DNA of 36,154 nucleotides from a virus. Location of the stretch: IMG/VR virus record IMGVR_UViG_3300042945_003195, positions 1-36,154 of that record. One strand, given 5' to 3'. This document shows positions 1-36,154 of the stretch, one piece after another; positions within the stretch are counted from its first letter, which is position 1, and every line of letters begins with the position of its first letter. Under the pieces are notes generated by a model. The model made no database searches, was not told where the DNA came from, and was given only the letters and a program-made list of their open reading frames with translations. Both the position numbers and the translations under genes were made by a program.

Positions 1-409
1 ACGTGAGACGACAGAAAATGAGTCCCAGAACTATGGATACAAGTTCGGACAAGAAGAAGAAACATACAACATCGTAGCTGCACACGGTTATTTCGGTCGT
101 CTTATTTTCCAATACGCATCGTTCAATAACTCACGTTCACTGCACTTCTTCCTTGCTGCTTGGCCTGTTGTTGGCATCTGGTTCACTGCTCTTGGTGTTT
201 CTACGATGGCTTTTAATCTCAACGGTCTGAATTTCAATCAGAGTATTCTCTCTGCTGAAGGTAAAGTAATCAACTCTTGGGCTGATGTACTTAACCGTGC
301 AAATCTGGGGATGGAGGTGTCCCATGAGAGAAACGCCCACAACTTCCCTCTGGACCTTGCTGCTGCTGAGTCAACTCCCGTTGCTCTAACTGCTCCTGCT
401 ATTGGTTGA
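1..409 (+). CDS. psbA: Photosystem II D1 protein, C-terminal part (5' end outside window)
   Basis: The reading frame is open from base 2 and gives the last 135 residues of D1, the reaction-centre subunit that carries the Mn4CaO5 cluster ligands. Visible landmarks are [10 protein letters not shown], holding the His that corresponds to H272, and the C-terminal [14 protein letters not shown], which holds H332, E333, H337, D342 and the A344 cleavage site. A 15-residue extension follows and would be removed by host CtpA. In cyanophages psbA replaces fast-turning-over host D1 during infection. No intron or frame break is present in this part. A 7-bp terminator follows 26 bases after the stop. Identity is certain; the promoter and start lie outside the window. 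Confidence 0.98.
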
Positions 410-435
410 TAACAACTGAATAACTAATATAACTA

Positions 436-462
436 AGAGGGTATAACAACCCTCTTTTTTTT
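436..462 (+). terminator. Intrinsic terminator after psbA
   Basis: AGAGGGT at 436-442 pairs with ACCCTCT at 449-455 around a 6-base loop, followed by a T tract up to 462. It would end the psbA transcript. The ATG of the next small ORF starts at the base after the T tract, so that ORF has no Shine-Dalgarno sequence outside the hairpin. Confidence 0.85.
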
Positions 463-585
463 ATGTCTCATAATACTCAAAACGAACCTATGCCTACCTG
501 GGTAATCTGGGCAGGTATAGGACTTATGGTATTCACAGTTCTTGTGTTTGTTTTATTCACTCTTGGTCAGATTTATTGGGGATAA
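463..585 (+). CDS. 40-residue single-pass membrane microprotein between psbA and psbD
   Basis: The protein has a short polar N-terminus (MSHNTQNEPMP), then one hydrophobic helix of about 22 residues (roughly 12-34, starting TWVIWAGIGLM), and ends GQIYWG. The length and single helix resemble the many small photosystem or cytochrome subunits of thylakoids. I cannot match it to PsbH, PsbJ, PsbK, PsbL, PsbN, PsbT or a high-light-inducible protein. Its position between two photosystem II genes suggests a thylakoid role, which is inference. The ATG follows the psbA terminator directly, so translation would depend on read-through RNA or on a start inside the hairpin. Codons look ordinary for the phage. 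Confidence 0.6.
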   Translation: MSHNTQNEPMPTWVIWAGIGLMVFTVLVFVLFTLGQIYWG

Positions 586-624
586 GCACTAATACTTATT
601 GCCCCTTTTGTTAAGAGATGTTAA

Positions 625-653
625 CATAAATATGAGAAATGATATAGGAGGTT
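625..653 (+). promoter_or_regulatory. T4-type late promoter motif and Shine-Dalgarno before psbD
   Basis: CATAAATA at 625-632 fits the NATAAATA form of the T4 late promoter reported for cyanomyoviruses. AGGAGG follows 5 bases before the psbD ATG. This implies that psbD can be transcribed separately from psbA, which its own upstream terminator also suggests. Confidence 0.6.
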
Positions 654-1715
654 ATGACTTCATCTACTCTTTCACAACCTATTTCACAGCGAGGATGGTT
701 CGATGTCTTGGATGACTGGCTTAAACGAGATCGCTTTGTCTTTGTGGGTTGGTCTGGATTACTTCTTTTTCCCACTGCTTATTTGGCCCTTGGTGGCTGG
801 CTTACTGGCACAACGTTTGTTACGAGCTGGTACACCCACGGGTTGGCGTCTTCTTACCTTGAGGGTGCTAATTTCCTCACAGCAGCTGTGTCAACGCCTG
901 CAGATGCTATGGGTCATTCTCTTCTTCTACTTTGGGGTCCTGAGTCTCAAGGGGATATTGTCAGGTGGTTCCAACTTGGGGGACTCTGGCCTTTTGTGGC
1001 GCTCCACGGATCTTTCGCTCTAATTGGATTCATGCTTCGCCAGTTTGAGATTGCTCGTCTGGTAGGTATCCGTCCTTATAATGCAATCGCATTCTCTGGC
1101 CCAATTGCAGTATTTGTTTCAGTATTCCTGATGTATCCACTGGGTCAATCCAGTTGGTTCTTTGCTCCATCATTTGGTGTGGCAGCAATCTTCAGATTCC
1201 TTCTATTCCTTCAAGGTTTCCACAACTGGACTCTTAATCCTTTCCATATGATGGGAGTTGCTGGTATACTAGGAGGTGCTCTGCTCTGTGCTATTCATGG
1301 AGCAACTGTAGAAAATACACTTTATGAAGACAGTGATCAATCAAACACTTTCAAAGCATTTGAACCTACACAGGAGGAAGAAACGTATTCAATGGTTACT
1401 GCAAACCGCTACTGGTCTCAAATCTTCGGTATTGCTTTTTCTAATAAGCGTTGGTTGCATTTCTTTATGCTTTTCGTCCCTGTCATGGGTCTCTGGACTA
1501 GTTCTATTGGGATTATTGGTCTTGCCCTTAATCTTCGAGCTTATGACTTTGTATCTCAAGAGATTAGAGCAGCAGAGGATCCAGAGTTTGAAACCTTCTA
1601 TACCAAGAACATTCTTCTGAATGAAGGTCTACGTGCTTGGATGGCTCCAGTAGATCAACCTCACGAGAACTTTGTGTTCCCAGAGGAAGTATTGCCCCGA
1701 GGCAATGCTCTGTGA
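654..1715 (+). CDS. psbD: Photosystem II D2 protein
   Basis: A complete 353-residue D2, the partner of D1 in the photosystem II reaction centre. Cofactor residues are all in place, with numbering one higher than in plants: H118 (peripheral chlorophyll), Y161 (redox tyrosine D), H190, H198 (P680 chlorophyll), and H215 and H269 (non-haem iron). Five membrane helices are expected. The C-terminus RGNAL is normal. The start is fixed by AGGAGG 5 bases upstream. In cyanophages psbD accompanies psbA in phages of Synechococcus and some broad-host phages, and maintains electron flow during infection. Its visibly higher GC than the genes that follow fits a host origin. A tetraloop terminator closes the gene. 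Confidence 0.98.
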
Positions 1716-1722
1716 TATACTT

Positions 1723-1745
1723 GGAGGGGCAACCCTCCTTTTTTT
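1723..1745 (+). terminator. Intrinsic terminator after psbD
   Basis: GGAGGG (1723-1728) pairs with CCCTCC (1733-1738) around a GCAA tetraloop, followed by seven T. As at psbA, an ATG occurs directly after the T tract (1746). Confidence 0.9.
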
Positions 1746-1877
1746 ATGATTAGTTCTGAAACACCTTATAAATTGGCAGAAATCATCAGAGATACTTGGC
1801 CTCAGATATATAGAGTGCCATCGAATAAAGAAGATGAAAAAGGTAGCAGTATTCGGATCCGCAAGAACGAGTCCTGA
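1746..1877 (+). CDS. Possible 43-residue ORF overlapping the LOG gene
   Basis: An ATG immediately after the psbD terminator opens 43 codons. The product has an amphipathic stretch (PYKLAEIIRDTWPQIY) and a basic, polar tail. Its last 44 bases overlap the next gene in another frame. No family is recognised and no clear Shine-Dalgarno is seen. The first half reads like real protein; the second half may be fixed by the overlapping gene. It may instead be chance, or it may couple translation to the LOG gene. Confidence 0.35.
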   Translation: MISSETPYKLAEIIRDTWPQIYRVPSNKEDEKGSSIRIRKNES

Positions 1878-2382
1878 TTCTGGACTTTATCAAGCAGTTG
1901 AAAAACTAGGAAAAAATATTGCAGAACAAGGTTGGATTGTAGTTACTGGTGGTGGTCCAGGAACTATGGAAGCGGCAAATAAGGGAGCAATGAGTGCATG
2001 TATGGGAAACTCTTTATGCTCCGTTGCTGAGGCAATTTATCTTCCATTTGAGGAGGGAGTTAATCCGTATGTTCAAGAATATGAAAAGCATCAAACATTT
2101 TATTCAAGACTGCATACGTTCTCAGAATGTGATGCTTTTATTGTAACTCCTGGTGGTATTGGAACAGTGCTTGAGATGGCAATGATTTATCAGTTAGTTC
2201 AGGTTAATCACATTGATAAAAAACCAATCATCTGTGTTGGTAGAATGTGGAGAACATTAAAGAATTGGATTGAAGATGAAATGCTTGACAATGGATTTCT
2301 CAGTAATGAAGAAATGAAACTAATACATTATGTCGATAGATTTTCTGAGGCAACTCATTTACTTAAAGGACTTTTAGAATAA
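1834..2382 (+). CDS. LOG-family nucleotide phosphoribohydrolase-like protein
   Basis: The 182 residues form a Rossmann fold of the family long annotated as lysine decarboxylase, now known mainly as LOG (cytokinin riboside 5'-monophosphate phosphoribohydrolase) and related nucleotide-cleaving enzymes. Visible motifs are GSAR at 8-11, VTGGGPGTME at 37-46 and PGGIGTVLE at 106-114. The arginine and glutamate needed for catalysis appear kept (R92, E114), but the usual lysine after the arginine is leucine. Family members split the base from nucleoside monophosphates, so a role in recycling host nucleotides is plausible. A different nucleotide substrate cannot be excluded. It overlaps the small ORF upstream and lies 4 bases from the next gene. 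Confidence 0.85.
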   Translation: MKKVAVFGSARTSPDSGLYQAVEKLGKNIAEQGWIVVTGGGPGTMEAANKGAMSACMGNSLCSVAEAIYLPFEEGVNPYVQEYEKHQTFYSRLHTFSECDAFIVTPGGIGTVLEMAMIYQLVQVNHIDKKPIICVGRMWRTLKNWIEDEMLDNGFLSNEEMKLIHYVDRFSEATHLLKGLLE

Positions 2383-2386
2383 AAAA

Positions 2387-2998
2387 ATGGATAATATATA
2401 CGAAAATTATGTTCATACTAGAAAACTAAGTTTAAATCTTAGTAAGATAAAAAATTCTGCATATAAAATGTATGAATTTATTAACACTGAGTTTAATAAA
2501 AGTGGGGCAGAGTGTAATGGACAGACAAGCATGATTAATCAAATATTTGCAGAATATAATTTACTCATGTATCCATTTCCTGAATTTTATGAATTATACT
2601 CCGATATAAAGAAAATGTTTTATGATAAGTTGAGTTTGGAAGATCTTGACGAATCATATTATATTCAATCTTGGTTAAATTTTTACAAAAAAGGTGATTT
2701 TATCGATTGGCACTCTCACTGGCCACCAGAAGTCAATAGCTGGCATGGGTATTATTGTGTTGATGTTGAACCAAGTAAAACTTCATATAGAATAACAAAA
2801 GAAAATAAAAATATAGATGTTATCAATGAAAATAACTTATTAGTTTTAAGTAAAAGTGTAGATGATCAACATAGAACTTGGCCTTGGGAATATGAACAAC
2901 CAAGAATCACAATAGCTTTCGATATTATTTCTGCCCCAAATATATTAAATTTCTATGGAGAAAATAAAATGGGAAAAAATCATTGGGTTCCAATTTAA
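2387..2998 (+). CDS. Putative 2OG-Fe(II) oxygenase
   Basis: The 203 residues end in a jelly-roll-like half with H109-S-H111 (DWHSHWPP), a distal H162 (DDQHRTWPW) and R173 (PRITIAFDI). These positions suit the two-histidine iron site and the 2-oxoglutarate-binding arginine of 2OG-Fe(II) dioxygenases, with His replacing the more usual Asp in HxD. Several such oxygenases of unknown substrate occur in T4-like cyanophages. The N-terminal half is helical and unassigned. The gene starts 4 bases after the LOG gene, so the two are probably co-transcribed. Substrate is unknown; a protein or nucleic acid modification is possible. DNA here is very AT-rich compared with psbD. Confidence 0.65.
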   Translation: MDNIYENYVHTRKLSLNLSKIKNSAYKMYEFINTEFNKSGAECNGQTSMINQIFAEYNLLMYPFPEFYELYSDIKKMFYDKLSLEDLDESYYIQSWLNFYKKGDFIDWHSHWPPEVNSWHGYYCVDVEPSKTSYRITKENKNIDVINENNLLVLSKSVDDQHRTWPWEYEQPRITIAFDIISAPNILNFYGENKMGKNHWVPI

Positions 2999-3000
2999 GT

Positions 3001-3201
3001 ATGGAAAATTTTACTCAAACATCGGACAAGTTGTATGAAAAACATACATATCAGTTAGTTTATAAAAATGGTGATAAACAAGTTTTTGAAAATTATTATG
3101 ATTTAATGTTTACTTGGACAAATACAAAGAAAGATTTATTATCTTATGTTGAAGTTTTAGATAATAAAAATAAATCAAAAAACGTAAAAGGTTTCTTATG
3201 A
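3001..3201 (+). CDS. Small hypothetical protein (66 aa)
   Basis: The frame could begin at a TTG (2983) inside the preceding gene, but ATG 3001, 2 bases past that gene's stop, is the simpler start. The product is hydrophilic, rich in Lys, Asn and Tyr, with no membrane segment and no motif I recognise. Its stop overlaps the next start as ATGA (3198-3201), so it belongs to a translationally coupled chain of three small genes. Confidence 0.6.
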   Translation: MENFTQTSDKLYEKHTYQLVYKNGDKQVFENYYDLMFTWTNTKKDLLSYVEVLDNKNKSKNVKGFL

Positions 3202-3473
3202 TAGTTGAAAGTTGGTCTGTGATTGAATCAAAAACAGGAAGAGTGATATGCCAGTGTTCAGATGAAACAGATGCTATGATGTTGGTTTCTTTTGATCCAA
3301 ATAATAGAATCTATTCAAAACAAAAATATATTTTGGATCAAGTAATAGATATTACATCTCATACTGATAAACAATTGCCTGGACAAATTGGACTTCCTCC
3401 TGGAACTTATAAAATTGAAGATCGAAAAATTTATAAACTAGAAGAAAGTGATCTTCAAGTAATTGAAATATGA
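3198..3473 (+). CDS. Small hypothetical protein (91 aa)
   Basis: A 91-residue protein without recognised domain. It is acidic to neutral and mainly beta or mixed in character, with a segment KQLPGQIGLPPGTYKIEDRK in the second half. It starts within an ATGA overlap with the preceding gene and ends in another ATGA with the following one. This coupling argues that it is a real gene. Function unknown. Confidence 0.65.
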   Translation: MIVESWSVIESKTGRVICQCSDETDAMMLVSFDPNNRIYSKQKYILDQVIDITSHTDKQLPGQIGLPPGTYKIEDRKIYKLEESDLQVIEI

Positions 3474-3670
3474 ATTATCGAAAGAGAAAACAAGCAGAGA
3501 ATCAAAAAAAGAAAAGAATGTACACACCAGAAGGATACATAGCAGACCCCCCAAATGCTAAATGTCCCTATTGTGGTAAATCAGGAAAACCATGTTCTTA
3601 TGTTAATAGTTTGAGTCGTGCTTGGTCTAGAGATGCTTGCTCCAAAAGAACAAAAAATAATAATCAATAA
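3470..3670 (+). CDS. Small basic protein with zinc-finger-like cysteines (66 aa)
   Basis: The N-terminus is strongly basic (NYRKRKQAENQKKKR). It is followed by CPYCGKSGKPC, then a further Cys near the C-terminus, and a KRTKNNNQ tail. The CxxC pair plus later cysteines suggest a small zinc-binding protein, possibly nucleic-acid binding; only the motif supports this. It starts at an ATGA overlap. Its last 7 bases overlap the 3' end of the convergent minus-strand sulfotransferase gene. Confidence 0.6.
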   Translation: MNYRKRKQAENQKKKRMYTPEGYIADPPNAKCPYCGKSGKPCSYVNSLSRAWSRDACSKRTKNNNQ

Positions 3671-4275
3671 TCAAGAATTTCATAGTCTTTACTATAATAT
3701 TTCATAACGTTGGATTCTATTTTTTTATTTTCTTTTACCTTATTTGGTTTTAACTCTGCTGGATCTCCATAGTATGAATATTCTTTGTGTTCAATATTGT
3801 CATTGAATTGTCCATTAAACCATTCAATAAAGGGTTTACTCAACCCATTTTCGTACTTATATACTATTGTTTTTTCTGATATAAACTCATACTGTGGTCT
3901 TAACCAGTTTGAATTATATCTTTTTGTTATTGCGTGATACTCTATAAATTGATTTAAACCATCTTCGGTTTCTAACGCAGAATACACATCATCTTCCATT
4001 TCTAAATACCACTCGTTTATCATGCAATGGGCTGCAGATGCAAATCTTTCAAATGGATTTCTAACTATTGCTAGGTGTTGGGATGTACTAACATCCTCCA
4101 ACATTTCATATAGAGGATAATGTAAATGCATTATACTAATTCCATATATTGATTGATCATAATCATCATGAAATCTGTTGTATCCATTATTGCTTAAAAC
4201 TTCTTTAATATATCTACCACCAGTCCTTGGGATATGTACGTGAAATATTTTTTTGTCCTCTTTTACGTATAGCAT
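3664..4275 (-). CDS. Sulfotransferase-family protein, minus strand
   Basis: A 203-residue protein with the two signatures of PAPS-dependent sulfotransferases. H14-IPRTGG is the 5'-phosphosulfate-binding loop (the usual K is R here), and IVRNPFERFASA, with R72, is the 3'-phosphate motif. The length suits the compact family 2 type that sulfates carbohydrates. A role in decorating a surface polysaccharide or virion glycan is possible, but the target is unknown. It is the only minus-strand gene in this region. Its 3' end overlaps the end of the plus-strand gene before it by 7 bases, and it faces away from the HNH gene. A TATAAT hexamer at 4298-4303 on the minus strand could serve as its own promoter (weak). 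Confidence 0.75.
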   Translation of the reverse strand: MLYVKEDKKIFHVHIPRTGGRYIKEVLSNNGYNRFHDDYDQSIYGISIMHLHYPLYEMLEDVSTSQHLAIVRNPFERFASAAHCMINEWYLEMEDDVYSALETEDGLNQFIEYHAITKRYNSNWLRPQYEFISEKTIVYKYENGLSKPFIEWFNGQFNDNIEHKEYSYYGDPAELKPNKVKENKKIESNVMKYYSKDYEILDY

Positions 4276-4316
4276 TATTATTTGCTTTAAAAATATAATT
4301 ATACACTATTTTATAA

Positions 4317-4324
4317 AATAAATA
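4317..4324 (+). promoter_or_regulatory. Late promoter motif before the HNH gene
   Basis: AATAAATA, matching NATAAATA, 19 bases before the HNH start, in a 68-base very AT-rich spacer between divergent genes. High AT content makes chance matches likely, so this is only moderate evidence. Confidence 0.45.
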
Positions 4325-4343
4325 AAAAAAAAGAAAGTATTTT

Positions 4344-4724
4344 ATGGAAATACTAAATTCCCCTCAAGATTTTTTGTTTCATATGCACACTTGCTCTCCA
4401 ACAGAAGCAAAAAAAATGTGGAGGAATTCAATAAAAGAAAAATGGAATAATACATGTGCCTATTGTGGAACTAAAACAGAAGAATTATCTATAGACCACA
4501 TCATTCCACAGATGAAGGGTGGCAATGATCATATAACTAATGTGATCTGTTGTTGCGTAAAATGCAATAGATCAAAGGGGCATGAACAATGGGAGCAGTG
4601 GTTTACTAGACAAAAATTCTTTACAGAAGAGAGATATAATGCTATAATCAATTGGCAAAGGCAATTACTTACACAAGAATTAAATTTGTATAGATATAAA
4701 CCAAGAAAAAATAAAGTTTTTTGA
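4344..4724 (+). CDS. HNH endonuclease
   Basis: 126 residues with a complete HNH core. C38-x2-C41 and C71-x2-C74 would hold a structural zinc, and DHIIPQMKGGNDH supplies the catalytic His (H52), followed by N66 and a terminal CNRSKG. Free-standing HNH enzymes in T4-like cyanophages may be homing endonucleases that spread next to conserved genes, or may act in DNA processing. The gene lies about 4 kb from psbA, where homing endonucleases are known in other cyanophages, but no intron is visible here. A 9-base gap separates it from glutaredoxin. Confidence 0.88.
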   Translation: MEILNSPQDFLFHMHTCSPTEAKKMWRNSIKEKWNNTCAYCGTKTEELSIDHIIPQMKGGNDHITNVICCCVKCNRSKGHEQWEQWFTRQKFFTEERYNAIINWQRQLLTQELNLYRYKPRKNKVF

Positions 4725-4733
4725 TATACAGTT

Positions 4734-4970
4734 ATGAAATTTACAGTTTATAGTAAAGAAGGATGTCCATTTTGTTCTAAAATAAAAGCAGTTTTAGAAC
4801 AAAGAAATTTTGAACATGTAGTATATGAATTGGATGAAGACTTCACTAAAGATGAGTTTTATGCAGAGTTTGGGGAGGGGTCTACTTTTCCACAAGTTAT
4901 TGTTGATGAAACAAAGTTAGGTGGTTGTGTAGATACTGTTAAGTATCTTTCTGAAAATAATTTAATTTGA
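4734..4970 (+). CDS. Glutaredoxin
   Basis: 78 residues of a complete thioredoxin fold. The dithiol active site is C11-PF-C14. TFPQV with the cis-proline P53, and a GGC turn at 63-65, bind glutathione. It would reduce disulfides, classically giving electrons to ribonucleotide reductase as T4 NrdC does. No reductase gene is in this window, so that link is inference. The next small gene begins directly after its stop. Confidence 0.92.
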   Translation: MKFTVYSKEGCPFCSKIKAVLEQRNFEHVVYELDEDFTKDEFYAEFGEGSTFPQVIVDETKLGGCVDTVKYLSENNLI

Positions 4971-5150
4971 ATGGCACCTATAAATAATTCAAATACTACA
5001 GAAATAAATCGTGGTATTGAACTAATGCTTCGAAATAGGAGGGAAAAAGAAATTCCAAAAACTAATGAAAAAAAAATTTTTAGTTTTTGTAAAACAGTTT
5101 CTCTCCTTAAGAGAGAAATAAAAATAGAATTTAATTTTACGGTGAAGTAG
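4971..5150 (+). CDS. Small hypothetical protein (59 aa)
   Basis: The ATG is the base after the glutaredoxin stop, so translation is probably coupled. The product begins MAPINNSNTTEINRGIELML, then a basic stretch and an SFCKTVSLLKREIKIEF tail. It is soluble, basic and has no recognised domain. TCTCT and AGAGA (about 5099-5115) form a small hairpin within its last third, without a T tract. Confidence 0.5.
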   Translation: MAPINNSNTTEINRGIELMLRNRREKEIPKTNEKKIFSFCKTVSLLKREIKIEFNFTVK

Positions 5151-5175
5151 AAATAACTCTCTCGGAGGAAGAACA

Positions 5176-5406
5176 ATGTTAGCAGCAGAACTCACAATTT
5201 TTTCTTTGGTTTCATTTTTATTTTTATTGGTTGGTGGAGTGATTGGTTGGCTAACAAAACAACATGTGTATAGTACACAGCAATTGCAAGTATATACTCA
5301 TCCAGAAATGTTCGATAATAATGGAAATGTAATTCCAGACGAAATAATAGCAGTACGATTTGAAAATAGCTATGACGACTACGACGAAGACGAAGACGAA
5401 GACTGA
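5176..5406 (+). CDS. Membrane-anchored small protein with acidic tail (76 aa)
   Basis: Start set by CGGAGGAA 6-10 bases upstream. One hydrophobic helix lies at about residues 5-27 (ending LLVGGVIGWLT), followed by a soluble domain containing HPEMFDNNGNVIPDEIIAVRF and a C-terminal run of Asp and Glu (DDYDEDEDED). Such single-helix small proteins are common unknowns in cyanomyoviruses; no function is known to me. The last 35 bases also encode the start of the next gene in another frame. Confidence 0.7.
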   Translation: MLAAELTIFSLVSFLFLLVGGVIGWLTKQHVYSTQQLQVYTHPEMFDNNGNVIPDEIIAVRFENSYDDYDEDEDED

Positions 5407-5941
5407 ACCAAAAACAGTAAAGTTGCCACCAAAACCATTTGCATTTGAAGTACTTCAACTTGCTTCTAAACAAAGAAGTAATGTAAAAAAAGTAGAGATT
5501 CTCAGAGAATATGAACACGATTCTTTGAAGGCAATTTTTATTTGGAACTTTGATGAAAGTGTGATTTCAATGCTTCCCCCAGGTGAAGTTCCTTATTTTG
5601 GTGATAATGATTTTAAGACTTCAACTATGACTGAAAGAATTCAGCAAGCAGTTGATACCATGGGGGATTTGAGTTCTAATTCTATTGGAGCATCTGATCA
5701 AAAACATACAGCAATTAGAACAGAGTACACTAAGTTTTATAATTTTATTAAAGGTGGCAATGATTCTTTAAGTTCTCTACGAAGAGAAAATATTTTTATT
5801 AATCTTCTTGAGGGTATGCATCCTTTGGAAGCAGAGATTATTTGTTTATGTAAAGATAAAAGACTCCAAGAAAGGTATAAAATTACAAAAGAAATTGTTG
5901 CGGAAGCATATCCTGATATTACTTGGGGAGGTAGGAGTTAA
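5372..5941 (+). CDS. Conserved-looking hypothetical protein (189 aa)
   Basis: ATG 5372 is preferred over the in-frame TTG at 5360. The N-terminus MTTTTKTKTKTEPKTVK comes from the same triplet repeats that encode the acidic tail of the preceding protein. The rest is a soluble alpha/beta protein with RENIFINLLEGMHPLEAEII and a C-terminal ITKEIVAEAYPDITWGG. It resembles a family of uncharacterised T4-like phage proteins (possibly DUF6433, not verified). Its stop overlaps the next ATG as TAATG. Function unknown. Confidence 0.7.
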   Translation: MTTTTKTKTKTEPKTVKLPPKPFAFEVLQLASKQRSNVKKVEILREYEHDSLKAIFIWNFDESVISMLPPGEVPYFGDNDFKTSTMTERIQQAVDTMGDLSSNSIGASDQKHTAIRTEYTKFYNFIKGGNDSLSSLRRENIFINLLEGMHPLEAEIICLCKDKRLQERYKITKEIVAEAYPDITWGGRS

Positions 5942-6198
5942 TGCTAAAAATTCTCCATCAGGACTGTGATCCAGAACTTGCGAATGATCGTAGTTTACCA
6001 TACACTGCATATCTAGTTGATTATGAAGATGATGGGGTTAAAAAGTATGACATTGTTATCTGTAATAAAAGAATAGATATCTTTGATTACTATTGGGACA
6101 AATATAGAGAAGGTTTAAAAAATTTTAAACAAAGTGAAGGTAGAGTAAATCCCAAACTTTGGGGTGTTCAAGTAAAGGAGTCTAAAAAGAAAAAATGA
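5941..6198 (+). CDS. Hypothetical protein (85 aa)
   Basis: A small soluble protein beginning MLKILHQDCDPELANDRSLP. The central part is aromatic and acidic (YLVDYEDDGVKKYDIVIC, FDYYWDKYREG), and the tail is basic and ends in four lysines. No family recognised. It is joined to both neighbours by overlaps (TAATG upstream, ATGA downstream), so it sits inside a coupled chain running from 5176 to 6377. Confidence 0.65.
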   Translation: MLKILHQDCDPELANDRSLPYTAYLVDYEDDGVKKYDIVICNKRIDIFDYYWDKYREGLKNFKQSEGRVNPKLWGVQVKESKKKK

Positions 6199-6377
6199 GT
6201 GAAAATTTTGAAAGTATTTTTAGAGATGAATTAAAAAAAGAATTTGAAGAGAAACTTGGATTGACTATTAATCAAAACGAACTAAAAAAAGTAATAAAAG
6301 AATATAAGAAAATTAAAAAGTTTCAAAAGACTCCTTTGTATCAGGTGATGCAGATGGATAAAAAGAAAAATAAGTAG
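6195..6377 (+). CDS. Small coiled-coil-like protein (60 aa)
   Basis: A charged, mostly helical 60-residue protein rich in Lys and Glu (RDELKKEFEEKLG, ELKKVIKEYKKIKKF), ending DKKKNK. It may form a short coiled coil. It starts in an ATGA overlap. The stop codon lies inside the left arm of the inverted repeat at 6372-6414, so this gene ends the operon. Confidence 0.6.
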   Translation: MSENFESIFRDELKKEFEEKLGLTINQNELKKVIKEYKKIKKFQKTPLYQVMQMDKKKNK

Positions 6378-6414
6378 TTTTGTAAATATTGTATCAAACT
6401 TTACAAAACTACTT
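6372..6414. repeat. Perfect 15-bp inverted repeat abutting a sigma70-like promoter
   Basis: Bases 6372-6386 (AAGTAGTTTTGTAAA) and 6400-6414 are exact reverse complements around a 13-base spacer. No T tract follows on the plus strand, so it is not a normal plus-strand terminator. On the minus strand it is followed by a T-rich run. The right arm ends inside the -35 element of the next promoter, which is where an operator would lie. Confidence 0.8.
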
Positions 6415-6441
6415 GACTATATACTGCAATAGGTCTAGTAT
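6413..6441 (+). promoter_or_regulatory. Sigma70-type (early) promoter
   Basis: TTGACT at 6413-6418 and TAGTAT at 6436-6441 are spaced by exactly 17 bases, close to the bacterial consensus. Transcription would begin near 6448. Host sigma70 should read it directly, so the downstream unit is expected early in infection. This contrasts with the NATAAATA motifs before the virion genes. Confidence 0.65.
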
Positions 6442-6447
6442 GACCTT

Positions 6448-6567
6448 ACGTTCATCAGAGAAAACTCTGACGCAAGTAGGACGGCGGAACGGAACGTTCA
6501 TCCCAATGGGACGCAAACCGCCCGAAGGAACGGGACCTAAAAATCTCATTTCTTTGGAGGAATCCTC
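6448..6567 (+). ncRNA. GC-rich, foldable leader RNA of the microprotein unit
   Basis: About 120 bases with no convincing gene and clearly higher GC than the flanks, especially 6478-6536. Hairpins visible by eye are TCAGAG-AAAA-CTCTGA (6455-6470), TCCC-AAT-GGGA (6501-6511), CCCG-AAGGAA-CGGG (6521-6534) and a competing long-range GGCGG (6483-6487) with CCGCC (6518-6522). The last two share bases, which would allow switching. It ends in TTTGGAGGAATCCTC, a strong Shine-Dalgarno for the next gene. It could be a regulatory leader or a small RNA. A 46-codon ORF starting at 6440 lies across it but has no Shine-Dalgarno. Confidence 0.45.
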
Positions 6568-6705
6568 ATGGCTAAAGTAGTATATCGTGGCATCGAATAT
6601 GATACCCAGAAACGTTTGGAGTATCAACAACAAATGATGCAACAACCTCAACAGTATAATGAAACCTATCGTGGTGTTAAGTTTACTAAGGAGGGACACA
6701 AGTGA
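6568..6705 (+). CDS. DUF4278-like microprotein (45 aa)
   Basis: The start is fixed by GGAGG 8 bases upstream. The protein begins MAKVVYRGIEYDTQKR and repeats the theme near its end (TYRGVKFTKEGHK), with a Gln-rich spacer. Paired YRGxxY/YRGxx(F/W) elements are typical of DUF4278, a small protein family found in cyanobacteria and their phages; its function is unknown. It is the first gene after the sigma70-like promoter and leader. Its TGA overlaps the next ATG. Confidence 0.75.
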   Translation: MAKVVYRGIEYDTQKRLEYQQQMMQQPQQYNETYRGVKFTKEGHK

Positions 6706-6800
6706 TGCAAAAACTTAATGTGCTTCAACTTATTAAAGAACAAAAGCAAAAAGAGCAACGTCGTCATCAAGCACTTCTTGCAAATGTAGGAGCAAAATAA
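6705..6800 (+). CDS. 31-residue basic microprotein
   Basis: Starts in a TGATG overlap with the DUF4278-like gene and ends in a TAATG overlap with the next ORF. The product, beginning MQKLNVLQLIKEQKQKEQ, is a single charged helix by appearance, with RRHQALLANVGAK at the end. GGAGGG, 14-19 bases upstream within the preceding gene, is the only possible ribosome site; coupling is more likely. No family recognised. Confidence 0.5.
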   Translation: MQKLNVLQLIKEQKQKEQRRHQALLANVGAK

Positions 6801-6886
6801 TGCTCCAATTTATTGTTTCATCTACTGCTACTCTTGGATTAACAATAATTTTACTATCAGCATATATCCAATGGTTATATAAGTGA
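6800..6886 (+). CDS. 28-residue membrane microprotein
   Basis: Begins at the TAATG overlap and ends at a TGATG overlap. Nearly the whole product is one membrane helix (STATLGLTIILLSAYIQWLY) with a terminal Lys. Size and form recall small photosystem or cytochrome b6f subunits, but there is no sequence match I can name. The overlaps on both sides are the main support for it being translated. Confidence 0.5.
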   Translation: MLQFIVSSTATLGLTIILLSAYIQWLYK

Positions 6887-7053
6887 TGGACTATCACTAC
6901 CATTCGGATGATATGGATAAAGATAACAGACCACCTGCTTGTTATCAACTAACATATAGGGGATGCAAATATTGGTCTTGTTATAGAGTGCATTTGCGAG
7001 AATGGTTTGAAAAAATTCTAAGTATAGAACCAATTTACAATAAAAAAAGTTAG
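6886..7053 (+). CDS. Small protein with a DUF4278-like YRG element (55 aa)
   Basis: Begins in a TGATG overlap. A His/Asp-rich N-terminus (MDYHYHSDDMDKD) precedes QLTYRGCKYWSCYR, which matches the YRGxxY element of DUF4278. A helical tail follows. Three cysteines (ACY, GCK, SCY) with N-terminal histidines could bind metal, which is speculative. Its stop lies in the left arm of the terminator at 7052, so it is the last gene of the unit. Confidence 0.55.
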   Translation: MDYHYHSDDMDKDNRPPACYQLTYRGCKYWSCYRVHLREWFEKILSIEPIYNKKS

Positions 7054-7084
7054 AGAGGAAACATTGACTTCCTCTCTTTTTTTA
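7052..7084 (+). terminator. Intrinsic terminator of the microprotein unit
   Basis: AGAGAGGAA (7052-7060) pairs with TTCCTCTCT (7069-7077), a 9-bp stem with an 8-base loop, followed by T to 7083. It isolates the unit from thyX and its upstream gene. Confidence 0.9.
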
Positions 7085-7114
7085 TGTAAAATGATTTGAG
7101 AAAGTACCTTTCTT

Positions 7115-7291
7115 ATGGACAAAGACAAACTCAAATTAATTGTCCGTAATCTAGAACTTTTGGTTGATTCTTTAAAATCAGAAATTTATTCTGATGTGGA
7201 TTCTTATAAAAGACCAAAATTAGAAAAACCAACAATAATGGATTACGATGAAGTTTTTTATGACGGAGATGACGATGGATACCCAGACTAA
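7115..7291 (+). CDS. Small acidic hypothetical protein upstream of thyX (58 aa)
   Basis: A 58-codon ORF starting MDKDKLKLIVRNLELLVD, a likely amphipathic helix, and ending in a strongly acidic FYDGDDDGYPD tail. The last 17 bases overlap the start of thyX in a different frame, and the Shine-Dalgarno of thyX lies within it, so the pair is probably coupled. No family recognised. Confidence 0.6.
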   Translation: MDKDKLKLIVRNLELLVDSLKSEIYSDVDSYKRPKLEKPTIMDYDEVFYDGDDDGYPD

Positions 7292-8003
7292 ACCTATTGC
7301 TAAACTGATTTCTGTTACTCAAGGAGCAGGAGAACTTGCAGGAAAATCTGCACAAGAAGTGATTACTTATACTGCTCGTGTAAGTAATCCCAGTAATCAA
7401 CTTAAATTTGATACTGCTGCCGGACTTCTTAAGTATTGCATTAAGCAAAATCATTGGTCTATCTTTGAGCAAGCAGATATGACCCTTGAAATTAATACAA
7501 CTCGTGGTATCGCAGCACAAGTGCTTCGTCATAGGAGCTTCACATTTCAGGAATTTTCACAACGATATGCAGATACAAAACTTCTGACTGATCTTCCTGA
7601 GGTTCCTGAACTTCGCAGGCAGGATGAAAAGAATCGTCAGAACTCAACGAATGATTTGGATGAACACACCAAAGAAAAGTTTGAGGGTATGATTGAGCAG
7701 CATTTTGAAGAAGCACAACGTCTCTATGATAAAATGCTTGAGAAAGGAGTTGCAAAGGAATGTGCAAGGTTTGTGCTTCCACTCGCAACCCCCACCAGGA
7801 TTTATATGAAGGGCTCTGTAAGGTCATGGATCCATTATATTGATCTACGATCTGCTCATGGCACCCAGAAGGAGCATATGGACATCGCAGAGGCAGCACG
7901 TTGCATCTTTATCTGTCAGTTCCCTGATATTGCTAAAGCACTTGGTTGGGAAAGAGTGAATTGCCCAGAATGCTCTGATGCGCCATCCATTACCATCGAA
8001 TAA
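7275..8003 (+). CDS. thyX: Flavin-dependent thymidylate synthase ThyX
   Basis: The enzyme makes dTMP from dUMP using methylene-tetrahydrofolate and FAD/NADPH. The diagnostic RHRx7S motif is R85-H86-R87...S95 within RHRSFTFQEFSQRY. ATG 7275 is chosen among four in-frame ATGs because ACGGAG lies 6 bases upstream, giving 242 residues, a normal ThyX length. Cyanophages use ThyX to supply dTMP for replication. GC is higher than in neighbouring small genes. Confidence 0.96.
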   Translation: MDTQTKPIAKLISVTQGAGELAGKSAQEVITYTARVSNPSNQLKFDTAAGLLKYCIKQNHWSIFEQADMTLEINTTRGIAAQVLRHRSFTFQEFSQRYADTKLLTDLPEVPELRRQDEKNRQNSTNDLDEHTKEKFEGMIEQHFEEAQRLYDKMLEKGVAKECARFVLPLATPTRIYMKGSVRSWIHYIDLRSAHGTQKEHMDIAEAARCIFICQFPDIAKALGWERVNCPECSDAPSITIE

Positions 8004-8006
8004 ATA
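7999..8006 (+). promoter_or_regulatory. Late promoter motif overlapping the thyX stop
   Basis: AATAAATA spans the thyX stop codon, 23 bases before the next ATG. It suggests that the genes from 8030 onward can be transcribed late, separately from thyX. Confidence 0.45.
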
Positions 8007-8029
8007 TTTTTATCGTTATTTCATAACAT

Positions 8030-8278
8030 ATGGCAACATACCCCGTTATTCATAAAGAAACTGGTGAACAAAAAGAAGTGACGATGAGTGTTCACGAATG
8101 GGACCAGTGGAAAAAAGAAAATCCTGATTGGGATAGAGATTGGTCAGACCCAGCAACTTGTCCAGGAAGTGGCGAAGTTGGTGAATGGAAAGACAAACTT
8201 TCAAAATCAAAACCAGGATGGAATGAAGTTTTAACTAGAGCATCTAAGATGCCCGGTGCTACTGTGAGGAAAAATTAA
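8030..8278 (+). CDS. Hypothetical protein with Trp-rich centre (82 aa)
   Basis: Begins MATYPVIHKETGEQKEVTMS, which resembles the first strands of FmdB-type small zinc-ribbon proteins, but the paired cysteines are absent; only one Cys remains (PATCPGSGE). The centre is rich in Trp and Asp (EWDQWKKENPDWDRDW), and the C-terminus ends SKMPGATVRKN. Probably a degenerate member of that group or an unrelated phage protein. Overlaps phoH as TAATG. Confidence 0.6.
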   Translation: MATYPVIHKETGEQKEVTMSVHEWDQWKKENPDWDRDWSDPATCPGSGEVGEWKDKLSKSKPGWNEVLTRASKMPGATVRKN

Positions 8279-9042
8279 TGGCAAGAAGAAAAAGAAGTAA
8301 TGATAATCACCCAATTGGTGTTGGGATGACTGCTAGACAAATGAAGAGAAGAAAGCCAATTAGTGCAGAACTTCTCATTGATATTGAACCATTAACAGAA
8401 AATCAAAAAAAGTTATTCCAATCATACTCTGAGGGAAAGCATCTAGTGGCATATGGTGCTGCTGGAACTGGAAAAACATTTATTAGTCTTTATAATTCAA
8501 TTAAAGAAGTTCTTAATGAGATAACTCCATTTGAGCAAATTTATATCGTTCGTTCTTTAGTTGCTACAAGAGAAATTGGTTTTCTTCCTGGGGACCATGA
8601 CGATAAAGCAGACATATATCAAATACCATATAAGAACATGGTTAAGTATATGTTCCAACTTCCAACTGAGACCGATTTTGAAATGCTTTATGGCAATCTA
8701 AAGCAACAAGAAACAATTAAGTTTTGGAGCACATCTTTTGTTAGAGGAACTACTCTTGACAATTCAATTATTATTGTTGATGAGTTTCAGAATCTAAACT
8801 TTCATGAATTAGATTCAATCATTACTCGTGTTGGAGAGAATTCGAAAATTATTTTTTGTGGAGATGCAACACAAAGTGATTTAATCAAAACAAATGAAAG
8901 AAATGGAATTAGTGATTTTATGACTATTTTGAAAAAAATGCCATCATTTGATATAATTGAATTTGGAATTGATGATATTGTCCGTTCTGGTTTAGTTAAG
9001 GAATATATCGTTGCAAAAATGGAATCTGGGTTGAATGTCTGA
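8278..9042 (+). CDS. phoH: PhoH-like ATPase
   Basis: 254 residues with a RecA/helicase-like ATPase core: Walker A GAAGTGKT (60-67), Walker B IIIVDEFQN (164-172), and CGDATQSD (194-201) as the third motif. The basic N-terminus (ARRKRSN...MKRRK) suggests nucleic acid contact. PhoH proteins are found in nearly all cyanomyoviruses; the name comes from the phosphate regulon, but the role in phages is not settled. Its 3' end overlaps the nuclease gene by 8 bases. Confidence 0.92.
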   Translation: MARRKRSNDNHPIGVGMTARQMKRRKPISAELLIDIEPLTENQKKLFQSYSEGKHLVAYGAAGTGKTFISLYNSIKEVLNEITPFEQIYIVRSLVATREIGFLPGDHDDKADIYQIPYKNMVKYMFQLPTETDFEMLYGNLKQQETIKFWSTSFVRGTTLDNSIIIVDEFQNLNFHELDSIITRVGENSKIIFCGDATQSDLIKTNERNGISDFMTILKKMPSFDIIEFGIDDIVRSGLVKEYIVAKMESGLNV

Positions 9043-9712
9043 GATCATTTTTAATCATGTAAACTTAGATTTACCAAAGTTAGAGAGAGAAACTATTGAT
9101 GGAGTCAGGTATTATAAAATACCTGATCTAAATGAAGTCCACAGATTTGTTTCAATTACTTCTGTTACTAGCCATAAAAATCGTCAGTTTTTTGCAGATT
9201 GGCGTAAAAAGATTGGAGAAGAGAAGGCAGATAAGATAACTAGACAAGCAACTAGTCGTGGAACTGATATGCATACTCTAGTTGAATACCTGTTAAAGAA
9301 TGAAAATCTTCCAGAGGTTCAACCTTTATCAGAATATCTATTTAAAATTGCAAGACCAAAATTAAATAATATAAATAATATTCATGCTTTAGAGTCTTCT
9401 CTCTATAGTAAAGTATTGGGTATTGCTGGTACAGTTGACTGTATTGCAGAATACAATGGGGAACTTGCAATTATAGATTTTAAAACGTCCAAAAAACCAA
9501 AACCAGTGGAATGGATTGAGCATTATTTTGTTCAATGTATGGCATATGGATGTATGCTTTACGAACTGACTGGTATTAGCATCAAAAAACTTGTAATCAT
9601 AATGGCATGTGAAAATGGAGAATGCGTTGTCTATGAAGAGTATAATAAAGAAAAATACATCAAATTGCTCACCCAATATATTAGAGAGTTTGTTTCAAGT
9701 AGAGTTGGGTAA
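9035..9712 (+). CDS. PD-(D/E)XK family exonuclease
   Basis: 225 residues resembling RecB/Cas4-type nucleases. Active-site residues are D135 in GIAGTVD, D148 and K150 in IIDFKTS, and a helix EHYFVQCMAYG (Q167, Y171) that completes the motif; E120 may also contribute. T4-like cyanophages carry such a nuclease near replication genes, where it may act in DNA degradation, recombination or replication repair. It overlaps phoH by 8 bases and is followed 1 base later by gp33, in a dense replication and late-transcription cluster. Confidence 0.85.
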   Translation: MSEIIFNHVNLDLPKLERETIDGVRYYKIPDLNEVHRFVSITSVTSHKNRQFFADWRKKIGEEKADKITRQATSRGTDMHTLVEYLLKNENLPEVQPLSEYLFKIARPKLNNINNIHALESSLYSKVLGIAGTVDCIAEYNGELAIIDFKTSKKPKPVEWIEHYFVQCMAYGCMLYELTGISIKKLVIIMACENGECVVYEEYNKEKYIKLLTQYIREFVSSRVG

Positions 9713-9713
9713 C

Positions 9714-9968
9714 ATGGAAAGTAAAGTAAAAACAATCATTAATGATAAATTTTTATGTTCACAAAAATTTGCACAGGACATAGAGTATATTGTAAAAATT
9801 TCAAAAATTAGTTATATTGATGCAATTATAGAATATTGCGAACAAAATAATATTGAAATTGAAACGGTTCCAAAATTAATATCAAAACCGTTGAAAGAAA
9901 AGATAAAGTGTGAGGCAACAAAATTAAATTTCTTAAAGAAAACAAGTCGTGCTATTTTAAATATTTAA
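9714..9968 (+). CDS. 33: Late-transcription coactivator, T4 gp33-like
   Basis: 84 residues from ATG 9714, the first start after the nuclease stop. The core FAQDIEYIVKISKISYIDAI and the following NNIEIETVPKLISKPLKEKI, then EATKLNFL, line up with the conserved part of T4 gp33 (IEKMV...SYLEA, then KIQSEA...NLL). T4 gp33 binds the RNA polymerase flap and links it to the sliding clamp for late transcription. The T4 N- and C-terminal extensions are missing, so the protein is shorter than the 112 residues of T4. It stands directly before gp59, as in T4. Confidence 0.82.
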   Translation: MESKVKTIINDKFLCSQKFAQDIEYIVKISKISYIDAIIEYCEQNNIEIETVPKLISKPLKEKIKCEATKLNFLKKTSRAILNI

Positions 9969-9969
9969 T

Positions 9970-10560
9970 GTGACCCCATTTGAAACATATAAAACCTATC
10001 TTGCATTAAAGAATCACTTTACAAAAGATAGTTATGATTATTTTAAATATTGCGGAAAGTCCAGAGCATCTCTGGACTCTTTTCATAAGAGAAAAGATAG
10101 ATATTTCTTTGAAAGAATGTCTAGACAAAAAACAGATGATGAAATAAAAGCATATTTTGTCGCTAACTTTGTAGAGTGTAGTGATTCTCAAAATTTATGG
10201 ATTGGTGAAATTATTAGAGGTGGAGAATCTGTATATACAGATTGGTTAAAAAAGATTCAAAGTTTATCTTACTTGTTTAAAACTGAATCAGAAGTTTTTA
10301 TAAGAAAGGACAACTTTGAATCTTTGTTTGATTGTAAAAACGGACAGCATCCAGACTTACTTAAAAAATATTTACAAAAAGCAGTCTCATTGGAGACTTT
10401 AGTTATACTGGATGTTATACTGAATTACTCTTCAAAGTTTGATAAAAAACTTTCCGATCCAGTGTGGGAAACCGTAGGTTTAAAAATTAAAAAATATAAA
10501 CCATTCCTAAATATTGATGAGTCTAAATTCAAGCAAATTCTTAAGGAGATAGTATTATGA
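9970..10560 (+). CDS. 59: Loader of DNA helicase, T4 gp59-like
   Basis: The 196 residues, mostly helical, match T4 gp59 at RKDRYFFERMS and LWIGEIIRGG. They also match in the C-terminal part (SLETLVILDVILNY, PFLNIDESK). gp59 places the replicative helicase gp41 on gp32-coated DNA at forks and recombination intermediates. The start is a GTG (9970), because the only upstream ATG (9968) is followed at once by TGA. It ends in an ATGA overlap with the DUF1825 gene. Confidence 0.88.
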   Translation: MTPFETYKTYLALKNHFTKDSYDYFKYCGKSRASLDSFHKRKDRYFFERMSRQKTDDEIKAYFVANFVECSDSQNLWIGEIIRGGESVYTDWLKKIQSLSYLFKTESEVFIRKDNFESLFDCKNGQHPDLLKKYLQKAVSLETLVILDVILNYSSKFDKKLSDPVWETVGLKIKKYKPFLNIDESKFKQILKEIVL

Positions 10561-10889
10561 GTAGATTTTTTGATTCAGAAGTAGTCAGAGAATCTATAAT
10601 GGAACTTGATGAAATTCAACAGAAACTTTTTGAGCAAGTTATGAATCTTTCTTTCTATGATAAAAATGGAAAGAAAGAACATCTTGAATTAATGAGACAG
10701 TTTTTAGAAAAACAAAAACTGTTTATTTTTAGGTTGTCTCTTTCTGATGATCCCGAAGCAGTTGAAATGAAAGAGAGGATTCTTGAGTCCGCTCAACTTT
10801 TTGGGTTGGGTAAGAATGGGACAGTTGATGAATTTTTTAAAGTTCTTGAATCTCAGATTGAGTATCTTGAGAAAACCCTTGACGACTGA
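10557..10889 (+). CDS. DUF1825 family protein
   Basis: 110 residues opening with FFDSEVVRESIMELDEIQQ and continuing with FYDKNGKKEHLELMRQFLEK, the pattern of DUF1825, a small helical family of cyanobacteria shared with their phages. The function is unknown. It sits between gp59 and gp32, breaking up a gene trio that is contiguous in T4. It is translationally coupled to gp59 by ATGA. The promoter for gp32 begins inside its last codons. Confidence 0.85.
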   Translation: MSRFFDSEVVRESIMELDEIQQKLFEQVMNLSFYDKNGKKEHLELMRQFLEKQKLFIFRLSLSDDPEAVEMKERILESAQLFGLGKNGTVDEFFKVLESQIEYLEKTLDD

Positions 10890-10907
10890 CCTCCTTCCTG
10901 CTAGACT
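10879..10907 (+). promoter_or_regulatory. Sigma70-like promoter before gp32
   Basis: TTGACG (10879-10884) and TAGACT (10902-10907) with exactly 17 bases between. The -35 lies over the end of the DUF1825 gene. A 55-base leader with GGAG 9-12 bases before the start follows. A private early promoter fits the high demand for gp32. Confidence 0.55.
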
Positions 10908-10961
10908 TAATACGTACCAATACGGCACACACTTCTAATACAATTAATACGGAGAATACGA

Positions 10962-11900
10962 ATGTCTTTTGCTGATCTTAAAAAGCAATCCAAGATGGGT
11001 TCCCTGACCGAGAAACTCATCAAACAAGTAGAAAAACTGAATGATGGTGGTTCCAAAGATGACGACCGTTTTTGGAAACCTGTAATGGATAAGAGCGGTG
11101 TAGGTTCCGCAGTTATCCGTTTCCTCCCTGCCCCCGAAGGTTGTGAACTACCTTGGGCACAAGTATGGTCTCACGCATTCCAAGGTCCTGGTGGTTGGTT
11201 GATTGACAACTGCCTTACCACTCTTGGTCAGCAATGTCCTGTTTGCGAAAAGAATCGTGTTCTGTGGAACTCTGGTTCTGACCGTGATAAGGAAGAAGCA
11301 CGTAAGCAGAAGCGTAAACTTTCCTATTACGCAAACATTTATGTTGTTCGTGATCCTGCCAATCCCGATAATGAGGGCAAAGTGTTCCTCTATAAGTTTG
11401 GCAAGAAAATCTATGACAAAATTCTTGCTGCAATGCAACCTGAGTTTGAAGATGAAACCCCCATCAATCCTTTTGATTTCTGGACTGGTGCTAACTTCAA
11501 ACTGAAACTTGTCAAGAAAGATGGTTATTGGAACTACGATAAGTCTGAATTCGCAGCACCTTCTCCTCTCCTTGATGGAGATGATGATGAACTGGAACGT
11601 ATCTACAAGTCTCTGAATAACCTGAATGACTTTACCGATCCCAAAGAGTTCAAGTCTTACGAAGACCTGAAGAAGCGTCTTGATTACACTCTTGGTCTTC
11701 GTGGTGTTCCTAAGACCCAAGATCCAGAAGTTGTTGCCGAAGAGGAAGAGTGGGAACGTGAGCGTCGTGGTGAAACTTCTACTGCTTCGTCCTCTCGTTC
11801 ATCTACATTTGATGATGCAGAAGTTCCTTCTTCTAAGTATAGTGATGACGAAGATGAGGATGATGCTCTTTCTTACTTCCAGAAACTTGCTGAGTCGTGA
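10962..11900 (+). CDS. 32: Single-stranded DNA-binding protein gp32
   Basis: 312 residues with the T4 gp32 plan. A basic N-terminal cooperativity segment (FADLKKQSKMGSL) comes first. The zinc-binding OB core follows with H71-x12-C84-x7-C92-x2-C95; T4 has H-x12-C-x9-C-x2-C. Last is a Ser-rich linker and an acidic C-terminus ending DDEDEDDALSYFQKLAES, which contacts partner proteins such as gp59. It coats ssDNA during replication and recombination. Codon use is richer in C-ending codons than in neighbours, as expected of a highly expressed gene. Confidence 0.96.
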   Translation: MSFADLKKQSKMGSLTEKLIKQVEKLNDGGSKDDDRFWKPVMDKSGVGSAVIRFLPAPEGCELPWAQVWSHAFQGPGGWLIDNCLTTLGQQCPVCEKNRVLWNSGSDRDKEEARKQKRKLSYYANIYVVRDPANPDNEGKVFLYKFGKKIYDKILAAMQPEFEDETPINPFDFWTGANFKLKLVKKDGYWNYDKSEFAAPSPLLDGDDDELERIYKSLNNLNDFTDPKEFKSYEDLKKRLDYTLGLRGVPKTQDPEVVAEEEEWERERRGETSTASSSRSSTFDDAEVPSSKYSDDEDEDDALSYFQKLAES

Positions 11901-12133
11901 AATCACTGATTGTTCTTCTTGCAATTTTCGTTGCCTCCCCAGTGGAGGCAATTACTTGGAATCAGTTTTGGAGACCGTTTAGAGGAGGATATTATTATGC
12001 TCCTTCGTACTATGCTCCAAGAGTATATGGTAATTGCAGAAGAGAAGTTCTTCGTGAAGAAGTAATTTCTGGTGATGGAAGAATTGAGCCTTATGTTAGA
12101 ACATTCAAAGAAGTTCAATACTACCCTTGCTAA
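11897..12133 (+). CDS. Small secreted protein with signal peptide (78 aa)
   Basis: The start is a GTG that overlaps the gp32 stop (GTGA). Residues 1-18 (MKSLIVLLAIFVASPVEA) form a clear signal peptide with an AxA-like cleavage site. The mature 60 residues contain an aromatic GGYYYAPSYYAPRVYG segment and two cysteines (GNC, YYPC) that could form a disulfide. Export to the periplasm is expected. Function unknown; an effect on the envelope or on superinfection is speculation. Confidence 0.65.
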   Translation: MKSLIVLLAIFVASPVEAITWNQFWRPFRGGYYYAPSYYAPRVYGNCRREVLREEVISGDGRIEPYVRTFKEVQYYPC

Positions 12134-12175
12134 TCAAAATTGACCTTTAAAATAAAAAAGGGGTCGAAAAAAATT

Positions 12176-12216
12176 CCCGCAAAATTTTCTCTTATGAGGA
12201 TTTTGCGGGTTTTTTA
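12176..12216. terminator. Bidirectional intrinsic terminator between convergent operons
   Basis: CCCGCAAAAT (12176-12185) pairs perfectly with ATTTTGCGGG (12200-12209) around a 14-base loop. The plus strand continues with seven T; the minus strand reads AATTTTTTT after the stem. It therefore ends both the gp32 operon and the minus-strand baseplate operon, which stops at 12214. Confidence 0.9.
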
Positions 12217-12507
12217 TTTGCCAATAGTTCGCGGATTATAAACTTTTTTAGTTTTATTATCTACATATTGACTTGATTCTGAGTATGTCATTATGTTTCT
12301 AGTATCAGAAACAAATACTCCGATATATTCTGGCTTCAATAGAAGAATTTTTCTCTTTTCGTCATTTTTTCTTGTTTCATATTCATAATTTGTTATTGCT
12401 ACTGTTTTATTCTTTATTGTTTGTATATTTCCATCCTTATCTAAGAATTCTAATGTTTGCCCATCAGATTCAATGAATATTTTTAATCCTGGAAATGGTT
12501 TTGTCAT
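12214..12507 (-). CDS. Hypothetical protein at the end of the baseplate operon (97 aa)
   Basis: Last gene of the minus-strand structural block, coupled to gp53 by an ATGA overlap. The 97 residues look beta-rich, with KIFIESDGQTLEFLDKDGN and KRKILLLKPEYIGVFVSD, and a polar C-terminus. No family recognised. Position suggests a structural or assembly role in the baseplate. Confidence 0.65.
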   Translation of the reverse strand: MTKPFPGLKIFIESDGQTLEFLDKDGNIQTIKNKTVAITNYEYETRKNDEKRKILLLKPEYIGVFVSDTRNIMTYSESSQYVDNKTKKVYNPRTIGK

Positions 12508-13352
12508 AGAATTTCGTTAGTAAATTTGAATAGGGGTTTTAGAGTACCATTAACAAAAATACCTGTAATTTCATATAGTCTTTCTGGTATTCTCACTTTG
12601 TTATCTAAAATAACATCTTCTATAGTTATATTTACATCCTCTCCACTATTCGTTTTTATCTTTAGTATTCCCCCCCAACTATTTGGCCAATTTGCTAAGC
12701 TATTTAATATGGATACTTCACCAAGAGTATTAGAATCTCTCTTTATATAATTTAAAGTTGAGGTATTTACATTTATAGTTGTTATATAATATTCGGTTGG
12801 TATTGAATTTCCCCTGCTGTAAACTTTTACCATTTGGTTTAAGTTTACACTAATAATTTCATTTGCTTTTGAATTTGGGAAAGAACTCAATTGATATTCA
12901 GTATCAGTTTCATTTGTTTCTATTACTTCCGATTTTGATGGATCTACTTGTATTCCACCTTCAATCAATACTCTGCCAAATTCATCTTTAAATTCAATAG
13001 TCTCGTAGTGATGGATCTCTTGTATTTTCTCATCTGAACCATATTTATCCAACATATACTTATATAAAGAGTCATTATCTAGTGGCCATTGCTCATTTGT
13101 GTTTGTTATATTATTTGTAATTAAAACAATCCAATCCAATTCGGAATTGCTATAATATTTCTCTGCTATTTGATCTGCTCTTTCGTCTCCAATTATTTGA
13201 TAATATTCAAAAGCAGTGATTATTTCCTTTATATCTTCACGAAGTTTTGGTCGTTTAAATAAATTTTTTGCATCAGTATATTCATTGATAAGATTTCTAT
13301 CTTTAAATACTGAAATGTATTTTAAATTTGGTAGTTCTCTGAAGTATGCCAT
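12504..13352 (-). CDS. 53: Baseplate wedge protein, T4 gp53-like
   Basis: The first half carries the gp53 signature: an aromatic start, AFEYYQIIGDERADQIAEKY, then ELDWIVLITNNITNTNEQWP, then LYKYMLDKYGS and an IHHYET segment. T4 gp53 joins neighbouring wedges around the hub. At 282 residues it is longer than T4 gp53 (196); the extra C-terminal part is beta-rich, ending GIFVNGTLKPLFKFTN. It lies directly after gp48, separated by one base. Confidence 0.85.
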   Translation of the reverse strand: MAYFRELPNLKYISVFKDRNLINEYTDAKNLFKRPKLREDIKEIITAFEYYQIIGDERADQIAEKYYSNSELDWIVLITNNITNTNEQWPLDNDSLYKYMLDKYGSDEKIQEIHHYETIEFKDEFGRVLIEGGIQVDPSKSEVIETNETDTEYQLSSFPNSKANEIISVNLNQMVKVYSRGNSIPTEYYITTINVNTSTLNYIKRDSNTLGEVSILNSLANWPNSWGGILKIKTNSGEDVNITIEDVILDNKVRIPERLYEITGIFVNGTLKPLFKFTNEIL

Positions 13353-13353
13353 A

Positions 13354-14892
13354 TCAATATCCTATATCGTCTGCTGTTATTGGTGATAAATCGGCTTTTC
13401 CTGATAGCTCTCCTGTTATATTTTCTTGATAATCACCTTCGAATATTGGTTCTATTTCCGTAAAGGACAGACCTAATGTAACCGATACTGGCTGTCCATC
13501 TTCATATGCTGCCCATTGTCCATCTGGAGCATAACTTACAGAACAGTTTGTTAATGCACATAATTTGAATTTATTTAATCCAGGAATTGATGAATTTCCC
13601 ATTTTATATTCAAGTTTGAATACGTTCGGAGTACCCAAAAGTGCTGCAGATGTTCCAGCACTTGCCCCAGAATTGAGCTTTCGTGCTGCCATTCCTTGCT
13701 TAAAAACTCTTATAATTTTTCTTACTGTTTTTGCTTCATTTTCACTTCTTGGGGATAGTCTCCATCCAAAACTAAATTCTCTTAATGTTGGACCTTGGAA
13801 TAATAATTCTAAGTTTGAGTTTGGAACGACACCAAGACCTCTTGCCAAAATTGTTTCAGGAGGAACATCAAACTGTCCTGCTTTTAGTATTAAACTTCCT
13901 AATGCCGATTCCAATTGGGCTTTGATTGCTGGATCATTTAAATCAGCATCTTTTACTGTTGCAGCCAATAATGCGAGAGGAGTTGGATTAAAACCAGTTA
14001 ATGCTTGCATACCTTGTCCTGCTGCAGCACCAAGCCCTGATAATGCAAGATTTCCCATTACTTGTGCTGTTGCTGCAGCAGTAAGATTATTCATTGTATC
14101 TGCACCCCACGCAACACTATTATTATCTGCTACATTATTTGGAATTGGTAGAATTACCGTTCCCAAAAATTCTTTTGTTGCGCTAGTTTTTGTTAGTCCA
14201 GATAGAATGTTTCCAGGATTTCCTCCAAGTAATTCTGATCCAGAAGGTGATTTATAATTGTATTCTGTTATATGTAGTGTATCTTGTTGTGTTGTTATTA
14301 AATCTGTTGGGTATATCAATAATTTTTCCGACCCACTTCCATACTTATTTTTTTCATTTGCGGAAGTGCTTAATCCAGGTATCGTAGAAAGTCCACCAAA
14401 TAAAGAACTGACTGTACTACTACCATTAGTAGATGTACTAGTACTACCAGAAGCTCCTGATGGTGTTCCTAAAGTAGACGCAGCTGGTAAATTAGTCTGA
14501 GATTGCCTATTGGTGGATGTTGTAGGAGTTCCAACTACATCAAAAGTTTGATTTCCAAGAAATGATGGTTTAATTGCTCCTTTGGTAGATCCTCCAACAA
14601 TTTGATAGGTTTTATTTAAATTGGATTTTACATCTAAAAATAATTCATTTAATTTTTGTTCACCAAATGTATCTATTGCTGCTTGCGTGAATGCACCATT
14701 AGAAAATATATAATCGCACTGTGAATTTTTTGATGGTTTTGTAATATTTCCTCCTGTTCCAACTTGTCTTACTACATAACTTTCCCCTGTATCTGGATCA
14801 TATACTAAATTATAATCATATGCTAAGCATGGGGCATTTGGCAGCCTAGAATCTGTGGTTAATATATTTTCTTTTACTGTTAATTCTGCCAT
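13354..14892 (-). CDS. 48: Baseplate tail-tube cap protein, T4 gp48-like
   Basis: 512 residues. The C-terminal half has the tube-like domain typical of gp48 in T4-like phages, seen in NSNLELLFQGPTLREFSFGW, RLSPRSENEAKTVRKIIRVFK and a final YAPDGQWAAYEDGQPVSVTL. A Ser/Thr/Gly-rich low-complexity linker (about 125-180) and an Ala-rich helical segment (about 270-300) lie in the middle. gp48 sits on the hub at the base of the tube. The protein is longer than T4 gp48 (364 aa), mainly from these inserts. Confidence 0.83.
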   Translation of the reverse strand: MAELTVKENILTTDSRLPNAPCLAYDYNLVYDPDTGESYVVRQVGTGGNITKPSKNSQCDYIFSNGAFTQAAIDTFGEQKLNELFLDVKSNLNKTYQIVGGSTKGAIKPSFLGNQTFDVVGTPTTSTNRQSQTNLPAASTLGTPSGASGSTSTSTNGSSTVSSLFGGLSTIPGLSTSANEKNKYGSGSEKLLIYPTDLITTQQDTLHITEYNYKSPSGSELLGGNPGNILSGLTKTSATKEFLGTVILPIPNNVADNNSVAWGADTMNNLTAAATAQVMGNLALSGLGAAAGQGMQALTGFNPTPLALLAATVKDADLNDPAIKAQLESALGSLILKAGQFDVPPETILARGLGVVPNSNLELLFQGPTLREFSFGWRLSPRSENEAKTVRKIIRVFKQGMAARKLNSGASAGTSAALLGTPNVFKLEYKMGNSSIPGLNKFKLCALTNCSVSYAPDGQWAAYEDGQPVSVTLGLSFTEIEPIFEGDYQENITGELSGKADLSPITADDIGY

Positions 14893-15389
14893 TATGGTGC
14901 GTCCCAGACTTTATATTTGGATACTGGTTGTCCTTTCTTATCTACAAATTTCTCTGTTGGCAATAACGAAACTCCAACCCAATCATTTTTAGGGACTTTA
15001 AACATTTCAGTCATTACACCAGAAAAAAGATATTTGTGTAATGTCTTTTTCGGTGCATTAGAAATACCTGATTTATTTATTAGAGATTTTGCTACTCCAC
15101 CCCTGTATTGTGGATTTAAGTAATGTAGATTTGCTCCTATAAAACTTCCTTCTCTTGGATTTACTTCAATTATATAGGATAGTGGATGTTGATCCCACCA
15201 TTCATATTTTTGAGGATATTTTGCAGAATATAAGAAAAATACTAAATCACCAGGAACTATGAAATTAGTATCTAATTCACTAATATTTTTATATTGATAA
15301 TTTCTAAGCTCATTCATTAATTGATTTGTCCACCAATTAGATCCAAAAAATCGTTTTCCTGCTTTTTTTCTTATTTCTTCTGAGATCAT
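14892..15389 (-). CDS. Conserved structural-block protein of unknown role (165 aa)
   Basis: Motifs include PGDLVFFLYSAKYPQK, WWDQHPLSYIIEVNP, IGANLHYLNPQYRGG and a C-terminal WVGVSLLPTEKFV. A pattern of PGDLVFF...PLSYII...GANLHYLNP recurs in T4-like phages of several hosts, next to packaging or head-completion genes. I cannot assign it safely to T4 gp2, gp3 or another numbered protein; length and sequence do not suit gp2. It overlaps gp4 by 4 bases and gp48 by 1. Confidence 0.65.
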   Translation of the reverse strand: MISEEIRKKAGKRFFGSNWWTNQLMNELRNYQYKNISELDTNFIVPGDLVFFLYSAKYPQKYEWWDQHPLSYIIEVNPREGSFIGANLHYLNPQYRGGVAKSLINKSGISNAPKKTLHKYLFSGVMTEMFKVPKNDWVGVSLLPTEKFVDKKGQPVSKYKVWDAP

Positions 15390-15853
15390 TTTACTGGTAT
15401 TCCTAATTCTTTTTCTGTTAGTATTCTAAATTCCCACTTTCTATCTGCACAAAATTCTTTTGCTGCTTTCCATTTTGCTTGATTTATTGCCCATGTCTTT
15501 ACTTTATATGCCCAAGATTTGGTTTTTCTTTTGGGGTTTTGTTCTGGCATATTTAAATCTTTTTGTGGTTTTATTTCAACTACTAAAGTTCTACCAACAC
15601 CATTTTTGTCTTTATATTTAACAAAAAAATCAGGAAAATAACGATGAACTTTATTATCTATTGGTGAAATATACGGTATAAAAAATTCTTCAGATCTCCA
15701 TTCGTTCACACTTTCAGTAAGATCACAATATTGCATAAATTTTAATTCATATGATGATCTATATACTATATTTGTTGGATCACCTTTATACTTTTCTGGT
15801 TTTGATGGTCTAAATTTTCCTTGTCTATATCCAGAATCGTCTTTATGTGGCAT
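15386..15853 (-). CDS. 4: Head completion nuclease, T4 gp4-like
   Basis: 155 residues, the same size as T4 gp4 (150). Matches include KYKGDPTNIVYRSSYELKF near the start and EFRILTEKELG at the end. The PD-(D/E)XK-type active site is visible as E36, D75 in RYFPDF, and E93-x-K95 in VVEIKP. gp4 (also called gp50/65) completes filled heads before tail attachment. First gene of the minus-strand block, driven by the late motif at 15881-15888. Confidence 0.9.
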   Translation of the reverse strand: MPHKDDSGYRQGKFRPSKPEKYKGDPTNIVYRSSYELKFMQYCDLTESVNEWRSEEFFIPYISPIDNKVHRYFPDFFVKYKDKNGVGRTLVVEIKPQKDLNMPEQNPKRKTKSWAYKVKTWAINQAKWKAAKEFCADRKWEFRILTEKELGIPVK

Positions 15854-15880
15854 ACATAGTATAGATAATATCTTAAAAAA

Positions 15881-15888
15881 TATTTATT
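15881..15888 (-). promoter_or_regulatory. Late promoter motif for the minus-strand baseplate block
   Basis: The minus strand reads AATAAATA, 28 bases before the gp4 start, within a 37-base divergent spacer. No equally good NATAAATA faces the plus-strand gene at 15891. Confidence 0.5.
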
Positions 15889-15890
15889 CT

Positions 15891-16664
15891 ATGGCAGATC
15901 AACCAAGTGGACTTCCTAATATAGGACCGCTTTATACAACAATTACAACACCTAATGGTCTTCCTGGAAATGGTGTTAATAATCTTAGAGGTGCCAGAGA
16001 TATTTTTGGAAATTTATCAGTCTCAAGTCAATTTAAAGTATCTCTACATTTGAATAATTCTCAAGGTGAAGATTCAAATCTTTTGGGGTGGCTTGCTAGT
16101 GCTGGATTGACTTTAGATCCTACTTCAAATACATATTACGATTTTTTCTGTGCTGAAGCTGCTCTACCTGGTGCTACATTTGATATGGCAGAGGAAGTTG
16201 GAAGTCGTCAAGGAGTAATAGAAAGATTTCCAACAAGAAGAATATATCCAGATTTTACTATGACATTTTATGTTGATAATGATTATAGAATACTTAGATT
16301 ATTTGAAGAGTGGATGAATTATATTAATCCAGTTTACGATGATAGTGGACTTCTTAATACATCAAGTTCTGGACAAGGAAATGCCAAAGGTTCTCAGAAC
16401 TTTTTTAGATTTAGATATCCAGAAAAATATAAGAGAATTATATCAATCACAAAATTTGAAAGGAATTTTAGAGTTGGTCTGAATAAAGTTGGATTTCCTC
16501 CATTATTGACATATAGAATGATCGATGCATTTCCAACTAATATTACTGCGATTCCAGTTTCATACGAAGGAAGCACAATAACAAAAAGTACTATCACTTT
16601 CAATTATACTAGATATGTCACTGAAAAGAGTGGTGGTAATTTAAATTTATTTACGTACTCATAA
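15891..16664 (+). CDS. Tail-tube-fold protein, probably gp54-like tube initiator
   Basis: 257 residues. The tube-fold signature is YPDFTMTFYVDNDYRILRLF, then WMNYINPVYDD, and the C-terminal YRMIDAFPTNITAIPVSYEG leading into a TITFNYTRY strand. This plan is shared by gp19 tail tube and gp54 baseplate-tube initiator proteins. Its position beside gp26/gp51, with gp48 just across the divergent promoter, favours gp54; gp19 would be expected next to the sheath gene, which is absent here. T4 gp54 is longer (320 aa). No clear Shine-Dalgarno precedes the ATG. Confidence 0.65.
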   Translation: MADQPSGLPNIGPLYTTITTPNGLPGNGVNNLRGARDIFGNLSVSSQFKVSLHLNNSQGEDSNLLGWLASAGLTLDPTSNTYYDFFCAEAALPGATFDMAEEVGSRQGVIERFPTRRIYPDFTMTFYVDNDYRILRLFEEWMNYINPVYDDSGLLNTSSSGQGNAKGSQNFFRFRYPEKYKRIISITKFERNFRVGLNKVGFPPLLTYRMIDAFPTNITAIPVSYEGSTITKSTITFNYTRYVTEKSGGNLNLFTYS

Positions 16665-16667
16665 ATA
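16660..16667 (+). promoter_or_regulatory. Late promoter motif overlapping a stop codon, before gp26
   Basis: CATAAATA spans the stop of the preceding gene (16662-16664), 27 bases before the gp26 ATG, with AGGA 6-9 bases upstream of that start. It has the same stop-overlapping arrangement as at 7999-8006. Confidence 0.5.
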
Positions 16668-16693
16668 TTTTCAACTGAATTTTATAGGACATT

Positions 16694-17422
16694 ATGCCAT
16701 TACCAAGTATTTCTACACCAACATATGAGTTGGAATTGCCATCTACAGGAAAAACAATAAAATATAGACCATTTTTAGTAAAAGAGGAAAAGGTTTTAAT
16801 TCTTGCATTAGAAAGTCAGGATACAAAACAAATCACTAATGCAATTAAGCAAGTATTGAAAGAGTGTATTTTAACTAAAGGAATTAAGGTTGAAGAACTC
16901 CCAACTTTTGATATTGAATATGTTTTCCTGAATGTTAGAGGAAAATCTGTTGGTGAAAGTATTGATCTAATTGTTACTTGCTATGATGATGGAGAAACTC
17001 AAGTTCCTGTTACTGTGTATATTGATGAAGTAAAGGTACAAAAAGATCCAGAACATATGAAGGATATTAAACTTGATGACAAGTTAGTTCTAAGAATGAA
17101 ATACCCTTCATTAGAACAATTTATCAAGAATAATTTTGATTTTAGTACTGTTCAGAGTGAGTCAAATATCGAAAAATCTTTTGATATTATTTCTTCCTGC
17201 ATAGAAGCAATATTCAGTAATGATGAGTCTTGGGCTGCATCAGATTGCACTAAAAAAGAATTGATTGAATTTATTGAAAGTATGAATTCATCACAATTTA
17301 AAAAAATAGAGCAATTCTTTGAAACCATGCCAAAACTCTCACATACTATAAAGGTAGTTAATCCAAAAACAAAAGTAGAAAATACTGTGGTATTGGAGGG
17401 TCTAACAAGTTTTTTCGGTTAA
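16694..17422 (+). CDS. 26: Baseplate hub assembly protein, T4 gp26-like
   Basis: 242 residues starting MPLPSISTPTYELELPSTGK and KYRPFLVKEEKVLILALES, the hallmark of the T4 baseplate protein family (gp26). A middle RMKYPSLEQFIKNNFDF and a C-terminal helical part ending EGLTSFFG also fit. T4 gp26 (208 aa) is needed for hub assembly, probably as a chaperone. gp51 follows 2 bases later, the same pairing as in other cyanomyoviruses. Confidence 0.87.
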   Translation: MPLPSISTPTYELELPSTGKTIKYRPFLVKEEKVLILALESQDTKQITNAIKQVLKECILTKGIKVEELPTFDIEYVFLNVRGKSVGESIDLIVTCYDDGETQVPVTVYIDEVKVQKDPEHMKDIKLDDKLVLRMKYPSLEQFIKNNFDFSTVQSESNIEKSFDIISSCIEAIFSNDESWAASDCTKKELIEFIESMNSSQFKKIEQFFETMPKLSHTIKVVNPKTKVENTVVLEGLTSFFG

Positions 17423-17424
17423 TT

Positions 17425-17607
17425 ATGGCTCATATGGAACTTGAGTCATATTTTAAAATTAATTTTGCCCTAATGCAGTTCCATAAATATTCTTTGACGG
17501 AGATTGAAAATATGATGCCCTGGGAAAGGGATATTTACTTAGCACTATTGAGACAGCATATTGAAGACGAAAAACTGAAACAACAGCAAGCAAATGCCAG
17601 CAATTAG
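17425..17607 (+). CDS. 51: Baseplate hub assembly catalyst, gp51-like (60 aa)
   Basis: The short helical protein contains YFKINFALMQFHKYSLTEIE and MMPWERDIYLALLRQHIEDE. The second element, a PW(E/Y)R(D/E)IY motif, is common to phage tail assembly chaperones. In cyanophages the gene after gp26 is usually called gp51. It is much shorter than T4 gp51 (249 aa). An alternative start at 17434 would remove three residues. It overlaps the next gene by 14 bases. Confidence 0.7.
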   Translation: MAHMELESYFKINFALMQFHKYSLTEIENMMPWERDIYLALLRQHIEDEKLKQQQANASN

Positions 17608-19498
17608 TCCTGCTATTAATCCACAAGCAATTGTTGGAAATAGACCAACAAGTACTCAATCTTTTCAGAATTTTATTTCTGGTGGAAGTCCACTTGGTAC
17701 TTCAGTGGTATCAAATGCAGCAAATAAGATTGTTGGTTTTGAAAGGGCAGCAGTAAAACCAGTAATACCAGATATTAATTCAATCGTAAATACAATATCT
17801 TCGAACATTTTAAATCAGGTAGACAATTCAATTCGAAGTGCCACAAATATAATTAATCAAAATACTGATGCTAAGATACAGCAGGTAGAAGGTGGAGTAA
17901 TAAGAGAAGTACAACAGTTAAGAACAGAGACACAAAATAATCAAATAACACAACTACAAACTACAGTAGAAAGAATACAAACACAAACAACAAATATTGT
18001 TGAAAAAATAAGTGAAGATTACAGAAAAAGGGTAGGTGAAATAGATTCAGCAAGACCAAATAATCTCCTTACCAATTTTATACAGTTATATCGAACTGCA
18101 ATTGACTTTATAAAATTCTTTGGTGATAGAAGAAATATTGATACCTTAAGAAGTAATTTAGTTTCACTAAAAGAATCTTTTACCGAAAGTTTTGAGGTAG
18201 CAAAATTAATTAGAAGTACAATTATAAAAATAGTCAATCAGTTATCTAGTCTTCCAACAGCAGGACCTGGAAGTTCTTCTGGATTGAATATAGATGTAAA
18301 TGTTCCAAAATCTGGGATGAAGCAAACTCTTCCCAAAGGTGCTAGAGGAATGAAGGGCAAATTGGGGATGCTTGGATTGGGTCTTGGTGGGTTGGCAGCA
18401 GGAGGAGCAGCAATAAATGCACTTGCAGGATCTAGGAATCAAGTCGAACCAGTACAAACAGAACAATCTATTCCAGGACAAATATTAGATACATTTTCTA
18501 CTCTAATCTCTAGATTTGCTAGTGCAGTTGATGAGATGGTTAAAGGAGGTGAAAGTGCCAAATCTGGTTCGCAGGGAAGTGCGTCATCCAAATCATCGCA
18601 AAAAGGTGGAGGAGGACAAAGAGGTGGAGGTAAATCTCCTGGAAGTGTGAAATCGGGAACTTCTGGAGGAGTTAATGCGGGAGATATAACAGCAGATACT
18701 CCAGAGGAAAAGGCATTTATTGCCACAGTAAGAGAAGCAGAAGGAACTGCTGGATCGCAAGGTTATAATACATTCTTTGGTGGAAGTCAGTACGGTGGAG
18801 ATTTATCAACAAAAACAGTAATGGAAGTTAAACAACTTCAAGAAAAGTTTTTGGCTGAAGGAAAAGGAAGATGGAAGGGAGGAAAGTCGGCAGCTGTTGG
18901 GGCAGGACAATTCTTATACCCAGAACAAATCGTCCGTGCAATGGGGATGGACCCAAATAAAGTTAAGTTCACCCCAGAATTGCAAAACCAAATGATTCTA
19001 TACCTTGCTAAGAAAAAAAGAGGAATTGATGTAAGCAAAGAATTGACTGCTGCTGATTTTAAAATTCTAGGAAAAGAATGGGCAGGATTGAGTGAGTATT
19101 ACGGACAAGGTGGATCTTTAGGTAGAACTGGTAGACTTTATGCCGAGAACCTTAAAGAAGCAAGAGGAAATGTAAAAGCAAAGGAAAGGCCAGGGGTCGG
19201 TGGAGAAGATCTTCCTGAATGGATGTTATCACCACAGAAAAAAGAAGAATTAAAATTGGCAGCCCAGACAGTTTCTCAACCACCACCATCACAAACAGAA
19301 GCACCAAAAATTACTACTCTCCCGTTAGATCTTTCTGGTGGTAATACCGGTGGAGGACAACAGAAACAATCTGGTCCAATTCCAGCACCAACAAGACCTG
19401 GTGCTTCGGGTCCACAGATTCCATATATACCATCCTCAGATCCTGATAATTTCTTAGTTCTTTATTCAAAAATAGTCTATAATATTGTTGACGGATAA
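17594..19498 (+). CDS. Large hub/tail protein with lambda-R-like (GH104) transglycosylase domain
   Basis: 634 residues. Residues 55-220 are helical and probably coiled coil (many Gln, Thr, Ile). At 250-280 lies a glycine-zipper-like hydrophobic stretch (GMLGLGLGGLAAGGAAINAL); 315-360 is Gly/Ser-rich. Residues about 368-525 resemble lambda R endolysin: TVREAEGT (E383 in the place of the catalytic Glu of R), GYNTFFGGSQYGG, AVGAGQF at 434-440 and GKEWAGL at 493-499. That enzyme class cuts peptidoglycan without hydrolysis. The C-terminal tail is Pro/Gly-rich with GGEDLPEWMLSP. Position between gp51 and gp27 suggests a hub or tape-measure protein (T4 gp29 place). It would help the tail open the cell wall at entry. 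Confidence 0.75.
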   Translation: MPAISPAINPQAIVGNRPTSTQSFQNFISGGSPLGTSVVSNAANKIVGFERAAVKPVIPDINSIVNTISSNILNQVDNSIRSATNIINQNTDAKIQQVEGGVIREVQQLRTETQNNQITQLQTTVERIQTQTTNIVEKISEDYRKRVGEIDSARPNNLLTNFIQLYRTAIDFIKFFGDRRNIDTLRSNLVSLKESFTESFEVAKLIRSTIIKIVNQLSSLPTAGPGSSSGLNIDVNVPKSGMKQTLPKGARGMKGKLGMLGLGLGGLAAGGAAINALAGSRNQVEPVQTEQSIPGQILDTFSTLISRFASAVDEMVKGGESAKSGSQGSASSKSSQKGGGGQRGGGKSPGSVKSGTSGGVNAGDITADTPEEKAFIATVREAEGTAGSQGYNTFFGGSQYGGDLSTKTVMEVKQLQEKFLAEGKGRWKGGKSAAVGAGQFLYPEQIVRAMGMDPNKVKFTPELQNQMILYLAKKKRGIDVSKELTAADFKILGKEWAGLSEYYGQGGSLGRTGRLYAENLKEARGNVKAKERPGVGGEDLPEWMLSPQKKEELKLAAQTVSQPPPSQTEAPKITTLPLDLSGGNTGGGQQKQSGPIPAPTRPGASGPQIPYIPSSDPDNFLVLYSKIVYNIVDG

Positions 19499-21558
19499 TG
19501 GCAAAATCACTCTCATCACCACTAATATCTGTAGCAAATAATATTGTCTCTCTAAATTCTAGGTCAAAGAGATCTTTGCCTAGGTTTGTGAATGAGTTTA
19601 AATCATTTTCTTCATTTATTGCTACAGAAAAGGCAGAATTAGATAGACTAAAACTACCAGAGAAAAGAAAGATAAAAGCACTTGCAAATTTAAACATTGC
19701 TAGTAATTTTGGTTCTCCTGGTGGATTATTAAACAGTTTGGCATCCGGTGCAATGGATGTTGCTGGATTTTTGGGAAATATGTTCCCTTCTGGGGGAAAA
19801 TCAGGTAAACCCCAAAAACCAGCAGGTAAACCACCAAAACCAACTGTTAAGGGACCAACATTAAAATTTGGTGGACTACGTTCTATTGGAATTCTGAATG
19901 CAGTTTTTGCTGGACTTGATTTTGCTACTGGTCTTAAGGAAGGAGAATCTGTTGGTAAAGCAGCAGCAGGTGCAGGTGGTAGTTTGGCTGGTGGTTTATT
20001 GGGTGGTGCAATAGGACAGGCACTTATTCCAATTCCTGGACTTGGATTTGTTATTGGAAGTGCTGTTGGTGGAATGGCAGGTGGATGGTTGGGTGATAGA
20101 GCATATGAAACTGGAGAAAAGACATTCGCACAGAAACAAGAAGAAAAAATAAAAACACAAGAAGCAAAACAAAAAGCAGAAGCATCAAAAGGTTCTTATG
20201 ATGGATTAACTGAAGGTTTTGAGGATGCAATTAAAAAATTTGAAAAGTTCGTCCATGGTTCATTTGCATCAATGGTAAATGCTGCTGCAGCAGCATCTGG
20301 TCAAGAGGGAATGCCTTTAGAATATGGAGAACAAATGCCAGAAATTTCAGGAACCGAAGGCACTGGAGAATATCAAGATGTGACTGCAACAGGGGGAAAA
20401 CTCCCAAGTAAATCAATTATTACAAGTAGTTATGGTTGGAGATGGGGAAGACAACATTACGGAACCGATTATGGTGAACCAACTGGAACTCCAATTAGTG
20501 TAATTCAACCAGGAAAGGTAAAGTATGCTGGATGGTCTGATGGTGGTGGAAATTTTGTTGAAATAAATCACACAGATGGTTCAATGACTAGATATCTACA
20601 CTTAAATAAACCTGCAAATGTAAAAACGGGTCAAGCAATTGAACCAGGAACAGTTATTGGTTATGTTGGTAGCACTGGAAGGTCAACTGGCCCCCATTTA
20701 CACTTTGAGTATGCACCACCAGGAAAAGGATCAATTGATTCCGCACCTTATGCAGACAAATACTTTAGATTTGGTGGAAATGTTAAGGTAAAACCAAAAG
20801 CATCTGCTTCTGGTAAAACTGGGGCAGAAGGAACAACTGCAGTTCTTATGGCAGGTACTAATGATACCGATGCAAATAAAGCAGCAGAAAATATCAAAAG
20901 ATCAATAAAAGACTTACAGGCAAAGGGATATAAAGTAGTTGTTGTTCCTCCATCACAACAGCAAGGAAGTCCTTATGCAACTATTGGAGCAGCAATAGAA
21001 AAGGCATCAAAAGAAATGGGTGCCACCGTAGATAAGAAAACATATAAAGGTCAGGGAGATCAAAATCCATTCGCACATTTAGATAAACAATCAGTCCAGT
21101 CATTGAAGCAAAGTTATCCTGGTGCTAAATTCATTGGTGATAGCAACGCAGAAAACTTCCAAGGTTCTATGAACTATAGAGGACAGGATAGCAATTATAT
21201 TATGCAGCAAATATCAAAGATGCAAAATGCAAAACCAGTAGTTCCCTTAGGAGGAGAAGATCTTGATATTTTTTCGATGACTCCAGAGCAAAGATCACAA
21301 TTTGAGGCATATATCAATCCAGCCCCATCACTGAAACCACCAGATGTAAATACATATCCATCATATAATAAACAAGGACAGAGTTCAGTTGTCCTTATGC
21401 CAATAGCACTTCCAACTTCTGGAGAGGGTGGAAGTGCTCCGGTTATTATTTCTGGAGGTGGAGGAACACAAATAATTAAATCTCCGGGACCATCATCAGG
21501 TGAAGTGGTAAATAGTTTAATGAAAACAATGCTTTTAACTAATTTATCTGGGTCATAA
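19498..21558 (+). CDS. Large hub/tail protein with M23 endopeptidase and SGNH-like motifs
   Basis: 686 residues. Residues 120-205 are Gly-rich and hydrophobic (LGGAIGQALIPIPGLGFVIG), as in membrane-contacting tape-measure proteins. Residues about 300-425 form an M23 (LytM-type) zinc endopeptidase: H320 and D324 in QHYGTDYG, H368 in RYLHL, H400 and H402 in GPHLHFE; all metal and catalytic residues are present. Residues about 446-580 show SGNH-hydrolase motifs in permuted order: GTND (453-456), VVVPP, H527, then IGDSN (546-550). The C-terminus carries GGEDLDIFSMTPEQ, similar to the preceding protein. It would cut peptide cross-links at cell entry. Coupled to both neighbours by TAATG. Confidence 0.82.
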   Translation: MAKSLSSPLISVANNIVSLNSRSKRSLPRFVNEFKSFSSFIATEKAELDRLKLPEKRKIKALANLNIASNFGSPGGLLNSLASGAMDVAGFLGNMFPSGGKSGKPQKPAGKPPKPTVKGPTLKFGGLRSIGILNAVFAGLDFATGLKEGESVGKAAAGAGGSLAGGLLGGAIGQALIPIPGLGFVIGSAVGGMAGGWLGDRAYETGEKTFAQKQEEKIKTQEAKQKAEASKGSYDGLTEGFEDAIKKFEKFVHGSFASMVNAAAAASGQEGMPLEYGEQMPEISGTEGTGEYQDVTATGGKLPSKSIITSSYGWRWGRQHYGTDYGEPTGTPISVIQPGKVKYAGWSDGGGNFVEINHTDGSMTRYLHLNKPANVKTGQAIEPGTVIGYVGSTGRSTGPHLHFEYAPPGKGSIDSAPYADKYFRFGGNVKVKPKASASGKTGAEGTTAVLMAGTNDTDANKAAENIKRSIKDLQAKGYKVVVVPPSQQQGSPYATIGAAIEKASKEMGATVDKKTYKGQGDQNPFAHLDKQSVQSLKQSYPGAKFIGDSNAENFQGSMNYRGQDSNYIMQQISKMQNAKPVVPLGGEDLDIFSMTPEQRSQFEAYINPAPSLKPPDVNTYPSYNKQGQSSVVLMPIALPTSGEGGSAPVIISGGGGTQIIKSPGPSSGEVVNSLMKTMLLTNLSGS

Positions 21559-22868
21559 TGTCAAATTCAGTAGCAACTTTTAATATAAAGGCAATAATTA
21601 TAGAATCATTGGACGGTTCAAAAAAAATTGAAGTATCCAATTCATTGCTAAGTGCTGATTACTTTGAGGATATCCTTTCACCATGTGTGACTATGAAAAT
21701 GCAATTAGCAAACAGTTCAACTTTGTTTAATTTACTTCCACTTCGTGGTGGAGAAAAGGTTGCAGTTGAAATTGAGACCTCTCTAGGATCTTTTTATTTG
21801 GATGGAGATTATGCAATGTATGTGTTTAAAGTATCCAATATAAATCCACAAACAAACAGGGAAATAATTACACTACATTTAGTTTCCAGAGAAGGATTAA
21901 CAAATGAAACTGCTAGATGTCAGAAAAAGTATTCGGGAAACATTAACGATAGTGTTGAAGATATTTTAAAGAATGTTTTATTAACAAAAAAATATAAGTC
22001 ATCAAATATAGAAAAAACTGGAAATAGTTATAGTTTTATTGGAAATACTAAAAAACCATTTCATGTTTTAACTTGGTTGGGACCAAAATCAGTACCATCT
22101 TTTAATTCTGGAGGAAATTCTGGAGGAGAAAATACAGGAGAGGCAAAAGGAACCGCTGGATTTTTATTCTATGAAAATAAAGAAGGTTTTAATTTTAAAA
22201 GTGTTGATGGGTTAGTATCAAAAACTCAGTCTGGATCATCTTCAGCAGATGATAAATCAATCACAAAATATTATTATTCTCAGATTAATGAGGCAAATAA
22301 GGATATTAATGATTATAAAATTTTAAACTATACTTTTGAAAAAAATATAGATTTAATGAAATCATTAAGAGTTGGAATGTATGTGAATAAAACTTATTTT
22401 TATGACTTATATACAAATACATTAAGTCAGTATGTATATAAACTAAAGGATCAAATCAAAAATAAGTTAGGGGGAGAAAGTAAAATAGCAGTGTCAAAAG
22501 AATTTGGAGATTCTATTTCTAGAATTATGTTTAGAGTTTCCGATAGAGGGGTTTTATCTGAAGAAGAAGTGACTATAGATTCCGGAAGAGATATTACGGA
22601 TATGGCAAAATCTTATTCTAGATATAATATTTTGTTCACACAAGCACTAAATATGATAGTACCATGCAACGTTAATTTAAAAGTTGGTGATGTAATCTAC
22701 GCAGAATTTCCTAAAGTTAGTAGAACAAAAGAAAAGGAAGCTGATCCAGAACAAAGTGGCAATTATCTAATAAAAGAATTGAGACATCATTTCGAAGGAA
22801 ACCAAATGATTACTAGCCTAAAATTGATCCGTGATAGTTATGGGTTATATGGGTCCAATAATGGTTAA
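21558..22868 (+). CDS. 27: Baseplate hub protein, T4 gp27-like
   Basis: 436 residues (T4 gp27 is 391). The start, NSLLSADYFEDILSPCVTMK followed by PLRGGEKVAVEIET and ITLHLVSREGLTNE, and the C-terminal NLKVGDVIYAEFPKVS with GNYLIKELRHHFEG, follow the gp27 plan of two tube-like domains around the spike. A Gly/Ser-rich loop (about 195-235) is an insertion. gp27 forms the trimeric hub that binds gp5. The gp5-type protein lies one small gene downstream. Confidence 0.83.
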   Translation: MSNSVATFNIKAIIIESLDGSKKIEVSNSLLSADYFEDILSPCVTMKMQLANSSTLFNLLPLRGGEKVAVEIETSLGSFYLDGDYAMYVFKVSNINPQTNREIITLHLVSREGLTNETARCQKKYSGNINDSVEDILKNVLLTKKYKSSNIEKTGNSYSFIGNTKKPFHVLTWLGPKSVPSFNSGGNSGGENTGEAKGTAGFLFYENKEGFNFKSVDGLVSKTQSGSSSADDKSITKYYYSQINEANKDINDYKILNYTFEKNIDLMKSLRVGMYVNKTYFYDLYTNTLSQYVYKLKDQIKNKLGGESKIAVSKEFGDSISRIMFRVSDRGVLSEEEVTIDSGRDITDMAKSYSRYNILFTQALNMIVPCNVNLKVGDVIYAEFPKVSRTKEKEADPEQSGNYLIKELRHHFEGNQMITSLKLIRDSYGLYGSNNG

Positions 22869-22873
22869 TTAAA

Positions 22874-23083
22874 ATGGAACTACAAACAATAATCAATGAT
22901 ATATGCGAGGAACTTGAGAGTCCTGCAATAAATAAACAAAGAAAAAGATATTTGGAAAATTATCTTTCTGAATTATTAGAATATCAGCAGCATAATCCTG
23001 ATGCTATTGATTGTCCAACTCATTTTGAGTTGTTTTGTGATTTAAACCCAGACGCACCTGAATGTAGAATTTTCGATGATTGA
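22874..23083 (+). CDS. Small acidic protein between gp27 and gp5-type gene (69 aa)
   Basis: A helical, acidic protein (QTIINDICEELESPAINKQR, then LENYLSELLEYQQ) with a Cys-containing end (IDCPTHFELFCDLNPDAPEC). No family recognised. It overlaps the gp5-type gene by 8 bases. Placement suggests a hub assembly factor or small hub component, which is inference only. Confidence 0.65.
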   Translation: MELQTIINDICEELESPAINKQRKRYLENYLSELLEYQQHNPDAIDCPTHFELFCDLNPDAPECRIFDD

Positions 23084-25688
23084 AGAATCTTTATTAAAAT
23101 CTAATTTTATAGGAAAAGACGGATTTGTTTGGTGGATCGGTCAAGTTGCTCCTGCATCCGTTTGGAGAAATGAAAAATCTAAACCAGATGCAGGAGAGAA
23201 TAAAAAGGGCGCAGGTTCTCCTAGTTGGGCATATAGATGTAAAGTAAGAATTATTGGTTATCATACTTTTGATGGAGGTGTACTTCCTGATGATGAATTA
23301 CCTTGGGCACATGTATCTGTAGGAGCAGAAACTGGATCCGCACAAGGTAGTGTTGGACAAACAATGCGACTAACTGGCGGAGAAACAGTTTTTGGATTTT
23401 TTATTGATGGTGATGATGCCCAGCAACCAGTTGTTGTGGGATGTCTTCACAGAAATGAAAGTGTTCAAAATCTTGTCGATGAATCATTTTTGCAGCAAGA
23501 AAAAAGTTCTCAGTTTAGACCATTCACTGGATTGCAGGGTAAATTATCCCAAGGTGCAACACAAATAAGAAGACAAAATGATGCGGTTCAAGGAGAACCA
23601 AAAACAAATTCTACTCCTGTCGATATTTCCGATAAAAGTTTAGTTGGTGATCCTGTAGAATTTACAAGAGAAGAGAATAAGTCGGGGGAAGATCAACTAA
23701 TTAGAAATGACCTAGCGACACAACAGTGGGAGACGGAATACTGTAGTGTTAAAGTAGTTCGTGAAAATGGATGTACTGACAATTTAATCTCAAAAATACA
23801 ATCGGTAATAGAAGAATTTTTAAATTTTGTTAATGGATTAATTTCAACTGGGTTGTCATATCTTGATACTGGATTAGCATATATCGATCAGATTTTAAAT
23901 ACATTTGTAGATTTACCTACCAGAATTTGTGAATTTGCTGGAAGAATACTAGGAATTATTAAATTTATAATAAACAATATGCGTAATGGCATATTGGGTT
24001 TAATTGGTAAATTGTTTGGGCAACTTATTGGTCTTATAGTACCACTACCTCAACAACCACCAATTGCTTCAGCAACAAAAAATATAATGGATATTATATT
24101 TTGCGTTTTTGAAAAGATATTGGCAGCATTGGGTCCTTGGTTATGTGATTTCCTAGAAGGAATGGTAGGAAATATTACAAATGCCCCATTATGTGCAGTA
24201 CAGCAGGCAGTTGCTGCCATCCTTGCAAAAATTATGGATTTACTTGATGATTTACTTTCACCTATTTTATCTGGTGTTAGTTGGTTAGTTGGTGGATTGG
24301 GAACAGTATCAAGCATTTTAAGTTCAGTTTCTTCAATTGCACAACAAATTTTAAATTTCCTTGGATGTGATCAATTAAAATGTGAAACTACTACTGAATG
24401 GACACCATGTAAGGGATCCAAAACTGCACCAGGAGATAGATGGAATAAAGTCTTAGGCAATCTTAATGATATTGATATAAATTCGAATTTAGGAGAGTTA
24501 TCTGTTTTTGGTTATAGTGGTTCTTCTGCATTTTCTGATTGCACAAATACTGCTAAGAATCCAAAAGATCAAGATGATCAGATTTCAAATCCACCATCAA
24601 CAAAGACTCCATATTGCATTCCACCAAAAGTTGAAATTTTTGGAAACGGAGTTCAAGCACAAGCAACAGCAATTGTTGCTGATGATGGATCAATATTGTC
24701 AATAAAAGTGGTTAAAGGTGGAAAGGGTTATACAAAACCACCATCAATCAATATTATTGATAACACAAACCACGGAAAAGGTGCAAAGGCAAAAGCAAAA
24801 ATAAAAAATGGTAGAGTATCTGCAATATACCTTACCAATTCTGGAAGTGGGTACTGTAAGGGTGATTATACAAAGTTCAATGAAAATCCAACTTATCTAG
24901 TCACCGCAAATAAATATTCTTTCTTTGAGGGAGAAACAGTAAGATATACAGTTACAACGACAAATGTTCCAAATGGAACTAAATTGGAATATGATTTGTC
25001 TGGTGATATAAAATTAGAGGACATGGAAAATGTTTCTTCTCTTTCGGGTAATTTAATTATAAATTCAAATACTGCCTCAATTTCGTTCAAATTTAAACAA
25101 GATAGTATAAATGAAAATGTAGAGACTCAATATTTTAGCTTATATGATGCTGAGGGAAATAAGGTTGCTAGGACAACAGTATTAGTTAATAATGAACTAT
25201 CTCCAATATTAAGTCCAGAACCAAACAATCCAAATGAATCTCCACCTGGAACTTATATTCTTCCAGAATCTGGAGGAACGGCAGGGACTGGAGCAACAAC
25301 TATTATCACTCCTCCGGGAATTGGTGGTATTGGTACTTCTGGAGATGGTATCGGAATACCTCCTGGAGGTATTGGTGGAATAGGAACAGGAATTGTTGGC
25401 ATAATTACAAGCATCATTCCAGAAAGACCTGGATATGGATATACTGACGGTGATAAAATTAGGGTTGGTAATTGTGAATTTGGACTTATCTTGTCAAAAC
25501 AAGGATCTATAGTCGGTGTCACTAGTATCAGTTGCAGTACAATCTTTGATACTTTACCAACATTATCGATAATAACAAATACAGGGCAAGGTGCAGAACT
25601 CTATCCCGTGATAGAATATACTCCACCAAGTACATTGGTCACAACTATCAATGAATTTGGAGTAATTAATGTTGTTGATTGTGTTTGA
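23076..25688 (+). CDS. 5: gp5-type OB-fold baseplate hub protein without lysozyme domain
   Basis: 870 residues. Residues 1-125 match the gp5/VgrG OB domain: FVWWIGQVAPASVW, CKVRIIGYHTFDGG, LPWAHVSVGAETGS, GGETVFGFFIDGDDAQQPVV, VGCLHRNE. No T4-lysozyme-like domain follows. Residues 236-436 are extremely hydrophobic and helical (GRILGIIKFIINNMRNGILG and more), interrupted by several Cys. Then come a GKGYTKPP/SGSGYCKG repeat pair (520-595), a Calx-beta-like domain with FFEGETVRYTVTTTN (about 605-706), a Gly/Pro/Ile-rich stretch (735-780) and a last GYGYTDGD repeat. The OB part should bind the gp27-like ring. The other parts have no T4 equivalent. Confidence 0.78.
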   Translation: MIEESLLKSNFIGKDGFVWWIGQVAPASVWRNEKSKPDAGENKKGAGSPSWAYRCKVRIIGYHTFDGGVLPDDELPWAHVSVGAETGSAQGSVGQTMRLTGGETVFGFFIDGDDAQQPVVVGCLHRNESVQNLVDESFLQQEKSSQFRPFTGLQGKLSQGATQIRRQNDAVQGEPKTNSTPVDISDKSLVGDPVEFTREENKSGEDQLIRNDLATQQWETEYCSVKVVRENGCTDNLISKIQSVIEEFLNFVNGLISTGLSYLDTGLAYIDQILNTFVDLPTRICEFAGRILGIIKFIINNMRNGILGLIGKLFGQLIGLIVPLPQQPPIASATKNIMDIIFCVFEKILAALGPWLCDFLEGMVGNITNAPLCAVQQAVAAILAKIMDLLDDLLSPILSGVSWLVGGLGTVSSILSSVSSIAQQILNFLGCDQLKCETTTEWTPCKGSKTAPGDRWNKVLGNLNDIDINSNLGELSVFGYSGSSAFSDCTNTAKNPKDQDDQISNPPSTKTPYCIPPKVEIFGNGVQAQATAIVADDGSILSIKVVKGGKGYTKPPSINIIDNTNHGKGAKAKAKIKNGRVSAIYLTNSGSGYCKGDYTKFNENPTYLVTANKYSFFEGETVRYTVTTTNVPNGTKLEYDLSGDIKLEDMENVSSLSGNLIINSNTASISFKFKQDSINENVETQYFSLYDAEGNKVARTTVLVNNELSPILSPEPNNPNESPPGTYILPESGGTAGTGATTIITPPGIGGIGTSGDGIGIPPGGIGGIGTGIVGIITSIIPERPGYGYTDGDKIRVGNCEFGLILSKQGSIVGVTSISCSTIFDTLPTLSIITNTGQGAELYPVIEYTPPSTLVTTINEFGVINVVDCV

Positions 25689-25696
25689 TTTTTTAA

Positions 25697-25704
25697 AATA
25701 AATA
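25697..25704 (+). promoter_or_regulatory. Late promoter motif before the spike gene
   Basis: AATAAATA, 17 bases before ATG 25721 and just after the stop of the gp5-type gene. It gives the separate spike gene its own late promoter, useful for making it in different amounts from the hub. Confidence 0.5.
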
Positions 25705-25720
25705 TAAAAAAGGTTATACT

Positions 25721-26278
25721 ATGTCTGAAGAACAAGAAAAGGAATGGTGGCAACAAGGATATGGATTTAGAGTCCAATCTGGTATAGAAATTTCTGGTGA
25801 TAAATGCCAGTATTCTGTCATAACAGATGCAGGAAATGGTTTTACCTATTTTGAAAGTGGCAATAAAGGGGACATCGTTTCTGGTTCATCCACAGAAAAA
25901 GTTGGAAAAAATTTAAATGCTAAAGAAGTAGCAAAAATAATTAAAGCTGAAAATGGAGATATCGTATTCGAAGCTCCAAATGGACAAATCACGCTAAAGG
26001 CAAAAAATATTAGAATAATGGCAGAAGATGGTGATGGTGAAATTACCATGCAAGCAGGAAAAATTCTAGAAGCAGATGCACCAACTTCTAGAGTCAAAGG
26101 TACTAATGTTGATATAACTGCAGTAAGTGGAGCTAATGTCATGGGAAATTATGCTGATATTACCGCAGGTGTACAGCAATCAAGCTCTTCATTAACAGAT
26201 TTAACTCAAGGATCTTTGGTTGGTGCATTATTAAATGCTTTGGGTAATTTAAAGAAATTCTTATCATACTTCGCATAA
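25721..26278 (+). CDS. Beta-helix spike protein, like the C-terminal needle of gp5
   Basis: 185 residues. After an N-terminal part with GYGFRVQSGIEISGDKCQYS come short repeated strands, NGDIVFEAPNGQITLKAKNI, then DGEITMQAGKIL and GTNVDITAVSGANVMGNYAD. This eight-residue-type rhythm is that of the trimeric beta-helix at the end of T4 gp5 and VgrG. The C-terminus is a short helical, partly hydrophobic tail (LVGALLNALGNLKKFLSYF). In T4 this module is part of gp5; here it is a separate gene following the OB-fold protein. Probably the membrane-piercing needle. Confidence 0.7.
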   Translation: MSEEQEKEWWQQGYGFRVQSGIEISGDKCQYSVITDAGNGFTYFESGNKGDIVSGSSTEKVGKNLNAKEVAKIIKAENGDIVFEAPNGQITLKAKNIRIMAEDGDGEITMQAGKILEADAPTSRVKGTNVDITAVSGANVMGNYADITAGVQQSSSSLTDLTQGSLVGALLNALGNLKKFLSYFA

Positions 26279-26279
26279 C

Positions 26280-27161
26280 ATGGCAGCAACAGCATCTATT
26301 GCAAATATTGGGGATAAGCTGATAGTAGGTGCAGTTGATACCTCATTCTTAACTGCATCTAGTAGAATTCTTCCAGGAACTGCAGTCTTAAATGGTCCTG
26401 TATTTATTGGTGCAACTCCACAGGTTGGAATTGCTCGTGCTGCATGTATGATTGGACCTCCATTTCCTGGTGTAGCAGCACCAGCATCACTTGAAGTTAC
26501 TGGGGTTTCCAATTTTTATGGAGTTAATAATATCTTTGGTACTGAAATAATAGAAGGAATTGGTAAAGTTTTTGGTTCTCATAAAACTAGTGGATTTGGT
26601 AGTGTAATTGGATCATTCAAAGTAAACGGAAAATCGACAATAAGTGGGAAAGAAATAATAAATGGTAAATTAACAGTAAATGGAATAGTAAAAGTGACTG
26701 GTGTTGTGAGAGCATCTGAAGTTTTTAATTCATTTACTAGTTTGGCAAAAACTCATGCTATTGCAGTATCAAAAAAATCTTTCGATATTCCTCACCCAAC
26801 AAAAGAAAATCATAGATTAAGATATATTTGTTTAGAAGGTCCATCTGCAGAAGTCTACATTCGCGGAAAACTTGTTAATGAAAATGAAATAATTCTTCCA
26901 GATTATTGGAAGAATTTTGTTTATACTGAAAGTATAGGTATATCTTTAACTCCATTTGGATATAGTCAAGAATTGTATGTCGATGAGTTAATAGATGGGG
27001 AGAAAATAAAAATAAAATCAGTTTCAGGAAAGAAAATAAAATGCTACTATACAGTATTTGCGGAGAGAAAAGATACTGACAAAAATATATCAGAGTATAG
27101 AGGCTTGACTCCAAATGATTATCCAGGAGATAATGAAGAATATAACATAAATGGGTTTTGA
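26280..27161 (+). CDS. Virion spike-tip or fibre protein with conserved C-terminal domain
   Basis: 293 residues. The N-terminal 75 residues are Ala/Gly/Pro-rich (GPVFIGATPQVGIARAACMI) and may form a tip-like fold, as expected for a gene directly after the needle. Residues 80-150 are short beta repeats (FKVNGKSTISGKEIINGKLT). The C-terminal 130 residues, starting KKSFDIPHPTKENHRLRYIC and continuing LEGPSAEVYIRGKLVNENE, then PDYWKNFVY and YTVFAERKD, form a domain common at the ends of phage fibre proteins. Exact role unknown. The stop overlaps the next ATG. Confidence 0.65.
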   Translation: MAATASIANIGDKLIVGAVDTSFLTASSRILPGTAVLNGPVFIGATPQVGIARAACMIGPPFPGVAAPASLEVTGVSNFYGVNNIFGTEIIEGIGKVFGSHKTSGFGSVIGSFKVNGKSTISGKEIINGKLTVNGIVKVTGVVRASEVFNSFTSLAKTHAIAVSKKSFDIPHPTKENHRLRYICLEGPSAEVYIRGKLVNENEIILPDYWKNFVYTESIGISLTPFGYSQELYVDELIDGEKIKIKSVSGKKIKCYYTVFAERKDTDKNISEYRGLTPNDYPGDNEEYNINGF

Positions 27162-27838
27162 TGGATAAAGTTCATGAAGTATTTCCTTTAGTAATATATC
27201 AGGGATCAATAGAGAATCATCAAGAGCACAAAGAAAAATACTTAGAAGATTTAAAATCATATTGGTTTAATGGATATCAGAATGAAAGTCCTGAATGTTC
27301 AGGTAGAATATTTTTACATAAAAATAAAAAGTATACTCCATTATTTCAAGATATCAAAAAAAATATAGATAGATATTTTCAACATCTAAATGTTGATTAT
27401 GAAAAATTAGATTATCATGTTATAAAATCTTGGGTCGGATGCCATTTTACAGATGAAACTCCATCAATCCAACCACATTATCACAATGAAGCAAACTTAA
27501 GTTTTGTTTATTATATAAAAACAGATGAAACTTCAGATAAGTTTGTAGTACAGCAGAAAGTAAATAAAAACCAATGTGTAGGTGGGTTGTTTGAAACTGC
27601 AGAAAAACACAATTTAATTTTGGGATTTAATAGATACAATTGCGATTTCTATAGAATTACTCCAGTAGAAGGAAGTATTATTATAATGCCAAGCGAAACT
27701 TATCATTTTACCCAAAAAGAACGAGAGAGGAATGGAGAAAGGGTTGTAGTTGTTGGTGATATTACGATAACTTTAAAGGAGAAGTATCATTACTATCACC
27801 AGGGTTCAACTCACCCAAACCAATGGGAAAAAATTTAA
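27161..27838 (+). CDS. Putative 2OG-Fe(II) oxygenase, second copy type
   Basis: ATG 27161 (TGATG overlap) is preferred to the TTG one codon earlier, giving 225 residues. H106-Y-H108 in SIQPHYHNEANLSFVYYI, a distal H182 in MPSETYHFTQ and R194 in ERVVVVGDITITL fit the iron and 2-oxoglutarate sites of this dioxygenase class. It differs from the oxygenase at 2387 except in these positions. Lying within the virion genes, it may modify a structural protein or surface molecule; the substrate is unknown. Its last 4 bases overlap the convergent minus-strand gene. Confidence 0.7.
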   Translation: MDKVHEVFPLVIYQGSIENHQEHKEKYLEDLKSYWFNGYQNESPECSGRIFLHKNKKYTPLFQDIKKNIDRYFQHLNVDYEKLDYHVIKSWVGCHFTDETPSIQPHYHNEANLSFVYYIKTDETSDKFVVQQKVNKNQCVGGLFETAEKHNLILGFNRYNCDFYRITPVEGSIIIMPSETYHFTQKERERNGERVVVVGDITITLKEKYHYYHQGSTHPNQWEKI

Positions 27839-28560
27839 AGTACTAATTTTGGTTCTATTTTCTCATAAAAAGTCCTTTGTTCTGATGCCCATTTTGGTTC
27901 GCTAGTAGGTATATACCAATCAACATCTTTATCTAAATGTAAATTATTCAATCCTATATAATTTTTTACGTAATCATACATTAAAGTTTCACCCAAAGAT
28001 ATATCAATACTATCATCATACATTTTTTGCATATAGTCATATAAACTTAAATATTTTTCCATATATTCAGCATTTCCATATGCAAATCTATCAAACAAAG
28101 ATTTTTTTGGATCGCATGGACCAGGATGTACTTTCCAAGCAGGAATAACTAAATTTTTATTTGTTAATAATAAATTTTTAACAGGATTTTCAGGTCTTGC
28201 TTTGATTATTACTTCATATTGTTTTGGATCAAATAAATTTAACGATAATTTATTTGTATACCATCCCCTTCTTTGTCTTTCTATCCACGTTTGACCCAAT
28301 ATCCCATAATTCTTTTCCTTGTATACAAAATTATTAGGACATGTTTCTGTATCTCGAAATAGGTATTCTTTAGGCTTGTAATATTCTAAGACCTCGTTTG
28401 TATCCACTTGCTCAAATTCATCATTTAAAGTATCTTGTGAATAAGTGTATGATGAAATAAAGATATCTGGATTATACTTATCAATAATAAATTTTTTATA
28501 TTTTGTGTATGTGGTTTTCCATTTCCTCATATATCCAGTCAAAATAAGTGCTACCTTCAT
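27835..28560 (-). CDS. Glycosyltransferase-like protein, minus strand
   Basis: 241 residues beginning MKVALILTGYMRKWKTTYTK and YNPDIFISSYTYS, the opening strand-helix-strand of a nucleotide-sugar-binding fold found in capsule- and surface-polysaccharide proteins. YEVIIKARPENPVKNLL, then DRFAYGNAEYMEKYLSLYDY and a GETLMYDYV segment, match the pattern of acceptor-side regions in that group. A clear DxD motif is lacking, so activity is uncertain. It is a single minus-strand gene among plus-strand virion genes, overlapping the end of the oxygenase by 4 bases. Confidence 0.55.
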   Translation of the reverse strand: MKVALILTGYMRKWKTTYTKYKKFIIDKYNPDIFISSYTYSQDTLNDEFEQVDTNEVLEYYKPKEYLFRDTETCPNNFVYKEKNYGILGQTWIERQRRGWYTNKLSLNLFDPKQYEVIIKARPENPVKNLLLTNKNLVIPAWKVHPGPCDPKKSLFDRFAYGNAEYMEKYLSLYDYMQKMYDDSIDISLGETLMYDYVKNYIGLNNLHLDKDVDWYIPTSEPKWASEQRTFYEKIEPKLVL

Positions 28561-28568
28561 AATAAATA
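28561..28568 (+). promoter_or_regulatory. Late promoter motif before the coiled-coil structural gene
   Basis: AATAAATA directly after the divergent gene's start codon, 26 bases before ATG 28595. This is the same arrangement as at 4317-4324, where a minus-strand accessory gene is also followed by a late motif for the plus strand. Confidence 0.5.
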
Positions 28569-28594
28569 ACTAAAAATTAGATTATTGTTTATAT

Positions 28595-30238
28595 ATGGCA
28601 AAGACCAGTGCATCTCAGGAAGTAATTAAAGAGTTAGAAGAAGAATTAGATAGAAAAATAAAAGAAAGAGAAGCAATATTAGATGAATTATCTTTAATCG
28701 ATTTACAACTTGATAAGTATGATGTATTAATTAAAGAAATAGATAAAGAAGCTCTTGGTGCTGTTAATGTACTGAATAATGAAGTCTATAATGTAAAATC
28801 TGCATATGATGCCAGAATTGCTTCTGGAGTGCGTACAAATTTAGTTTGGGAATTACAATCTGATGTCACTTTAGGTTTTGGAACACAGACTTCAAATATC
28901 AAAACTTATGAAGTTGTCGAAAATCTTGCGACTCAAGTAACAAAAAATTTATATGGTCTAAAGTACTATAGCAATCCATCAGATAGAGACTATGGATCCA
29001 ATTTTATTGCTGATTTTAATGGAAATATTTCTGCAGGCAGTAGTATAATGGCAGTTCTTCCAGGAACTGCTGTAGAAAGTAATCTTGCTGCTTTCAATGA
29101 CGATGATTTGGGAACAGAGGAGTTGACGGTTAAACTTGGAGATACTGTAGTTGATGATTTGGAAGAACCGATATTTTTTAGTAGCACAAACTTACCAACA
29201 ATAACTGGATTCGGAACAACTGACATTGTTGGAATAATAACATCTGTTATTGGAGGAATTTCCACTGGATCAAATCAGTTTGTCCATTTTGGAGCTGGTG
29301 ATTTTTCCATGATTGAAGTTGGTCAATATATTATAGGACCAAAAATAACAGGATTTGCTTCTGTTTTTGATGAGTCTCCAAGACCACCAAAAATTACAGG
29401 TTTTGGTACAGCAACAATACAATTAGAATATTTTGATGCCAGTGGAATTTTAACTACAACTCCATTTACTTCAAATACATTCATATTGGATAAAGTTGCA
29501 ATTAATGGACTAGAAGAAGGAACTTTTTCTATAGGAATATTAACTACATGTCAGGCATATTATCTAAGTACAGTTTCTTTAGGTTCTACTGATTTTGAAT
29601 CATTTAGTGTTTATAGATTTGATGAAGATATTGATGCGGACTTTGATGATGAGAAGGATCCGACTAATAGAGTAGAAATTGGAATGATAAACTCGGGTAA
29701 TCTTGGTCTTGGTTCTAAAATTGAATATAGCACTGGAGGCACAAAGCAGGGTCCTGAAAAATATGATAAGTACTCGTATGATAGGCAGGGGAAAAAGAAA
29801 CCAGAACCAGATATTGGAGCAGGATCAGTAACTTGGAATACAGGAACAACTCAATATCCAATGATTGGTGGATTTTTTGGGGTTGGTGGTTCTTATGCAT
29901 CTTTGGGTACTACTATAAAAATAGATTCAAGTAGTCCAACTTCAGTAAGTCCAGCATATAGTTCATCTCCGCCCCCAGGAACTCCTGGTGCTGGATCGTA
30001 TAATTCTGCCATATCATCTGCAGAATCAGGTTTAGCAAGTGCAGAAAGTGGGGATTCGTCTTCAATTGCAACCAGTGCAGTGACTGCTTCTGCCGGATTG
30101 AGAAAAGAAAGAAATGAGAAGCAAATGTATGCATGGTCTCTGCTTCAAGGTGCATCTACGGCAAGAAAAAGAATAGATGAAATAAGAACAACATTAAAAT
30201 CATTAAAGAATACTGATTATTCCAGATATGAAAAATAA
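28595..30238 (+). CDS. Virion structural protein with N-terminal coiled coil (547 aa)
   Basis: Residues 1-70 are a strongly charged coiled coil (EVIKELEEELDRKIKEREAI). The middle is beta-rich with repeated ITGFG elements (LPTITGFGTTDIVGIITSVI, PKITGFASVF, PKITGFGTATIQ). Residues 395-480 are Gly/Pro/Ser-rich, and the C-terminus is helical again (RKERNEKQMYAWSLLQGAST). Such proteins next to fibre genes in cyanophages are usually found in virions. A fibre-attachment or baseplate-periphery role is inferred from position. Confidence 0.6.
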   Translation: MAKTSASQEVIKELEEELDRKIKEREAILDELSLIDLQLDKYDVLIKEIDKEALGAVNVLNNEVYNVKSAYDARIASGVRTNLVWELQSDVTLGFGTQTSNIKTYEVVENLATQVTKNLYGLKYYSNPSDRDYGSNFIADFNGNISAGSSIMAVLPGTAVESNLAAFNDDDLGTEELTVKLGDTVVDDLEEPIFFSSTNLPTITGFGTTDIVGIITSVIGGISTGSNQFVHFGAGDFSMIEVGQYIIGPKITGFASVFDESPRPPKITGFGTATIQLEYFDASGILTTTPFTSNTFILDKVAINGLEEGTFSIGILTTCQAYYLSTVSLGSTDFESFSVYRFDEDIDADFDDEKDPTNRVEIGMINSGNLGLGSKIEYSTGGTKQGPEKYDKYSYDRQGKKKPEPDIGAGSVTWNTGTTQYPMIGGFFGVGGSYASLGTTIKIDSSSPTSVSPAYSSSPPPGTPGAGSYNSAISSAESGLASAESGDSSSIATSAVTASAGLRKERNEKQMYAWSLLQGASTARKRIDEIRTTLKSLKNTDYSRYEK

Positions 30239-30294
30239 TAAGGAATAAAATGTTAACTATATATTATAAGAATTAAAAAGCATCCCTATACGTA

Positions 30295-33200
30295 ATGGCG
30301 GACAGATTTCCATTAGTAGCCAACTCACAGACTAAACAAATAGAGGAGTTATCGGCATATGACAATTTAAATTTACAAAATAATGGAATTGTTGGTGCTT
30401 CAACTATTACTGCATCACAATTTATTGGAAATTTAGTTGGATCCGCAACAACTTCGACATTTTTATCTAGTGGAGCAAATATATTAAGTGGTACAATAAA
30501 TCCCAATAGATTAACTGGTTTTTATAATATTGGGGTCACTACTGCTAATATATTATCAAATGCAAATAATATACTTTCTGGAACTGTTCCGAAAGAAAGA
30601 TTGAACGGTGAATATGATATTGACATTACTGGAACGGCATCTACTGCAAATTCACTGGCTGATGCGGGAAATATTATAGACGGAATTATTCCTCAAGGGA
30701 GATTGACTGGTGTTTATAATATTGATATTACCGGAACGGCATTTGCAGCTGTTGGTGCTGCTCAGTCTTTGGGGGTATCTAATAATGTAGTTAATAAAGT
30801 TAATTTTTTAACTTTTGTAGATAGAATTAATACAGATACTAGCGTATTTGTTGATGCAGAAAAATTAGTATACAATCCAGGGTTAAATTATCTTGGAATT
30901 GGAACCACAGTTCCAACTAGTAGATTAGAAGTTGTCGGTAATACTAAATTAACTGGAACTACTACTGCGACTAATATAGTTGTAAATTCATTAAATGCAT
31001 CTTCTTTATCTGGTGTTTCCACTATTGATGCAACAACTAGAAATACAATAGAGGTATCTCTAGGATTAGATATTCTTAATGATTTAACAGTTGTTGGTTT
31101 AAGTACATTTGAAAATCTTAATGTATCTAATCAATCAAATTTAACAAATTTACAAGTAAGTGGAATATCTACCCTTTCTAGAGTATTAGTAAGTAATATT
31201 GATGCGACGAATACTTCGATTACTGGAATATTAACTGCAAATAATTTAAGTATTGGATCAACACAAGTATTAAGTTCAGATAGAGAACTAAAAAATATCT
31301 CAGGGATAGATTCATCTACAAAAGAAACGTTTAGAAATGAACTTGGATTAGATGCTTTATCCGATATCAATGTAACTGGACTGAGCACTTTCCAAAATAT
31401 AAATGTCACTGGAATTGCATCATTATCTGATGTAAATGTATCTGGTGGAGCAACTTTCCAAACAATAAATGCAGCAACATTCTTAGGATCTGGGGCTGCT
31501 TTAAGTGGTATAGTCACATCAGTTATTGCTGGAATTGGCATAACAATCTTCCCATCAAATGGAAAGGGATCCGTCATAATTGATGCGTATAAACCAATAG
31601 GAAAAACAATATTTGTAACTCAAAGTGGTGATGATTCTAATAGTGGATTGACAGAAAACGATTCAAAATTAACCATTAAGGCAGCAGCAGAAATAGCAGA
31701 ACCAGGTGATACCATTAAAGTTTATCCTGGATATTACGCAGAAAATAATCCTATAGTTTTAGGAAGAAATGTTGCTGTTGAGGGAACTGAACTTAGAAAT
31801 TGTCAGGTTAGACCTCTAAACTCTGGAGAGGATCTATTCCATGTAAATAATGCTGTTCATATTACGGACTTAAGTTTTGTTGGACCAGAATCCACTAATG
31901 GTGCTGCGATTATCGCATTCCAACCATTAAGTGGAGTAGCAGAGGATAGATTTTTTGATGCTGCTAAATTAATTAGAATGAATTTAGATTATATTGCTAA
32001 AGAAACTGTTGGATATCTAACTAGCACTGAGTATAATGGCGGAAGTTTTTCGATGGGAATTGGAACTCAGACAAGATGTTCTGAGGACTTAAAACTTATA
32101 TTTAAATCAATCTGCCATGACATAACAAGAGGTGGAAACTCAAAGTGTGTAGGGGCAGGAAAATCATATTATACTGAAGGTGGTGCATTACAGCATATTG
32201 TTGGAGTAAAGACAGAAACAATTGATGCCATAAGATATGCAGGTGAAATAGCAAGATCTATTGTGAATAATTCAACTTGGGGTGGAAAACCAGTAGGAAC
32301 TGCAATTACCGTCTCAAATGCGTTATATGATAATGCAACTGGATTGACCACAATTACTGCTTCCAATCACACTTTAGAAAAAGGTGATGCAGTCACTTTA
32401 ACTGGTCTTGGGTTTACCTGCCCATCTGGACCAGGTGAATTGTATTATCCAACAGGAAGTGCTGGTTATACATTTACAGTAAAGCAAGTATTAAATTCAA
32501 ATACGTTTGAAGTAATAACTGGGATTTCGACTCTACCTCATACCTATACTTCTGGAGGAACTATTCAGAAGAAAACAAACTATCAAACTGAATTTACACA
32601 AGTAAAGGATCTTGGAATAGCAGCAGATCCTCTAACTGGTTTTAATGACTCTGTTCATTCGTGTGCAAACGTTGTTTCTGCAATCCATTCTTGTGTTGGA
32701 GTAGTTACAACAATTATTGACCAGGGATTGAATGTTCTTGGTGTTGGAATTAATACAACATATCCAGGAAATGCTGGTGCAGGAAGTACAATTCCAAATG
32801 ATCCATCATTCTCTCCAGGTGTTGGTCCAATTCTGCAGGGACCATATATAAGAAACTGCACAAACTTTGTTCCAAAGAGTATTGGAATGAAAGTTGATGG
32901 ATTTACCGCAGAACCTGGAGACCAAGATGATGTTGGGGTGACTGGTTCTATGTCAGTTGACTCATATACTCAGTACAATCAAGGTGGTATCGGAGTTTCA
33001 GTAACTAATGGTGCATATGCACAGTTAGTTTCAATCTTTACTATTTGCGATGATATTGCGATTTACACAGCATCTGGTGGTCAGTGTGATATTACAAACT
33101 CAAACTCATCCTTTGGTAATTATGGATTAGTTTCAGAAGGAGTTGGTGATAATACCACTGGATCAATATACACTTTAACTGGAATTGCAACGACAGATGC

Positions 33201-33936
33201 AGAATTTGGACAAGCAACTGTAGAAGTTAGTGGAGTTGGATCTTATAGACCATATGATGGACAAGTAGTTTATTTCGGTGAACTTTATAATTCAATACAG
33301 ACCATTTCTGTAGTTGATGGTGGATCTGGATATACATCTGTCCCTAGAGTGACAATTGATGCTCCAACTGGTCCTAATGGAATTACTGCTCAGGCCATCC
33401 CAACTGTGGAAAATGGTTCTGTCACTTCAATAACTGTTCTAACTGCTGGATCACAGTATGCTACTGCCCCAAATGTTACTATTGAACCACCAATCGGAGC
33501 AGGAACTACAGCAACAGCTGTAGTATCAGAACTATTCCCAATTTATTATAGAGTAGCTGAGGCAACTCTTCCTTCATCTGGCATCTCAACAATATCTCTT
33601 GCTCAAAATCTAAATAATACAGTAAGTGCTGGAACTACAGCATATTTTTCCAGAATTAGTCTTCAACTTGCATCATCTCATTCATTTGAATATGTTGGTT
33701 CTGGTAATGATATACTTAAGGCAAAGCCTGCACTTGGTGGAGTAACAATTACAGAAAATGAAGTTGTTAAACTAAATGGTGGTGATGTCATTTATACAAG
33801 CACCGATCAAGCAGGTAATTTTAGAATTGGAGATGGAGTAGCTATTAACCAAGCAACAGGTTCTCTTACTGGTAGAGATTTCACAAAGGCATTGTTCACA
33901 ACAATGACACCATTCATTCTTGCATTAGCAGATTAA
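30295..33936 (+). CDS. Very large fibre-like structural protein with beta-helix domain (1213 aa)
   Basis: The N-terminal 440 residues are repetitive: three copies of an NILSGT-P-RLxGxY(N/D)I unit (30469-30741), a GIGTTVPTSRLEVVGN element, and many (N/D)VSGxSTL turns. At about 436-560 a parallel beta-helix like pectate-lyase folds begins with GKTIFVTQSGDDSNSGL and TIKAAAEIAEPGDTIKVYPG. A helical region (IRMNLDYIAKETVGYL) follows, then more beta structure and two GSGYTSVP-type repeats near 1005-1065. It resembles the VrlC-type structural proteins annotated in cyanomyoviruses (recalled, not checked). Probably a long tail or baseplate fibre that contacts host polysaccharide. Confidence 0.72.
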   Translation: MADRFPLVANSQTKQIEELSAYDNLNLQNNGIVGASTITASQFIGNLVGSATTSTFLSSGANILSGTINPNRLTGFYNIGVTTANILSNANNILSGTVPKERLNGEYDIDITGTASTANSLADAGNIIDGIIPQGRLTGVYNIDITGTAFAAVGAAQSLGVSNNVVNKVNFLTFVDRINTDTSVFVDAEKLVYNPGLNYLGIGTTVPTSRLEVVGNTKLTGTTTATNIVVNSLNASSLSGVSTIDATTRNTIEVSLGLDILNDLTVVGLSTFENLNVSNQSNLTNLQVSGISTLSRVLVSNIDATNTSITGILTANNLSIGSTQVLSSDRELKNISGIDSSTKETFRNELGLDALSDINVTGLSTFQNINVTGIASLSDVNVSGGATFQTINAATFLGSGAALSGIVTSVIAGIGITIFPSNGKGSVIIDAYKPIGKTIFVTQSGDDSNSGLTENDSKLTIKAAAEIAEPGDTIKVYPGYYAENNPIVLGRNVAVEGTELRNCQVRPLNSGEDLFHVNNAVHITDLSFVGPESTNGAAIIAFQPLSGVAEDRFFDAAKLIRMNLDYIAKETVGYLTSTEYNGGSFSMGIGTQTRCSEDLKLIFKSICHDITRGGNSKCVGAGKSYYTEGGALQHIVGVKTETIDAIRYAGEIARSIVNNSTWGGKPVGTAITVSNALYDNATGLTTITASNHTLEKGDAVTLTGLGFTCPSGPGELYYPTGSAGYTFTVKQVLNSNTFEVITGISTLPHTYTSGGTIQKKTNYQTEFTQVKDLGIAADPLTGFNDSVHSCANVVSAIHSCVGVVTTIIDQGLNVLGVGINTTYPGNAGAGSTIPNDPSFSPGVGPILQGPYIRNCTNFVPKSIGMKVDGFTAEPGDQDDVGVTGSMSVDSYTQYNQGGIGVSVTNGAYAQLVSIFTICDDIAIYTASGGQCDITNSNSSFGNYGLVSEGVGDNTTGSIYTLTGIATTDAEFGQATVEVSGVGSYRPYDGQVVYFGELYNSIQTISVVDGGSGYTSVPRVTIDAPTGPNGITAQAIPTVENGSVTSITVLTAGSQYATAPNVTIEPPIGAGTTATAVVSELFPIYYRVAEATLPSSGISTISLAQNLNNTVSAGTTAYFSRISLQLASSHSFEYVGSGNDILKAKPALGGVTITENEVVKLNGGDVIYTSTDQAGNFRIGDGVAINQATGSLTGRDFTKALFTTMTPFILALAD
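30469..30741 (+). repeat. Three tandem imperfect repeats inside the large fibre gene
   Basis: Units start near 30469, 30559 and 30661 (spacing about 90 and 102 bases). Each encodes an N-I-(L/I)-(S/D)-G-(T/I)-I/V-P core, then RLxGxY and an IDITGTA end in units 2 and 3. DNA copies of the last part (ATTGA(C/T)ATTAC(T/C)GGAACGGCA) are nearly identical. Confidence 0.75.
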
Positions 33937-33951
33937 GGAGGAAATTAAAAA

Positions 33952-34308
33952 ATGGCAGTTGCAGCAGCAGCAGTTAATAATTTTAGAACTGTTACTAAAG
34001 TTGTTGGTTTAAGTACCGATGTAATATATGAAGCACCAGTTGGATTTGTTGGTGTTATATTATTAGCACAGTGTGCTAATATTGGAGCCACTAATGAAAC
34101 CATAAGTTTTTACCACAATAGAACAATTTCTGGTGTTGGTACAGTATCGACTGAGGTTTTAAAAGATTTTTTAATTCCCTCAAATGATACAGCAAATTTA
34201 CTATCTGGTAAATTGGTTTTGGAAACAGGAGACACTATTTCTGTTAGTGGAAGCACTTCCACAAATTTAAAATTCTTAACCAGTATTCTTGAAACATTTA
34301 ATCAATAA
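33952..34308 (+). CDS. Small beta-rich structural protein (118 aa)
   Basis: Start fixed by AAGGAGG 10-16 bases upstream. An Ala-rich opening (MAVAAAAVNNFRTVTK) precedes a beta-sandwich-like pattern: VIYEAPVGFVGVILLAQCAN, ETISFYHNRTISG, LLSGKLVLETGDTISVSGS. Such proteins are frequent between fibre genes of cyanophages and are likely a small virion component, perhaps fibre-associated. No named family. Confidence 0.65.
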   Translation: MAVAAAAVNNFRTVTKVVGLSTDVIYEAPVGFVGVILLAQCANIGATNETISFYHNRTISGVGTVSTEVLKDFLIPSNDTANLLSGKLVLETGDTISVSGSTSTNLKFLTSILETFNQ

Positions 34309-34313
34309 TAAAA

Positions 34314-36154
34314 ATGGCTGATTTTTTAAGTAATAGAGTAAAGAAAAAGTATGGTTCGGGTATATCTTCTACCCGATATGATTTCCTATCTTTAGATCAA
34401 GCAGAACCAGATTTAGGAAATCCTTTAGTTGGTCCATCTTCCATTGGGGCAAAACCATACCCAGCAGGAGGAGCATATATTCTTGCATCTTTTGCTCAAA
34501 CAGATAAGTCTGATAGATTTTGGGTTCCTCCATCAGCACTATCTGGACTAGGACTTGGTGTTATTCCTGGTGCTTTTACAATCAGAGATGAGGGAATTAT
34601 TGTTGGATTAGCAAATAGTTTTACTGTTCTTAATTTTGTTGGAGATGGTGTTTCTGTAGATTCTGTTGGAATAAATCCAGAAGATCAAACTGGTATTGCA
34701 ACTATCAGAGTTGCACCGGTTGGATATGGCAATACATATTCCATTCAATATCATGGTGCCAGTGGGTTTATTGAGGGAGCAAATCAGTTTGTATTTGATC
34801 CAACAAGTTCTAGAGTTGGCATAGGATCAACACTCCCATCATCTAAATTGGATGTAAATGGAAATGTAAAGATTTCTGGAATTACAACAACAACTATTTT
34901 ATCCACATCTTCAGTAAATAGTACCAATTTAAATGTTTCTGGAATATCAACAACAAATTCACTGTATATTGATAATGCAGAAATTATAAGTAATTCTAGA
35001 CAATTAAAAAATATTTCTTCTTTAGATTCTGTAACTACAGCAACTATTGAGTCTGCAATCGCAAATGCACCAAATATATTCACAGATTTGAGTGTATCTG
35101 GAATTTCAACATTAAATGTATTAAATGTCACAGGAGTATCAACTCTTTCTAGTTTAAGTGTGGTTGGACTTACCACAGTTAATAGATTTTTTGCAGAGAC
35201 TGTCGTAGTTTCTGCTGCAGCAACTGTTGGATTTGTGACAGCTGCAAATGTTTATGTTTCAGGAACAACAACTAGCATCAATATAAATTCAACTAATTCT
35301 AGTACATCAGGAATTGCAACTGTTGGATTTTTAACTGCATCAAATGCAAATGTTTCTGGAATAATAACATCCAATAGATTGAACGTATCTACTGCTAATG
35401 TATCAATAGCAGCAACAATACAAAATATAACAACACCAATACTTAATGTTTCGGTAGCATCAACCATTCCGACTTTAAATACAACAACATTAACCAATAG
35501 TGGAAATGTATCCATTGGTTCTAGTTTAGTTGTAGATACTGATACCTTTATTGTAGATTCTTTTGTGAACTCAGTTGGTATTGGCACTACTCCTGGTCAT
35601 AAACTTCATGTTGAGGGTGATGTAAAAGTTAGTGATTTATTATATGTAAGTAATGGAAGAGGTATTACTGGACAGGTACTCCTCTCTCAGGGATCCAATC
35701 CACCAGTATGGGGAGCTCCAGACGCAGTCACAGTTGGTGCTGCTCAGTCAATTTATATTGATAATGATTTATCTTCGGACATTAATTATTATCTATTATT
35801 TACACCAACAGCAGATGATACTGGATATGTTCATGTTGATTCTGCAGGATTGATATACAATCCAGTATCAAATAATCTGGGAATTGGATCAACACAACCC
35901 GCATTTAATATTGACGTAATAGGAAATATTAACTTTACTGGTACACTATATCAGAATGGAGATATCTATGTTGCTTCCCGTTGGGGAATAAATGATATAA
36001 CATCGGATATTTATAGAGTAAGTGGAAATGTTGGTATTGGAACAACTCTGCCAACATCAAAACTGACTGTAAAGGGAGATACACTACTTGTAGGTATCAC
36101 TACAATCAATGATGATACAACTATTAATGGTATCACAAACCTACAGGGAGGAAG
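34314..36154 (+). CDS. Tail fibre-like protein, 3' end outside window
   Basis: Open from ATG 34314 to the window end, 613 codons with no stop. It begins MADFLSNRVKKKYGSGISST. At least four copies of the (V/L)GIGTTxPxxKLxVxG element occur (RVGIGSTLPSSKLDVNGN, SVGIGTTPGHKLHVEGD, LGIGSTQPAFNIDVIGN, VGIGTTLPTSKLTVKGD), together with many NVSGISTL turns. This element is typical of phage fibres that often end in an S74 chaperone domain, but the end is not visible here. It shares a module with the 1213-residue protein upstream (SRQLKNISSLDSVTTATI). Probable host-recognition fibre. Confidence 0.75.
   Translation, partial: MADFLSNRVKKKYGSGISSTRYDFLSLDQAEPDLGNPLVGPSSIGAKPYPAGGAYILASFAQTDKSDRFWVPPSALSGLGLGVIPGAFTIRDEGIIVGLANSFTVLNFVGDGVSVDSVGINPEDQTGIATIRVAPVGYGNTYSIQYHGASGFIEGANQFVFDPTSSRVGIGSTLPSSKLDVNGNVKISGITTTTILSTSSVNSTNLNVSGISTTNSLYIDNAEIISNSRQLKNISSLDSVTTATIESAIANAPNIFTDLSVSGISTLNVLNVTGVSTLSSLSVVGLTTVNRFFAETVVVSAAATVGFVTAANVYVSGTTTSININSTNSSTSGIATVGFLTASNANVSGIITSNRLNVSTANVSIAATIQNITTPILNVSVASTIPTLNTTTLTNSGNVSIGSSLVVDTDTFIVDSFVNSVGIGTTPGHKLHVEGDVKVSDLLYVSNGRGITGQVLLSQGSNPPVWGAPDAVTVGAAQSIYIDNDLSSDINYYLLFTPTADDTGYVHVDSAGLIYNPVSNNLGIGSTQPAFNIDVIGNINFTGTLYQNGDIYVASRWGINDITSDIYRVSGNVGIGTTLPTSKLTVKGDTLLVGITTINDDTTINGITNLQGG

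Follow-up and report, generated by a model that had tools for sequence, protein, structure and literature searches.

A gene in the tail region of a 36-kb virus record (the window, that is, the whole stretch of DNA analyzed) encodes a peptidase domain followed by the motifs of SGNH esterases, enzymes that remove ester and acetyl groups, in an uncanonical order, which raises the question of whether these motifs belong to a circularly permuted enzyme domain and, if so, what such a domain does in a phage tail. Besides psbA (the photosystem II D1 protein), the window carries PhoH, Thy1, gp32, and gp59 together with baseplate gp53, tail tube cap, gp26, and gp5 genes, a content from which we infer a T4-like cyanophage as the probable source. 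The order at the locus is gp26 hub, a 634-aa gene, the gene with the domain, a phrog_350 tail protein, and gp5 (Table 1). The sequence-only reading had spoken of a tail hub protein; the gene does lie beside hub genes, but its product is not a named hub subunit. Elsewhere in the window, an open reading frame directly after psbA (positions 1834 to 2382) matches the lysine-decarboxylase/LOG family (SLOG-type) and is DprA-like according to PHROGs, and a 547-aa open reading frame beside the tail fiber gene (28595 to 30238) had no match in Pfam or PHROGs.

Table 1. Features of the tail locus and of the protein with the putative permuted SGNH domain (window coordinates)
Feature	Position	Strand	Evidence
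gp26-like baseplate hub gene, upstream anchor	16694..17422	+	phrog_150, E 2e-79
634-aa neighbor gene, tail region	17594..19498	+	Counterpart in L003 has endolysin-like region
Tail-region protein gene, 686 aa, carrying the putative permuted SGNH domain	19498..21558	+	Open reading frame; full-length orthologs in L001-L003, L018, L019
M23 peptidase domain, residues 319-406	20452..20715	+	Pfam PF01551
Putative circularly permuted SGNH domain, residues 446-580	20833..21237	+	Family profile, AlphaFold2, permutation tests
Block III, AVLMAGTND (N455 = 20860-20862)	20839..20865	+	Sequence; family conservation
Canonical strand 4, KVVVVPP, residues 479-485	20932..20952	+	Invariant family columns
Block V region: D521, H527 (21076-21078), then helix	21058..21105	+	Family conservation
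Block I, FIGDSNA (S549 = 21142-21144)	21130..21150	+	Family conservation; model strand 103-106
Block II-like YRGQDSNYIMQQI, residues 560-572, G562 (YRGQDS)	21175..21213	+	G in 19/21 full members
Tail protein, downstream anchor	21558..22868	+	phrog_350, E 4e-98
gp5-like baseplate hub and tail lysozyme	23076..25688	+	phrog_1922, E 2e-137

The M23 domain was well over the cut-off in the Pfam scan (E 2.1e-28, 98.8 bits versus 28.7). All the motifs come after it, in the order AVLMAGTND, KVVVVPP, AHLDKQSVQSL (H527), KFIGDSNAEN (S549), and YRGQDSNYIMQQI, and both their succession and the numbering of N455, H527, and S549 are as the sequence-only reading had given them. Along the chain, the blocks run III-V-I-II instead of the canonical I-II-III-V, a departure that consists of a rotation only, and the GDS of block I, the Gly of block II, and the GxND of block III by which the SGNH superfamily is recognized all appear in the window copy.

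Taken by itself, however, the window sequence provides marginal evidence for an SGNH relationship, and on this basis the claim would stay open. Lipase_GDSL_2 (PF13472) scored below its cut-off (E 5e-4 to 8e-3, 17 to 21 bits versus 32.9), and the match was limited to the first (III) half, at profile positions 64 to 141; I-II halves searched alone had no GDSL match in Pfam. As a single query, the window domain retrieved nothing from the phage collection and only close kin from the viral contigs, PDB sequence searches gave no convincing match, and PHROGs searched with the domain alone gave none. Pattern-limited scans of the genome contigs of 84,980 bacterial and archaeal species found no relative, and the genes of Arthrobacter phage Liebe and of cyanophages B23, S-MbCM7, S-PM2, and Sf-FP1, which matched in the M23 region, have no such domain after M23. 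Two findings place the similarity above chance: a divergent family repeats the motifs in this order, and once rotated they fit phage SGNH proteins of canonical order.

The route to this family began with a weak initial model, whose structure search pointed to a protein of Synechococcus phage ACG-2014d. The gene at the same position of that phage is a degenerate copy, and phages S-SSM4 and S-SSM6b also carry one. A profile made from these sequences recovered 39 viral contigs, to which later scans added four, so that the domain is encoded in 43 viral contigs and in the three named phages, where the protein is annotated just as an endolysin or as hypothetical. The window domain matches the family profile, of which it is one row, with 142 bits over residues 448 to 581. 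An early view based on six close orthologs, in which S, N, and H appeared unconserved, was overturned by the wider family.

In the 29-row family alignment, N, H, and GDS occur together in 21 rows (the full members), 19 of which also have the block II Gly, which is the conservation that the sequence-only reading had proposed to check. The strand 4 region contains GY, V, and PP columns that are invariant in both the 28- and the 29-row alignments. The clearest case is contig L075, which reads LLSMGTNDW, VVVVPPTG, DGYHPTSEEYKRIA, VVVGDSIAQGIG, and VATQGIQTDAILAKL, that is, blocks III, V, I, and II in textbook form but rotated (GTNDW, DGYHPT, GDSIA, QGIQT); textbook blocks in this rotated order were also found in L062, L063, and L101. 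The usual Asp three residues before the His, which had been noted as missing, is indeed missing from the window copy, where the Asp stands at H-6 (D521-x5-H527), but DxxH is present in eight full members (L075, L063, L054 to L057, L076, and L077), as DPLH or DGYH in some. Gly occupies H-3 in L062, L101, and L073, and extra residues separate Asp from His in the window and other copies; the absence of Asp from H-3 appears to reflect an altered loop.

To evaluate the permutation, we used four phage proteins of canonical order I-II-III-V, the compact SGNH proteins L104 and L105 and the further relatives L107 and L108. The first two match the family over their III-V half only, and since they were found through that half, the evidence from their I-II half is unselected; the family profile aligned to both in two pieces of swapped order. 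Each of the four was rotated at the block II/III junction and the best single alignment was scored, giving 32.8, 40.8, 16.6, and 14.4 bits versus 14.0, 29.0, 12.1, and 6.8 bits without rotation. Shuffled I-II halves reached the rotated score in 0, 0, 0, and 1 of 500 trials, and the best of all possible cut points (residues 45, 45, 45, and 49) lay at the II/III junction in each of the proteins. In the reverse direction, a canonical profile produced two swapped matches in L063, L075, L062, L101, L054 to L056, and L102. In the window copy it detected only the III half, so the place of the window rests on the family. A tandem-duplication intermediate was not seen with the family profile in any of the fetched loci. 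Together with the III-V-I-II order of the family, the rotated alignments support the circular permutation suspected from the window sequence, with residues 446 to 580 as a putative SGNH domain of order N-H-S-G. The permuted chain would start with canonical strand 3 (block III, GTND), continue through strands 4 and 5 with the His block to strand 1 (GDS), and finish with block II.

The canonical SGNH sheet has the order 2-1-3-4-5, from which it can be deduced that 3-2-1-4-5, the Rossmann order, would result if strands 1 and 2 were transferred to the chain end. The AlphaFold2 model of residues 442 to 583, obtained with the 29-row alignment, is a confident alpha/beta fold (pLDDT 93.8, pTM 0.89) in which helices separate five strands or bridges, located at model residues 6 to 10, 38 to 41, 69 to 70, 103 to 106, and 118 to 119. 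Its best matches were HAD phosphatases and universal stress proteins, which have Rossmann order (Z 7.8 to 7.0); these values may reflect the Rossmann order deduced above or possibly just a common arrangement. The sequence-only reading had proposed a structure prediction followed by a search against SGNH hydrolases; for this model, no SGNH enzyme was among the best 50 matches in Foldseek and VIA. Both aligners follow sequence order, and for this reason we did not count the absence against membership. The first, weak model had matched the esterase CrmE10 (probability of 0.72) and Escherichia coli thioesterase I (Z 5.5), the other matches in Foldseek and VIA being generic alpha/beta proteins.

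The catalytic set is incomplete in several members. L002, 89% identical to the window, has Gln in place of H527 and also lacks D521; L018 and L019 have GDE instead of GDS and no His loop, and L018 has in addition GTSD instead of GTND. Ser and His are absent from the short forms. They are also absent from L030 (9151 to 11973; ACG-2014d) and L036 (2134 to 4563; S-SSM4), which read GDQ and GDK and keep the domain. The domain tree, in which long branches and an unknown root make the direction of change a matter of inference, requires three or more transitions between full and incomplete sets (L002, the short forms, and the ACG-2014d/S-SSM4 clade), all forced by starred branches. The domain of the degenerate short forms had a dN/dS of 0.06 to 0.15, which indicates purifying selection and is lower than elsewhere in the gene; for the pairs from ACG-2014d and S-SSM4, the sequences were too similar for dN/dS to be very informative. 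This selection makes a noncatalytic role likely in some phages. The noncatalytic look-alike suspected earlier is a real possibility for part of the family.

Comparison of the window with L001 revealed a tract of 95 to 100% identity (20744 to 21343) that spans the domain, against 79 to 94% in most flanking stretches. Codon differences numbered 1 in 135 within the domain and 147 in 551 outside it in this gene. The tract looks like the result of a recent exchange of the domain. A second near-identical tract starts at about position 22244.

The surroundings of the domain are conserved as well. According to tblastn, one or both anchors (gp26 and phrog_350) flank it in almost every relative examined, even where divergence has left gp26 only 33 to 36% identical. 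An M23 domain accompanies it in the window, L042, L043, L049, L051, L054, L055, and L102, and Phage_lysozyme2 does so in L062 (clear) and L063 (below cut-off). Close relatives of the window gene in L076 (3104 to 5260) and L077 (3128 to 5296) have no M23 and carry Amidase_5 C-terminal to the permuted domain, a swap of partners at the same locus. In L061 (2027 to 4675), the order seen in the window is inverted, the permuted domain (residues 656 to 802) coming before an endolysin-like region. The 634-aa neighbor in the window had no match in PHROGs or among solved structures; its L003 counterpart matches the phrog_90 endolysin (E 3e-31, residues 357 to 525). Virions of the T4-like cyanophage S-CREM2 contained two proteins with an endolysin annotation, detected through 73 and 71 unique peptides, whose genes immediately precede that of a baseplate central spike (PMC10665884). 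This pair, equated by gene order only, may be the counterpart of the window locus.

The constant company of wall hydrolases suggests an esterase whose target at entry is peptidoglycan or glycans attached to it, and a virion-borne envelope esterase is the most likely identity of the domain. It would be a small, tail-carried carbohydrate or peptidoglycan esterase/deacetylase with S549 as the nucleophile, H527 as the base, D521 possibly as the acid, and N455 and G562 forming the oxyanion hole. During genome entry, it would take acetyl or ester groups off the envelope polymer that is cut by the adjacent M23 domain and the neighboring hydrolases; in several lineages it would have decayed to a noncatalytic form and yet been retained. 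Our search of the literature on peptidoglycan O-acetylation in cyanobacteria returned nothing relevant. Considered as a whole, a permuted, tail-carried esterase/deacetylase with decay in several lineages is the best explanation and probably the right one.

Its main rival is a binding role, since selection maintains the domain even though three or more lineages have altered or missing catalytic residues. The domain would then be a permuted SGNH fold by descent that is noncatalytic here and binds an envelope polymer or a tail protein, with S, N, and H as relics. The close relative with Gln for H527 and without D521, the lack of Ser and His in the short forms and the ACG-2014d/S-SSM4 clade, and the purifying selection on degenerate short forms, which implies usefulness without catalysis, all point this way. 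However, N, H, and GDS stay together in 21 divergent rows and the window copy has D, H, S, N, and the block II G, so that we regard a purely binding domain here as rather unlikely. Less plausible still, and in our opinion improbable, is an unpermuted Rossmann-type domain of separate origin in which GxND, His, and GDS arose by convergence. The Rossmann-order top matches and the lack of SGNH enzymes in the best 50 would suit it, but rotating an SGNH sheet would itself yield that order, rotation improved the alignment of all four canonical proteins at the same junction with hardly any shuffle doing as well, and all four blocks of L075 have textbook form. As for a chance assembly of the short motifs in a linker of low similarity, with no true domain present, the below-cut-off Pfam scores of the window copy and the empty single-query search of the phage collection are what it would produce, but the 43 viral contigs, the confident fold, and the purifying selection refute it, and it can be practically dismissed.

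Enzyme superfamilies seldom undergo circular permutation in nature, and in the literature searched it was found for SGNH proteins only in acetyltransferase families, which have a different cut point. The rotated order N-H-S-G was not described there; in our data the motif order is confirmed and the permutation is supported, and the catalysis, the pocket, and the substrate are predictions. If true, a flavodoxin-like SGNH sheet would have been turned to Rossmann order with its catalytic motifs kept, and cyanophages would have an unrecognized ester-removing step as they cross the cell envelope. The family offers intact, altered, and decayed natural variants. Permuted SGNH domains may also be underannotated, because order-bound profiles score the present one below threshold. 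We found the N-H-S-G domain only in cyanophage-type tail loci. Whether it is a separate arrangement cut between blocks II and III that serves there as an envelope esterase of the virion, is paired with interchangeable peptidoglycan hydrolases, and has turned time and again into a retained pseudoenzyme is to us evenly balanced.

Several known systems resemble parts of this picture. Lipase_GDSL_2 and SGNH (PF19040) match the III half, although below cut-off (E about 5e-4) and with just a part of the profile aligned as one piece. The canonical phage proteins L104, L105, L107, and L108 have the same blocks and align to the permuted family after rotation, but they are free-standing small proteins of order I-II-III-V. 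The accessible titles and abstracts, with most subscription papers and preprints outside the search, yielded no description of a permuted phage SGNH domain, and a literature search with the same bounds yielded none of SGNH domains in cyanophage tails. SGNH or deacetylase domains of phage tail fibers and spikes are virion-borne and thought to target surface polysaccharide (PMC9569702, PMC8471582); they sit in receptor-binding proteins, whereas the window domain is permuted and lies beside peptidoglycan hydrolases at a baseplate hub locus. A further parallel is provided by the O-acetyltransferases AlgJ/AlgX and PatB1 (DHHW), which also have a circularly permuted SGNH fold and use Ser-His chemistry on carbohydrates, in the order H-S-G-N with altered motifs (PMC4148444, PMC9487903). 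The ALGX and DHHW Pfam models had no match in the domain scans. Those enzymes have GTSYS or KDS, DxH or TDHHW, and no block III Asn, whereas the phage domain, of about 140 residues and situated at a tail locus, combines standard GDS and GxND motifs with the order N-H-S-G.
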